Assembly: GCA_002224055.1 (NCBI GenBank)
Contig: AZLU01000083.1
Coordinates: 1-64,000 of the forward strand
Origin: Pezizomycotina sp. ARF18
Taxonomy: Eukaryota; Ascomycota
Direction of reading: 5' to 3'
DNA length: 64,000 nt
In this document: positions 1-64,000 of the stretch, piece by piece
How the letters are laid out: each line of letters opens with the position of its first letter
How positions within the stretch are numbered: position 1 is the first letter of the stretch
Made by a program: the position numbers and the translations under genes
Notes under the pieces: model-generated
Database searches by the model: none
What the model was told of the DNA's origin: nothing
What the model saw: the letters and a program-made list of their open reading frames with translations, nothing else

Positions 1-2500
1 TACTTGAGTGAAAATTCACCTTGACAACAAAACCTTTACTCTACTTAGTATTGCATTACCATTGACGGCATATATTTACAATATGGGCCAAGATGGATAT
101 GAGCAATTGTGATTAAGTGCTATATTTCTCCGTATCCCATACAATTATCTTACCGACAGAGCAACTTGCGAGAATATCTTAGCCGAGGCCTCATCGGGAG
201 AGGCACAGAGCTCCGCCGAAATTCGCGGTAGGTGGGCCTAATCCGAGCTGTCACATAGCCTGAAAATCTACTGAAAGAGCTTGACCGATAACTTACTGCA
301 AAAGCTTCATGGTGATAAATATTTCGGTGAAACTTTCGAAGGGAGTTTTATTCTATTTTTGCTTTTGTTTTTGTTTCTCTTTTGCAAAGTATGTGTTAGC
401 GCAGAAGTTCTTCAAACCCCTTTCTAGATTCGCACAAAACAACAACGCCACAAAATTTCGGATTAGGTGGGATATATCAAACATTTTCTCGCCGGTGTCT
501 CAAATTCCCAACCTCTCCTAATGTTGTTGACAAGTCAAGTACTTAAGTCAAGCAGGCATACCGCTACGGAAAATACTTGTGGTTGTGTTAATATTATTCG
601 TAAATCGATCGAATGTCACGTTTTCATGGCCAGAATAGCGCTGTAAATCGTAGTATAAGATAGGGGATTCAACAGATGAACGCCGTTGTAGCTCTAAGTC
701 CTCCTTCGTGTCATCTTTGACTGTCTCCCCAAATTGCCACTTAGGCAGGTCTTTACGACTTGCTTGTATTTCTCACCGACTTTTTTCCTAGCCTCGAAGA
801 CGCATGTTTCTCTAACTCCTTGCGGATCGCGCTTGTTACTGCTGGGTGCCAGAGACCGATTTCTAAAAGCACAACACCTGATCAAACAAAATATATTAGC
901 CTTTGAAGCCCTAGATAGATAGAGAAATATCGGAAGAGGTATTTACCGAGAGAGTAAATATCGTGTATCTTCTCAAACCGCCTTGGGGGTTCATTCTGTT
1001 TGTCCGGTGCCGGTAGATATCCTCCTCAGGATTTGACGTGCCTGCCATTGGCAATGATGTAAATGCCTCCGGCCGGCTGCGATCAAATCCAAATAGCCAG
1101 GGTTGATTGTAATCAAGCCTAGCGCACAGAGTCTTCTCATCCGAAATACTCGTAGATTCTGAAGAAAGCAGCGATATGTTGCTGCTACAGAAGGACTATT
1201 GGAGACCCATTTGACCATGTCTAATTAGGCCATAGATCTGGAAAGATAGTACGCGAGATTAATGCGCTGGTTTATACTTAGCCACCGCTATCCTTCGTAA
1301 ATAAGTACCCTGTTCAGACTATAGGACTGGCGCAAAGCCAGTGGTGTTCCGTTTCATGTATCCGGCCGTTGACCTCGCTGAAGTGGCGGATAATTGACTC
1401 GGCACGTTATCCCTAAGGGACCGTAATACAAGGTGAAAAGGGGATTTGTGTCCTTTGGTGTACGTGCGGATTGTGCCGAACATGGATATTGACGATGCGA
1501 AGGCGCAGACTGGCGCTGGGAAAGAGGGTCGTTATTGCCGCTACTGGGACTGTCCGTGACAGGACATATCGCCTAATTAGGAGACTTTCGGCCTCGTCAA
1601 GGATCCCAACTAGCTGTGCGAGAGAAATATTGATTTGATCTTGATACCACATCGAAGCTTTCTTGGAGGACCTCCTCTATAAACGGGAGACTCTTCAATA
1701 ATATAATTTTCGGCAAAGCGTTGCGGCTTAGTTCTTCTCGAATATATATGCTTCAAAAAGCTGAGTCCTTGGACGGAAAACAGATATTCCTGAGTCAGTG
1801 TATCCATGGCCTCGATTGTGAGATAGATCTCGAAGAGACCTGGGAATTCAGTACCTACTTGAAGGTCTGTGCGTCCTCAATAAGTTTCGCTGTCTTTCCG
1901 CCGAGCTTGAGTAATTTGTTTGAAACTTTTTATCTGTCAAATCGAAGTTATTGATGGTATATAAGTTCACGTGTCCCAAGTATTATTCGTAATTTTTACA
2001 ATATTTTTGGAAATGGAACGCATGCACGCTTTTTGGTAATTACATGATAATGGAGTAAACGTGTTTATTCGCCAATTCATTATACAGTAGATCTATCCAA
2101 AGTATATATTATCACGGCAAATTTTTGTGTTTTCTCGGTCTCTCGTTACAGAAAGGTAGTTTATCCAGTATTAAGGAATCCATTCTTTGTAGAGGGAAGG
2201 AGCGGGGGTTCACTGCATACTCCGTATCACACCCGCAAAATTTGTGGGTCTAACATCGGGGCCAGAACGCTATTAGAGGAAGAGAGTAATTAGAGAGACT
2301 GAAGCCATTCAAGAGAACAATCAATCGAGTTGGGAGACGCACACCTACGCCGATCTCTGCTTGTAACGCCACAAAGACAAATGTAGAGTGAATATTATCA
2401 AGGCTGGTGTCGTCGTGCAGAGTACCCACACCCAAAATGACGGTCGTGTATATAAAGGGGACCTTCTCCCACCTAGCTAGTTCTTAGTTTAGCAGATTCA
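1..2500. other. No recognisable gene
   Basis: Only short open frames without convincing family resemblance. A 75-codon frame at 991-1218 (minus) and a 79-codon frame at 1413-1652 (minus) show no motif I know. No repeat, tRNA or transposon end was recognised. Confidence 0.5.
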
Positions 2501-2516
2501 TTCCATCTTCATCCAT

Positions 2517-3010
2517 ATGGTAGTTGCTTTTTATAGCGACTGCATCATACTACGACACTGGAACCCTCGCCATAGACTTCGTAATGATGTTCTCTATCAT
2601 TTCTTCGGTTGCGATGACCAGGTTTTTGACTTTCGGTGGGAGCACAGGTGCCAATGCAACTTTGTTCAAAACGTAAGGCTGCTATTCCAGTGCCCCCTAT
2701 AATTCTTTGCGAGCTCGATTTACTAATAAACGAGGAAATATGTTTGGTGATGCTGGTGTAGGCTGGTCAGATGAGGACGACGAGGAGCGGGGATCGGAGT
2801 GGGATGGAGGGAGGAAGAATAAATTGGATGAGGGGGAAGAAGCAGAATAGAAAGAGAAGAGGTAAATTAGAAAAGAACGAGGAGTAATAGAAAAAGAAGA
2901 GGGGATTGGTATTGGGAGGCAATGTAGTATGACGACAACCCGGATCTGTACGTGTATGAAAGCGAAGGAGCAGACCTAGAAGGAATAACTAAAGATACTC
3001 CGAAAATTTG
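2517..3010 (+). pseudogene. Possible FCP relic: C-terminal end plus acidic tail
   Basis: A frame starting at 2517 reads YHFF, then an Asp pair, then HRCQCN. This resembles the end of the family Cys domain in better copies (RYHF, then Asp-rich, then RCYECN). Downstream, about 2750-2850 and 2930-3010 encode strongly acidic stretches (SDEDDEE; DDNPDLYVYESEG), like the acidic exon that follows the domain elsewhere. No F-box or first CxxC pairs are visible upstream. The resemblance is short, so chance is possible. Confidence 0.3.
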
Positions 3011-3540
3011 AAGATATGAGAAAGATGTTGAGGAGATCAAGAAGAATCAATAACCCGAGCAGGCGGGATCTTACAATATTTAGGCTATCGATGGACTCAT
3101 AAAAAGAAGATTGGAATTAAACATTTAATGTCTTTCTACAGTTACGTTCGCGCATTGGGGTGTGACTGGTCTTTTCATTTTGTAATTCTGTCAGTCAGAT
3201 TTGCATTCCATCATCATTTCCAATTCATATCAGCGAAGAATAGGTTTGTCATATTCTAGGCAAGCGCAAACGGCTGTAACCATTCCTTAGAAGTGTGGAA
3301 TATACTTTACTTCATGCTTGTATATTTGCTGAGCAGAGAGGCTACAAGTGCATATTATAGAATATTTTATGAAAGAGACGGTGATCCCGAGAAGGCCGCG
3401 GATCTTGTTATACCGCGACCCCTATGGCTCTGTGAGACGAAGTGCTTAGTTGAAGTTACGTAATTGCTGACCTACGTGGCCCTCGTGTTTGTTGAGGCTC
3501 TGTGTTTCGTTTTGAATAAGAAAATTAACTTCTTCAGAGA

Positions 3541-4242
3541 ATGATCAAGCTCTCTCCATCTTTGCCGTCCGCGTCCTCAAAAATGACATTCCAGCGGCTT
3601 CCGGTCGAGTTGTTCTTGATGATCGCGGCAAAACTCGACACGGTAGACAGCGTGTCTACGATTACTTGTCGCGCTTTCAAAGGACTCCTTGACTTCCGCG
3701 CAACTAATCCTCTGCAGAGCAGGGAATCGCATGGACAAGGACACTAATTAAGCTCGAATACGCGTCTGAAAACCACAGGCACCTGTCATACTCGAACGCC
3801 TCTTCAAACTGGTAACGTTTCCACAACAGAGATGCTTCGATATGTAGCGGCTGCTTCCGAATCCAGAGCACCTCAAAGTCCCGATGCAAACGTATCTCAT
3901 AGACAACACCCGGTCTGCGACGTGCATCGTCACGCTCATTACGGCGAACCTAGGACCCGGCCATAAACAGAGCTACGGAGATCACTGGAGAGGAGAGTAT
4001 TGCACTTGTCGCGAGTGCGGCATCGGCAGCGCGCTTTCCACATGCAGCATCACGACGAGAGAGAGGATAAGCCGGGATTGTTATGCAAGCCCTGCCACAG
4101 AAGTACCTGTGTTGATCCGTGGTGTTCTGGACACGCGCGAATTGGGTAACCGAGACTGCGGAGGCTACTGCCAACTTCTTTGGCCCGGATCCGGATCGTG
4201 TAATCGGAGCCCACGAATGCGATTGCTTGCTTTGCGAAACCC
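3541..4242 (+). pseudogene. FCP-1: F-box/Cys-rich family copy, frame-broken
   Basis: The F-box reads FQRLPVELFLMIAAKL, then TCRAFKGLL. The start could be 3541 or the internal ATG at 3583, which gives the family-length N-terminus. The hinge (LERLFK, then a shifted GNVF) and first Cys pair (CSGCFRIQ) follow near 3790-3850. CRECG lies near 4005-4020, and LCKPCHRSTCVDPWCSGH near 4080-4130 in another frame, matching the CxxCHxxxCxxxxCxGWP signature. The last pair, CDCLLCET, runs into GTAAGT at 4243, the phase-1 donor position shared by the family. At least two frame changes lie between F-box and tail. Any downstream exon near 4330 is not recognisable as acidic or PIP type. Confidence 0.65.
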
Positions 4243-4539
4243 GTAAGTTAGATCCTATGCACCTGGAAAGCAAACCCCGATAAGGTGGTATATAATTAAT
4301 ATGATATTTCTGTTTCACTTCGCGGCAGGCGAGAATCGTCCGATATAACGAATAAGATTCCTCAGATGATGGAGTCTCGATTACGGGAACTTGTGCAATT
4401 GTATGTGCTTTTAGTATGGTTAACCAATGAGTCATGAACCACAGCTGCGGCTCTTAATCCTACGAACTTGAAAATTAATGTTAAAATATTATTGAATCCT
4501 TCAAGCTCCTTATGCTACTTTCGTTCCAGTGCCAGTTCA

Positions 4540-5195
4540 AGCAAAGTGCCCTTAGAAGCCATCCCGACGGAACTGTTGCTGCAAATCGCGTCTAACTCGA
4601 TGGCGCCGATAAATAATACCTGTGTCTTGCCTGCCGGTCCTTCAGAGCTGCCCTCGAACCCTAAAAGTTCAAAATAATAACGAAGAGGAAAAGGATAGAG
4701 AATATCCGAATCCTGAGAAGAGGGCTATCTCGAGTTTATTGTCGCCCATTGCTTCCAGGGAAACGTGTTGAGCGAGGCTGGTGTTAACGTCTGCATCCTC
4801 TGCAACGCAATCCGGAGAAGAATCCACACTTCCCCATGCCCGAGCTACTCCTGAACGGGTCCCAGATTTGCGACACATGCATCGCCGGAGAGCAGAAAAG
4901 CGGCTTACCGCTGTTTCAAGATTACCTGAGAACCAGATTGGAAAGAAGTGCATTACACGTGTTGGAGGTGCGGCGAGTACCACGAAGGGGGAGATATGGA
5001 CAAGCACGATACAGGCAAGGACGCGCCGCGCATGATGTGTACGACTGTCACCTCAAGACCTGCGCCGACTTGAAGTGTTCAAGTCATTCTCTGGGCGGAT
5101 TCTGACCATGGCGCAGATTGGCTTTGCACTTCTTCGGTCCGACCGAGGGAAATGGCCGGAGCGGAGATGAGTGTCGTTGCGGCGATGCTTGGAGC
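4540..5195 (+). pseudogene. FCP-2: F-box/Cys-rich family copy, heavily decayed
   Basis: The F-box is degenerate (LEAIPTELLLQIAS) and the CRxF half is hardly recognisable. Near 4775 the sequence reads GVNVCILCNAIRRR, the first CxxC, and near 4865 GSQICDTCIAGEQ, the second. A CWRCG pair near 4950 and CTADLKC-like cysteines near 5050-5080 fall in different frames. Several shifts and stops separate these pieces. It directly follows FCP-1 in the same orientation, with about 300 bp between them. Confidence 0.55.
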
Positions 5196-5239
5196 GTATG
5201 TTGTCCAATCCGCAGCCTAATAGCGTCTGAGAAGTCGGA

Positions 5240-6190
5240 AGCAGCTGTCAAAGGTCTCCGGCGTGAGGGCGGAATATCGTAATTACATACATGTAATACG
5301 GCTGAGGTTTAAAACGGCGAGAAAGAGCCAAATAGGACCCCAGGATAACGCGTCTCTATCAAAACGGTAGAAATTAAGATGACGACACAGCTTTAGAAGA
5401 TCTAGTATCTTAATTACAGTGGCGAGCTTCACATTTTCTTAGTTTGTTTTGCACATGTCTGAGCCTTACACCAGTTCTATTGATGACATGCGACTAGTGC
5501 CACCATGGAACTAGAGCCTCCCGTTCCCCTAAGAAGAAGAGAAGGAGGAGCGTACCGGCCGATTGGGCTCTCTCACGTATTGTTTATTAGAGCGGGGAGG
5601 TTCTCGTGTTGCAGCCGTCTCCGTGAAGCTCACCCCCAGGCGGGTCCAAAGCGGGCGGAACGCGACAAGCCCGGATTTCCGGTCACAGCAAAACTTCATT
5701 CTTACATGAACTCCTGAAGTTAGTAATTCTGTCAACTTTGCTGAGCCACAAGGAACCGATATCGGCTCCGTCGGTCCCGAATCTCGTTGCCGAGAAGGGT
5801 CCGCGACTTTTAATGGTCGGAATCCGAATGATCTAGGGTACGGCGATATCTCTTCCATATATTTGCGTCCTTTGCGGTATTTTCGTTCTAATTGCGCAAT
5901 ACGTGACTCATTTCTCAATGAAGAGCTCATCTAGCTTGGTGTCCGCGTGAATTATCAGAATACTAGTAGTTTGTCTCCAACATAGTTGGACGTAGTTGTA
6001 TCAAATCCGTCATATCATGATAAAAGCATGAAAGATTTCTATATAACCTTGGCGAGTTCCTCGTCTGTAGATATGAGAACTAAAGTCATATCTTCTGTTT
6101 TTGGAGTACTTTAAGGCGAAAGCAGAACCAAGCATCTCATTGCGGGCAGTTTACAATTTTTTGGAAACCTTCTCGTCGCATCAATCTCAA
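5240..6190. other. No recognisable gene
   Basis: Several short frames overlap here on both strands, the longest 133 codons on the minus strand (5529-5930), but their composition and content suggest chance. No promoter, RNA gene or repeat was recognised. Confidence 0.45.
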
Positions 6191-6191
6191 C

Positions 6192-7269
6192 ATGGTTAAA
6201 GTAGCTGTAGCTGGCGGGACTGGCAACTCGGCCGCGCGCTCGTCGAAGAGATCAAAAACTCGCCCACGAGACCATTATTCTCAGTCGTAAGGTAATGCTT
6301 ACTTTAACTTTCGACCAACCTGGTTTCTAGCTAACACATATCAAATATTTCTAAGGAGGATGCCGCACTCTCCGCAGATATTGGTGTTCCCATCGTGGCA
6401 ATCGATTTAGCGATGTTAAGTCCGCGACGAAATCCTTGAAAGCAATGGCGTGCACACCGTCGTTTCGGCCGTTCTAATGGTTTTGCCCGAGATGAACGAC
6501 GTCCAGCTTAACCTAATCAAGGCCGCGGAGAAGAGCAAGCCTACGAAGAGGTTATCCCGAGCGAGTTTGGGTTCCGTGGAGCCAGAAGTATGTAACCAGG
6601 TTCCTTGACTGTCATCACCTGTCTGTCGATCTCATTTACTAAATTGATGGAGTCCATTAGGTTAGCCGAGATATTCCCGCCGCAAGTGTTTCGCCATAAC
6701 GCCATACTAGCCTTGAAGAAACGTCCCTCGAATTCACATCTTTTAATTGCGGCCTCTTCATGGATTACTTCGGCGTCCCTAATATAAAATCCACATCCAG
6801 TATTTAACATCGTTATTGACGTCCCCCACCGATTGCGGCTTTGCCTGCACGGTAACAATACAACCGTATTTACGTACACCTACGATATTGGAAAATACCT
6901 TGCTAAGTACCTCAGTATCCCAACGGTCAATGGGACGAAAGTGTGTACGTTGTTGGCGATGCGAAGACCTGGAACGAGGCGTTGCAATAGTCCGAAAGGT
7001 CGTCGGTGAGAAGTTTGAAGTCGTTTACGACAGCAAAGAGAAGTTGGATAAAGGGAGACGACGCCTTTGCCGTCCTGGACGGCCGATGCACCACTACAAA
7101 GGCTACTCTCGAAATGATAATCAATATCAGCGCGCGCCTTAAGAACGTCTTTGTTCATGCGGCTTCGACCTCGACAGCTACGACTGAATTAAGCTGAACG
7201 AAAGATACCCAGATATTCAAACCCAAGACTGTGCAGAGATTGTGGAATGGGGATGGGGCAAGAAGTGAA
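6192..7269 (+). pseudogene. NmrA-like / isoflavone-reductase-like NAD(P)-binding protein, broken
   Basis: The start MVKVAVAGGTGN carries the GxxGxxG-type dinucleotide-binding loop of the NmrA-like short-chain dehydrogenase family. ALVEEIKNS and ETIILSRK follow, then a probable intron (about 6292-6355). After it come GVPIVAID, GVHTVVSAVL, VIPSEFGF (the family's conserved PSEFG), DYFGVPNIKS, TYTYDIGKYLAKYL, VGDAKTWNEAL, VGEKFEVVYDSKEKL and the C-terminus IVEWGWGKK. The order and total length (about 300 residues) fit the family, which reduces or isomerises small metabolites or acts as a redox sensor. The pieces sit in at least three frames, so no full protein can be made from this sequence as given. 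It sits alone among F-box copies and shows no cluster partner. Confidence 0.8.
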
Positions 7270-8220
7270 ACGGTTTAGATTGTCGCTGGAAACCTTATAG
7301 CATGACTATAGAATAAAGGGTTATAGACACTGCTGGGAAGTAGAACAGTAGAAAGTAGATTCTCTGCCAATTGGCGTGTATGTAGATCTTAAAGTTCTTC
7401 ATATAGCATGTACAGGATCGAGAGAATGGAAACGCGTTTTGACTGAGATACATCGACGAGCTAAAAGACGTAAGAAATGAAACAAATAGTATTGTTTATA
7501 GTCTCGATCACAATACTGGTCTGAATCAAAATTGCAAGTCTAATTGGGTAATCACGTAGTAACGAACGAACACTAGGGGAAAAGTGGATCCACAGACCGG
7601 CTTTGTGACAGAAATAGACGATATCATAGCATCGTCGGATGAATTATCAATAATCGTATGCATTATAATAAGTTGTTGTATATAAGCTAGGTGCAGCTGC
7701 GATGAATCGAACCATATCTTTACCTTATGCCTCCTGTTAATGTTTGATAGGAACTACTAGCTGGGTCTGAACAAGACTACTTGAAAGTGTCGTGCCCGAA
7801 GTGTTTGCAGCAAACAGGTATATCTCTTCAGCAGCCCCCCGACTGTTTCTCCAACCCTGCTATGATTTCAGGCATCGCCAGCTTTAATCTTAATTTTGCA
7901 TATCCTCTAGTTAGTCCATTCCTTAAATTTATACACCAACAAGCTCTAGGTCCATAGACGGCGATGATATCGCGACCACGCTTGTTAATTTCGGCTCGCG
8001 ACAGCGCAGCTGCCATGGTGAACCGAAAGTCATACGCGCTACAATAATACAACAGCGAGGATTAGATGCTTATATCCTAGATTACGAATTCTACTGAGAT
8101 TGGATGAGAAGAGCAAGAATTAAGGCGCGCAGTATACACGATACTATGCAGAGTACGCAATTACAGCCAAGACCTCTAGGACTTCCATTACCATCCGAAA
8201 CGTAGCGACCAGGAAAATAT
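7270..8220. other. No recognisable gene
   Basis: A 74-codon frame at 7828-8052 (minus) is the largest and has no recognised motif. Nothing else was seen. Confidence 0.45.
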
Positions 8221-8224
8221 AGCG

Positions 8225-8828
8225 ATGCCTTCGAATATCGTCTTCAGTCCATCCTTCGCATTTGAGTCATTGCAAATGTTCAGATGGCATTCTGTGCAGT
8301 ACGGCAACTCCTTCTATGGAAATGTAGTCGAAACTCTTGCTGTCAGAGTTCTGGTGCAACCTGGCGCAGCGCACCCGAAGTATATTCATTCGAAATTTCA
8401 GCTTTCGGTTCCCACCCAAGTTCGCCTTTATAAGTCCACCGAAACATGAGCGCAAATTCTGTGATTGTCTAGATTCAGATCGTCGTGCCACTGGGGAAAT
8501 CGAACTTTGGCCGGATTGCCATACAACTGCCGCAGAGATCGACATCACGGTGATCAAACAGGTTTCGGGTCGCAGTAGTCGTTCTGCAAACTCAAGTCGA
8601 TCCTGAATGTCTTAGACGCCGAACCATCGCGCTGCAAAAGCCTAAGATGGAAGAACCTGTCATTGGCTGACCGGATAAAGGCGAGATAAGATTTGTGAAA
8701 GCTCTACAAGCGAGTCTCAGAGATTGCTTGTCCGCTTCTGATGGCAGTTCGGAAAGAATCTGAAAGAATAGTTCGAGCGGGATCTTCTGTAGTGATACTG
8801 TCATCGGTGTTGCTTGAAAGTTGAGCAC
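8225..8828 (-). pseudogene. FCP-3: F-box/Cys-rich family copy, frame-broken
   Basis: The F-box reads SLQKIPLELFFQILSEL, SEADKQSLRLACRAFTNLI, one of the clearest in the left half. The probable start is the internal Met just before VSLQKIP; an upstream Met at 8828 is also in frame. After a frame change the first Cys pair reads VDLCGSCMAIRPKFDFP (about 8490-8555). After another change comes LNLDNHRICAH, matching the segment around the second pair. The CxxCH/GWP end was not found in the remaining 200 bp. The copy looks truncated as well as shifted. Confidence 0.6.
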
Positions 8829-9465
8829 TAGAAGAAACCATTAGACTAGACTTCATGGAAAGAATAGAGTTAGTTTAAACTATTGACTGTAACAAAAATA
8901 AGAGATCGTGAGAAATAAATATTTCAATCCTCAGTACAACAGATGTTACTCGCCTCGAGGCAGATAATAAATTAGCGTGAAGGAAAGCTTTCTTCCCCCG
9001 CAACCAAATTTAGACGTGCATATATACAGTAGCCTATTCGCAACTCATTTGGACTCTCTGACCGTTGACCATTGTTCGATTCGATTCTAACAATCCACGT
9101 AGCGAGGAGCTTGCTGTCACGCGAAAACATTCTTCCGATTATTGTCGGCCTTAGGGTTTTAATTTCCTCTAAATGTAGTCTTAGATGTCCTCAGGCCGCT
9201 CATTCTAAGCTTTTACTATCACCAATACAAGACGTATACAAACCTCCTACTCTAATAGAACCAGCCTGTTCTTCGTGCCCTGTTGTAGTTGTTTCTTTCA
9301 TTGCAATTTGTCAGCTCTCGATAGAGCTTCACCAGAACAAAGTAGTAGTTTCGGCACAAGGTTTCGAGGGAGGACCATTTAATTAGTGCTTTTTACGTCA
9401 TTCTTAGTACTGCTGATTGTCTCAATAGGAAGGGACGATGTCCTTGATGCAGGTGCTTAGATTTT
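8829..9465. other. No recognisable gene
   Basis: A 104-codon frame on plus (9072-9386) has no recognised motif, and its composition is unlike the neighbouring genes. Confidence 0.4.
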
Positions 9466-9467
9466 AC

Positions 9468-9829
9468 CAGTATCTTCCAGCGTATGTCAAACATTCTTGC
9501 CGGATATAAGCACATGCCCGCATCATCCCTACCAGTGTGCGCCGCGGAATCAAAGCGGTAATGTCAATCTCGGTGGAGTTATGATCACAACGGAGAACCA
9601 TCCGCACTTCCTCGGCTGCAGGTTCTGATGTTGGACCTCGGCCTCGGTGAGAAACCCGCTTGTTTGCTAGTCTATTTAGCTTGACAAACGACTTCGATAT
9701 AATTGCGGACTCGTTTGCCCCTCACGTTGTTTCATGAGCCTGTGTAACGGGGGTATCCAATCGATCAATTAACCCCGCACTGTCGTACATGTGCTCGAGC
9801 AATGCAACGTTTGTCTCGATATCAATCAT
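9468..9829 (-). CDS. Unrecognised possible two-exon gene
   Basis: From ATG at 9829 the minus strand reads MIDIETNVALLEHMYDS, and RLDTPVTQAHET ends at a GTGAGG donor. Using GTGAGG to CTAG as an intron of about 59 bp returns to the same frame, reading KRVSHRGRGPTSEP, EVRMVLRCDHNSTEIDITAL, and a stop near 9468. The coherent composition and in-phase intron argue for real coding sequence of roughly 100 residues. I do not recognise the family, and the N-terminus could lie farther upstream. Confidence 0.3.
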
Positions 9830-10425
9830 GAGACATCTAATTACTAATAGCCCTTAAACCTGCATGCGATGCTAATTTCGGACAAGGGTGCATTAATAGC
9901 ATTATTATTATGAAAGGATTATACTTTCTTCGCTAAGAAGGATGAAGGCTGACCTTAGATCTCGTAAGAATATCACAGTATTGATGTCGAAAAATATTAA
10001 TAGCCTGGAGGTGGGGCACGCTCGACTAAGCCATGAACCTAACGACTTTACGACCGATGCATCAGCGGGAATCACGTGTGTATGGTGTAGCCCCTGAAGC
10101 AATTGGACGTCGGGGGTAGTAAGACAACTTAGGCGTCGGACATGCAATTTAACGATGCTCATAGAAAGCAGTCTTAAGGCTTAAGATGGGTAGGCTGGAC
10201 ATAGCCTGGATCCGGTGTTTTGGAATAGTAGCGTAATCATTAAGTGACTGATAGGAACGTGCAGGAAATCGGGCTGAAGGGCGGTAATAATAACACAGGC
10301 TCCCTGGAAAAGCTGCTAAAACAAAGGCAGGTAAACATTTTGTGAACCACGAAATAACACAAATAAGAGTTGTAATTTATTTTCCTGAGCTTCTTGCGAA
10401 GATCCTGTAATACACAAGGTTATAC
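9830..10425. other. Mostly unassigned
   Basis: An 84-codon minus frame (9908-10162) lies just upstream of the unrecognised gene at 9468-9829 and could be an earlier exon, but it has no diagnostic motif. Confidence 0.3.
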
Positions 10426-10429
10426 CAGG

Positions 10430-11345
10430 CCTCTCGCTATTTCCATGGGAGGTAGTCCCCATCCAACTCTTCGTCCACTTTCTCCTCCATATCGTCTTCC
10501 TCTTCCTCCTCCTAGCCATCGTCGTGTTCGCTAGTTGAGTCGTCTTCCTCCCCTAGTCGCTATCATTAAACCCATAATAGCCGAAAGAGCATTCTAGCAA
10601 TAAAGAAGAAACCAACTCACGCTTTCGGGCAAAAGCAAGGGCGCTTGTACCACTCGCAACCATGGAAATGGTAAATACGAGTTTCGATATCTTCCTTGTT
10701 CCGGGCAGCACATTCGACGTCAGCGCAGATGTGGATGTGACAGTCGTGGCAAATGAACATGCTGGGGCCATCGTGACTTTTATCATACGGGTGCAGAAGC
10801 ATCCGGATAGGGTTCTCCCTTCCACCACATTCATTGCACTCCCGCCTGATCCGTTGAATCCAATCACTATCGAGGAAGATCCCGAGTCGGCTAAAAGATA
10901 CCAATCCCTCTGCCTGACATTAGCTCCTTATCCCAATCAATCAGGTTCAAAACTGTATTACTATTCCTTTAACTACCTAGACTATCGAGCAATTTGGCTT
11001 AGTAGGCACTTCGTCAACTTCGGCATCGTCCGGATCACCCTCTTGCTGTTCCAGTCCGCCCCCTATATCGAATCAACTAGTCAGTAAGTGTGCCGAAGAT
11101 TTGCGAACTCCACAGCACTGTAGTCATTTCAAAAACTGACGACGATCCTATTACTAGTCGAAAGGGGCTCCTAGACGGTGTAGGATGCTTGGAAGTTTTG
11201 GTGGAGGAATGATGTGTTTGGTGAGGGAACGGCAGGCGATTCTACTGTAAGACACTGTTGATCGGCCGGCTTCAGGTAGAAAACAATCTCGAGGAAGAGC
11301 TCGACAGGGAGGTTTTGAAGAGACAGTATGGTAAAAGTTCCTTGA
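10430..11345 (-). pseudogene. FCP-4: F-box/Cys-rich family copy with acidic tail, frame-broken
   Basis: Near 11170-11340 the minus strand reads LSLQNLPVELFLEIVFYL, PADQQCL and, one base out of frame, RIACRSLTKHIIPPPKL. The Cys domain lies at 10617-10904: RECNECGGRENPIRM, FICHDCHIHICADVECAA (CxxCHxxxCxxxxC without GWP), then YHFHGCEWYKRPCFCPKA. A GTGAGT donor directly follows. About 60 bp further is a strongly acidic segment (EEEEDDMEEKVDEELDGDY, about 10445-10505) interrupted by one stop upstream. The first CxxC pair between F-box and 10904 is not clear. The acidic exon supports the shared exon layout. No convincing PIP motif follows. Confidence 0.6.
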
Positions 11346-11349
11346 TGAT

Positions 11350-12540
11350 GATGAGGGTACTGAGTGGTACGAGTTGGGAGTTGGATGCGGTGAGGGAAAT
11401 TAGTCCGAGAATTGCTTTGAAGCAGCCTTATCCGTAGTTTATTAGCAGCCTATTGCACGCTCCGGGAGACCCAGGTATTTATACCAGAAAATATTTATGC
11501 ACCAAAATTGGCTATTTTTGCCTATGAACCGTCTTAAGCTGGCTTGCTTACTTTCGAGCTACGAGATATAATAAAGGTATTGATCTATGCCTTATGGCAA
11601 AGCCCATGTTATTTTTAGTCAGAAGGGAACTGTATATATTACAGTATATTATTAGTACTACTTATAGGTGTGTGAGAATCGTTTTTTTAGGTGAAAAGCA
11701 ATGTTTTCTCTAAGTCTTTTCTAGCTATGCTATGTGGTGAGTAGATTTATATAAAAGCCAGACTACATTGAAGGAGATGGAAAAATAATGTATATTGTAT
11801 ATAGCGGTATTACGAGGGTAATTTTCGATTGTGATCAATGCTGCAGATATATATCGTTGTTGCCCTTGCTGCTAAGACTCTCGTTAATGCTGCCAATGAT
11901 GTTAGCCGGCTGAGATAGGTTTCACTGAGCATATTTGCGTGCTAGTAGTCTCATACCGACACCTGGTAAGGTAACTGCCTATTTGAACCTTGCATCAAAA
12001 GCGCTGCTTGGATAAGTTCCAAATAAACTATCCATTAGAAAGTACTTTTGGAGCTATACAGCAAGTGTCTTAGCGCTCGATTGATAATGGTGATTCTGCA
12101 AAGGGGTCTCAAGGCTTTATTGATGGCAAAACTTGTCGCTTTGAATCGTTATGCACGAAACCAAGCAGCTTTATGTCATTGTGTATAATGCAGATATGTA
12201 CGGAGTAGATGTGACTTTTCAGTTAGCTTTGTTTGTAGGAATTTTGCCTAAGAAGCATGGTTAAGGCACTATTCGCTAGCGAAAGACTTCCTGTGTATAT
12301 TTTCGTACACTCGTAGTTCCTCGTCGCACCTGCAAACTTATTCGTCTCAGACCACATCAGAACCGACACTTACGGGTGCCCTCTCGACTTATACAAGGCA
12401 AATACTCAAGGATAATTTATTTAAGAATTCCTCAAAATTTAAGGCAAGATCCTTCCATCACATCCAACTCAAAGGACCTCCAATCAACACCTGTCTCTAA
12501 CCAACAATAATCAACTCGGGCCCCACATACAGCATCCATC
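11350..12540. other. No recognisable gene
   Basis: About 1.2 kb of AT-rich sequence with many stops on both strands. No repeat ends or RNA gene were recognised. Confidence 0.5.
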
Positions 12541-12543
12541 ATC

Positions 12544-13280
12544 ATGCCCCTTCAACTCCTTCCCAGCTAGCTCCTCCTATCAATTGTTGAGAATCTCAAC
12601 AGCGGCAATGGGAAGCCTTTCCCTATCGTCTGCCGCCGTTTTCGCAGTATAATCCCGAAACCTCGCTCTCAAACATGGAGTCGATCATTGACTTCCTTCC
12701 AACCCAAGCCACCTTGAACCGACTCAACTTCCTCCGCCGCCTCTTCCACCCCGGCAACATTCTCAACTCCTCTTCCGACACGAAAAAAAATCTGCGTCAG
12801 ATGCCTCCGTATCCGCCCGAACCTCAAATTCCAGATGAAACATATACGCGTCGACGACTGCGGAATTTGCGGGCGTTGTCTGTTCGACCTTCTAGGATGC
12901 AATAAACTTATTTGGGATCGGGCTCCCGCCGGGGCTCAAGTACGTCATCGGCGAAAAAAGTCCGAAATATACGTGCGGCGCTGCGGGACATGGGCGGAAG
13001 AGCAGGATGCGTACGTCAATTGCGCGAGCGCGGAGGCGGAGGGAAGGAAGGGGAGTATTACGCCATGTGCGGGATCTGCCATGTTAGGCTTTGCAAGATA
13101 AGGCGTGCGAGGCGAGGCCGAAGAAGGTTGACACCGGAGAACACGGGTAAGTGCTGAAGCTTCTTTCCTTTCTGTGCTTTTCACGATTGTGCTGATTATT
13201 TTCCTCGCAGAGCGCATACGAATGAGTTGATTCCAACTGGCAGGAAACGTTGTCAATCTCTGGACGCGCTGTGGGAATGA
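12544..13280 (+). pseudogene. FCP-5: F-box/Cys-rich family copy with decayed PIP-like last exon
   Basis: The copy begins at ATG 12544 as MPLQLLPS, hits a TAG where the family has LPxEL, and continues LLLSIVENL and CRRFRSIIP. The hinge reads LNFLRRLFHPGNILN. The first Cys pair, CVRCLRIRPNLKFQ, and the second, DDCGICGRCLFDL, share one frame at 12795-12895. MCGICHVRLCK appears near 13065-13100 in another frame. A GTAAGT donor near 13147 and a CGCAG acceptor at 13206-13210 bound an intron. The next exon (13211-13280) ends GRKRCQSLDALWE and stop, aligning with the KRQxTLDAFF tail of FCP-26/29 with the key Gln and Phe residues lost. The PIP alignment is tentative. Confidence 0.6.
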
Positions 13281-13299
13281 GATGAGTAGATTTAATCTT

Positions 13300-14575
13300 T
13301 CTAGATATCAGCCTAATTATATAGCAACAGGAGAAACAATCACTGGACTGGCATAGGGGTGTCCTACAGCATAAAATTTATTGGAGAAGTTGAGATACTA
13401 TTTGGTGATTTTAGACTTAAGGGCTGGAGGTTTATTTTATCTGATACCCTATTATAAGTAAGATATCATTGTTATTACTAGATATCGTTTTAATCACGCT
13501 GTATATATTTCCGTAAGGGAGTATAACCTCTCTTTCCATTGCCGTTAAACAAAATGAAGTCTTTCAGCATTTGATGTATCGACACAATCTAAATCCTGCT
13601 TCACCAATAGTAAATTTAATAAGTAACAAGAGCCAGCTCTTACATCTTTATAATAAACCCGAGGTTAGGTAGTGTCAACGTGAACAGACTGCCTTCCTCG
13701 AATACGATATGCCAGGTTTATCTCTCGGGATATATACGTTTCAGAGCGTATTTATATTGGGAAACTCGAGAAAGCAATAACGTAAGTGTTTACCAAAGGC
13801 CCACACGGGATTAGCAAAGCGGGAACCATCGTCTTCGGTGGCACTACTGGCGGGTTCTGGCAGTTTCCAGGCCAACAGTGCTGCGCAACCTGTCATTCCA
13901 GTTTGCGTATAAGACGCCGCTGCGCACACGTGTTACCACCACTGCTAATGTTATCAGTCATTTGGTACTTCAAAAACTAGCTATGTAGATACATACACCT
14001 GGAAAATTCTGGAATTCCGACAGAAGTTAACAGTAGCCCGAAATTTGGCCTATTAGTAAAGGTTGATTGATAGAGAAGGTTGTAGACACCTAAGTGAAGC
14101 AAGGCCGCTATGTCTTTAATCGGTTGTCGTGAATAAGAAAGACGTGGAACGCGCCAACGATAAACATGGCCCTTCTGTTTCCCTTTTTGTCTTGATGTTC
14201 GGTCCTTCCTTCCTCTTCCCTATTCTTCTTAACCGGTTCTTCTTTCTAGTACACTTTTCTTTCCCCTCGCACACTCTTTCTCACAGACACTGTTTGTAGT
14301 GATATAATCTGGAGACACCCAGAATAGGAAGATAGATTTCAGAAATTTCTAAGTTCTCAAGTTCCTGCAAGTATGGAAGAAAAGAGACCTATATCGAAGG
14401 ATTGTATATTATATAAATATTATTATCGTAGATGCTTTTTGTTCTTCTTCTTCTTCTCCTTCTAGTAAGAGAATTCAGATAAGTTGCGACACGACCGCCA
14501 AATCAATTTTGTAGCTTCACTGAATGCTATCCTTCCGTCCCTGGTTGGCAACGAACTGAAGCCCAAACATGTCTA
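13300..14575. other. No recognisable gene
   Basis: AT-rich, with short frames only. Pyrimidine-rich tracts lie at 14160-14290 and 14440-14460, just upstream of FCP-6. The first is too far away to assign to a promoter with confidence. Confidence 0.45.
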
Positions 14576-14578
14576 TCC

Positions 14579-15401
14579 AGGATATCCCCGCGAGCGCTTT
14601 CTTGACATCGTCTCTTTCCTGCCTGACGCCGATCGTCAATCCTTACGCATCGCTTGTGTAGGCTTCGAAAGCTAATCCCCTATCTCCCTATTCCGATCAT
14701 CCACTCGCCCGGACATGAACACGCGCCCCGAGAGTGGATCGTGAACCCTTCTATGCAAGTCTTTGACCGCCGCGATTTCCAGCAACGCCTCCTAAGGACG
14801 GAAACGTATTCGCAGGGCAAGACGTTAAAGCCTGCGGCGGTTGCTTACATATCCGCCCCGCAGCCGCCTTCATACAGAGCCTAGTTGATCTAAAGATCGA
14901 CGATCAGGACGTCTGCAAAGAATGCATCTTGGAGCTCTGGATTATTACATTAACAACGGTCATTACCTTTTCTGCGCATTCTGCCCGAGGACAGGTGTTA
15001 TGAAATATCACAATTCGAACTCAGCTGACGCGTCCGGGCCGCCCTGCATGGAACGAGATGGACACCCGGGGACTTTGCGGGAATTGCATGGCCGCCGCAG
15101 TTGGAGACGCAACTTGGGGAGGCCACAAACTCGGCTTGGGCGCAAAGGACTTCCACAGGTGCTTTTGCGGCGACATTACCGACCAGGAAGAGCTGCACGG
15201 GCCGTGCGACGCGTCCCGGAAGATATACCTCATCCTATAATGAGAGACTGCGTGAGGATCTGCGAAGACTGCCATAGGGAAATCCGAGGCTGCAAAGACC
15301 CGGAGTGCAGCGGCTGGCCGGCATCTTACATCGAAAACAATAGAGAGTGGTTCCATGGCTCCGACTCTGATGGGAAGGAAGAAACGAAGGGATTTAAGTG
15401 A
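14579..15401 (+). pseudogene. FCP-6: F-box/Cys-rich family copy, frame-broken
   Basis: ATG at 14579 opens MSIQDIPASA. After a shift the F-box continues RFLDIVSFLPDADRQSLRIAC and, after another, FRKLIPYLPIP-like sequence. The hinge DRRDFQQRLLR is followed in a shifted frame by GNVFAG, the first Cys pair (ACGGCLHIRPAAAF) and the second (IDDQDVCKECILEL). Later come LCGNCMAA, the pair RCFCG, and RICEDCHREIRGCKDPECSGWP (about 15250-15320), an excellent example of the terminal signature with one extra residue in the CHxxxC spacing. The copy ends SDSDGKEETKGFK and stop, without an intron or PIP exon. At least four frame changes. Confidence 0.7.
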
Positions 15402-15544
15402 AACACTGCGCTTTGCTTTACGAGATTCTTCACTGGACGGCAACGAAGAAAAAGATGGCGTATAATATCAAATTGGAGGGTATGGGAACGTATAGCAAGG
15501 CACGAACGCTCAGGAATACAGAAATACTCTTTCAACGTTTCCTA

Positions 15545-15872
15545 CCGTAGAAATTGGGGGCAAGGACGTACGGTTGAATAACCATGTACTCGCTAATAAG
15601 CATGCATGCTTAACATTTTTCAGAAATCTATCTAAATATCGTGAATAAGCACGTATACCACAATTTATATACAAAAAAAAATATAAAAAAATCAAAATAT
15701 TAAACAACGATATATCTCGTCGTTTTAACGTATAAAAGAAACTTATAAAATTAGGGCTAGGGTTAGGCGTACTACAAAGCACGATGTGCTGGTGATTAAA
15801 CATGCATGTGTAGCATTTTTTCAAAACCCCAAAATGCCCAGGGCATGCATGCTGATCCCCCAATTTCTACGG
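15545..15872. mobile_element. MITE-like element with TA-flanked terminal inverted repeats
   Basis: The ends are exact inverted repeats of at least 16 bp: CCGTAGAAATTGGGGG on the left and its complement on the right. Both sides are flanked by TA, as expected for a Tc1/mariner-type target duplication. The length is about 328 bp and there is no coding capacity. Subterminal GCATGC-containing motifs also recur in inverted orientation (near 15602 and 15845). The interior contains TTAGGGCTAGGGTTAGGC at 15751-15768, a telomere-like run. Family assignment rests only on the TA flank and the size. Confidence 0.65.
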
Positions 15873-16215
15873 TATATTTCAAAGGAATCACCTTTTTTTT
15901 TTATTAAAAACAGAAAAAAAAGAAAAAGAAAAAGAAAACCCTTTCAGTTATTCTCTTTCCTTTCCATCATAATACTTACGCGATTGTGTATCTACTATAT
16001 AATAGTAATCAATAGAAGGAAGGACACATTAACTGAAAGATGACAAGACCCAACCACGGTCTCCTATCCTTTCTACTTTCGCGAATACTCGGAGGTGGTT
16101 GGGTCCATGAGACTTCAGCGTATGGCAGCCGAAAGTGGACAAAACGAAAAGCTAAAGTGCAGATCCCGGGAATTAATTGATGTGTTACTCAAACGAAGAA
16201 TCTCTTATAATAAAT
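15873..16215. other. Non-coding, with a short perfect inverted repeat
   Basis: GACCCAACCAC at 16047-16057 is matched by its exact complement at 16095-16105, giving a possible hairpin with a 37-base loop. No gene was recognised. Confidence 0.4.
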
Positions 16216-16705
16216 CAAAACGACTGATAAGCGAACGAAAATTTCAACTATTAATCAAATTTTCACGTCGGCGAGCCTTAAATCGTGGATAACTCGATGA
16301 GTTTTCACAGTGTAATGCCGATCCATGCGAGAGCGTGCTCTCGCTCCTTATTTACAACAACTTTCATATACAAAACCTTTTTATAATATAAGCATTGTTG
16401 AGATATTTACTATTAAAAAAAAAACAAATCGTATATAAAATAAGTAATTTTGAAGGGGAAATTTTAACTTATAATATAGGTATTATAAGAAATTCCGTCT
16501 TATAATCAATAAATAAGAGCTTTAAACGCAAACAATTTAATGAGTTTTTAAGCTATAAAAAGGTTTTTATATAAGAGTTGTTATAAATGACGAACCGAGC
16601 ACGTTAGCGTATAAATCGACCTTGTACTCTAAAAACTCGTCGAGTTATTCACGATTTAAAGCTCGCCGACATGAAAGTTTCCGTTTATCGGGGGTAGCTT
16701 GCCAA
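16216..16705. repeat. Foldback (long inverted repeat) element
   Basis: The left arm (about 16225-16395) and right arm (about 16552-16695) are imperfect inverted copies over some 140-170 bp. Shared landmarks include GTCGGCGAG, TTAAATCGTG, ATAACTCGA, GAGTTTT and AACCTTTTTATA in the same order. The 150 bp between the arms is AT-rich and non-coding. This fits a MITE or foldback DNA transposon relic; exact ends and a target duplication were not resolved. Confidence 0.6.
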
Positions 16706-17097
16706 CGTAAGGGGGAGCATGGTTTAATTTCGCTCGATTAGGCTAGTAATATCGTTGCTAAGTGGCGGTTTTAACGTTGTTTGTGTTGTTTGTGTATTAT
16801 TGTGGGGCGATTGGCATGGATCCACAATTAACTTCCATATTTTGTCCACTTTCGTCCTCAAATTTCAATAGAGTCAATACCGTGAGATTTCAGGCTTCAG
16901 CGCCACCTTTTCCTTTTTCGATGATCGTGAATTGCCTATTAGTAGCCCGCAAGAAGCCCTCATTTTTGAGCCAGAAATTAGAATGCGAAAGTTGCTGCCG
17001 AGTGACCGAAAACTTTAAATTCGTCCATGCGAGTTGTGGAGATCACAATCTCGCGCCAGTATACGAGATACCAATTAGGAATAGATATCGGAAGGCC

Positions 17098-17116
17098 GGG
17101 GGGGGGGGGGGGGGGG
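17098..17116. repeat. Homopolymer G19
   Basis: Uninterrupted run of 19 G on plus, in non-coding sequence upstream of the secreted Cys-rich gene at 17278. Confidence 0.9.
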
Positions 17117-17277
17117 AGAGTCTTGGGCGTTGGGAATCACATTTTTGCACGAAGTTCGCTAACATATTATGAAGAATTCCCATGTCCTTTTGTCTATCGC
17201 TCTATTTTTGAGCAGTCCATTCCTTTGAGCACACATTTTTCGCTTTCTCTACGTTCATTTTTCTGAAAGGTTAAACA

Positions 17278-18433
17278 TGAAGGTCTTCATCCCCTCGTTC
17301 TCTTATCCACTCTCGCCGCGGCGACCGGTGGTTCCTACAACCACTGTATCACCAACGCCAGAAATGTAAAGTCATCGGCTCCGCTTCCTGCTGTAATACC
17401 TGCTGCAGTAACTACGAAGAGTACGGTGTTTGCTAAGCTGCTCCGCCCGTCCACCAGGGAAATGACTACACCTCTGGGAGGGGGAGTAGCGGTTATTCTG
17501 GATCCGGGTCGAAGGGATACGGATCATCGCCCTCTTCCTCGTGCTATGGATTGAAGGGTAGCGACTATTCCTCCGGTAGCGGTTCCGTGGATAATAACCA
17601 CTACGGAAATAAGGGCGATATCTATGATGACAGGGAAATAACTACAACCATGGTTCGTCCGGGCCTAACAAGGATAATCACAACAACTACGGCAATAATT
17701 ACGGATCTTCCGGCTCCGTGGGCGGCGGCGAGTACGGACACAGTGGAAGCGGCGGCGGCTCGGCCAATGTACCGCCCTCTCCAAGACCGGCTGCAAGAAC
17801 GATGACTCCTGCTGCGCGATCTCCGGCGCTACTGTTGCTTGCCAATCACCCACCATAACCATTCTCCGCCGCCATACCACCCTCCACCGCCGCGCCGCCC
17901 TCCTTTCGGGTTCCTCCCCGTTAAAGCCAACTCCAACAAGCGCTGCTGCATCCCTACCGGCGGACAAACGACCTATACTTGCTCCTCAGACTCCGAGTGC
18001 TGCTCAGGAACCTGCTCCTCCGGCCAATGCACTGACTCCACTACCCCATCCTGCATCGCCGTCGGCTCGAAAACCTGCTCGTCAGACAGCGACTGCTGCC
18101 AATCCTCACCCGGCGCGAACGACGTAGCCTGCGACGTGACGGTACGTGTAGGCGTTTAAGCCTTCCGTGTCCGCTTACGGCGGGACAATCGGCTTGCGTC
18201 GCCGTCAACGGGATTAGTCGCGAGTGCTGCTTCAGGGATGCGACGGATACCCCGATCGCGGGTTCGTTCATGCATTGCGTTGCGCAGGGCGCTTTTGCGG
18301 CGGACGAGTGCTGTATGACGGACGCGGACGTTCCGCCGGCGGGAGCGAGTTTCACGTGCACGCCGAGTTACAGCTGCTGTCCGGATACGAGTGCGATGCG
18401 ACTTTTACGAAGTGCGTTGCTAGCGCTCCTTAA
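17278..18433 (+). pseudogene. Secreted cysteine-rich Gly/Ser-rich protein, interrupted frame
   Basis: MKVFI begins a hydrophobic leader (a neighbouring frame reads PLVLLSTLAAATGGS, typical of a signal peptide with its cleavage region). Then come a Cys cluster (CKVIGSASCCNTCC), a long Gly/Ser/Tyr-rich stretch (SSGYSGSGSKGYGSS), a second cluster (CKNDDSCCAISGATVAC), a Pro-rich stretch, two modules of the type CSSDSECCSGTCSSGQC, and a third cluster (RECCFRDA, DECCMTDA, SCCPDTS). The CxxxxxCC modules match those of the gene at 31.7-33.3 kb, so the two are related. As read, the frame is interrupted in several places. Extracellular or wall location is inferred from the leader and disulfide-type spacing. 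No enzymatic function is visible. Confidence 0.55.
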
Positions 18434-19890
18434 GACTACTTGAGACGGTGTCGCAGATTGGCGCGTCGCGGAAACGATTTTCGGGGAACGCGATAAGATG
18501 GTGATGCGCAAGGGCTCGATGTAGATAGGACCTTATACTGTAATTTTTTTTAATAGTCCGAAATATATAATTCTTCCCTTTTTCGCATGCATGCCTCTTG
18601 ATATGATACTACAGTAGTGGGATGTATATGACTTTCGTTTAGTACTAGAAGACGTTTTAGCTAATACAGGAATGAAACTTGCTAAATTTACTTCCATTAC
18701 TTGTTGTCTCCTGGTATTTCTTTTCCTTTCCTTTCTGTTTTTTTTTTTTTTTTTTTTTTTTTTTTGTTTGGTTTTGATATTACCTCTCGTTGGCGTGCTT
18801 ATTATTCCGTGTTTTCGAATACGTCTACCCGGTTTAAGCTCGATAGCTCGAATATTTGGCCGTTGGTTCTACCATTCTTCTAGTCCCCTCGATGTTATCC
18901 CTGGGAATCATCCGTCAGCAAAGACTAGTGATTACAATTGAGCCAAGGAGAAGGAATAATCAAATCAGTAAAAGCAGACGTGGTTCAAGGAAGTATCTTG
19001 AGCCAGTAACAGACATTACAGAGTGGTTGTACGTACTTTTTACCGGAAACATCCTAGTCAAACATTCCAGGTTGACAGCCCACACCTGGCGGCCCTGCAC
19101 GTCTTCCGAATCAAGGTCCATGGCGAGATTCACTGAAAAGAGTCCGGCGTACGTTGACTCACGCACAATTATTCATAGTAATTTTTCGTTCGAGAGTGAG
19201 TGCCTGGAAGCTGCATCAACTGCTTTTGGGCTCTAGGTATGTTTGAGAACTCACCTCCAAGACCCCATCAGTTGGACGAGGCACTCTCTCTGGGGAAAAT
19301 AAAGAAAAGATAGTGCTTGAATAATCTTTCTTTAATTCGAGAAGGAAAGATATTCGCAATAACAACTTGCATCTGATAATGTTCTCACGGGCCTGCGATT
19401 CATTCTGGCGGCGTCGATGCTGATGCAGTTGACGGTAAAGTTGTCGACGGGCTGGTATCGTTGCCGGAAATAGCTGCTAGCGATGGAATCGATGCCGCTG
19501 CCGCCGTCCATCGCGTCCATGTTAATGCTGTACGTGTTGGCCGTGTCGGTGTAGCACGATTACGTGTAAATTATCACTGAATTTCTAAGAGGGCCGCCCA
19601 AATGTTAGCCCCTTTTATTTTATTTTATTTTATTTTATTTTGCGATATATTATCACGAACACAAGCTCCAGCTCAATCCAGTCGGCATATCCTTGAAGCA
19701 CAAGACAGAAAGTTCTAGACCAATACGTGAGTGGGTAGTGTTCGTCGATAGTTTGCCAGCGGCAGACAAAATGCGGGCCGTCTTCTGTTATTGAACCGGC
19801 TAGACAAAAATTTAACAGCTAATTCCCACTAACCAGAAAGTCATCTATAACGGCTACGCTAACCCGTCTCGCGCCAGAAGCCCGGTTCAC
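18434..19890. other. Mostly unassigned; poly-T tract and TTTTA microsatellite
   Basis: Contains a run of more than 20 T at about 18738-18765 and a (TTTTA)n array at about 19616-19640. A minus-strand frame at 19332-19520, extendable upstream to about 19555, reads MDAMDGGSGIDSIASSYF and RQRYQPVDNFTVNCISIDAA. It looks protein-like, but I do not recognise it. Another minus frame (18960-19166) may belong to the same unknown gene. Confidence 0.4.
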
Positions 19891-19893
19891 AGC

Positions 19894-20365
19894 ATGTCCC
19901 CCCCCCCCCCCCTCCCAGTCCCCAGTCTTCCAGTCGAGCTCTTCCTCCAGATCGCGTCCCACCTGGGATCCGTAGTCGAACAATGCCTGCGTATCTCGTG
20001 CAGCTCCGTTCCGCTGCATTATAGTTCTGGGACTAAGTGAGTCGTCTGCACCGATAAAGACATGCTGCCGCCAGGAAGAGAACGTATACCCGGGGGTTCG
20101 AAGACAGGCAAGAGTTGCTTGAGACCGCGTGCTAAGAGACGACGACATCCTCGGCAACAACCGTTTTGAAGCGTGCAGTGTCCGCTTCCAAATCCTTAGC
20201 GAAGGCACGTTTCCCATGGGTGAATTAGCGTTCGACGAGCTGGGTGTTTGCAGGGACTGCGTGGTGAAGTTGGTCTGTCAGGGCGCGTCGAAGTGCCACA
20301 GGATCATTCATAGCTATCATAAGAAAGACCATATATTCGCGACCACACTCAGCCGCAGTACTTGA
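19894..20365 (+). pseudogene. FCP-7: F-box/Cys-rich family copy, poly-Pro start
   Basis: ATG at 19894 is followed by a run of 15 C that stays in frame, giving MSPPPPLPVPSLPVELFLQI, then EQCLRISCSSV. The reading stops at GTK. After a frame change near 20110, LLETAC, RDDDILGNNRFEACSVRF and TFPMGELAFDELGVCRDCVV match the hinge, first and second Cys segments, with the second cysteine of the first pair replaced by Arg. The terminal CxxCH/GWP end is missing. The unusual poly-C at the start codon may have arisen by slippage. Confidence 0.6.
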
Positions 20366-21213
20366 GATCAAGAGGTAGTATCAAACGTCACAAAAAGTCC
20401 TTCTACTCATATATTGGGAAGTTTTCCTCCAGGTACAGATGCATGTCTCTACATACTAGTTTTACCGGTTTGGACGTTAGCCAAAGCCGCTGAAGCTGAA
20501 GCGTGGTCGTTCAGAGGAAAGACATATCAAGGCAAGCATTCGGAAAGATTGCTGATGAAGCCCTGGAAACAATTTGCATGGTTTGATGCCTGATTTGCAG
20601 ATTGTATGTTGGGAAATGGCCCAACATGTACGTTCTCACGATTCTAGAACTAGCGAGGTTATGTTCATCAAGGGGATACCATCTTATCCAAAGCTGCGTA
20701 GCATTGTATCAATTATCTCAGTGGAGTGCTAGCTATTGCTTCTCATCGCCAACATCTCCACATCGAATAGGAGCATCTAGAAGCTGTTAATGAAGCTCAT
20801 TAGCTAGAGAATAATTGCAGCTCAGAGGATCCAAGATATCAGGACATCGACAAGGCGCTGGATGCTGTCGAGGCCGATTGCACGTACTTCATCCAATTTA
20901 TAGCATCGTCAGTTCATCATATATACCATCGTTTTCTCCCTCAGTCACGTTAGTTAGTTCCGTAGATCAACAATCGAAGCTCATTCTATGCATATTATTG
21001 AATATCACGAAAATTTCTTGAATTATACAGTCTCGTGAAAAAAGTTACATTTGAGCGTCAAGACATTATATCCAAATAATTATCCTATTTTAAGCTCGAA
21101 CCTGTAGTGTATCATCAGCTTCAAGCGTTTGGAAAAGAGTAAGAAATGTACCAATAAATTTTTTCAGTGATGTTCAACCTCTCCCGATGATTACAGGTTC
21201 CGCTAATTCCTTA
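20366..21213. other. No recognisable gene
   Basis: Only short frames, with nothing that matches the family or any other known protein. Confidence 0.45.
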
Positions 21214-21799
21214 TCAAATAGCCGTCTGATCAAGGCAATCGGTATCGACGCAGCACCCCTTACGTGACAATCCTTGCAAACGCGCATATCCCCCCCCCAC
21301 GTTCTGGAAAATCGTGAAACTGGATTTCCTTGCTTCCGTAATTGAAGCTATCGCAGCATCTATAGCACTTGGCGTAATTTTTACCTTCGTAGCTCTAGTC
21401 CATTCCTTCCAGCAGCCCGCCATTCCGATTGAATCTGAGGATGCGTTCGACACACACCTCCAGATCATCGGTTCTGGCGCTGTCGTGGGTGAAGGCGGTC
21501 TTCCTGTCCAGAACCTGAAGGCAAGTGTCGCAAGCTTTTAGGCGCGGCTTTGCTTTCCTGCTTCCAGCCACAAAGATGTTTCCTTTTTTGAAAAGGGTTC
21601 GAGGAAGTCGCGACGTTGCGTTATGTCGTTGGAGACGAAGAACAGTTTCCAGACGTTGTCGGGTCGATGGACGGAATGGCGATCAGCAGAAGAATTGCCC
21701 TAAGAGCGCGACAGGTGAGACGGAGGCATTGATGGCCTGAATCCTTGTTCAGAAGCGGTGAGAAGATAGACTTCGACGGGTAGGTCCTGCAGCGTCATG
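21214..21799 (-). pseudogene. FCP-8: F-box/Cys-rich family copy, frame-broken
   Basis: Minus ATG near 21799 gives MTLQDLPVEVYLL, then after a shift QCLRLTCRALRAILLL. Further along, in one frame from about 21580 to 21230, are GNIFVAGSRKAKPRLKACDT (hinge and first pair CDTC), DDLEVC (second pair, its last Cys replaced by Arg) and YAKCYRCCDSFNYG (third pair). The frame ends in GICAFARIV near the expected CxxCH position, which is decayed. No GWP end or further exons. Confidence 0.6.
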
Positions 21800-22353
21800 G
21801 TTGATATTGATAGCCTGTGCAGTGGTTTGCTTGGAGAGATGCTGTTTGTTGGTCCATGAAGTATCTGCCCGTTGATACCTTGAAATACCTTTTATTGTTA
21901 TTATATAATAATTTATGGAATTACTACGGGCTCCCCCCCCCCCCCCTTCTTGCTACGGACGGCCCCCTAGAATTTTTTTTTTGGCTTATCTTCAACTTGT
22001 GAACCAAAATAAGAGCGCAATATATAAATTATATAGTAAAGCTCTTGCGCTAATTGATGGGCTAGCGTGCGCGTGTGAGCCTATTGCCGAAGCGCAGCGA
22101 TACGGGGGCGGAGTAATTCCCTATTTCTATGATATTCCATTCTATTACCGTTTCAAGAAAAAAAAAAAAAAAAACAGACTGAGCTGGCGCTTTTATTATT
22201 TGACCTTGATCTCCGAGGCTGCACGAGAAAAAAACTATTCCTACTGTGTGTTCAAACATTCTCCTCCTATTTTGCGATCTCGATCTCCCAGTACAACCGG
22301 CTTCCTATGCTTTGATAGCTATCGCAACCTGTATCTCATCAGTTTTCCCAGAA

Positions 22354-23163
22354 ATGTCGCTCGCCAGCCTTCCCCTCGAGCTTTTCGTTGCCATCGCGTC
22401 CTCTCTCCCTGATGCCGATAATCAATCGCTGCGCCTCGCCTGCCGCAGTTTCCGCTCCATCATTCCACTTATCGCGATACCAAAGTCGAGCAATGACAGC
22501 AATTCCGGGTCAGGGCTCTGTCTCAGCAAGCAGTTTCTTTCTTCGCTCCCAATCCTCGAACGTCGCGATTCATGAAGCGCGTCCTCAAAGACAACACGGT
22601 CTTCGCCGGAAGACATGTCGCGGCATGCGGAGGGTGCCTGAAAATCAGAAACATCAAAACCGACTTCCCGCCCCACGCCGACGGATTGCAAATCGATGAT
22701 ATGCATGTGTGCAAAGTCTGCCTGATGGCGCTTATCGTCGGTATAGGGCGGATTGTCGATGATAACCCGCGCAACAAAGATAAGTTGTGTTATTGGAACT
22801 CTATCACGTTTATCGACTCCGAATCCCCAGCGGGAATCTTAACCATCGATGGCACGGCGTTCAACTACGGTCGCGTTGTAACCTGGCTGCGATTTAAGTT
22901 TCCGGGGGCCATAAGTTAAGCTTCAGAGGGCAAGAGACGTACAGGTGCTTTAAATGCGCAGATATTACAAAAGGCGGTCGCAACGGTTCCAAGATGCATG
23001 GGTTTGTCAGGAGATGGGTAAACTGGACCCAAGGATGGAAAAATACAGCAAAATGTGTTTTAAGTGCCATTGCAGAGTGTGTTCTGGCTCAGGATGCAAC
23101 AGGTGGCTGAAATCTTCGCGCTACATCAGGAAAAGGGAAAGATCCATCCGCGCATACGCTTGA
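22354..23163 (+). pseudogene. FCP-9: F-box/Cys-rich family copy with near-complete N-terminal half
   Basis: ATG at 22354 gives MSLASLPLELFVAIASSL, DADNQSLRLACRSFRSII, a textbook family F-box of about 45 residues. After one frame change the hinge and both first pairs are continuous (22572-22750): RVLKDNTVFAG, VAACGGCLKIR, FPPHADGLQIDDMHVCKVC. The third pair, YRCFKCADI, lies near 22945, and the terminal KMCFKCHCRVCSGSGCNRWL near 23045-23110 in yet another frame (CxxCHxxxC with RW in place of GW). A long in-frame stretch between the second and third pairs makes this copy about 50 residues longer than its relatives there. Confidence 0.7.
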
Positions 23164-23169
23164 CTTCAG

Positions 23170-23515
23170 AATGGACCTGAGCTCATTGGGCCTTATTTTG
23201 CCAGTCTGAGCTTATTTTGCGTCGTTTACGTCGTTAGCTATTAAAAATGAAAAATAAACTAATATAAGTACGCGAATAACTTATCATTCGATCGATTTAT
23301 ATTTTTTTTTAGTATTTGAACTTGACTTTAAATTTTTTAAGCACGATATTATAAGTATGCTTACTTACTCACCCGTTCGACTTAGAAATTTTCATTAAAA
23401 ATACTAACAATTAGCTATTAACTATTAACTATGCAGGTACGCAGGTATAATACTAACTACTAACTATATTATAACTTATACAGGTAGCGGGCAGTTTCTA
23501 TTCTCACTGCATTCC
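23170..23515. other. AT-rich spacer with short direct repeats
   Basis: The motifs CTATTAACTAT, ACTAACTACTAACTATA and GCAGGTACGCAGGTA repeat around 23400-23490. No gene. Confidence 0.4.
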
Positions 23516-23519
23516 TATG

Positions 23520-24276
23520 TTAATGAGCTCTAAGTAAGAATTTAAGTACACCAGTATTATCCTCCCGTATTCCTGCCATGCCTTGCAGGAAGTCACTAAA
23601 TCGAATCGCGAAAAATTGATTTCTTCGGCCTACTCCTCTATTCCCGCCTAGATTCCTTCCTAGACTTCTAGTAATCGCTTCTCCCAGTCTGGCGGCGCTT
23701 TCCCAAGAAAGATACCTTTCATGGCGCCCGTAGCAGATAGGCTTTTCAGTTTGCGAGCCTACGAGTTTAGGGTAAATGCTCCTCATAGTGAGTCCTAGTT
23801 CATAGTTCATTTGTAGTGTTTCCTCGTCAAATATAGAATCGCACCGATCACAGATTACCAAGTTGACTGGCAGGTATTCCCAAAAGAGGCATCCGCCGTC
23901 CCTCGCCACGGGAACCTCATTTTCCCTGCTTTGTTCCGCAACGCCTTTCAGAAGGCCCATAATACAAGTTTCGCAAACTTCTGTCCCATCAATCGTAAAG
24001 TCCTGCAAGAGAAATTCGGTCGTACGGCGTATTTTGACGCATTTACAGCAAACTTTGCGGTTGCTACCGTAAAAGATGTTTCCTTTCAGAAAAGGCGTTC
24101 ATAGAAGGCGTTGCGTTCTTTTGTCGGGGTGAAAAGGACTTGCAGGCCACGAGCCGAATAGCAGAGCGTCTTGAAAGATCGACAGGTGAGAGCCATGCAC
24201 AGTTTATCGGCTTCCGTGATGTAAGCCGTGATCTGAAGGAATATGTCGATAGGTAGGTAGGTCGTGAAGAGACATC
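23520..24276 (-). pseudogene. FCP-10: F-box/Cys-rich family copy, frame-broken
   Basis: Minus ATG at 24276 gives MSLHDLP. A four-base duplication (CTAC twice) then throws the frame. The F-box continues one frame over as LPIDIFLQITAYITEADKL, LTCRSFKTL. After one more shift a single frame runs from about 24070 to the stop at 23520: FLKGNIFYG, VCCKCVKIRRTTEFL, QDFTIDGTEVCETCIMGLL, NLVICDRCDSIFDEETLQ, then a C-terminus with PICYGRHERYLSW, where the CxxCH signature is degraded. This frame continues far beyond the usual end with no acidic or PIP tail. Confidence 0.65.
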
Positions 24277-24284
24277 ATTGCATC

Positions 24285-24725
24285 ATTGGAGCTTTCGGTA
24301 TATTGGCGCTGAAAGTCGTGAAGATCTCCACGTAAACGTAGATGCAGAATGTAAACCTAAAGGCATTTTTTAATGGAGATGAGCTATTCTATTCGAGGAA
24401 GAAGTGAGCTAATTTATTAACCTGTCTTTTGTATGCTGATTCTTGGACGGACAACGGTCCGACGCTTTCTACGGCGTACCAGAAACCACTTCTACACGAA
24501 TTTGCATTCGGCTTCCTGGTATAATGATCTAGTAATCGATTAATGAGTATAATTGCTAGAATTTCCTAGAGTTGCCTTTATCGGAAATCTTTCTTATTCT
24601 TTGCACTGTGACATTCTTCCTCAGACAAGCATTTAGGCAAACCATCAAAGCCACTTGCGGAGCTGAACAATGTAAACATTGCCGAATCGTCATCGCCAAA
24701 TCATTTCTTCCCCTTCTCTAACAGA
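24285..24725. other. Spacer between divergent family copies
   Basis: About 450 bp separate the starts of FCP-10 (minus) and FCP-11 (plus), so they share a divergent promoter region. No specific element was recognised. Confidence 0.35.
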
Positions 24726-24737
24726 ATACCGCCCAAG

Positions 24738-25080
24738 ATTTCACTTCAGGATCTACCCCTCGAAATCTTTCAGTGTGTTGTGGGGTATCTGGACGACCTT
24801 GTCGACGCCCAGTGCATCCATATCACCTGCGCGGCTTTCAAGAACATCATCGAGCACGAAAGTCGAGCAGCAACCACGCAAATGGAGAAACCACCGCTTG
24901 TATACGACCAAAAGGCTCTGTAGGCCAGAAAACGTCTTGAACAGGATGAAAATTTGCGACTTGCCTCAGCATCGGCCATGCGAAGACCTCGTTTCCTCCC
25001 GAACAGGGAGATGCGCACAAGGGCAAATCCATCTGCTATAACCTGGCCTACTGCACCGTTAGCGCCACCAATTACGTTCT
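24738..25080 (+). pseudogene. FCP-11: F-box family copy without start codon
   Basis: From 24738 the frame reads ISLQDLPLEIFQCVVGYL, VDAQCIHITCAAFKNII. The codon where relatives have ATG (MSLQDLP) is ATT, so the start appears lost. The frame ends after about 60 residues. Later fragments in other frames read FPPEQGDAHKGKSICYNLAY, which may correspond to the FP and second-pair region with one cysteine missing. No third pair or terminal signature was found. Confidence 0.5.
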
Positions 25081-25089
25081 CTAGGGTTC

Positions 25090-26155
25090 ACGTAAAGAAA
25101 TGAAAAAGTCGCCGCCAACAAGTGGGATACGATGGGATGATGTCAAATCACGCTAAGGATTGGTATTCGTTCAATAAGCTGAATAGGAAACGCAATGCTA
25201 CTTATAAGTAAGTATGCGTTCTAATCTCCATCTTATCGTGTCTGTTTCAATTAGGGACGTCTTTCTAATAGGTTAGATCTCGGACAAGGGAAAGTAGGGG
25301 CCTAGGTATTTTAGGAAGAACTTTAACCTCAATGGCCAGTTTCACATGGGACCAAAGGTCATGATAACAATCAAGAACATGGTTAAAAAGATTTCGTTGG
25401 ACATTAAGGAAGCTTCACTACCTAGATTTAGAAAATACTGCGAGGAGTCATATTATTCAACACTCTTCCATTGCAGCTACGAAAGTATCCACTCTGTTTG
25501 AATTTCAAACCCCTATTACCTTTAGATATCAATAGAATACAATAAACTCGCGACTTGCAAATAAGCTAACAAAGTGGCTACGGGTTAGCTAGGGCTTCAC
25601 GGTCCACCATGTCCTCCGTGGTCATGATCAACCCCTTCCGCCTTTTGTATAAACATGAGCGCCACCCAAGACGATCCAGTTCGCCTAATGTATCGCCTTT
25701 GATCTCCTGACTCTCGGCGCACTTAGCAAGGCGCGATCTGAATGCATTTACTCTGGATCTTGAAAGAGCTAGCCCCAAAGATATTTGAAATCTAGAACAA
25801 GGACTTCTGGACCATTCGCTTGGCGATGGCCGAGCGCGGTAAAATATGATTTTGCTGCAATTCAGCCGTAACAACATCGTGTTACCTAATTATACCACGA
25901 AGGAATCCCCTTCTGAAAGAAGGGCCGCATGTATCATGTAATTAGGTGTCAAGTCAAATTCCTCTCTGATAGTAGACAAGGGAGGGGTGCAAACCCCTTG
26001 AAAGGAGCACGGCCTGCCCTCGTGAGGTTTTCTCCTTTTTTTTTTTTTTTTTGCCAAAGATCCTTCAGTGTTCACGATCCCTGAAGTTCCCAGAGACTTG
26101 AATATCATTAGAATTGGCGGATAATTTTCTTTAGATCGCGGCGAGATCACGCCGT
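25090..26155. other. Unassigned; two open frames of unknown nature
   Basis: A plus-strand frame at about 25300-25500 reads NFNLNGQFHMGPKVMITIKN and later FRKYCEESYYSTLFHC. A 99-codon minus frame at 25578-25877 reads NAFRSRLAKCAESQEIKG. Neither is recognised. Confidence 0.3.
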
Positions 26156-26160
26156 GCAAT

Positions 26161-26785
26161 ATGAATCTTCTCACCCCTCTACTTCTCTTAACCTCACTCG
26201 TCACAGCCCAACTCGTGACCGAGATCATCATCTGGTGTGGTCTTGAATACCCTCCCCTAGACTGGGCCTGGACAACAAAAGTCAAACTGGCGAACAGCTT
26301 CTGCTCCGTCGGCTTCGGATACCGCCTCAAAGCCCCCTCCGCCGGTCTAACATCTTGCAACGTACCAAGAGGCTACACCTACTCCGGCACGGTAACCGCC
26401 TACAACACCTGCGAAGAGAGCCGGCAATCCACCGCTTACGTTCTCGCGGCCCCGGTCGATGGAGGCGAAGGCTGCGGTGTGCCGAGCGGTTGGCTGTATC
26501 ATAGCGTCGGGTCAGAATACGGGACTTGTCGACAGAATACGTTCGGGGATGTTTACATGCTGCGTAAGCCAGCGGAGGGTTGTGGTCGTGTAATCAGCCG
26601 AATACCTCACCGTGGACGTGGAATAACGGAAACCATGCCGCAGGGTGCACTTTGAGGCCCGGCGAGCTTGCGAACAAGTTTTATATTGTAGAGGCGAAGT
26701 AGGGTGGGCAAGGTTGTTCTATTCCTGCGGGGTTTACGGCGAGGACGTCGCAGAGGGTGATTACGGACAGGTGTAGCGCGGGGCA
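26161..26785 (+). pseudogene. Small secreted protein with repeated Gly/Tyr/Cys motif, interrupted near the end
   Basis: MNLLTPLLLLTSLVTAQL is a clear signal peptide (positively neutral start, Leu-rich core, AQ near cleavage). The mature part has spaced cysteines and at least two related segments: GYTYSGTVTAYNTC with AYVLAAPVDGGEGCGVP, and GWLYHSVGSEYGTC with VYMLRKPAEGCG. A third related segment follows one frame over (CNQPNTSPWTWNNGN, FYIVEAK), then a stop and CSIPAGFTARTS. The protein is probably extracellular, with an even number of Cys in the first two segments. No known catalytic motif, so lectin or effector roles are guesses. The first 164 residues are open. Confidence 0.6.
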
Positions 26786-26789
26786 CCTT

Positions 26790-27145
26790 TATACATTCAA
26801 GTAGATATGCATCTTCCTGTTTTTCGTTCTTATCAGCATTTCTATATACAATATTTACCTATCAGAATAATCATTTGATCTAGAAAGTTTTCAGTGCACT
26901 TTCATCTTTACCAAACACTCCCTCCCAAAAAAAAAATTGCGGTATTTAGTTCATCATTGCAACGAAGGGCTTGAGAATATGGTACAAAGCATCTTTGCTA
27001 AAATGTATAGGGTTGTTAAAGCTATGTTAGAGGTATCTTTCCAAGTTCACTAAAACGAAGTTATATAATTTAAAGCAAATTTTCACTTGTTAATAAGGCT
27101 CGGTTGTCGTCCTACTCATCGTCAGAGCCTATGTTCATGGACAAG
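26790..27145. other. No recognisable gene
   Basis: AT-rich spacer; nothing recognised. Confidence 0.4.
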
Positions 27146-27147
27146 CT

Positions 27148-27715
27148 TCACGTTAGCACAATTCTCGTTCGGACGAAAAGGCGACGGAAATAAAGCGTAC
27201 CAAGCCCGTAACCACAGTCCTTGCAGCATGCCTTACAATCGTAAGTACCGGATCCCTTGCCATTGCATCTGATGCGAAAGGCAATACCCTCCCTGCTCTC
27301 CTCTACAAGCCCCTGAGCGACAGCTAAAGCCGCTCCCTCCCTCGTCGCGCCATTACTGCGCATACCACCACCCATCTAGTATTTCAGTTCAGCAGCGCAG
27401 TCGTAGCATAATTGTTGTCCACTGATGTCTTCGGGCTTTATCGGAAACTTGGACATCTTATGAACGGCGAGGCAGACGAAGCAGATTCCGACGTCCATAC
27501 CGTGAAAACATTGCCGGGCTTGCAAAGGCGCCTGATGAGCTTCCTCTGCACGTGGTTTGGTTTCATGTTCTCATAGTAACATAATACCTCGGCGGGTCGG
27601 TGATAAGGTCCATGAACGTGCGACAGGTGTATGTGAAGCATTGTTTATCCGCCCGCGATGTAATAAAATTAGCGATAGTGAGTATCAATTCGGTCGGTAA
27701 TTGCTGGAGCGACAT
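27148..27715 (-). pseudogene. FCP-12: F-box/Cys-rich family copy, frame-broken
   Basis: Minus ATG at 27715 gives MSLQQLPTELILTIANFI, SRADKQCFTYTCRTFMDLI, then stops. One frame over is KLIRRLCKPGNVF (hinge). Another shift gives MDVGICFVCLAVHKMSKFPI and DISGQQLCYDCAAELKY (first and second pairs). After a stop comes GTYDCKACCKDCGYG (third cluster). The last part resembles the CCKQCKEE end of FCP-13, suggesting this copy belongs with the 28-31 kb trio although it is inverted. Confidence 0.6.
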
Positions 27716-27719
27716 TGAG

Positions 27720-28335
27720 AAATAGATGTTTTTCAGTGACCAGGTTATAACTGTGCAAATTCAATTAACGATGAAGGTATCTTTACCAATTCAGGTACCC
27801 AATTTGGTAACTGGAGCCAACATATAGAAAACATCAGCACTTTATATTGGTTACAGAAGGATTGAAGAGCTATGTCTTCAGAGTTTCGGAGCGGGGAATT
27901 CACCGAGATCCATATCATTCAGCTGTGATTCCGAATTCTAACTGCACCGCCGCGTTTCCACGTGTTGATGCGACTGTGGGGACAAAAAAAAAAAAAAGGA
28001 TGAGTCAATTTTACACGAGCTGAGCCTTGCCACTTGGTCTCTCGGTGCCAAGTAAGAGGACTCCACTCCGTGTCGATAGCGAAAGCGGGAAGAGCCGAGT
28101 ATTCAATTATTTAACGAGGCTGGTTTTGAGGCTGTTCAAAATTTGCAAGGTAAATTTTAGCGGAGAAGATCATCCCTTTCAATTCAAATTTAGTTTCCAT
28201 CGCTTCCGTAAAGTTTGATCTCGGAAACCCAAACCCTTCATTAATTCCAAACTTTGAAGCGTCTGTTAGCTATCCCCGCCCGTAAGCTCTCTATCATCTG
28301 CATATCCTTTGTTTGATAACCCTTTATAACCCCGC
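27720..28335. other. Spacer between divergent FCP-12 and FCP-13
   Basis: About 620 bp between two outward-facing starts. A 14-A run lies near 27986. No motif was recognised. Confidence 0.35.
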
Positions 28336-28337
28336 AC

Positions 28338-29067
28338 ATGGTACGTCTATACAAAACCGTCAAGAAGTTCTTCCGTACACGTCGAGCAGTTGGCCGCGTC
28401 AGGTCAAGCAAGACCACTGCTTCCACCTCGAAGAAAGTATCGCCGATCCAAGCACTACCACTAGAGCTATTCTACGCGATCGTCGCAGAACTCCCAGAGG
28501 TCGACAAGCAATGTCTGCGCATCACCTGCCGCTCGTTTAGGTCGCTAATCCTCCCTCTGACACGAACTGACGACATCGAAGACGACGAGGTGGCTCTCGT
28601 TCAACGGCTTATCGTTCCCGGCAATGTATTCCACGGTCGGGATGAGGCGCTGTGCTTCTCGTGCTACAAGATCAAGGACAACTCGCGGTTTCCGATGCCG
28701 GCGCTGCGATTAATGAGCGGACCGATATGCGAGAATTGCATCGCGACAAGTGTACGGCGAAACTGGCAGGGAGGATACGAAGTGACAAACGCCGGAGTAG
28801 AACTATACGTCTGCAAGACGTGCAAGTTTGCCTTGTTTGAAGATCAGGGGAGGGTTTGTAAGAATACGGAACACGACGGCGACCGAGACGGGATGGAGCT
28901 GTATCAGAGGATATGCACTTCCTGCTGCAAACAGTGCAAAGAAGAGGTACGTACTATTTCCCACTGAGCAGGACTGCTTATATTGAAGCTAATTTCAATT
29001 TATCCAATGTTTTCCGCAGAAGGAGAGGATTGCCGCTGCTCAAGCAGAAGAAGCGGTCGATACATGA
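28338..29067 (+). CDS. FCP-13: intact F-box/Cys-rich protein, 218 residues, two exons
   Basis: Best intact member. Exon 1 is 28338-28946 (203 codons). Intron 28947-29019 (73 bp, GTACGT to CCGCAG) is phase 0. Exon 2 is 29020-29067, adding KERIAAAQAEEAVDT. Residues 1-35 are a basic leader (MVRLYKTVKKFFRTRR). The F-box spans about 37-72 (LPLELFYAIV, DKQCLRITCRSFRSLI). The hinge is PGNVFHGRDEA (94-104). Cys pairs are C106/C109, C131/C134, C159/C162, then C174 with H179, and C193/C196/C197/C200. The GWP signature of other copies is replaced by ICTSCCKQC, and there is no acidic or PIP exon. By its F-box it should bind Skp1; the Cys array probably binds zinc. The leader is shared with FCP-14 and suggests nuclear or nucleolar targeting (inference). 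Confidence 0.85.
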
Positions 29068-29544
29068 TCCTAAAGCAACTCATTAACCTTCCCTCTGCCT
29101 AACTAATAATAATATTTCATGCTCATAGATAGCCACGTAATTTTAATTCTCTGGTGTGACCATCACAAACCATAACTTTATTCCAATATACCCTCTGAAA
29201 TATTGAGTGTTACCAATTATGAATCAGCCAGCGAGCCAATGATTATCACGATTATATAGTCTTATCTCATTTTAGTCCCTTCTTCTGTCATCTGTGTAGC
29301 GAGTGAGCGTGAGGGTTCAAAAAGCCGCATTTTGGGGGACCCCTAAAAATAAGCCATGCAAGCTCGCCCAAGACGAGGCTGTAATCAAAAGTTGCCTTAC
29401 CGGTACAAGAAATTCCTTTGTTGCCTTATTTTCCCCCTCACTTTAATAACTCTCCACCACCATCATCATCATGTATCTTGGAAACCCGCCCTTCTTTGTT
29501 CCCTAACCTCCTCTTACAGACAGATTGACTTCAAGTCAAACACC
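29068..29544. other. Spacer between FCP-13 and FCP-14
   Basis: Ends in CACCACCATCATCATCATC repeats near 29455. No gene. Confidence 0.35.
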
Positions 29545-30149
29545 ATGGTCCGCCTCTACAAAACCGTGAAGAGCCTACTCCGCTCGCGCCGTGAATCCGG
29601 TGCCCCGAAAGCCCCCGCAAGTCTCCAGAACCTCCCTTGGAACTCTTCTACGCGATCGTCGAGGTGCTCCCCTCCGAAGCTGACAAACAGTGCGTCCGTA
29701 TAACCTGCCGCGCTTTCAAAGAGCTGATCAAACGAGATCCGCGTCTCCCGAGCGACTCCCTCAAAGACTATGACATCGAGTTCGCCCAGCGTTTACTCCG
29801 CGAAGGTAACATCCTCCACGATCCTCCCGGAGACAAGCTGTGCTTCGACTGCTTCAACATCCGCGATAAAACTAAATTTCCCGTCCCGTCGCTTCGCGTT
29901 ATCGGCGGTCCGATATGCGTCTATTGCATTGCGGGGAGCGTACGGCAGCGGTGGAACGTAACCGATAGCGTTACGCAGGGCGGAGAGGAGCTGTATGTTT
30001 GCAAGACTTGTAAATACGGGTTCTATGAGAACAGAACGTGTAAGGAAGAAGGTCATAACGCTAGGCGGTCGGAGCTCAGGGAGCATGAAAGGATTTGTGT
30101 TTATTGCTGCAAGACTTGTAAAGTCTGTCCACTTAGGAGTTCTGGATGA
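29545..30149 (+). pseudogene. FCP-14: tandem paralogue of FCP-13 with one frame break
   Basis: ATG at 29545 opens MVRLYKTVKSLLRSRR, almost the same leader as FCP-13. One missing base at the LP of the F-box shifts the frame. From 29637 on, the rest is continuous: ELFYAIVEVL, SEADKQCVRITCRAFKELI, RLLREGNILHD, KLCFDCFNIRDKTKFPVPSL, GGPICVYCIAGSV, LYVCKTCKYGFYENRTC, RICVYCCKTCKV. The intron donor of FCP-13 (GTACGT) corresponds here to GTCTGT, so the second exon is probably not used and the frame ends at CPLRSSG. This is a recent direct duplicate, 1.2 kb downstream and in the same orientation. Confidence 0.75.
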
Positions 30150-30610
30150 GCTTCCGTATTCATTCATGTTTTTTTGTGCGGCGCGTCTTATTTTTGTTTC
30201 GGTATTTTCTTCGTCAATAGAGAATCACAAGCCGTGAAATTCTCCGTGTCTTACAGGACAAACAAACACGTTCGGCGAGGACGCTCGAGCCAGAACCGCT
30301 ACCACAGTGGTTTTAATATATTATTCACGGGCATCCCAGTTCTAGTACTAAACAATTGATACGGTTCATATCTTGTTCCTCATGCTGTACACCTCTTCGG
30401 TCTTTCGCTTGAATGATTTATATATTTATCGGCGAAGTTTTACAGGTAGCACTGATGGCGGAAGTGCCGCTTATCCTCCGATGCTAACTAGCCCCCTGGC
30501 TGCAGCTGAGCTTTTGTTCATGGTGAAATATATACCTCCGAGCCAGCCTCTTTAATAAGTTAATCATGGCTACTGAGGCTCTCTCAACACTTGAAGAAAA
30601 CATATCCGCG

Positions 30611-31285
30611 ATGTCATTGCAGAACCTTCCCGTCGAGCTGTTCACCGCGATACAAGACTGGCTATCTCCAGAGACGGACATGAATGCCTCCGCCTCAGCT
30701 GCCGCGCATTCAAACGTCTTATCCCGCCAAACGCCGAAGTACGTGGTCCCGATTTCGAATGGCCATCGGGATTAGATGAAACTGGCGAAGACGATGTTTT
30801 CGAATTCGTCAGCCGTCTTTGCCAACCCGGAAACGTATTCCACAACATCTTCGCACCGTGCGAACAGCGCAATCACATCGTATCCGTCCCTAGGTTTCCC
30901 ATGTCAGATCTTACAATTAACGATCGACCGATTTGCGACCGGTGTATATCTAAGCTCGTTAGTGCGGGAATTCGGCGCTCTGGAAAATTAGTATAAGAAT
31001 CAGGAGGATGTTTATTGCTGTTATAGGTGCTTGAGATCTCTTCGGACTTCGTCGCAGAAGTGGTCACTGGTGCACGAACGAGGATCACAGACCGATGGTT
31101 TATCGGAGGTTCGATCGGAGCTGTACTAATTCCTGTGAGGGATGTATAAGTACGTCTTTTATAAGTTAGTTCCTATTTAATCTTCCTAATCCTTTTGTTT
31201 CCTCAATTGGCAAAGTTTTTTATTTTATTTTATTTTATTTTATTTTTTTTTTTCTTTTACCAGCGGGATATATAGTATGGATTAA
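30611..31285 (+). pseudogene. FCP-15: third member of the tandem trio, frame-broken
   Basis: An in-frame upstream Met at 30566 exists, but MSLQNLPVELFTAIQDWL at 30611 matches the family start. After a shift, ECLRLSCRAFKRLIPP runs on through FVSRLCQPGNVFHN, an unpaired Cys segment, RFPMSDLTINDRPICDRCIS and a stop. Then come VYCCYRCLR and, in another frame, SCTNSCEGCIS with a GTACGT donor like FCP-13. A splice to the acceptor TTACCAG near 31263 would add only SGIYSMD. The intron would contain the (TTTTA)n tract at 31215. Confidence 0.6.
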
Positions 31286-31289
31286 CGGC

Positions 31290-31685
31290 CATCTTGACAC
31301 TGTAGATCAACATGCGGCGGATTTACTCGCCAAATTGCCCGGAGCCCGTTTCGCAGACCGCCGGTATAGGCATCAAGCGTATATCAAATGATTCTAACAG
31401 GAACCCAAATTTTTTTGAAAAAGAAATATTTATAACCTTATACTTACACCTGAAGTATACACTAAGATTTATTAGATATATTATATTGCCCCTCAATTGG
31501 AACTTATATAGCTCGTTGGATCACATACTAGTAGAACGTTTCTTTCATAGGCAACACTCATACTTCATGATACATGGAAATGATATCGGAAATTATATTA
31601 CGTATCTTCTAGATCTTGACGTCTTGACTAGGTGTGTCGTAATATACAGAGGTCGAATGACATTAAAAAGCGTGAAAAGAATATA
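31290..31685. other. No recognisable gene
   Basis: AT-rich spacer. A 130-codon plus frame (31312-31704) shows no known motif and overlaps the 3' end of the convergent Cys-rich gene. Confidence 0.35.
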
Positions 31686-31689
31686 TTAC

Positions 31690-33294
31690 AAAATCGTTAT
31701 GTGAAGATTGATGATTGGGAAACTCTTGTTTCTTCTTACATCCGCAGCACTATTTTTACGCAGCAGGTTTGCAAGTCCCCGAGACGCAGTTTCCGGAGCA
31801 GCACGACTCGTTGTAATAACAGGTCTGAGCCGTGAAGTCGTTAGGGATGCAGCCGCACGTCCTCGACGAGGAATGCAGTAGCCCTTGCAGCACTCATGGT
31901 TAAGCTGGCAAGGGCCGCCGATGTCGAAGCAACACGTCCTCGAGCTGTTGAGGACGTACGGCAGGCACTTGGCTTGCGGGTTGCAGCACTCCGAGTCCGA
32001 TGTGCAGGCCGTCTGGAGCGCATTGAAGACGGAGTCGGGCAGGCAGCACTTCTGGTTCTGGCAGAACCGGCTGTCCGGGCAGGTCCCTTGGAGCAAGGCT
32101 TCATGCAGGTCCGGGTACCCGACACGTCGCAGAATCCGTCGCAGCACTCGTCGTTCGAGGAGCAGGTGGTGGTCGCGCCGCTGGCGGTGCAGTCCTTCAC
32201 GCAGACTCCCCCCGTACAAGAACTTCCGGAGCAGCACTGGTCGCTGGAGGAGCACGTGGTGAGGGAGCCGGCTGCGATGCAGCATTTGCCGCCGGAGCAG
32301 TTTCCATCGCAGCAGTCTCCGTTGCCGGAGCAGGTCGCGGATCCACCGCTCAGGGTGCAGGCCGCTTTACAAACTCCACCAGAACAGTTGCCAGAGCAGC
32401 ACTGGGAGTTGGAAGAGCAAGGGGTGGCGGCATCGTTGGCGATACAGCAAAGCCCGCTCACGCAGGTTCCATCGCAGCAATCTGAACCGGCCGAGCAAGC
32501 TGTGGAGGCTCCGCTCAGGGTGCATTGTGCTTTGCACACACCGCCGTCACAGTTACCCGAACAGCACTGAGAGCTCGAGGTACAAGCGGTCGTGGCGCCG
32601 TTTGCGATACAGCATTTTCCACCTGAGCAATTATTATCGCAGCAGTCACCCGCCTTGGAACAAGAGGTAGAAGCGCCGCTCTGGATGCACTGGTTGGTCG
32701 GAGGAGGGTTTGGAATGACAGCCGAGCACTTGTTACCGGAGCAGTTGTTCGAGCAGCATTCGGAGTTCGAAGTGCACTTGTAGTCGAACCGTTCGCGATA
32801 CAAGAGGGAGGCGGCGAGGACGTGGCGGCGGTACACCTATTGTACTTGCAGTTGTTCGAGCAGCACTGTGAGTTGGACGTACATTTCAGGATCGATCCGT
32901 TGGCGATACAGGCGGAGCCTTTGGCTTAGCGGCGCACTTATTTCCGTAACCGCAGTAGCCGGAGCAGCACTGCGAGTCGGACGTGCACCTCTGCGAGGCG
33001 CCGTTGGCGATGCAGGGAGGAGGCGGGACGATGCAGTATCCGCGGACGCAGGAGGTTCCTGAGCAGCACTGGGAGTCAGAAGAGCATCTCTCCCCGCGGC
33101 CGAGGCGGCAGGTCTTCGTTTTGAGTCGCAGGTGTAAGCCGGGTTGCAACAGGGCTTCTTGGACGAGCAGCTCTGCCAGCTGGCGCACAGCTGCGGGCGT
33201 GTAAGTGAGCGTGGCCGTCACGGTGAGCCGAGGCGTTTACCGTCACTGCAAATGACGATACCGCTAGAGCCACGAGGATCTGGTAAAAAGACCG
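31690..33294 (-). pseudogene. Secreted protein with about 12-14 CC-containing cysteine repeats
   Basis: Minus ATG at 33294 gives MRSFYQILVALAVSSFAVTV, a signal peptide. A low-complexity stretch follows, then about a dozen modules of the form Cx(5)CCx(3-4)Cx(3-5)C: CSSDSQCCSGTSCVRGYC, CTSDSQCCSGYCGYGNKC, CTSNSECCSNNCSGNKC, CSKAGDCCDNNCSGGKC, CTSSSQCCSGNCDGGVC, CSSNSQCCSGNCSGGVC and others, with linkers CIANGA, CTLSGA or CIAAGS. The spacing resembles Dickkopf-N-like or knottin-like disulfide modules. The longest continuous frame is 331 residues (31841-32836); the whole is split over more than one frame as read. Probably a cell-wall or extracellular protein. Related to the gene at 17.3-18.4 kb. 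Confidence 0.6.
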
Positions 33295-33299
33295 CATTG

Positions 33300-35455
33300 T
33301 AGAAGAAAACGAAAAAACTCTGGAAAGCAAAAAAAAAAAAGAAGAAAAAAAGGAGTGTGGTTTGATAGTCCCAGGAGTCTATCAATGAAAATGAAAGAGA
33401 GTGAGATATCTGCTGAAGGGCGAGAGAAAACAAAGCCCTGCGGGCCTGGAAGTAGTGGTTTATATAATATTTTAATATAGTCCGGTAAGCGGACGGAATG
33501 ACCGAGCGCCTTCTACACATCTGTGGGCTCTTCGAATCATCGGATACATACGCATTTTCAATTTCGTTCTAGACGCCACTACTTACAGCCCACAGCCCCG
33601 AGGACAAGGAAACCGGGCGATAATCGCTCATTTCGGTAAATGCAATCCCCCCTATTTTCGGATTTCCGGCCAAACGAGTTGGAAAAAAAAACTCTCAGGG
33701 CGCAGGATTGATTCAATATTGCAGCTAAATTGAGATTTGCCATGTGGCTGCCAAACCTTATGATCGAATTCTGAGTTTTCCTTGTTATTGACAGTGCAAA
33801 TGGCAGACTATCGATCAAGGCTATTTTATATATATGCGGTCTGGATTGTAATAACCCACTTCTGCGTCCTGGAAATTAAAATTACATGGGCGAGCGAAAG
33901 ATAGATCGGGGCTTCGATCCGTAAGCCAATAGAATTTTGCGTATATTAAACCGCCTCTGACACGCGAAATCGTTAGTCGCATCCGAGGCAATGCCGACTA
34001 ACCGGAGACGGAGAGGATTCCCAAATTATAACCCCGGCTAAGGGTTTGTAGGCTCAAAGAGTCTAGGCCAAGGGATATCTGAAAAGCCCCTAGTGTTTGC
34101 CTCTGAGAAAGGAGACGTTGCCTGAAAGCGAGCTTTAGGAATTACGATCACAAAGAGAGAAGAAAGAATATGATTGAGTCTTAAATTGTCCCGGACATTG
34201 AAGTGTCTGTAAGTTGAATTAAACAAAAGTATAGCAAAGTATCGATCTTTTTAGTCAATTGCACTAGGTATCACAGGCCTAGTTGTAATTATAGCAGATC
34301 ATCAATAGTCAAATTACTGATCATATTAGAGTTTGCTTCACAGTTTTTTACCCACGAATCCACGACTAGCGCTTGCAGTTAATAAGGAAATCCTTCCTTC
34401 TAAGCCTACATATCTTGCCTCAGGAAAATAGAGATTATCACAGTGAACACAGTCGCGGCCACTTATATTATTGATTATGAGTACTTGGTTTCTAAAGACT
34501 ATCAACTGCTTCTGGCGATGACACCAATATCTCCAGCCAAGTCTGAGGTTCATAGTCACTTATCCAGAGACTACCGTGCATGGTATAGCGGGTGGAGACT
34601 CTATTACGGTCGCTGTGGCAAGGATACTGCTTAATTGGGATGCCCCTCACTTTGCCAGATTAGAGGATATTATAACCATCCCTTCAGCCAGAATTCTTAA
34701 ACTGTATAACATTTATTCTCAGTCAAGTTTCGACCGTCCATATACAAATCTCTATAAGCCTGTGTATCTCTAAACTCTAAACAACTACGCGCTATCCGTT
34801 AGTATGTTTTTAAGAAGGCGCGACAACTACAACCGAATACGAACTTTGACAAACAGAAATACAAGCTAGCTAACGATCGCCCACCCTGTAATATGCGTTA
34901 AAGAATCCGAATCGAAGTTCAAAATAGCCCTCATCCCGTTTTCAACGTTCAATGACCTCAAGAACTTACTCTTGGTATTTTCTCTGGAATTACTATTATG
35001 GAGTGACCGTCGTTCTCCATATCCGGGTTAAGCTACCGCCCGTTAGGGCACAGCGGCAGATGACACATATCAATGCACTTAAGGATGAGGGTTTTCTTAA
35101 GAGAGACATTGGTTAGCGGAGCGTGACGGCATTAATTGCAACTTTTCTTTTTTTCAATGTATAAATACAACGCTGGAATGAATTGAGCATCTTAGTTGAT
35201 CGTGAAGACTTATACTCTTGAAAACTGGATGCATCTGCGAAGCGCTATGGAAGTCTAGATTGTAATCTGCTAACATTCTCGGCAATTCTACTACTATATT
35301 CAAACTTCCCCTCTGTTCGCCTTTCGTCGTGCTTTTTTTTTTTGCTTTGTATACTTTAGAATATCGCAAGTTTTAAGTTAAAATAAAATAAAATAAAATA
35401 AAATAAAATAAAATAAATAAAATAAAATAAAATAAAATATAAAATTAACTAAGGG
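33300..35455. other. No recognisable gene; AAAAT microsatellite at the right end
   Basis: About 2.1 kb with only short frames. An (AAAAT)n array occupies about 35384-35440. Confidence 0.45.
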
Positions 35456-35459
35456 CCTC

Positions 35460-36136
35460 GTGAAAATTGCGGATTTATCACCAGGCACAGCTCATAATGT
35501 TGCCAAACAAACATTTATCAACTATCAGCAACTATCACAAGCTTTGAAGTCCAATCCCGCGACGGCTTACCTCGACCGTCTCCCGCTAGAGCTCCTCGTC
35601 GAAATCTTCTCAGACTTGGACTATATAACTCTCAAATACCCACATCCGAAGACATACTGTCTCTTCAACACCTCATTCTTTCTACCGCCTATGACCCGCT
35701 AGCGGAAAAAACACTGCGTTCGTGCATTCCCACGAAAACCGTCTCACGAAGTCTCAATCAGACTTACTACCCCGAGCTCCACCCTTGCATCACTAAGCTG
35801 ACCATCTACTCCATCTTACGACCTAGAGTTGGAACACCGAAGCCGCTCGAACTCGACAGCATCGGCATGAGACTAGGGGTTTTCACGCCGTTATCAGCGA
35901 CTCCGCTTGCAGGCAAGGACGCGCTGCTCCCTAGGGTACTAATGGTGGAATTCTTCGCGGCGAAGAAGCATACTAGACCGTTCGAGTACTGCCTCGGGTC
36001 GGAAACGGAAGGTATCACTGTGATGGAGTTTGTCCAGGCTATTATTAGTAACCAGCACGGGTGGAATTCTAAGCGTAATGATAATGGTCTTGCACGTTCG
36101 ACGACAACTGTGGTGATGATGGATGACTGCATGTGA
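35460..36136 (+). pseudogene. F-box protein of a different lineage, one frame change
   Basis: An F-box-like start reads YLDRLPLELLVEIFSDLDYI near 35565-35625. After one frame change near 35630 the reading is open to 36136: SEDILSLQHLILS, LAEKTLRSCIP, YYPELHPCITKLTIY, VFTPLSATPLAG, VLMVEFFAAKKHTRPF, TVMEFVQAIISNQHGW. It has no cysteine pairs and no GNVF hinge, so it is not an FCP copy. It fits the large class of fungal F-box proteins with variable C-terminal substrate domains. The frame change could be a short unrecognised intron, but no good splice sites were seen. Confidence 0.5.
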
Positions 36137-36139
36137 TGT

Positions 36140-37100
36140 GAGATGAGGGTGGTGGGAAAAAATTTCTGCCTGGAACCTGAAGCGTTTTCAACGAGCGTAT
36201 CTTTGGGCAGGGGGCATGAGAAAGTTGCGCGCTTGGAAGGTAATATTGATCGATTGTAACTAAGCTTTTCGCAGCAATGAGATCATGTACACGAGAGCGG
36301 TTAAAATGATACATATCCGGTCTGTCTCTTTTCTAATATCGCATTCGGGTTATAATAGACATATAACATGACTTTGCGTTAACATCGTTTAGTAATCTTA
36401 AACTTAATGTCTACAAGCCACGGTTATCGGATCTGGTGTTAATGAGCCCGTCTGATTCCCTCTAAACTTGATACGCGTTTGTTCACTGCCTTCCGATGGA
36501 ATCGCGCTATAAGCGAATACGATAGAGGATAGACGAGGACTAAGGTCGTAAACTCGCGTAAGCTCCTATCATAAGCTAGAGAGTTCTGGATTCTTTTATG
36601 TACTGAGCTAGTGGCGCTTTGCAGCCAGCCCGTGCCAATTTTGGACTGCATTGCTGCTGCTGCTACTACCCTTGCTGATTGCGGCTCGATTTTGCGCTGT
36701 GCTAGCCACTCACAGTATATGCGACGGAATTATACCGCGAAAGAAAAGAAACTTCCCAAGGGTGCATAAGCACTTAAGCCTACTCTTTCCCTCTTGCGTT
36801 CGTTGCTTGCTCCATGAATAAACAAATATTCGAGAATAGCATATATTCCAGGCCGTAGTAGAATGTTTATCCTTCATTGTCAATCTCGTAGCAACCGGAA
36901 CCTCCTGGTATTAAATCAAGTCATTTTTAATTCTTTTGTTCCGCTTCTGTTTAAGGAAAGTAAACAAGGAAATCTCCACAGAAGCAAACTCCCTCTCATT
37001 CACCACTTGGACATCAACAAACTATATAGTTCCAAACCGCGAGATATTTGGATCAGACTCTCGACCCGATACCCAAGCTATGTCCGATATTCTGCTAAAC
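36140..37100. other. No recognisable gene
   Basis: A small CTG/GCT-rich patch lies at about 36652-36670. Otherwise nothing was recognised before the FCP-16 start. Confidence 0.4.
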
Positions 37101-37103
37101 TCG

Positions 37104-37800
37104 ATGGTTATCTCGTCGATCGAAACCCTCCCGTTGGAAATCATATACGAAATCATGTCAGCGATCGATTCCCAGTGGACCGAGATTGCTTCAGACTGAC
37201 GTGCCGCGCTTTCAAATCGCTCACTGGCATGAAACCGAGCGCTCGACGGTGGTATATTAAAGGAAGTAACGGCCCGTTCTATACGGATAGAGTAGACGGC
37301 GGGAGATGGAAGCAGGATCGTAAGGCTAGGAGGACTTACTCTCCCGCCTCTTCACGCCGGGGAATATCTATCACGACTCTGAAGCCTCTCTCTGCGTTCG
37401 ATGCGGGTACATTCCGCCCCTGGACTACTTCCCGATCCCCTCCATGCGGTTCGACGACACGCGGATCTGCCGCGGCTGCATTCGTCAGGTGCTAACGGAC
37501 TCGATGGCGGCGGACACAAGATGACTTATGGCCTCAACGTCATTTGTGGAAGTGTAATACGACTGAATGTAATATGAAGGCAACGAAATGGAGATGCGCG
37601 CGCACGGAGGAGATGCAAACGAGAGGTACTACAGCTGGTGCTACGAAAATATGGGAGGACGGGAGCGTGACCAATTCGTCCGCCCAATAATTCAACTTCG
37701 TCAGGATTACCGTCACTTATGCGCAATGTATGCGTAAGACTTCTGTATACGCCCGTGGATACCATGGGCCCCATGAAGGAAACGCAAACATTAGAGAAAG
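37104..37800 (+). pseudogene. FCP-16: F-box/Cys-rich family copy, frame-broken
   Basis: ATG at 37104 gives MVISSIETLPLEIIYEIMSA, and in the next frame VDRDCFRLTCRAFKSLTG. The hinge and first pair read FTPGNIYHDSEASLCVRCGY, then DYFPIPSMRFDDTRICRGCI (second pair), in one frame at about 37345-37490. Downstream CNTTECNMKATKW could be a decayed third pair. No terminal CxxCH signature or tail exons. An open frame continues upstream of 37104 to 36936 but lacks family similarity. Confidence 0.6.
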
Positions 37801-37913
37801 GCTGAATCAATTAAATTTAAACGTGATGAGCGCCTGGGAATAATAATGCAGTTGCATGTGTTAAAAATCTAAATTCATGGAACCTTTGCTCCGGATTATG
37901 GCAAATCTTATAA

Positions 37914-38832
37914 TCATGAAACTTCAGCACGCCTCGTGCGTTCCTCCCCGCGGTCTTCATCCTTCGGATCATACTCGTCGTAAAAGTACAGCTGATGCAT
38001 TGACTTGCCGTAATACTCAGACTCCTCAGTTATCTCATGAGGCGGTTCCATGGGATCCGGTCGTCCGTCAAGCTCGACTACAACGTATCGTAAAAGTTCG
38101 ATTAGTCGTACCTTCTCTAGACCATTAAGTCGGAAAAAAATAAAAAATAAAAAAATAAAAAAAACTACACCTTCGTTTCCCAATAAACACCATTTACACG
38201 TACAACCCGCTTCGACTGCCAGTGCTCCACGACCGGCCGCCTATAAAAGTGAAACATATGCTGCAGCGGAAAGCCTTCCGGCCAACCTGGGCACTTATCA
38301 TTCCTGCATACGTCCATGTGGCACCTATAGCAGAACCTCCACAAGCGGGCTGATTAGGCGTATGGATCGTCTCGTGTCTGTACATCTGCCCCCCATATCC
38401 TTCCTCCTCACTGATATCGTAACCTTTCAAGCCGCATCTCGCACACGTGTAATTGACCAATCCTCTGTGGGTATGTTTCTGTCTTTACTCAAACCCCAGA
38501 GGACGAGGTGGGATACGCAGTTCTCGCACACGCGGAAATCATTTACGCGTAGCGTTTCCATGGGGAACTTGTTCTTCGGTCGCACGCGCGAGCACGTGCC
38601 GCAGATTACCACGTCATGGCCGTGGAAGAGTTTCCCGGGGAGAAAAGGAGGCGGAGAAGTCGTTATGGTCTTTGTGGCCGTGGGAGAAGCGGTCGAAGAG
38701 TCTTCAGGGTGTATTTGGGGTCGAGTCGGGCCTTGAAAGAACGGCAGACGATACGAAGCGAGTGATGATCTGCATTGGTGACGTGGTTAACTATGAGATC
38801 GAAAATCTCGCCGGGACGTCTTTGAGGGACAT
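37914..38832 (-). pseudogene. FCP-17: F-box/Cys-rich family copy with acidic C-terminal exon
   Basis: Minus ATG at 38832 gives MSLKDVPA. After a shift comes EIFDLIVNHVTNADHHSLRI and VCRSFKARL. LPGKLFHGHDVVICGTCSRV and FPMETLRVNDFRVCENCVS are one clean frame (38640-38520). YTCARCGLKG with MYRHETIH follows (third pair plus His). Then, one frame over, FCYRCHMDVCRNDKCPGWPE and GFPLQHMFHF (about 38310-38240) form a perfect terminal signature. A final frame ending at 37914 is acidic (EPPHEITEESEYYGKSM, YDEYDPKDEDRGEE), equivalent to the acidic exon of FCP-26. No PIP motif follows. At least three frame changes. Confidence 0.7.
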
Positions 38833-39243
38833 CGCTTTATAATTGCAGGACACAAGCAGGTTGTGAGCAGAAAGAAAACGGATCAAGGGGCATGAGCGAC
38901 TTAAATTATCTTAGATCACGATTGACAATCCCAGCCGTCGTGCGGCTGAGGATGTTGTCAAGGTGGCTGATACCCTAGCGGCGGTGTTATTTCGGCTTCG
39001 CGTGGCGTTCAAATTCACTAGATTATCTACAGGAAAATCATATACTTCTTCGATGACTAAGATCGATAAAACACGATAGTCTCAAATCTAGTGTCTCAAA
39101 CTTCAATTGACGACATTAAATACAAGCTGGTTAAAACAGGAAAAGCAAAAGTCTTCATGCTTGGAGACCCTATCTCTTTTAAAAGGCAAGGCGAACTCAC
39201 TTGACCGAGTTCTAAGCCTGGGCATTCAGCGCAAGCTGCGTGA

Positions 39244-39767
39244 TCAGGCCTGAGCATCTTGCTGCGGTTGCTGCGGTGCCTTCTCTGGCTGGAACTGGAC
39301 GTTTGCCTGCTTCGGCTTGCCGAGGTTGAACGGCCAGTGGAAAGTACCAGCGCTCCCGCGGATTTTCGGCTGAACGTTGTCGCAGACATCGTTACCCTGT
39401 TGGCGCTTACATTTGCTGCAGGCCTGCTTGACGATGAGGTATTCACCGTTGCACATGTACAGATACTGAGATGGGTCAAGGCTGACGGCGGAGCCCGGAC
39501 CGACGTTACTCACGACGGCACCGTTAGAGGTGCCTGGCTGATGTAGGTGTTTACGGCGCCGGGTGCGTCTTCTTAACAGCATGATTGTCGTTGTTGTCCA
39601 CTGAAATTTACAGAAACCTCAGCATTTTTTTTTTCCTTTGGGGCGATAAGCAGGGATGGGAGGAGGACTTACAGCTCTCATAGCAGTACTGGAAGTTATT
39701 CTGCACCAAGCCAATACTACATTGGGCCGGCGACAGCGGCCAGAAGCGTAACGCTGGAGGATCGCAT
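39244..39767 (-). CDS. Small secreted cysteine-containing protein, two exons, frame uncertain
   Basis: Minus ATG at 39767 opens MRSSSVTLLAAVAG, a short signal peptide. One frame over is CSIGLVQNNFQYCYESC, running to a GTAAGT donor (exon ends 39674). The acceptor CAG precedes 39600. The last exon reads GTSNGAVVSNVGPGSAVSL, QYLYMCNGEYLIVKQACSKC, QGNDVCDNVQPK, and a Gln/Pro-rich end at 39244. Cysteine spacing and the leader suggest an extracellular protein of about 140 residues. The N-terminal frame does not join cleanly as read. Function unknown; an effector-like or wall role is a guess. Confidence 0.45.
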
Positions 39768-39819
39768 ATTTTCTGATTTCTGTCCTTGACCTATGATATT
39801 TGGTAATCATGAATGGAGA

Positions 39820-40945
39820 TCTTGTATCAACTTACACAGAACAAGGATAGAGAATATGTCTCAAAGTGGTGCTTGCTGACGATCGTTAATCAGATAATGC
39901 TATGTGGCATTAATATAACGAGTAGAAGGCTCGGGAAACATACATTTATAAAGTACATATTCGAACAGTGTGATGTTCCAGATTGTGGTATAACCTCTAT
40001 CCACGAGCTTAAAATGCGGACCCTTACGACTTCTTACACGCGACCTCGACTCTCGAGACATTCTAGAACAAAAATCTTATTCCAACGTCATCAAAAATTA
40101 AGTGTAACTTTTAAGCTTCAGAAAGTTTTATCTGGGCTTTGGGGAACTTTAGTATTGAAATTGTCGTGCAATGTTCTAGAATGCCGCGCGATACAATTTT
40201 AGGGTTCATGCCCAAGTTTGAGATTGAAGCGTAGACTAATGAAGACGCGCAGACGACTGCTAGATTATATGTCCTAGAATAGGGGCCAAGATGATGTAGC
40301 TTAGGCTTGTACCTAAGTCAATAGGACCCTTATTCAATGAGGTGACAGACTCTTGCGACTTGCACGACGCGCAACTAATGCGAAGAAATTTGTATTCTAG
40401 TTGGTTTTGTGAAGTCACTTGTCCTACTTCCTCAATCGGCATTTTCACAATTTTAATCATCCCTGAAGTAGTAATTGAGCTTCCAGACGCTTAGAGAAAC
40501 CTTCTTGCAGTATTCCCGACAGGCTCCACTTGTCAGCCCTTTGAAGCCTTCGCGGTTTATAGATATCGTAGCGTGCGTGATTTAGCCATTCATTGGCCGT
40601 CCAGCTTCTGCAGCCATAGGTTCCAAATATTGTATTGGCCCTAATCACATCTCGCAAAAAGTAACGAGGCGACGAATAATAGTTGACTCGGCCCTAGTTA
40701 CTCGATATGAACACTACTCGGCACAAGGAAATATGAGCTTACGAACTGGTACGTGTCCAAAAATCCGGGCTAAATTCGCGAGCATATACTACTAGAGAAG
40801 CGGAAGCTCAAGATCTCAACAAGGATCCCTCAGTATCGCTTCTGATCAACTGGGAAGGAACGACGGCAGAGACAAACGACAGTTAAAATTCGTCAAGGTG
40901 CGACGGCTGTGACCGGTAGACCGGTGTGCTGGCTCGAATATGCCG
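39820..40945. other. No recognisable gene
   Basis: Several 60-130-codon frames without diagnostic motifs. Confidence 0.4.
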
Positions 40946-40948
40946 TCG

Positions 40949-41296
40949 CTAATCCCTGGACGGTCGCACAGAGTCATGTCTCAGCGCACATGTCAGACAG
41001 CTGATCGAGTGGATTCGATACCGCTTGTGCCGCAAAAGGCTTCCCTTTACGTATTCGTACAGCGGGCCGGAAACCGTGACGATGCAAGAACGGGGAGTAT
41101 TTTGGGTTCCGCTGCGACGCTGAGGCCGATATTTTATTACCCTCGGAACTATTGCGGCTGCACCGGATAATCGTAACGTCATGCCCTCGTGTAAATTTGA
41201 AGTGTTACTCTCCAAACATCCGTTCCAGTCCGGCTCTGAACAGTATAGAAGCATGTTAATAGTTAATTTCATCGATGTTTGATAATTCCAGAACAA
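40949..41296 (-). CDS. Unrecognised small protein
   Basis: A 115-codon minus frame. An internal start (about 41272) gives MKLTINMLLYCSEPDWNGC, LESNTSNLHEGMTLRLSG, then a basic region ending RIHSISCLTCALRHD. The Cys and Trp-Asn-Gly pattern is vaguely reminiscent of small crystallin-fold secreted proteins, but a signal peptide is weak and the family cannot be assigned. Confidence 0.25.
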   Translation of the reverse strand: MFWNYQTSMKLTINMLLYCSEPDWNGCLESNTSNLHEGMTLRLSGAAAIVPRVIKYRPQRRSGTQNTPRSCIVTVSGPLYEYVKGSLLRHKRYRIHSISCLTCALRHDSVRPSRD

Positions 41297-41874
41297 GTTA
41301 AAGTCGATCTGTGACCGTGACGCAACATCAAAAAGAAAAGCGGACTAAGTTTGATATTTGAGGCATCAACGACAACGACGTTAATGGCCCCACCGTTGTA
41401 AAATGAAAATATGCCTTCTTGGTTAAGAAGTAATCTGCGAGTAAGAGCGATTTTTTCTTCGAGAATCTCCAGATTACCGGAGATACGCGCTGGATCTGTC
41501 TAATACGTGAGGCGTATCGCAAATCGGATGTCCTGTTCTAGAACTATTGCGAGTTTTGGGCTCTTCATGCCGTGCCCCGTTTTTTTATGCATAGACTCAT
41601 GCTGCCAAAAAAGGATCCGAGAACGAATTCAATCCCTAGATTTTCGCCTTGAACGATTTATTCACAATTTAACGCAACGTCATGCGCTTAAGGAGAGGGG
41701 AACGGACGAATGGCGCACGTCTCTTTTCCTTTTTTCACTGCGTCAAATAGGCGAATTTTTATTAGTGCGCACAATGGCATCACTCGGTATTACCTGTGGT
41801 TCCTGGGAGGGAAATAAAAAAATTAAAACGGGCTAATTTTAAAATGTCCGAGATGAAAATACGAGACAATTGAT

Positions 41875-41961
41875 ACGAGCTCTGCGAAAACGAATACTAA
41901 CCACTGGCAGCATACCTCGGGATCTAATGTCTGACGCCTTACGCCACTCGGCTACTGGTTA
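41875..41961 (-). ncRNA. tRNA-like sequence (Leu/Ser-type D arm), probably degenerate
   Basis: The minus strand reads TAACCAGTAGCCGAGTGGCG then TAAGGCG, giving a canonical polymerase III A box (TAGCCGAGTGG) and a D arm as in type II (Leu/Ser) tRNAs. The anticodon stem and the B box (GTATTCGTTTTC) do not fit a functional tRNA well. It is likely a tRNA pseudogene or the head of a tRNA-derived element. Confidence 0.3.
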
Positions 41962-42240
41962 TTTAAGAATAGTGGCAAAGAAGGACAGTATTTATATCAA
42001 CTAGGGTCTCTAGAACGGTCTTTTTTTAATTTATTTGGTAGAAGATTCCACCGAAATATCATCATTTTGTTATTGCAATATCTCAGTCCTCACTCTCTTT
42101 AGGAACAATGGCAAATAACAGTAATACCTCTTACATTCAAGCTTGTAGTCTGTCATTCATTCCTTAATTCTCGTCTTCAATCTTTGCTTTTCAGCGTTAA
42201 ATCTTTTCGTCTTGCGCTTGCTCTCTTTCTTCCGAGCTTT
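41962..42240. other. Upstream region of FCP-18
   Basis: AT-rich with pyrimidine-rich tracts near 42190-42240 just before the ATG. Nothing else. Confidence 0.3.
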
Positions 42241-42244
42241 GCAA

Positions 42245-42801
42245 ATGTCGCTCTCACTGATCCCGGTCGAGATCTTCAACGTTATCGTCTCATTCCTCGA
42301 CCATGCCGACAGGGAAAGCCTTCGCGTAAGCTGCTCCTCATTTCGAGCCCTTATCCCGAGAACCTTAGCTCCGGGTAAAATGTACATCCCCTACAGCGCA
42401 ATTAGCCAGCAACAAGCGGACTTCGCCAAACGTCTTTTCACCCCCGGCACGTCTTCTACGACCTAGATAGGGCAATATGCGGGGTGTGCGTTCTCATATA
42501 CCCCCTCGAAAAATTTCTCTTCCAGGATTTACTCGTAAACGACCTCCAGATCTGCCGGAATTGCATGGCGTGGTCGCTGCTGGCGTCCGTTCCATCGGGA
42601 CAGAAGGCGTGTTTCAACGGTGTTGTTATGTATAATTGCAAGAGCTGCAAGAGGTGCTTGCAGGAGGAGTATATGCATATCCATGAGCAAGGGACGGAGC
42701 ATAGACTGTGTCAGAGCTGCCATATGAGGGTTTGCAGCAGCCGGTGCTGCACGGGTTGGCCCGAGGGGTTTATAGATCGTCATACGGAGCATTTTCGATA
42801 G
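42245..42801 (+). pseudogene. FCP-18: F-box/Cys-rich family copy with a single frame break
   Basis: ATG at 42245 gives MSLSLIPVEIFNVIVSFL, HADRESLRVSCSSFRALIP, and DFAKRLFTPG. One missing base in the GNVF hinge (near 42448) breaks the frame. The other side is open to 42801: VFYDLDRAICGVCVLIYP, KFLFQDLLVNDLQICRNC, VMYNCKSCKRCLQEEYMHIH, RLCQSCHMRVCSSRCCTGWP, then FIDRHTEHFR. It contains the whole family core in 186 residues, with two His in the HxH of the third segment. A stop immediately after HFR removes the last CxxC and any tail. Best single template for the GWP-type domain. Confidence 0.75.
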
Positions 42802-44435
42802 GAAAAGTACTGTTGATGTGCGTTCGGATCAGCCCTTTATCCATACACCAGGTCTCCGTTCAGGGCTTATTCTACTCAAGGCGATTACAGGTATAGATCA
42901 CGATAGCACAAGCGCAAGAGAAGATTTCATATGATTGATGGCAGCTTCGAATCGGGCACAAGCTTGCAGCTTCTGTTGGCAGGCAAAGAGGAACGGTTAT
43001 TCGGAAAGCAACGTCAGCAGGCCGGTGCTATTCCTTCGATTAAGGGGGTATGAGAACCATTAACGCAACAGAAGTTGACTCGGTCCGCAGTTTTGAAATG
43101 GGTATCCATGAAGATGAAGGTATTTTGGTTATTTTATGCGTTCTCATTATTCGTGCTTTTACGATAATTTTCCTTTAGATTTAGAAACAAATTAATGTTT
43201 AATAGAGAGCTCGTATATGAAATTCCTATCCAGGTATAAGCTTGTGTATTGAAAACAATGAACATGGGCAATGTTCGTCTTATCCGGGCAACTTGACGCC
43301 AAATAAACAATGCTGGCACCAGTAAACCCGCTAGGAAATGCTGACATTCAAACCAACGCAGTGAACTTCTCTTTCAGTTGCATATTTTCCGCCATTCTCG
43401 CTGGCCCTGAAATAAAATATAGCCAAAAGCTTGGTAACCCATTAAGTAGTCTAAAAGTATCTAATGCTTTGGATCTTATTAGTAATCTCGGTAGAGCTCT
43501 GCATCCGCGATTTGAGCGTACCTTCACTGTCGTGATCACCTTCTTTGGAATTTGACATCCGGGTTACATTCTGACTCAGAGCTAGTAGTGCCCTATTGCT
43601 CCCATTCTACAACATCGTTAGCATCTTGTGCTTTCCCGGACAGAACAAAAGGAGATTTACCATCTCGACGGTCAAAGCAGTAGCCTACGCAATACCACAA
43701 CCGCCCGTCGAGATGTTTATGCTTCACACCTATTAATTCATAGCCTTTCGATTCGTCAGTCCGGACAGTTTCGAGCTCTTATATGAATTACACCCGAAAG
43801 TCTGTCCATATATTTAATTCGAATACATTGTAGCTAGTTCTAAAACCCAATCAATAAACCGCGCCGAAACAATGTGGTCGTATAGATGTCTAGCCTATAG
43901 GCCTACCACAACCTATTTTGAAACATAGATAAATGAATTGAAGAGATAATCATTGTTAACCTTTCTGTATCACAATCCGTAGAATCTCCTCATATACGCT
44001 GCAGCCTTGTTTGATAGTGTTCTTTGCCGAACGTTTCTATGTAATGTAGACAATATCAAATCAACAGACTAGAGAAGGGAGATATGAGATCGAGCTCATG
44101 TTCACGTTAACAATGCGAGTATCCTCGAGGAAGTGGATGCAGTTTAGTATGTGGTCAATAAAAAGGTCAGAAACTAACTTCTAAATTGCCAAGGGAAATG
44201 TTTTGAGGAGTTCACGCCTCATCTATTATCAAATATTTGTTTAATAATCTTTTTTTTTTGCCATTGCTTTGGTGACAAACTCCTATAGCAATTTGGCGTC
44301 TGCTATTTTCTTTAATTAAACTAGACTATCGCAACAAACAAAATTGCAAAATTTATTAAGCTTCAAGGAGGAAGAGCTTTTCCACGGGGCCTCTTATCGG
44401 AAACGGCCGGCTACCATCGACCAGACGTCTTCTAA
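42802..44435. other. Unassigned
   Basis: An 81-codon plus frame at 43310-43555 reads IFSAILAGPEIKYSQKLGNP and ALDLISNLGRALHPRFER. It looks protein-like, but I cannot name it. The rest is AT-rich without recognisable genes. Confidence 0.3.
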
Positions 44436-44437
44436 CG

Positions 44438-45299
44438 ATGTCACTCCAGGACCTTCCTTATGAGCTCCTTTTCATGATCCTTCCCAAGCTGGGGGAGCCC
44501 GGCAAGGAGTGTCTCATGCTTACTACCGCCGCTTCCGCGCCCTTATCCAACCATCTCTAGGCGTCGCGACTATAGACCTCAGGTCCACCGAACAAACCTT
44601 GAACAGGTTCATCTTCCTACAGCGGCTCGAGTCACCCGGCAACATCTTCCAAAACCGCGGCTTCTCGCTCTGCAGCCAATGCCTACGCTTCCGCCCTTCC
44701 CGTAGACCCAATCCTCTCGCTGCACATTGGGCGTAACAACGGCAAAGTGTGCGAATCGTGCATCGTCAACAAGCTTGCCTCCACGTTGAAAAGGGGAGAC
44801 TGCATCACGTACATGGGCAAGCGGTGGTACTGTTGTGGGGGCTGCGCGGAGATTCTGCCGGAGGATATCATGTGGTTGCACTGCAAACACTATAAACCCT
44901 CTGCCACCATCCTTTGTAAGGACTGTCACGAGCGCGAACGTTCGTTTATGCAGGACCACTAGCGTGCCTATGACCTTAGTAACTGCATGGGATGCAGACA
45001 GGCTAAGAATTTCGATCCGGATAATATGGAGACGCTCGTTCGCTGCGGGTGTTCGCGTTGTAACATCGACTGTAAGTCACTGCCTCTGGGTGAGATCCGA
45101 TTTTTTTCCTTCTTTTCTCTCTTTTCTTTTCCTATGTGATAAAATTAACAACATGAGCAACCAAGGCGAATTTCACTAGTACAATGGTTGCGTTCTGTGA
45201 CAGTGACTTGGATTTTACTACAGAACGCGCTCGAGTAGGCACGCAAAAGGATAGTCGATTTAGAGAGATATCGATTACTGTGCGCAGATAAGTGGGTGA
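44438..45299 (+). pseudogene. FCP-19: subfamily with VQPEDIMWxHC motif, two exons, frame-broken
   Basis: ATG at 44438 gives MSLQDLPYELLFMILPKL, then a shift to YYRRFRALIQPSL. TLNRFIFLQRLESPGNIFQN, GFSLCSQCLRFRP, then one frame over GKVCESCIVNKLAS, RWYCCGGCAEILPEDIMWLH, ATILCKDCHERE, stop, YDLSNCMGCRQAKNF, METLVRCGCSRCNID. The GTAAGT donor lies at 45072, right after the last pair. After the acceptor at 45165 the sequence (45166-45299) aligns with exon 2 of FCP-21, reading RDIDYCAQI in one frame. Same architecture as FCP-21, with several breaks. Confidence 0.65.
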
Positions 45300-45830
45300 G
45301 CCAGCTTATTACTGCGACCACAGCGAGATATGATACGAGAGCTTCCAACTACCCTAAATGCGATGCTTTGGTGAAAGAGATGGACCCAAAATTACGGAAA
45401 AGTATACGCTAGGATGGTTACTAGTAAACGCATTGCTCCATAACTCTAGTACGTTCGACGTTGCAGAGTAGCATGGCATTGGAGGCAATCAACCCTTGTT
45501 AGGCTCACAGAAAAAAATAAATCACTCGGATTTCAAGCTGGGAGCGAAACACGGCCAAGTGAAAGGTCCACTACAGGAAATAGTGAATGGCGTGGCAGAA
45601 AGAAACAAGGCAGTAGAAATCTTAGAATTGAATTATCACTGCTAATAGCCTCCCTAAAAACCCCCAAAGGCTCTTTTCATCGTTTACTGCAGAATAAACG
45701 CTATAATTAGCTCCCAGAACACTCAAGGAGGAAACGAGACCAGAGAAATAAATAATCTGACCCAAGTCTCATGCGGTACTACCTAGATTCCACATCACCG
45801 TAGAGATGCCAGTAGTTCTCCCCCGTTATA
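45300..45830. other. No recognisable gene
   Basis: Convergent 3' region between FCP-19 and FCP-20. Nothing recognised. Confidence 0.4.
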
Positions 45831-45832
45831 AC

Positions 45833-46371
45833 TCATTGTATGTCCTCTCGGAACCATCGACCTGACAATATTCGCCAAGCAATTGCAGCACGCGTAGTAA
45901 TTATTCCTATATATCCTACAAGCTCCCGTCTCTGATCCCTATTATACCTCGTACAATCAAAGCAGTGACTAAAGCTCTCTCGCTTAAAGGACATGTCGCT
46001 CGGCAGACGCGGGAGGACGGCTTCGAGGAGGCAGGGGCGGCAGATATCCATGCCGTTGACCATGAGTTTTTTTGGGAGGAAGGTGGACTTGGCGTCGCGG
46101 ATACGGAGGCAGCCGCCGCAGGCCTTTAGGTTTGGTGCGCTGTAGATGTTGCCAGGGTGGAGGAAGCGCTTGATGAAGAGCCAGCGGATGGTGATTAGTT
46201 TGGAGCTGTTTAAGAGGCCACGGTGATGTGCGATGGGTGGGATGGGCATGCGGGGGGAATCCAATCTGTGAAAGCGGGGCAGGTGAGGCGGAGCGATTGC
46301 TCGTCGACGATGTCGTCGAGATAGGCGGTGATCTGGAGGAAGAGCTCGGTCGGTAGAGATCGGAAGTACAT
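45833..46371 (-). pseudogene. FCP-20: F-box/Cys-rich family copy with one frame break, no GWP end
   Basis: Minus ATG at 46371 gives MYFRSLPTELFLQITAYL, IVDEQSLRLTCPAFTDWIPP. After a frame change near 46260, LFIKRFLHPGNIYSA, LKACGGCLRIRDAKSTFLP, KLMVNGMDICRPCLLEA and SHCFDCTRYN run in one frame to the stop at 45833. The CxxCH/GWP end is replaced by an unrelated 30-residue stretch. No acidic or PIP exon was found downstream. Confidence 0.65.
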
Positions 46372-46374
46372 CGT

Positions 46375-47015
46375 CGGTTTCGTACGATGCGTTGACCGTC
46401 GGCTTCGTGAAAGATCTTAATTTGTTGATTTTGTTTATTGATATTTATATGGTCATTTTTCATTTTTTTCGATTGTAAAATTTTTGCTTAGGCTATTTCT
46501 ACGTTTAATTTGTTTACGAGTATGTAAGTACTGCTGCTAATTTAGGCTATTTTAATTTATTTTATTTGTTTTCTGGCGGCGCAATTTTATGTATAAATTG
46601 TATCAGAATAAACCGGCATTAATATCATGCCAATTTTATATATATTGGGTTATTCGCCTTACACTCGGCATGCATCTAAGGTCTCGTCGGATATGTACAT
46701 CGTCGCTATAATCCAGGACGAAGGAGTATACATGTACACAAACCACATAAACAAAGCATCACGGCCCTGAACTACATATAATTGTGGAACATTCGTTTTT
46801 TATTTGCGGGAGCTTCATAAACTTAGCAAAAAGGTCGTCGAGACTTATACGTATTGTAGCGACCCGTGCTGCAAGATGCCTTGATCGCCTGGTGCAAGCA
46901 TTTATTTGCTATTACCGGCGCGTTGACCTCGCCTGATCCTCTAACTCCGTCTCCGCGACTGTTAATGACTCTCCGCGTAAATTAGCGATTCGCCGAAGCC
47001 CTCATTTGATTTTCT
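46375..47015. other. No recognisable gene
   Basis: AT-rich spacer with nothing recognised. Confidence 0.4.
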
Positions 47016-47019
47016 CCTT

Positions 47020-47857
47020 CTATAAAAGGAACCACCTACGTATCTGCGTACAATAGTCCACGTCAGCTTCCAGGGCCACGCGCTCCTTGTGCTTCTTAAG
47101 CTCCCAGGCTTTCGCCTTCAGGCACACTGTTCCGCGAGCATTATCAAACATTAGCCATGTCTTTCTCCAATAAATTCGAGCCTTATGAAAAAAAAAAAAA
47201 AAAAAAAAAAAGAAATAATAGAATTTTGTATACATAAATATGGCACTCATCGCAACCGCAGCGAGCGAGGCGCGAGATATCATCCGCATCAACATATAAA
47301 CCCTGCCGGCACCCCTTGCAGAAATCCAAAGAGTGCTGGTCTCTAGGCCAATGGCAGTCCGAGCATACCACCCACAGCGCCGAAGACCCGTGGCAGCAAT
47401 GCCACCACATCACCTTCTCCGGCTGCACGACGCCGCAGAGCTCACAGCCGTAGTAGCTCACGCCGCGGAGCGTCCTGCGGTCGCCGCGCGCCGTATCGCG
47501 TATGAGGACCTTGAAGATGCACGTCTCGCACATCTTATCGTCGTCGTAGCCGACACTGAAAGTGTGCAGCATGGGGAACCTCGACGAGGGGCGGAAGGCT
47601 AGGCATTTGTAGCAGAGGTGCGCGTCTTTGTTGGAGAAGAGATCGCCGGGGAGGCGCGTGAGGCGGTCGAGGAAGGAGAGCTTGTTCCAGTACTCCTTGA
47701 GGCGGGAGAATTCGCAGCGGATGACGTCGACGCCGATTGGAGGCGCGATGAATCCACGGAGGGAGCGGCAGGCGATTCGGAGGCATTGCTTGTCTTCTTC
47801 AGGTAGGTCCTGCAGGATGGCGAGGAAGAGTTCCGGGGGGAGTTGGAGGAGTGACAT
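47020..47857 (-). CDS. FCP-21: intact F-box/Cys-rich protein, 261 residues, two exons
   Basis: Exon 1 is 47857-47234 (208 codons). Intron 47233-47182 (52 bp) has donor GTATAC and acceptor TCATAAG after a 23-T pyrimidine tract. Exon 2 is 47181-47020 (53 codons, phase 0). The F-box is residues 4-42 (LPPELFLAILQDL, DKQCLRIACRSLRGF). The hinge is DRLTRLPGDLF. Cys pairs are C82/C85, C110/C113, C138/C141 with W151-H153, C165/C168-H169, C180/C183, C200/C202/C205. Exon 2 is helical and basic/acidic (KAWELKKHKERVALEADVDY). FCP-19 and FCP-22 keep a recognisable version of exon 2, which supports this splice. The donor is non-consensus, so the alternative is read-through ending in poly-Phe. Expected role: SCF substrate receptor (inference). 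Confidence 0.8.
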
Positions 47858-47968
47858 GTTTTGTTGGTTTGTTTGTTGGAAAGAGAATTATTTGAGGCTG
47901 GGAGTTGAAAATGGTGACTCCAACTTTGCTACCTAGAAAAAAGAGCCTCACAATAATCCTTGCCTGCG

Positions 47969-48005
<37 letters not shown>

Positions 48006-48262
48006 GAAAAATGAAGGGAACAAAGGTTCGTTTCTCACGTCGAAGTATCTTCAAAGGGATTAATACTTAGAAGGTCGCTAGAATGTATTCCATTACGGAG
48101 AACACTACGGGCTCCTTGCTCGCTCCAGTAATTGGCGATGGCCCGGAGCGCTCTGGTGGAAGCGCCGGGCACCACGGGCACTCGAGGAGTAGGGTACAGC
48201 GAGTACAGAGGCAAGGGAATATTTCCTCGCAATTCACGGCCATTATATTTGTTGTTTTCACG

Positions 48263-48293
<31 letters not shown>

Positions 48294-48620
48294 CTTATTT
48301 GAGTAGGGATAGTTCTCGATCATCAATTGCTAGTTTTGGAGTGAGACAAGCTGGAGACTCGACGTGAACATTTATCCTCCTTGTGAATTAGGTGTGATAT
48401 TGTATAGAACGTGCTAGTTTGTTGTAAGTGACTATATGCCGTTTTTCGTGTTATTTTGAGACGCAAAGATCATCCCTGGTCTCCCCTAATAACCAAATCG
48501 TCGTACTATTGATAGACTCGTTCATTATAGACCCATCTCTCTCTCTGTTTAAGGTATCAGTTTCGCGTCGGCCACGCAATATTTTTTACTGCCTATATAT
48601 AACCGAACAAGCAGGTTATT
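47858..48620. other. Spacer with two long poly-A runs and a small Cys-rich frame
   Basis: A34 at 47969-48002 and about A27 at 48262-48289. Between them a minus frame (48255-48067) reads MAVNCEEIFPCLCTRCTLLL and CPWCPALPP, a small Cys-rich peptide of unknown status that may be chance. Confidence 0.4.
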
Positions 48621-48625
48621 ACTCA

Positions 48626-49476
48626 CTAATCTCGCGCATAATCAATATCTCTTTCCAATTCGTCGATTGCCTTGCTGCCCGCCGTATCTCGTCTTCGCGG
48701 AGTTCTTCAGAGACTGGATTGAGCCGCGTTAGCAGCCCACTACCTCTCGCCCTGTCTTAGGTAGTCAGATTGTAGAGGGCATTAGAACATTTCCAAGGGA
48801 GAAAAAACCAAGGAAATAACTCACGGAAATAGCTGCACAAATCACATCGCAACGAGCCAGCGTCTCCATGTCCCAGGCGTCAAAGTAAGAACCTGCCTAC
48901 AACCCTTACAGTTGTATTCTCGGTAAGGAGCTCCGAGTCCTTGCCGTGCCTGATCGTTGTGGCAGCTCGCACACAGGATCACAGGACCATCTCCTTGGTG
49001 ATTGCAATGCCACACATGATATCTTCCGGCTGCACGATTCCGCAATCAAGGCACGAGTAATAACGGACGCCGTAGAGGCTAGCACATTCCCTTTCCCTCT
49101 GCCCTCAACAGCATGCTCAGAAGGCATACTTCGCACAAGTCCCGCCGTGAAGTCCTATCGATAAGGCCGCAACAGGCATATCCCTCGTAGGCCGGAACTT
49201 CAAGCACTGGCTGCAAACGAAGACGTCCTGTCCGAGAAGATGTTTCCGGGAAGCGTGAGCCGTCGTAGAAACTCGAACCTGTGCGGCTTCAATGGCCAGC
49301 TGCTAAGTAAGAAGTGAATAGCGAGAGGCGTCGTAGAGACGGAGTGCCGAGTAAGGTGAGACGGGGACAAGTTGGCGGAGGGACCGGCAGGTGATCCTGA
49401 GGCATTCCTTATCCATCTCTGGCAGGTAGACCACAATCTGGAGGAAGATCTCGACGGGTAGGTCCTGCATTGACAT
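48626..49476 (-). pseudogene. FCP-22: VQPEDIM-type copy, two exons, frame-broken
   Basis: Minus ATG at 49476 gives MSMQDLPVEIFLQIVVYL, EMDKECLRITCRSLRQLVP. Shifted pieces follow: RFEFLRRLTLPGNIFSD, VFVCSQCLKFRPTRDMP, MCEVCLLSMLL, RYYSCLDCGIVQPEDIM, WHCNHQGDGPVILCASCHND, YNCKGCRQVLTLTP, TLARCDVICAA. A GTGAGT donor follows at 48824. Downstream, KAIDELERDIDYARD and stop (about 48671-48626) matches the end of FCP-21 exon 2. The Cys order and CKGCRQ match FCP-21 closely, so the two adjacent minus-strand copies are tandem duplicates. Confidence 0.65.
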
Positions 49477-49479
49477 CTT

Positions 49480-49884
49480 GTTTTAAGGATGCCGTGGAGG
49501 CATTTGAGGCGTTAGAAGGAGGTTTTGTTAGGGCAAGGAGAGTTGTTTTGGTGAGGCGATGTTTGTTTTGGAGACTTTTGCGGTGAAAGTGAAAGTACAA
49601 ACCGGATTAAAAAATATCTATATATGAAATAAAGTAACAAAAAAATAAATTTAAGGAAATTTAAGCAAAGAAGGACAGGGGAAAAAAAAAACCTCCATTC
49701 TCTACAACGCTTCCTTTGCCTCAGCGTCAACAGCGAACGGTACTGACTTTTCACAGTTTATCTCACTTTGAAATCTTCTTAAAGCGATATGGGTAAAAGG
49801 GGACGATGAGTTGCAAAGAGTGAACTATCTTTCTTTCCAGGAATGAGTGGATACTAGGGTACGCACGTTATAGATATTATTGGC

Positions 49885-49920
<36 letters not shown>

Positions 49921-50170
49921 TGGAGGCGAAATACAAAATCTCTTGCGATAAACGAATAACCGTCCTCCAGCATGCCCTTCATCGTACAATAAATGCTTCT
50001 TTGCTCGAGGTATCTCACGACAATAACGTGGAGAGTAACAGATATTCGAGTATAGTATGTTTTCCGGGTTTTATGGAACAATCGAGAAAGCCAAACGTCT
50101 CTTCTCTTGTAAACACATTTTCAAAGTCTGAAAATCTCTACCAATTATCCTAGCCTGTGCTTTCTTTCAC
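49480..50170. other. Non-coding, with G32 homopolymer
   Basis: A run of 32 G at 49887-49918 on plus. No gene recognised. Confidence 0.6.
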
Positions 50171-50174
50171 ATTT

Positions 50175-50756
50175 GCAGCATATGATACCTCCACTTGCTT
50201 GTGAGGTAACCGTTTGGGAAGCCCCTGCAGCTCTCCAGCTCATCGCATATCCTAACGTGGCACATCATGCACATGTTGCTCGCCGTGAAAGTGCGCATCT
50301 CGCTCATCCTGACGGTTACCGCACCCGAAGCACGTGAAATACGTAGTCCCCTCGTGCCTTAACGCGTGGCCGACGGCAGTGGTGTTTGGGATGTTGGGTG
50401 GCGAGAAAAGGCAGGCGTCGCACGCTTTATGGCCGTCGCAGATGTTCGAAAAGGTGCGAAGAGGTTTGGCGCGAAGGCAGCGGACGCAGATGCTACTGGA
50501 TGCTCGGGAGAAGATGGTGCCGTCGTGCATGAGGCGTTCGACGAGGATTATGCGTTCCCGGTGGAGTTCGTGCGCGCGTTCGCCGAGGAAGGCCCAGCGA
50601 TTTCCGGGGGGGGGGACGCGGCTGAGAATTTGCGAGCGCGGAGGGGGGATAAGGAGCTTGAAGCGGCGGGAGGTGAGGCGGAGGCATTGTTGTCGGCTTC
50701 TAGCAGGTCATCGTTATTGAGAGGACGAGCTCCATCGGCAGCGCTTCGAGAGACAT
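50175..50756 (-). pseudogene. FCP-23: F-box/Cys-rich family copy, frame-broken
   Basis: Minus ATG at 50756 gives MSLEALPMELVLSIT. Two shifts later QQCLRLTSRRFKLLIPPP runs continuously through a C9 tract, NRWAFLGERAHELHRERI, LVERLMHDGTIFSR, SICVRCLRAKPLRTF, GHKACDACLF, YFTCFGCGNRQDERDAHFHG. One frame over, the end reads MCMMCHVRICDELESCRGFP and NGYLTSKWRYHMLQM. The terminal signature is complete, with FP in place of WP. The hinge is unusual (GTIF instead of GNVF). No tail exons seen. Confidence 0.7.
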
Positions 50757-50759
50757 ATT

Positions 50760-51380
50760 GATATTAATCGTAGTTTAACGGCTGGAGATTGGCGTATTGG
50801 AGAGCTTCTTGCGGAAATTGGATGATTGGCTTTTTGGAAGGTTGATTTTCAAGTAAGTAGGTGGGTCCAAGATTACTGGTGATAAAAGGTTGGTTGTCTG
50901 CTATTACTAGTCGCCTTGAGGGTAGCTCGGTGTAATTGCTAAGGGGTTGGTTTTCTATTCGTTATGCTGATATATCTCTTACTTAGGTGTTCATATTTAT
51001 TTTTATTTTATGTCATTATTAACTTATTTTATTGATTTAATAATGTCTTATTTGCGCAATTGGTACTTAGGTAGTATTTGTGCCGCTGTAAAAGTTCCTC
51101 ACTAAAGGTTAGTTTCTATGTATTTCTAGAAGACGACTTAGCTTAAAAATCCAGCAAGCGTCAAAAAGCCCTGCATGCAACGAGCAACAGTACAGCGGTA
51201 ATGTTATCACCTTGGATTCCGGGTGTTCAGATGGTGTCGGGCTTTACATATACTCAAGTACTTCAAGACTATAGCGGCCCGCTCAGGGCCTTCAAGTTAA
51301 ATCTGGTCGCTAGGTTTTTCGGGCAGCTTGTGGATCTCGCCGCCCTCTAGACTCCGTGTGTTAGTTAACCAATCTACCAT
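50760..51380. other. No recognisable gene
   Basis: AT-rich spacer between FCP-23 and FCP-24; nothing recognised. Confidence 0.4.
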
Positions 51381-51387
51381 TCTACTT

Positions 51388-52078
51388 CTATTTAGAATAG
51401 GCAGTAAATTTGCAACTAAGGAGGTAAACGAGAGAGACAGAGGACGTACTGCGCTTCACGCACATCACGCAACCGCATGTTCCACCTAAATACTTCTGCA
51501 ACTTCTTCTTATTGCGGAAAATACATCGCTGTGGCCGAGACGTATCCGCGGGCCAACCCGCGCACCAGTGATCCCGGCACGTACCCGCGTGACAGGGCCT
51601 ACACAACAGCCGCTTCTGATGGCCCGATAGGTGTTCCGCGTTACCGTGATGCTCCTGCAAGTCCCCTTCTTGACATAAATGTAACACCCTTCGCACGAAG
51701 ATACGATTCTTCGTCGTAGTTGGCCAATTGCGGCGCCTTTGGCAAAACTCTCGCTATGCAATTTAGCAGACTTCGTGGCCGTTGAGAGAGAAACAAGGAT
51801 TCCAAAGCCGGATTTTTGCGCGAACTTGCACCAGTGCAGGCAGACTGGGAGGTTTGTGTCGTGGAGGATGTTGCCTGGACGCGTTAGGCGGTCTAGGAGT
51901 TGGATTCGTCGGCGGGAGTATTGACTGAATGGTAAGGATTGCGCTTCAATTTGGTTGCATCGTGGGATCAAGATTAGGAAGGAGCGGCTGGTGATGCGAA
52001 GACATTGCTTGTCGATATCTGAAGTGAGGTAGGATATAACTGGAGCCACAGCTCCGTTGGTAGAGATTGACTAGACAT
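51388..52078 (-). pseudogene. FCP-24: F-box/Cys-rich family copy, two frame breaks
   Basis: Minus ATG at 52078 gives MSSQSLPTELWLQL. After one shift, ISYLTSDIDKQCLRITSRSF, LLDRLTRPGNILHDT, LPVCLHWCKFAQKSGF are continuous; the second pair is lost (TATKSAKLH). SCEGCYIYVKKG follows, then one frame over QEHHGNAEHLSGHQ, LLCRPCHAGTCRDHWCAGWP, and LGGTCGCVMCVKRS, the last pair. A GTACGT donor directly after KRS is where relatives splice, but no convincing second exon follows. Confidence 0.7.
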
Positions 52079-52084
52079 TTTTGT

Positions 52085-52560
52085 TCGTCAAGATGTATTC
52101 TTTGGTGATCTAGAGATTCGGTGGAGAACTGAAAGCGGTAAAGGGGACTTTTTGTAACGTATAAAAAAATACAGGTTCGACCAAAGAGGTAATAAGTGAC
52201 TCCGAGTGACGCATCAACACAGATTAGGCTCCGCGACCGCGATAAGGCGGCATCAAAGCGCAAGGTAGGATAAAAATATAAGAAAGACAAGCTCCTCCAG
52301 CTGAAAAGCTTACCATTGAAGATTGCCAACGCATAGCTCCCTCTTGGACCATTCTGACTAGCTGAAAAAAAACATCAACAAGACATCTCAGCCGTGATTG
52401 GGGTGGGCGATTGAGACAAATACCAAGCTCTTCGGGGATCAAACGCCTGATTCCGATATCTTCTTAGCTTCGGGAATTCGAAAGTTAACGCCGCTGCCTT
52501 TATTACCCCAGTCTACCTTGCTTTCATTCTGTTTTCTGTCCTTGTTTTCTCTCCGAAATA
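52085..52560. other. Divergent spacer between FCP-24 and FCP-25
   Basis: About 480 bp between two outward-facing copies. No motif recognised. Confidence 0.35.
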
Positions 52561-52563
52561 AAA

Positions 52564-53404
52564 TGAAATGTGGGGTATCGTCGGAGAAGTTTCCAACCTC
52601 TCCTTGGTCCGGTCTCCACCCTTTATCCGCCGATCAAAGCCGCTCGATCGTCTATCCATTCCATCCCCGTAGAAGTGCTTGTCGAGATCGCGTCGCGCCT
52701 GCAACCCGTCGACCGCGAGTGCCTCCGTCTCGCATGTCGCTCCTTCAAGCAGATAATCCCCCGGCTCCCGGGAATAGACGCCTGCTCTCCTCCGCGGGAG
52801 ACCACACCGCCTAGCTTTCCTCGAACGGCTGGTACGGGACGGAAAGTGTTTGACGGTCGGGACTGTTACTCTGCGGTAATTGCGCCAGGCTACGGGACGA
52901 GGGTTCTTCCACTGCCTCTCTAGTCAACGGGAGGCCGATATGTGTGATTGTGCGGTGGAGCTGCAGCGGATACAAACCGTGTTGTCTCCGGATATCGAAG
53001 TGGCAGCGGGGAGAGGAACAACGCCGGCAACCGGGAGTGATCTTGGATTGGCGTACTGGGGAAACCTCGGTCGAGAAGCGGCGGAAGCATCACAACCATT
53101 CGACGGTGTTACACGGAGGGTATCCGGCATCGCCTCTGGACGGGCTAATGACGCATTGATGGTGGACGGCGAACGATCGGCCGAGGCGAGGGCTTGGTAT
53201 TGGGCGATGATCTCGGATTTGGAGACTTTGAGGGTTTTCTGGCTGCCTGTGAGTATCTCGTGCTTTGTGTGAGGTGTCGTTTGTGTATTTAAGTGCTAAC
53301 GGCGATGGATAGTTGAGCAGATAGAATCGGAGGTTACACTTACCGGAGACGACATGAGCCCGTTGAACCTGGCGATAGAGAACATGGATCGATCGGGCCG
53401 ATAG
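52564..53404 (+). pseudogene. FCP-25: F-box/Cys-rich family copy with second exon, frame-broken
   Basis: The F-box reads SIHSIPVEVLVEIASRL, VDRECLRLACRSFKQIIPRL in one frame near 52655-52780. The hinge (FLERLVRDGKVFDGRD) and first pair (LLCGNCARLRDEG) follow with a shift, then LVNGRPICVIV (second pair degraded), EKRRKHHNHSTVL, and SDLETLRVFWLP, matching METLVRCGC of FCP-19 without its cysteines. A GTGAGT donor (53249) and ATAG acceptor (53312) with CTAAC upstream define a 64-bp intron. Exon 2 reads EQIESEVTLTGDDMSPLNLA and IENMDRSGR. The start is uncertain; an ATG at 52564 opens the frame upstream. Confidence 0.6.
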
Positions 53405-53409
53405 AGGAC

Positions 53410-53800
53410 GATGATGGTATGGAGGTGTCGATGCTCCAGGAGAAATATACTTCGATGTCTCTCGGTTTATCGATACTTGGAATGTGTAGCTAGCAGTTGG
53501 TTGTTTTTTTTTTTTTTACCATGGCAAACTTTTGCAAACTTCGGCGTCCTGTTTTTCCAAATTTTATTACCATATAATATTAATCCAATAAATGATTTTA
53601 CACACCCCGGGCCATCATCGACATCTCGTAAAATTTTTCACCAGGCAATATCTACTCAAAATATATATAATCACTACATCAAACAGCGCATCTCGGCCAT
53701 CAGGTATACCCTAGCTCTCCTAGATTGGTAGCTACTCCATTCCAAAGTTCTTCATCCTTGGGAGCCGACTTTACGTATACGGATAAGGCACCTTCAATTC
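53410..53800. other. No recognisable gene
   Basis: Contains a T12 run near 53504. Nothing else. Confidence 0.35.
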
Positions 53801-53808
53801 AACAAACC

Positions 53809-54975
53809 ATGTTACTCGGCGAAATCCTGTTGAGCTTTTCCTTTCTATCACTGGTCACCTCATCGAAGCTGATAAACAAGCACTTCGAATCACTTGCCGC
53901 GCCTTCCGGCGCTATATCCCATTACCCCAGGAGCTAGTAAAGATCTATGGGGTCGAAAATCCTTTTTTCAGTAAGGACGTTATGGAGCGCCGCAGCTTCC
54001 TACCGCGCTTGCTAAAACCCGGCAACGTCTTTGCCGGAAGAAACCTCAAGGTGTGCTGCGGCTGCTTAAAGCTCAGCATCCGTCCCGCTTCCCATGGACG
54101 GCCTGAAAATCGACGACTTCGACATCTGCGGTGAGTGCCTCCTCGACCTCTTTCGCCCCAGTTAGCGATTCCGGCCTCGAGGAGTTGAACCTCGCCCGTT
54201 GCCACTCCTGCCACTGGTTCGAGGAGGTCTTTCGAGGCTCGAGTTCCCCACCCGTGGCACGGGTTGGGAACCCTATGGGGAATCCGTGGTGCTGTGTAGT
54301 AACTGCATCTTCGATAAGCTTTGGGCAGTCGTAGCCAAGGGCATAAATTTGGGCACCCCACTATCGGGGAGTATTACATGTGTGTTAGCTGCGGGGCGGG
54401 GGGGAGCGACGGGAGATGCACGGGGAGTGCGTCGACATCGACGACTTCTTCGAGCCTGAGAGGCTGGACCCCTTGATCCCGTACAGGAGGATCTGCCACG
54501 CTTGCCATTGTAGCAACTGCTGGGATGATGAATGTCCTGGTTGGCCCGAGTGGGCACTGAAGGAGCATAGATATCACTTTTATGACTTTGATCCGGATGG
54601 GAGGTGTTATGAGTGTAATAGAATCCGTAAGTTTTGATTTCATCTATCCCCCCCTCCCAAACCTATCTTTAGCTGGGCGGGATTCATTGATGCAATTTTT
54701 ATTGTTTATTTTTTTGTCAATAACTGACGACATTATCCATATCCCCTGGACGCTCTAGACGACGAAGAAACTAAGTGCTTCCTTGTTGAAGGTTGCGACG
54801 AGGATGATTACATCGCGCTTGAATATTTCCCACCGGGTACGCACAATATTTAATCCTCACTTTTTGATTGCATGTTGTCACTGCCGGGATTTACGTACTA
54901 ATATATGTTTGTGGTACAGCCGCTGGCCCGCACAAGCGTCAGACCACCCTTGATGCGTATTTCAAGAAAGGGTGA
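53809..54975 (+). pseudogene. FCP-26: F-box/Cys-rich/PIP-box copy, three exons, exon 1 frame-broken
   Basis: ATG at 53809. In one frame: NPVELFLSITGHLIEADKQ, ALRITCRAFRRYIP, SFLPRLLKPGNVFAGRN, KVCCGCLKL. Shifts follow, then RFPMDGLKIDDFDICGECL, EYYMCVSCGAGG, and from 54416 one frame: RICHACHCSNCWDDECPGWP, EWALKEHRYHFYDFDPDGRC, YECNRI. Exon 1 ends at 54626 (GTAAGT, phase 1). Exon 2 is 54759-54836: HDEETKCFLVEGCDEDDYIA, LEYFPPG (acidic). Intron 54837-54919. Exon 3 is 54920-54975, ending AAGPHKRQTTLDAYFKKG, a canonical PCNA-interacting peptide (QxxLxxYF) at the extreme C-terminus. The tail exons join in frame. Expected to be nuclear; direct PCNA binding is inferred from the motif. Confidence 0.75.
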
Positions 54976-54979
54976 ATGG

Positions 54980-55320
54980 TAAATCTAGAGCCATCCTACC
55001 AGTGGAACCTTTTAAAGTCGGGAAAGTCAGATACTTTCACCCTTAATTGTTTGTTTATTTGTCTATTGCCTTGTTATTTTTCTTTTCGCCTGACTTTCTT
55101 ATATTATGATCAATTGCTATAATAAAATATTGTTTCGTTAGCTTTGAGCGCCCACTTTCAAACTGATGTATCTAGCCAGCATCATTTAACTGCCGTACAG
55201 TGGTTCACCTGACCAACCACCGAAGAGCTCGTTACTAGATAGTATCGTTCTTTTCGTTTTGTCTGAGCATTTTTTTTATATCATCTTCTGTTGCAATTGA
55301 CTCAGATACTAGTATTTCCA
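54980..55320. other. Convergent spacer between FCP-26 and FCP-27
   Basis: About 340 bp between the 3' ends of two facing PIP-bearing copies. Nothing recognised. Confidence 0.35.
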
Positions 55321-55321
55321 A

Positions 55322-56426
55322 TCAGCGACCCTTATTGAAGAAGTTATCCAAGCTCAATTGGCGTTGTGGTGGTCCGGCAGCCAAAGAGAAAGTTGCCAGC
55401 TTAATATCTTTGCGGTACTTGATCGACAGAAGAAGCCATCGTACCTCGAGGAAATAACTGATCGTAATGTATTTCATCGTCCTCTTCTGCTTCGGAGCAG
55501 TCGAATCTCTCGTCGTCTTTCGAAAGCAGAAAGGCCCGCGGTAAGAACGATGATTAGTTGACTTCCAAGAGCAAGAGATGGTAACATGGGCCGGAAAGAA
55601 ATTTATTGTAAGGGCGTCTTACGTATCTTATGGCAGGCGTAGCAGCGGCCATCATCATCACACATGTAGGAGCGAAAGATGAAAGTTCCCAGTACTCGCT
55701 GATCACCGATTTTGGCCACGCTTTACAGGTTGGTCCTGGCAGCGCCGAAAATGGCACAGTTCGCATATCCTGGTGTAAGGCTCCATATCCGGCTCTGGAG
55801 CCTCTATCCACTTGCATACCGCGTACGTGCTTTCTTTACCACCTGGGTCGCAGCATTCGGCACACGTCCAGGTCTCGCGAATGTAGGTGTAGCTGCACTT
55901 GTGACCCGGATACACGGCCTCGCAGAGGAGCGGATGACGCAGGCGCGGCACCGCCTGGCATGATTTGGATTAGCGCCGCTGTATAGATTGACGGTGGCGG
56001 TACTGCCAATTTGTCGCCGCAGCGAAAGCAGATCGTCGTATCGACGCCCAGGCAGACGAAAAATAGCCGGCACAACGGAGGTGTCCACGATTCAGGTTGC
56101 GCATATTTCCTGGTCGTTGATGGTGAAACCTTCCGCCGGAAAGTGCCGTTTGTCGCCTACCCTAGAACAACCTCCGCAGACCTTAGCGCTGCTACCGAAG
56201 AACTCGTTACCTTCGGTGAACAGGCGCAGAGGGAAACTTCGGCGTTCGATACTTCGGAGGAGAAGATGAGAGGTCTCTCCCGATTCTCCGATCTTTGGAG
56301 CCGTCGAGCTAAACGTATGAGACGCGTAAATGAGCGGCAGGCGATGCGTAGGGATTGTCGGTCCTCTTCATTGAGGTGCGACGCGATGAGGAGGAAGAGC
56401 TCGACGGCGATGTTGGCGAGGGGCAT
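55322..56426 (-). pseudogene. FCP-27: F-box/Cys-rich/PIP-box copy, three exons, frame-broken
   Basis: Minus ATG at 56426 gives MPLANIAVELFLLIASHL, EEDRQSLRIACRSFTRLI. One frame over: FTEGNEFFGSSAKVCGGC, RHFPAEGFTINDQEICAT. Later PYTRICELCHFRRCQDQ, then a shift to WPKSVISEYWEL and RCYACHKIR, ending at 55623 (GTAAGA donor, phase 1). Exon 2 is 55516-55445: HDERFDCSEAEEDDEIHYDQ, LFPRG. The next intron runs 55444-55381, but its acceptor is GG where relatives have AG. The last exon is 55380-55322: AAGPPQRQLSLDNFFNKGR, a PIP box. Both tail exons keep the same phase as FCP-26. Confidence 0.7.
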
Positions 56427-56429
56427 GCC

Positions 56430-57225
56430 GGTGGAGAAGGTAATTAGATTGCGGGTGATAGATGAACCTTTGGTAGCAGAGAAAGGGGGGGGTGGAGGTT
56501 TATGGCGAGTGGGAACGATCGAGATATTTGCCTGAGGTCGGATGCGTGTGTATGAAAATTCTTTAACTTATACCGCTAATAAATTTTTTTAAATAAGTTC
56601 AAGAAAAGGGGAAAAAAAAGGGCTGATTGATAGTGTAGTCTGGAGACCTTCTCAAGTCTCCAGACTATGACAGTACGAGGCGGAAGAAAAGTAAATAAAT
56701 TAAAATAAGATAAAATAAAATAAATAAGATTAGAAATAAAAATAAAATCAATGAACTTGAAGGAAGTACGGTGCTGGAAATCAAGTAACGATAGCCAGGC
56801 GGCCCCGTCTTTAAGATGCCTATTCAAATATACCCACTTAAACCTATTTCGACTGCTATATAGAATGTGGCAACAGTATCCGAGCTTTGTATTAAAACGC
56901 TGATTTCTTAGAAACGACTCTCCGAGTCCTTAAAAGCTAGTTCTTTGAAATTAGAGAAGCCCTCGAGTGCGAAGCCCGAAACCTCAGGAAGCTGAAGCTT
57001 ACTATCCACTATATACTCAAGTTATCGAAGCTGAACTTGTGACCCTTCGATATGCTCTAGCGTAGAGCATTGAAGAGGCAGTCGTAGCATAACCTCATTT
57101 CGTCCCATTCCATTTCCCAAATTTTGCTGCGGCTTAAGGGGATTGAATTATCGTACGAACCCTTCTCACACCGAAGCAGACTGTCTCGGCGGCAAGGTGA
57201 TAATTCCGCCACCTGTAAGGGCTCC
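56430..57225. other. Unassigned; possible extension of FCP-28
   Basis: AT-rich between 56570 and 56830. Near 57080-57110 the minus strand reads MRLCYDCLFNALR, possibly a third Cys pair of FCP-28, but no terminal signature or PIP exon was found. Confidence 0.35.
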
Positions 57226-57229
57226 TACG

Positions 57230-57640
57230 CTGGTTCAAGTGCTTGAAGACACATCGACAAGGCAGACGTGGCAGATCTCAAGATCGTCGATCTTCAACCT
57301 CGACCGGAAACCTAGAATCAACTGCGACACCCTGGCAGCCCCTGCACGTCTTCAACCCGGCCTCAATCCCGCGAAGACGTTACCCTTCCTGAACAAACGC
57401 GCAACAAAGCTTCTGCGTTCCCAGGAAGCGCTCGTCGAAGATCAACGGCCCGGTGTTATACCAATCCTTCGCTGGCCGCGGCGAGAGCAGGATGAGGCGT
57501 TTGAAGCGCGGCAGGTGATGCGAAGAGATTGCTTGTCGGCGGCATCGAGGTTGGAGGTGATGTCGAGGAATATTTCGACGGGGATATGGTTGAACGGCGA
57601 AGTTTGTGGCTCGTCTGCATTGCTCCCTGGGAACTCGGGG
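57230..57640 (-). pseudogene. FCP-28: F-box plus first Cys pairs only, frame-broken
   Basis: The minus strand reads FNHIPVEIFLDITSNL, AADKQSLRITCRA, then one frame over FKRLILLSPRPAKDW and DERFLGTQKLCC. LKTCRGCQGVAVDSRFPVE and IDDLEICHVCLVDV, in two frames, give the first and second pairs. No in-frame ATG stands at the usual place just before the F-box. The rest of the domain is not convincingly present, so this copy appears truncated. Confidence 0.55.
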
Positions 57641-57649
57641 CGCTAGAGC

Positions 57650-58035
57650 GTCTTTGACTCGTGGCTAATATTCTGAGGGAAAGGATGGATGATGATAGCT
57701 GACGATACTTACCGGTGACAACGCTTGTTCGTGAATATCTAGATTCACCTTATTCTTCAATAGAGCCTTGATAATTCGTGAACTTTGTGTTCAATTGCCT
57801 GCCTTGTATTTTCTTTATTTTCTTTATTGTTTGTAGTTGATTAAGTATACTTAGAGAATTATTTGTGTGTTCCTTCTGTTTTGATTGTTGGCAAGGAACT
57901 ATTGTGAAGATAAATTGGAAGGCGAAAAAGTTTGCACAGGAAAAAAAAATTTGAAATGCCAATTAATCAAATAAATTACTAATACCCACGTGCTCAACAG
58001 TGCCTCTTTCCTAGCCCGTTTTCGAGCAGGGAGCA
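57650..58035. other. No recognisable gene
   Basis: AT-rich spacer between FCP-28 and FCP-29, both on minus. Confidence 0.35.
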
Positions 58036-58038
58036 CCA

Positions 58039-59209
58039 TCATGCTGTAGCTTTTTCTTCATATCGTCCGTTCTTGAAGAAGGCATCAAGGGTCAGTTGGC
58101 GCTTCGGTGGACCGGTAGCTATACAGGTACTCGTTAGTGGATATCTTCATCAACTTAAATATCGCAGCCGAGGAAAACAATGGTTATGGGGAACGAAGCG
58201 GAAAGGACGTCCTCATACCTGGAGGAAAGAACTCAAGACCAATATAGTCGTCCTATGGCATCCTTCAACTTCACTACACTCCAATCTTCGTCGTCCTTTG
58301 TCGAGCAGAAATTGCCGCAGTAGTTAGTATATGCATTTTCCATAGCGTATATGGCGAGGAGGTGAAGGGGAAAACATGAAGGGGTACGGGTAACTACTCA
58401 CGGATTCTATTGCATTCATAGCGGCGACCTCTAGATCGAAAGCGTAGAAATGTTCCCTGTTCTCTTCGACAAACTTGTCCGGCCAACCAGGACATCCGCA
58501 GTCGCACAGTGATCAAGGTGACACTCCAACAGACCCTTCATATGATGGAGCCATATCCGCGGCGCCGAATATCTTCACCATATTCACACTGCGTATGTGC
58601 TCTCCGTATCTGTTACCATGCCACAGGTCATACACGCCCAATGATCTCCGATGCCAGGAAAGTGAATTTATGTCCCTTCGCGTCATCTTCGCAATACTTC
58701 CATGACGCAATCGCAGCAAAAGTACATGAGACTCAAGTACTTTTTCCCACTGCGTGCCCGTGGTGACAAGACGAAAGTAAAAGTCGCCTCCGTTACAGAG
58801 ACAGCAGCGGAATGGACGTAAATAATCGGGCGCTCTGGCTGTGACATCTCGGACGTTAGCAATTGAGGATGAAGGGCCGCATATGTCCTGGTCATCGATT
58901 TTGACGCCGAAGAACGAGAAACGGGGTAGCCGATTTTCAGGCAGCAGCTGCAGGCCTTGGAATTCTTCCCGGCGAAAACGTTGCCCTGTTTGAGTAAGCG
59001 TGGAGGGAAGCCCCGCAATCGAGGACGTCCTTGGAGAAGAGTAAAGGTCCGGTGGCTCCGTTGTTGGGCCGCGTGCCGGTGGATATACTCTGAAAGCTCG
59101 GCAGGTTATTCGAAGTGCTGCTTGTCAGCCTCGTTCAGATCATCAGTGATCAGCAAAAGGAGTGCCACGGGAAGGAGGCGAAGGTGGGCGGTATTTGAGT
59201 GTTCTCCAT
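58039..59209 (-). pseudogene. FCP-29: F-box/Cys-rich/PIP-box copy, three exons, frame-broken
   Basis: Minus ATG at 59209. The F-box is split over frames: LRLLPVALLLLITDDLNEAD, then ALRITCRAFRVY. PPRLLKQGNVFAGKNSKACS and CCLKIG follow, then IDDQDICG, YFCCDCVMEV, CMTCGMVTDTESTYAV, CDCGCPGWPDKFVEENREHF, and YECNRIR with a GTGAGT donor (phase 1). Exon 2 holds LECSEVEGC and, one frame over, DDYIGLEFFPPG (ends 58219), closely matching FCP-26. A CTAAC branch site and TATAG acceptor lead to exon 3 (58118-58039): ATGPPKRQLTLDAFFKNG, then RYEEKATA. This is the strongest PIP box of the set. Several frame changes in exons 1 and 2. Confidence 0.75.
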
Positions 59210-59429
59210 GGTCTGCGGTCGTTAAGGGGGTGTTGGATTAGCCAGCCACCGAGGAGAAAAGAGAGATGAAGATTGTGGAGCCTATTGAGAGGTTTTGTTA
59301 GTGGTGTATATTCGGCGTCTTTGGCTTCTGTCGCTTCTTCGTCTTCGTCGTGTTTGCGTTCGGCACTAATAGGATGAGCTTTTAATGAGGATGCTGGATA
59401 AAAGAAATGAAATTGTTAAATTTAAAACA

Positions 59430-59485
59430 ATAAATCAATCAATAAATAAATAAATAAATAAAATAATAAATAAATAAATAAAAAA

Positions 59486-59536
<51 letters not shown>

Positions 59537-59565
59537 ATTAAATAAAATAAATAAATAAATAAATG
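59430..59565. repeat. AAAT microsatellite
   Basis: A nearly pure (AAAT)n array of about 130 bp with a few interruptions. Confidence 0.9.
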
Positions 59566-59814
59566 ACACCCCTTATTTTCTATTCTATTACTTATATTTG
59601 CGGGAATCTTCGCACACATCAGTACTTCAAGCAGATAACAAAACTTGTTTCTATTGAAAATCAACGCAATACCGTTCGAACATACACTGAGGATTTTCTT
59701 CCAATCCTGCCATCTCTTATCCAGTACTGCATTACATTAGCTCATACTAATCGACATCACGACCTACTCCGCCTCCAGCAGAAATCAGAGTTCTCTATAG
59801 CGTATTGACGCCAG

Positions 59815-60739
59815 AATGAGCTCCCCAAGTTCCCCGTCGAACTTTCCTCGACATCGCTTCCTACCTCCGCTTCGCGGACAAAGAAGGCTACCCTCACCTG
59901 CACTCGTTCAGGAACATCCTCCTTCCGCGCCTCTTTCGGGAGGGGAACCTGTTCGCTGACAGGGACGTCAAGGCCTGCAGCGTCTGCTTGAAGGTTGGGG
60001 ATCGCGAGAAGCACTTTCCGATGGAGGGTTTCCAGATCGACGGTTACGACGTCTGTGTGGATTGCATTTGCTGCATGCTCTGCGACTGTCTCCCGAGGAG
60101 TGTTGACAAGATGGACTTGGACAAATGCTGGGAATGCTATACCCGCGCGAAGAAGGTGTTCAATTCCCATTAACGGAGTCATGGACCTTGACGAGGCTTA
60201 CAGGCTTGTCTGTGAGCACTGCCTCCTCGACATCGTGCGTCAAACGCTACTAGGGACACCAGCAGAGCTATAAGGGGTTGAATTCTATACGTGCCGCATC
60301 TGCTGGTCCGGCATCGGTTTGCGACAATGTGGATACGAGTGGCGGGGGTGAAGGGGACTCTGGTGAAATGCACACACCTTGTCAGGGAGAGCTGATGCCT
60401 AAGGTTCTGGAAGAGATGAAACCCTACACGAGATCTGCCAGGGCTGCATATGCGTATATGCGGCGAATACGAATGTTCCGGATGGCCGGAGGCTTTTGGG
60501 ACCACTCGTCGATGAGGAGTATCGCACCGAGGAGAGTGGCGGTGATGATTTTTCTGAGGACGGTTCAGCCGCGGACGACGAGGAAATCTATTATCCAGAA
60601 GAGCGCGACAATGAAGAAGAATCCAAATGACGAGGATGGAATCGGTCGATTACGGGACACCACCGATGAGGAAAAGCCCTCGAGCCAAGATAATTCTGGG
60701 GATGAAATTTATCAGAAGAGGAGGCGTCCCGTCGAGTAG
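59815..60739 (+). pseudogene. FCP-30: shortened F-box, full Cys region and long acidic tail, frame-broken
   Basis: Starting from an ATG near 59815, LPKFPVELS is followed one frame over by LDIASYLRFADKEGYPHLHS and FRNILLPRLFREGNLFADRD, so the CRxF half of the F-box is missing. VKACSVCLKVGDREKHFPME, QIDGYDVCVDCICC are in the same frame to 60170. Later segments: LVCEHCLLDI, EFYTCRICWSG, MKPYTRICQGC, and CGEYECSGWPEAF in changing frames. An acidic run follows without an obvious intron (EESGGDDFSEDGSAADDEEI, YYPEERDNEEESK). No PIP motif. A further frame to 60964 reads LLNQLKEIIYRYEQRIIKRR, a helical end of unknown relation. Confidence 0.6.
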
Positions 60740-60744
60740 TAGCA

Positions 60745-61430
60745 TATGCTAAGAACAACCCGAATCTTGACGGGTACGATACGTTGTCCACTCTGCTTCC
60801 ATACGGTCTGCTTTGTTTCAAGGCTACTAATTACTATGAATTACTCATCTGCCGCCAATAAACAGGTCGGACATCTTGCTCTCAATCTCCTTGAATCATA
60901 TTTGCTAAACCAACTGAAGGAAATTATATATCGGTACGAACAGCGGATCATTAAAAGAAGATGAATATAACTTATGGGATATATGTGGTCACGATAGGTT
61001 CCTTCCTTAGAATCGAAATCCCAATTGCCATTTCAAAGATGTTTGCTCTGGAGACCGTCATGGGGCTTATAATTTTATCCAATCAGCATTTCATTTGGCC
61101 TATTCATTGACAAGTCAGATATGGTATAACTTTGAAGTTATATTGTTGTTAATTAAGAAAAAAGGTCCAAAAGAACACATTGAGAATTACAAAATTATTC
61201 ACTCTTTAATTACGCTATTAAAGATTAAATTAAGAAATTTTTGAAGTTGGTATATGTACGACGACTCTTGGAGACCATAAAAGTTGACTGGATGGATATT
61301 AGAGCCAGGACTTCCATTCTGCTCTGTTTTCTCCTCTCTGCTCTTTTGCTTCTCATTTGTTTCTCTTCCCACTTTTGTTTTTTTTTTAATATTGTGAGTT
61401 ATCCTGGATTGAAGCAGGCTCTCGCGAGAA
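60745..61430. other. No recognisable gene
   Basis: AT-rich spacer. A T11 run lies at about 61378. Confidence 0.35.
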
Positions 61431-61434
61431 CCCA

Positions 61435-62650
61435 TCAGTACTTCCTGAAAAAGGCGCCCACAGTGAGTTGGCGTTTCGGTGTCCGCGGCTACATGTAGAT
61501 ATACAACACATTAGTATTAGCAACCGAAAGCCATGCTTTACAAGCGCTGAAAGTAAAAAGCATCATTGGAAGAGAAAGAACGCATACCAGATGGGAAACG
61601 TTCGTTTTCGGGAATGGCCTCATCGCCTATAAAATCATCGCAGGTCCAATATTTATCATCTACAAGGAAGTTATCAAGAAGTATTAGCTATCCGTTGGCC
61701 TGGCATATTATTTTACAGGCAATATCATACTGATACAGTATGAAGGTAATGGTTGGAACGGAATGGAAACGTTCACATACGTATCTCGCCGCACAAAAGG
61801 CAGCGGCCCTGAGCGTCGCACTTGTAGAAATATCCGTTGTGGATATCGATGACAGAGGAAACGTTCGTTTCGGAATGGCCTCATCGCCTATAAAATCATC
61901 GCAGGTCCAATTTATCATCTACAAGGAAGTTTATCAAGAAGTATTAGCTATCCGTTGGCCTGGCATATTATTTTACAGGCAATATCATACTGATACAGTA
62001 TGAAGGTAATGGTTGGAACGGAATGGAAAACTTCACATACGTATCTCGCCGCACAAAAGGCAGCGGCCCTGAGCGTCGCACTTGTAGAAATATCCGTTGT
62101 GGATATCGATGACAGACCTGGGCCAACCAGTGCACTCGTGGTCGCGGCAGAAGGGGAAATGGCAACTCCTACAGATTCTGATATACGGCAGCATAACTCG
62201 GCCGGCGTCGTTTCCTTTTGCAAGGCGAGGATTCGCAGCCGAATTACTGACGCGTCCGCACTCACTACAAGACTAATGATCGCTGATTGCGGGTGACTGA
62301 ACTTGTGACCTGCCGTAACGCCTTTCTGACCGCCCAGAGCACACAATCAGGGCAGATCTTGCCATAACCTTCGACGGTGTCCTCGGGCAGCCAGATGTCA
62401 TGCCCAGATTAACCTGAGGGTTGTCTTTTTGTACCTAACCGGGACACCCGACATCGCAAATGTCGAGGACCACCCAACTGCGGATTGCGGCGAAGCATTC
62501 GGGAGCCTTGAGATGTTCGCCAAGCAGGTCGCACAGACTTCTAGGTCGTTGACAGTGAGGTCTTCGAGCGGGAAGTGGCGTTTATCGAAGATTCCCGTGC
62601 AGTTGCCGCACGCTTTGAGGATGCATCAATCTTTCACGTTCGATAATTTC
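61435..62650 (-). pseudogene. FCP-31: Cys domain plus PIP exon, lacks F-box, internal tandem duplication
   Basis: Begins abruptly near 62650 without F-box or hinge. ILKACGNCTGIFDKRHFPLE, DLTVNDLEVCATCLANI give the first two pairs. Near 62190-62041, YIRICRSCHFPFCRDHECTG, WPRSVIDIHNGYFYKCDAQG, RCLLCGEIR ends at a GTATGT donor (phase 1). A segment of about 260 bp covering the end of exon 1, intron 1 and exon 2 is then present twice (61595-61857 and 61858-62117). In the copy nearest the 3' end, exon 2 (61659-61588) is intact: HDKYWTCDDFIGDEAIPENE, RFPSG. The last exon (61488-61435) encodes PRTPKRQLTVGAFFRKY, a PIP box, one base out of phase with exon 2. Confidence 0.65.
61595..62117. repeat. Direct tandem duplication of about 260 bp
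   Basis: 61595-61857 and 61858-62117 are almost identical. The ATGAAGGTAATGG landmark lies at 61740 and 62000, exactly 260 bp apart. Differences are a few single-base indels. The unit spans exon 1 end, intron and exon 2 of FCP-31. Confidence 0.9.
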
Positions 62651-62654
62651 GTGG

Positions 62655-63293
62655 GGAGTGGGTTAAAGGGGAAAGAATCATCCTCGATGGTGGGCACGTA
62701 TGCAATGGCTGCGCCGCGGACGTCCTACGCGAAATGTTTAAGTTCTCGATGGGCTTGCGCTTCGCCTCCTATTACGCCGGTCATTTCTGCCGGAACGGAA
62801 TCACAACGTTCGTTATCCTGCAAGAGCCGCGATAACGAAGGCCTATACGGGAATCCACACGATATATGTTGGAATTGGGGTGCTGCGCCTGGTCTGCCAC
62901 TGAAGTCGAGGAGAATTTCCGTAGGTTCTGCGACAAGCCGACGACCGAGGACCGTTGTCGCACTGCTGCTACTGTGAGGTGATTCGTAAGTCTTGCCCCA
63001 GTGGTGATCGGATATATGCATTTGATGAAATCCAAGAAGTTGACAATTATTTCACGTGCTGTAGACGGAGATGAGATAGTTGAATCCGATGAGGATGATT
63101 ACGGAACGGATGAAGACGAGGCAAATAGTCACCTGGGAGAAGAATGATATCGATCAGGGTGACTCAGAGGGAGAGGAATATATATGGTGGACGAAGATGA
63201 GGTGGATGAAGATGAGGTGGAGGAAGATGAAGTGGAGGAAGATGAGGTCGATGAGGATGCCTTGGATGGAGACGAAGACCAAGCTCTAGCTTG
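62655..63293 (+). pseudogene. FCP-32: truncated copy, second Cys pair to acidic tail, opposite strand to FCP-31
   Basis: From about 62655 the plus strand reads KGERIILDGGHVCNGCAADV, LREMFKFSMGLRFASYY, then in other frames GCCAWSATEVEENFRRFCDK and a final CYCEVI at a GTAAGT donor near 62989. After a GCTGTAG acceptor (about 63064) the acidic exon reads GDEIVESDEDDYGTDEDEAN, stop, then further acidic repeats (EDEVDEDEVEEDEVEEDEVD) to DGDEDQALA at 63293. It has no F-box or first Cys pair and abuts FCP-31 head to head. The tail ends without a PIP motif. Confidence 0.55.
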
Positions 63294-63295
63294 AG

Positions 63296-63640
63296 CGACA
63301 CTAGATATCATAAGACCAAAACAACCCAGATCGGCGGTTCACCTCTAAGAGACACGTAGCCTCAGACAAAACAACAAAACTGTATATCCCTTATGATGTT
63401 GGGTATATTTTACATTGGCTGAGGGACTGCTTCACGACAATAATATTTACCATGATTGGGCTAATTTACGTGCACCGATCAATCGCGCACACTCACAATG
63501 CAACCAAAACGTAACTTTCCCCCCAGGAAAGAATGTCTGTATCTTATATCTATATACTTGAACGAATGTGCTGTTCTCTAAAGCAGCAAAATTATATACG
63601 TGAAAGGTAGAATGTTTTCAATCTTGTCAATTGAGGGATA
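63296..63640. other. No recognisable gene
   Basis: Convergent spacer between FCP-32 and the coiled-coil gene. Confidence 0.35.
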
Positions 63641-63642
63641 CT

Positions 63643-64000
63643 AGGTGGTCGGCTCGATCGACGTCCTCATCTCCTCCACAAAAGCAACCACGTCATTCCA
63701 GTTCCCGCTCGTCAACTTATCCTTCGCTCTTTTGTTTTCCTCTCTCAGTTTCTCATTCTCATCCTGTAAACGCATGATATCTTGTTTGAGACCCCTTATC
63801 TCCTCCTGCGCAACACACAGCTCGTCTCCACCCTTACTTCTCTCCTCAGCTTCTCGTTCTCCAGACGCAACTCCTTATTCTCCTTTTCAAGATTGTATAT
63901 AATAGGGATACTCGATTTGGGTATCTGAAGCTTGATAATGGCCTCAGACTACGTCGTCGTGTCGTTGTAGTAGTACTTCCCGATGTGTCGCTACCGTTCT
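63643..64000 (-). CDS. Coiled-coil protein, C-terminal part, runs off the window
   Basis: The minus strand reads SEAIIKLQIPKSSIPIIYNL, EKENKELRLENEKLRRE, then one frame over EEIRGLKQDIMRLQDENEKL, REENKRAKDKL, and the C-terminus NWNDVVAFVEEMRTSIEPTT. Heptads with Leu/Ile at a and d positions indicate a parallel coiled coil. The N-terminal part lies beyond the right edge. One frame change near 63830 could be an intron or an indel. Family not recognised; it could be a bZIP-like or structural protein. Confidence 0.45.

Follow-up and report, generated by a model that had tools for sequence, protein, structure and literature searches.

F-box family members with a putative C-terminal PCNA-interacting peptide in a fungus that groups with Orbilia

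Some members of an F-box protein family in the window (the whole stretch of 64,000 nucleotides that was analyzed) appear to end in a canonical, positively flanked and selectively kept PIP box, a reading that the sequence supports. With a probability of roughly 0.55, the products of the tailed copies are small substrate receptors of SCF ligases that dock on PCNA and work in a Cdt2-like way. In such a receptor, the N-terminal F-box would bind Skp1, the Cys-rich middle, which is followed by an acidic linker, would bind the substrate, and the last exon would supply the C-terminal PIP box docking the receptor on PCNA. The PIP box would bring the ligase to replicating or repaired chromatin, and substrates there would be ubiquitylated if the receptor acts in the nucleus during S phase. 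PCNA would be the platform and not the main target. What the sequence itself displays are the F-box homology of the family, the Cys motif, the exon phases, the PIP letters with their basic flanks, the constraint on the motif and a copy with two PIP exons.

Table 1. Copies of the family and their exons in the window
Feature	Position	Strand	Evidence and remarks
Copy 26, open frame with F-box (PVELFLSITGHLIEADKQALRITCRAFRRYI) and first Cys pair	53787..54131	+	Family profile 7.3e-28 (profile built from a set that includes copy 26); F-box-like PF12937 0.059, below cut-off
Copy 26, exon E2	54389..54626	+	Family profile, splice signal; Cys motif C..CH...C....C.GWP; open until donor GTAAGT
Copy 26, exon E3, acidic (HDEETKCFLVEGCDEDDYIALEYFPP)	54759..54836	+	Flanked on both sides by phase-1 introns
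Copy 26, last exon E4	54920..54975	+	(A)AGPHKR-QTTLDAYF-KKG stop; branch site TACTAAT, acceptor ACAG; motif at 54940-54963, KR before, stop 3 residues on
Copy 27, F-box and first Cys pairs	56095..56567	-	Family profile; two overlapping frames
Copy 27, exon E3 (acidic)	55445..55532	-	Phase-1 donor GTACGA at end; start approximate
Copy 27, tail	55322..55380	-	AAGPPQR-QLSLDNFF-NKGR stop; homologous acceptor place without AG; motif at 55337-55360, QR before, stop 4 residues on
Copy 29, F-box remnant and Cys core	58516..59124	-	Family profile; two frames
Copy 29, E3 donor	58218	-	GTATGA, phase 1
Copy 29, last exon E4	58039..58118	-	(A)TGPPKR-QLTLDAFF-KNGRYEEKATA stop; branch site CTAAC, acceptor TATAG; motif at 58075-58098, KR before, stop 11 residues on
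Copy 31, Cys core and E2 Cys motif	62036..62625	-	Family profile
Copy 31, E3 donor	61587	-	GTATGC
Copy 31, tail	61435..61488	-	PRTPKR-QLTVGAFF-RKY stop; branch-like CTAAT, acceptor TGTAG; frame mismatched to incoming phase 1; motif at 61447-61470, KR before, stop 3 residues on
Longest open family copy, F-box and Cys core	47186..47887	-	234 aa; downstream stretch without a visible PIP tail
Copy 30, amid the tailed copies: Cys core, E2, acidic end	59820..60512	+	No PIP tail seen

The four tail peptides that a preliminary description had reported for copies 26, 27, 29 and 31 were all located on the two strands where it had placed them, preceded by KR or QR and close to the stop. Their assignment to the PIP-box consensus was also borne out at the Q, the Psi position and the two aromatics, in the C-terminal place and in the basic flanks. 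The pattern QxxPsi-xx-(aromatic)2 with basic flanks was found in six tails of five copies. The fifth copy lies outside the window (C83:84.7-85.8 kb) and has two PIP boxes on consecutive exons, GRQSTLHSFF and RQRTLDKFF, which share one frame across a GT-AG intron; it strengthens the sequence-based reading of an F-box family with PIP-ended members. A tail was present in only 5 of 46 hand-made copy groups (C83:1-133000), which speaks against the receptor reading, and tailed and untailed paralogues stand side by side. The flanks of the six tails had a mean net charge of +3.2, versus +0.7 for the 12 remaining loose-pattern matches (0.003 in a one-sided rank test). PIP affinity is described as being tuned by basic flanks across four orders of magnitude (PMC6881253).

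Chance matches were weighed as an explanation of the tails. The loose pattern Qxxhxx[FY][FY] was in mild excess only (18 observed, 11.8 expected), and 7 of 100 Markov sequences reached 18, so the excess is not clear, and it is the R ahead of Q, the S/T at position 3 and the final F that make the tails significant. With these positions, which were picked after the tails had been seen, the pattern RQx[ST]hxx[FY]F gave seven matches on 133 kb of the contig versus a mean of 0.09 (maximum 1) in 100 second-order Markov sequences. The seven comprise the six family tails, at homologous exons, and a poly-T artefact at 22163. In the window, [KR]RQxxhxx(aromatic)2 matched four times (mean of 0.1 in 20 first-order Markov shuffles), namely at the same artefact and at three tails only, because the QR tail of copy 27 falls outside the pattern. 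A chance origin is therefore very unlikely. The motif codons displayed a pS of 0.74 and a pN of 0.09 (15 pairs among the six tails), figures that are partly selected because the PIP pattern itself was used to find the tails. In the core, pN was 0.24-0.50 in nine comparisons and below pS in every one. A genuine, kept motif might bind a partner other than PCNA, since short motifs can be degenerate; however, the match at the Q, Psi and aromatic positions, the C-terminal place and the basic flanks make this improbable.

The order Cys core, E2, acidic E3 and PIP is common to copies on both strands. All four tailed copies in the window have a phase-1 E3 donor, and the tail Gln lies 84-120 nt past it. 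Exactly 20 nt separate the acceptor AG from the Gln in copies 26 and 29, where phase 1 is required and a branch site lies upstream of the AG; in copy 26, E2, E3 and E4 read in one frame. The tail had been described as a separate last exon, which agrees with copies 26 and 29 in branch site, AG and phase. It could not be upheld for copy 31, where the frame is mismatched, or copy 27, where the AG is missing, and an in-frame acceptor for the tail was not found in either. The distance between donor and Gln would also allow the tail to be a separate small gene or an unused exon adjoining the F-box genes, outside the same protein. We consider this very improbable given the constant order on both strands, the phase-1 donors in all four copies, the equal spacing of branch site and AG in two copies and the frame that the copy 26 tail shares with E2 and E3.

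An unbroken reading from F-box to PIP was not found in any tailed copy in the present assembly. The cluster might thus be decaying, the PIP tail having once been functional and the tailed copies now being pseudogenes. Besides the frame breaks, the missing acceptor of copy 27, the frame mismatch of copy 31, a stop in a frame that might encode the linker of the 85-kb copy and the strong divergence of the copies would fit such decay. However, the only PCNA gene detected in the genome is likewise frame-broken at two places, as a comparison with three fungal PCNAs confirmed, and a P450 on the contig of the F-box cluster changes frame within 13 nt. The source assembly is probably a low-coverage PacBio draft for which polishing is not mentioned, and indels are therefore expected. 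The breaks in the letters are at least partly assembly error. Together with the lower pN than pS in all core comparisons, this leaves decay a possible but rather doubtful explanation. The preliminary description had argued that the motif was kept while frames broke. The breaks are real in the letters, but as the PCNA gene has breaks of the same kind, survival of the motif amid them is unsafe as an argument.

F-box membership is good at the family level, as judged from profile matches. PF00646 scored above the Pfam cut-off (20.5 bits) at two untailed family loci, C83:52654 (27.5 bits) and C83:118290 (29.3 bits), and no tailed copy was among the F-box matches listed above the cut-off. When nine ORFs were scanned singly (hmmscan), five displayed F-box or F-box-like matches at 13-18 bits, below the cut-off, and four had no match. 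The model of the 47-kb copy placed helices at residues 4-13, 16-25 and 27-30 (block pLDDT 75-87, pTM 0.48), its fold comparison covering mainly residues 109-182. The Cys-rich middle, with the motifs C..C, C..C and C..CH...C....C.GWP, is probably zinc-binding.

Among known systems, Cdt2 (DTL, CRL4-Cdt2) is the closest precedent, a cullin-ligase receptor whose C-terminal PIP box binds PCNA at 57 nM and tethers the ligase to it, PCNA being the platform on which the ligase docks to degrade other proteins (PMC6312923). The Cdt2 PIP peptide, as printed in that source, differs in having no canonical Q (PMC6312923). Cdt2 is a WD40 receptor of CUL4-DDB1 with 730 residues and is not an F-box protein. 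We know of no multicopy clustering of Cdt2. No WD40 match up to E 1 was found in the nine ORFs, which are pieces of proteins and to which tailed copies 26 and 27 contributed three, and identity with the Cdt2 family was rejected on these pieces. The tails were also compared with the PIP degrons of CRL4-Cdt2 substrates. Such degrons carry TD at PIP positions 5-6. The six tails have DA, DN, DA, GA, HS and DK there, so none appears to be a PIP degron. The F-box DNA helicase FBH1 is described as combining an F-box and a PIP box in one protein, but it is a UvrD helicase with the PIP in its disordered N-terminus and an APIM in the helicase domain, and is itself degraded by CRL4-Cdt2 via a PIP degron (PMC13200063). 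FBH1 identity was rejected, as no helicase match was found in the nine pieces. In budding yeast, SCF-Dia2 is reported as a fungal SCF at forks, its F-box protein interacting with the replisome and moving with the fork, but the tether, according to a work cited there, is an N-terminal TPR domain and not a PIP box (PMC4584310).

The family had been proposed to form an SCF receptor aimed at PCNA. The F-box family with PIP-ended members is retained from that proposal; PCNA as the target overreaches, because Cdt2 docks on PCNA to degrade other proteins, and PCNA is more likely a platform than a target. PCNA-coupled proteolysis is known mainly from CRL4-Cdt2. There, receptor and substrates are reported to meet on the clamp (PMC6312923). 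If true, a small SCF receptor that ends in a PIP box and belongs to a multicopy fungal cluster would mean that the CRL4-Cdt2 logic arose on another cullin scaffold. The tailed and untailed paralogues would offer natural paired sequences for testing the effect of a PIP tail on an F-box protein.

Searches of protein databases yielded no relatives of the family, hence no annotated full-length protein with F-box and PIP together. Elsewhere in the genome, the F-box clusters on C7 and C78 (9 kb sampled from each) had no loose PIP match and matched the family profile over the F-box part only. Tentatively, and somewhat against the odds, the family may represent lineage-restricted, locally amplified Orbiliomycete SCF receptors that use the sliding clamp as a dock via an exchangeable last exon. 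They would then make up a second PCNA-coupled ubiquitin ligase system of independent origin, with SCF in the place of CRL4 and with fast-changing Cys-rich heads that choose replication-linked targets. At least 72 six-frame F-box matches were counted in this genome (150 of 207 candidates scored), and F-box is reported among the expanded Pfam families of the nematode-trapping Orbiliomycetes M. haptotylum and A. oligospora (PMC3828140).

All four peptides that the preliminary description had reported in copies 26, 27, 29 and 31 of the F-box/Cys-rich family (QTTLDAYF, QLSLDNFF, QLTLDAFF and QLTVGAFF) were present in the window as described. They were preceded, as claimed, by KR, QR, KR and KR, respectively, and followed by a stop 3, 4, 11 and 3 residues downstream. 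The strict pattern RQx[ST]hxx[FY]F, whose extra positions were set only once the tails had been seen, matched seven times in 133 kb of contig AZLU01000083.1 (C83), whereas 100 second-order Markov sequences averaged 0.09 matches and never had more than 1. Six of the seven matches were family tails, while the seventh, at window 22163, was rejected as a poly-T artefact. The loose PIP pattern alone displayed no significant excess (18 matches versus 11.8 expected; 7 of 100 Markov sequences reached 18).

The tails had also been assigned to a separate last exon, which was upheld for copies 26 and 29 and not for copies 27 and 31. Copy 26 could be read in one frame from 54389 across two GT-AG introns, its product ending in ..DDYIALEYFPPAAGPHKRQTTLDAYFKKG. 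A matching acidic exon (E3) with a phase-1 GTAYG donor was identified in all four tailed copies of the window. In copies 26 and 29, a branch site was followed by an acceptor exactly 20 nt upstream of the Gln, requiring phase 1. In copy 31, a branch-like site is accompanied by an AG 18 nt from the Gln; this AG requires phase 0, which leaves the tail out of frame. At the homologous place, copy 27 lacks an acceptor AG. A direct duplication of ~260 bp (97% identical) at window 61594-62116 takes in exon E3 of copy 31 and is either recent or an assembly effect.

Features of tailed and untailed copies (L024, the piece of C83 that holds the fifth tailed copy)
Feature	Position	Strand	Detail
Copy 26 intron 1	window 54627-54758	+	GTAAGT..CTAG
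Copy 26 intron 2	window 54837-54919	+	GTACGC..ACAG, branch site TACTAAT
Two PIP boxes	C83:85547-85762 (L024:2547-2762)		consecutive phase-1 exons
Untailed copy, acidic end	window 38168-38836	-	three-frame reading
Untailed copy, acidic end	window 59820-60739		three-frame reading
Untailed copy, acidic end	L024:3387-3998	-	three-frame reading

Outside the window, at C83:84.7-85.8 kb, an F-box copy was followed by two exons reading ADHATSGKGRQSTLHSFFDMPKSRSLPYAFRQRTLDKFFSK stop in a single frame across a GT-AG intron (its donor at 85613, the following exon at 85704). The first split codon was completed with a stand-in base since the donating exon was not placed, and the PIP letters are independent of that base. 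Both exons begin in the phase of the tail exons of copies 26 and 29 (phase 1) and therefore look like a duplicated PIP exon.

Among 17 copy ends read by eye in three frames, a PIP tail was found in five and none was seen in 12. The strict-pattern scan concurs, with at least 5 of 46 groups tailed plus the poly-T artefact; the tailed count is a lower bound because neither the final 27.6 kb of C83 nor two N runs (83326-84477 and 123299-128171) could be read. The first N run starts within the family copy whose F-box lies at C83:83.2 kb and masks the tail region of that copy. Three of the 12 untailed ends, at 38.3, 60 and 86.4 kb, had short acidic stretches at the place of the PIP exon, which are perhaps alternative C-termini.

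In 15 pairs from the six tails, 0.74 of silent and 0.09 of replacement sites differed over the six motif codons, figures biased by the tails having been picked out by the motif itself. The core pieces gave 0.24-0.50 differences per replacement site and 0.55-0.90 per silent site (nine comparisons used, a tenth row dropped). Retention of the motif in five copies at near-saturated silent divergence would be hard to explain without selection. The tail flanks are basic (mean +3.2 versus +0.7 for 12 other loose-pattern matches), and positive flanks are reported to raise PIP affinity (PMC6881253).

The preliminary description had seen decay around a surviving motif. The frame breaks are present; decay is not needed to explain them, as other genes are broken likewise. 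The only PCNA gene detected in the genome (L029, contig C56:207518-207847, - strand) has two frame changes within a conserved stretch that runs without interruption in three fungal PCNAs, including two from Orbilia, and a P450 on C83 (L024:7221-7235) has a frame change within 13 nt. The published Orbiliaceae draft of ARF18 (Brachyphoris sp.; 46,639,970 bp, 412 scaffolds, GC 44.6%) was assembled from PacBio reads with low-coverage Canu settings, with no mention of polishing (PMC5571426), and its computed raw coverage is ~23.5-fold. The assembly analyzed appears to be this draft, which it resembles in size, sequence number and kinship without an exact match (278,720 bases and 4 sequences fewer; window GC 46.5%). 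Since PCNA and the P450 are frame-broken in what is likely a low-coverage PacBio draft, single-base gaps are expected, and assembly indels probably break many genes of this genome. Decay of the tailed copies is rather unlikely, although a stop within a candidate linker frame of the 85-kb copy, the out-of-frame tail of copy 31 and the missing acceptor AG of copy 27 speak for it.

PIP degrons carry a TD within the PIP. The tails lack it, which argues against self-destruction signals; by their sequence they look like docking motifs. On sequence and by analogy, the tailed copies would most likely be SCF receptors docked on PCNA, the F-box protein joining SCF and the C-terminal PIP box docking the receptor. 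A working precedent for a PCNA-docked receptor is Cdt2, whose C-terminal PIP is reported to bind PCNA at 57 nM and to assist CRL4-Cdt2 against substrates on the same clamp (PMC6312923). FBH1 is similar in combining F-box and PIP in one protein (PMC13200063), and Dia2 in belonging to a yeast SCF described as able to travel with the replisome (PMC4584310).

Complete relatives ending in QxxLxxFF had been looked to as a check; no family relative was found among ~5.8 billion proteins, either in a first search (164 candidates, none at 0.001) or in a further one (1154 candidates, none at 0.01). Orbilia PCNAs are present in that database, so the class is represented there. In a tree of 23 PCNA proteins, the genome fell into a group (support 95/91) whose other members were two Orbilia species and a single metagenome protein, the nearest PCNA of the tree being only 86% identical. 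A fast-evolving family could escape detection, above all where the search requires shared words. Among the matches listed from full-text literature, Orbiliomycetes included, no title or abstract indicated a family of fungal F-box proteins ending in a PIP box; novelty is not proved, because most subscription journals lie outside the literature covered.

A family profile iterated from one open copy aligned 84 ORF pieces on C83:1-133000, grouped into 40 loci by script or 46 by hand. The consensus order was an F-box (LPvELFl.Ias.L...DkQcLRlTCRaFr.lIp), C..C pairs and C..CH...C....C.GWP. Protein searches of the whole genome (46.36 Mb, 408 contigs) with three family pieces gave matches only on the 160.6-kb C83 (11/11, 3/3 and 15/15), whose first 64 kb make up the window. 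Six-frame F-box matches numbered at least 72 in the genome (of 207 candidates, 150 were scored). Other F-box genes form clusters of their own on contigs C78:112001-121000 (L048) and C7:157001-166000 (L049); in the 9 kb sampled from each, no loose PIP match was found, the family-profile match was confined to the F-box part, and several of the genes had long open frames (maximum 304 aa). A long Cys-rich ORF at window 31844-32836 (- strand) weakly matched the Cys-knot profile PF17557 (29.9 bits, cut-off 27), likely an effect of Cys spacing.
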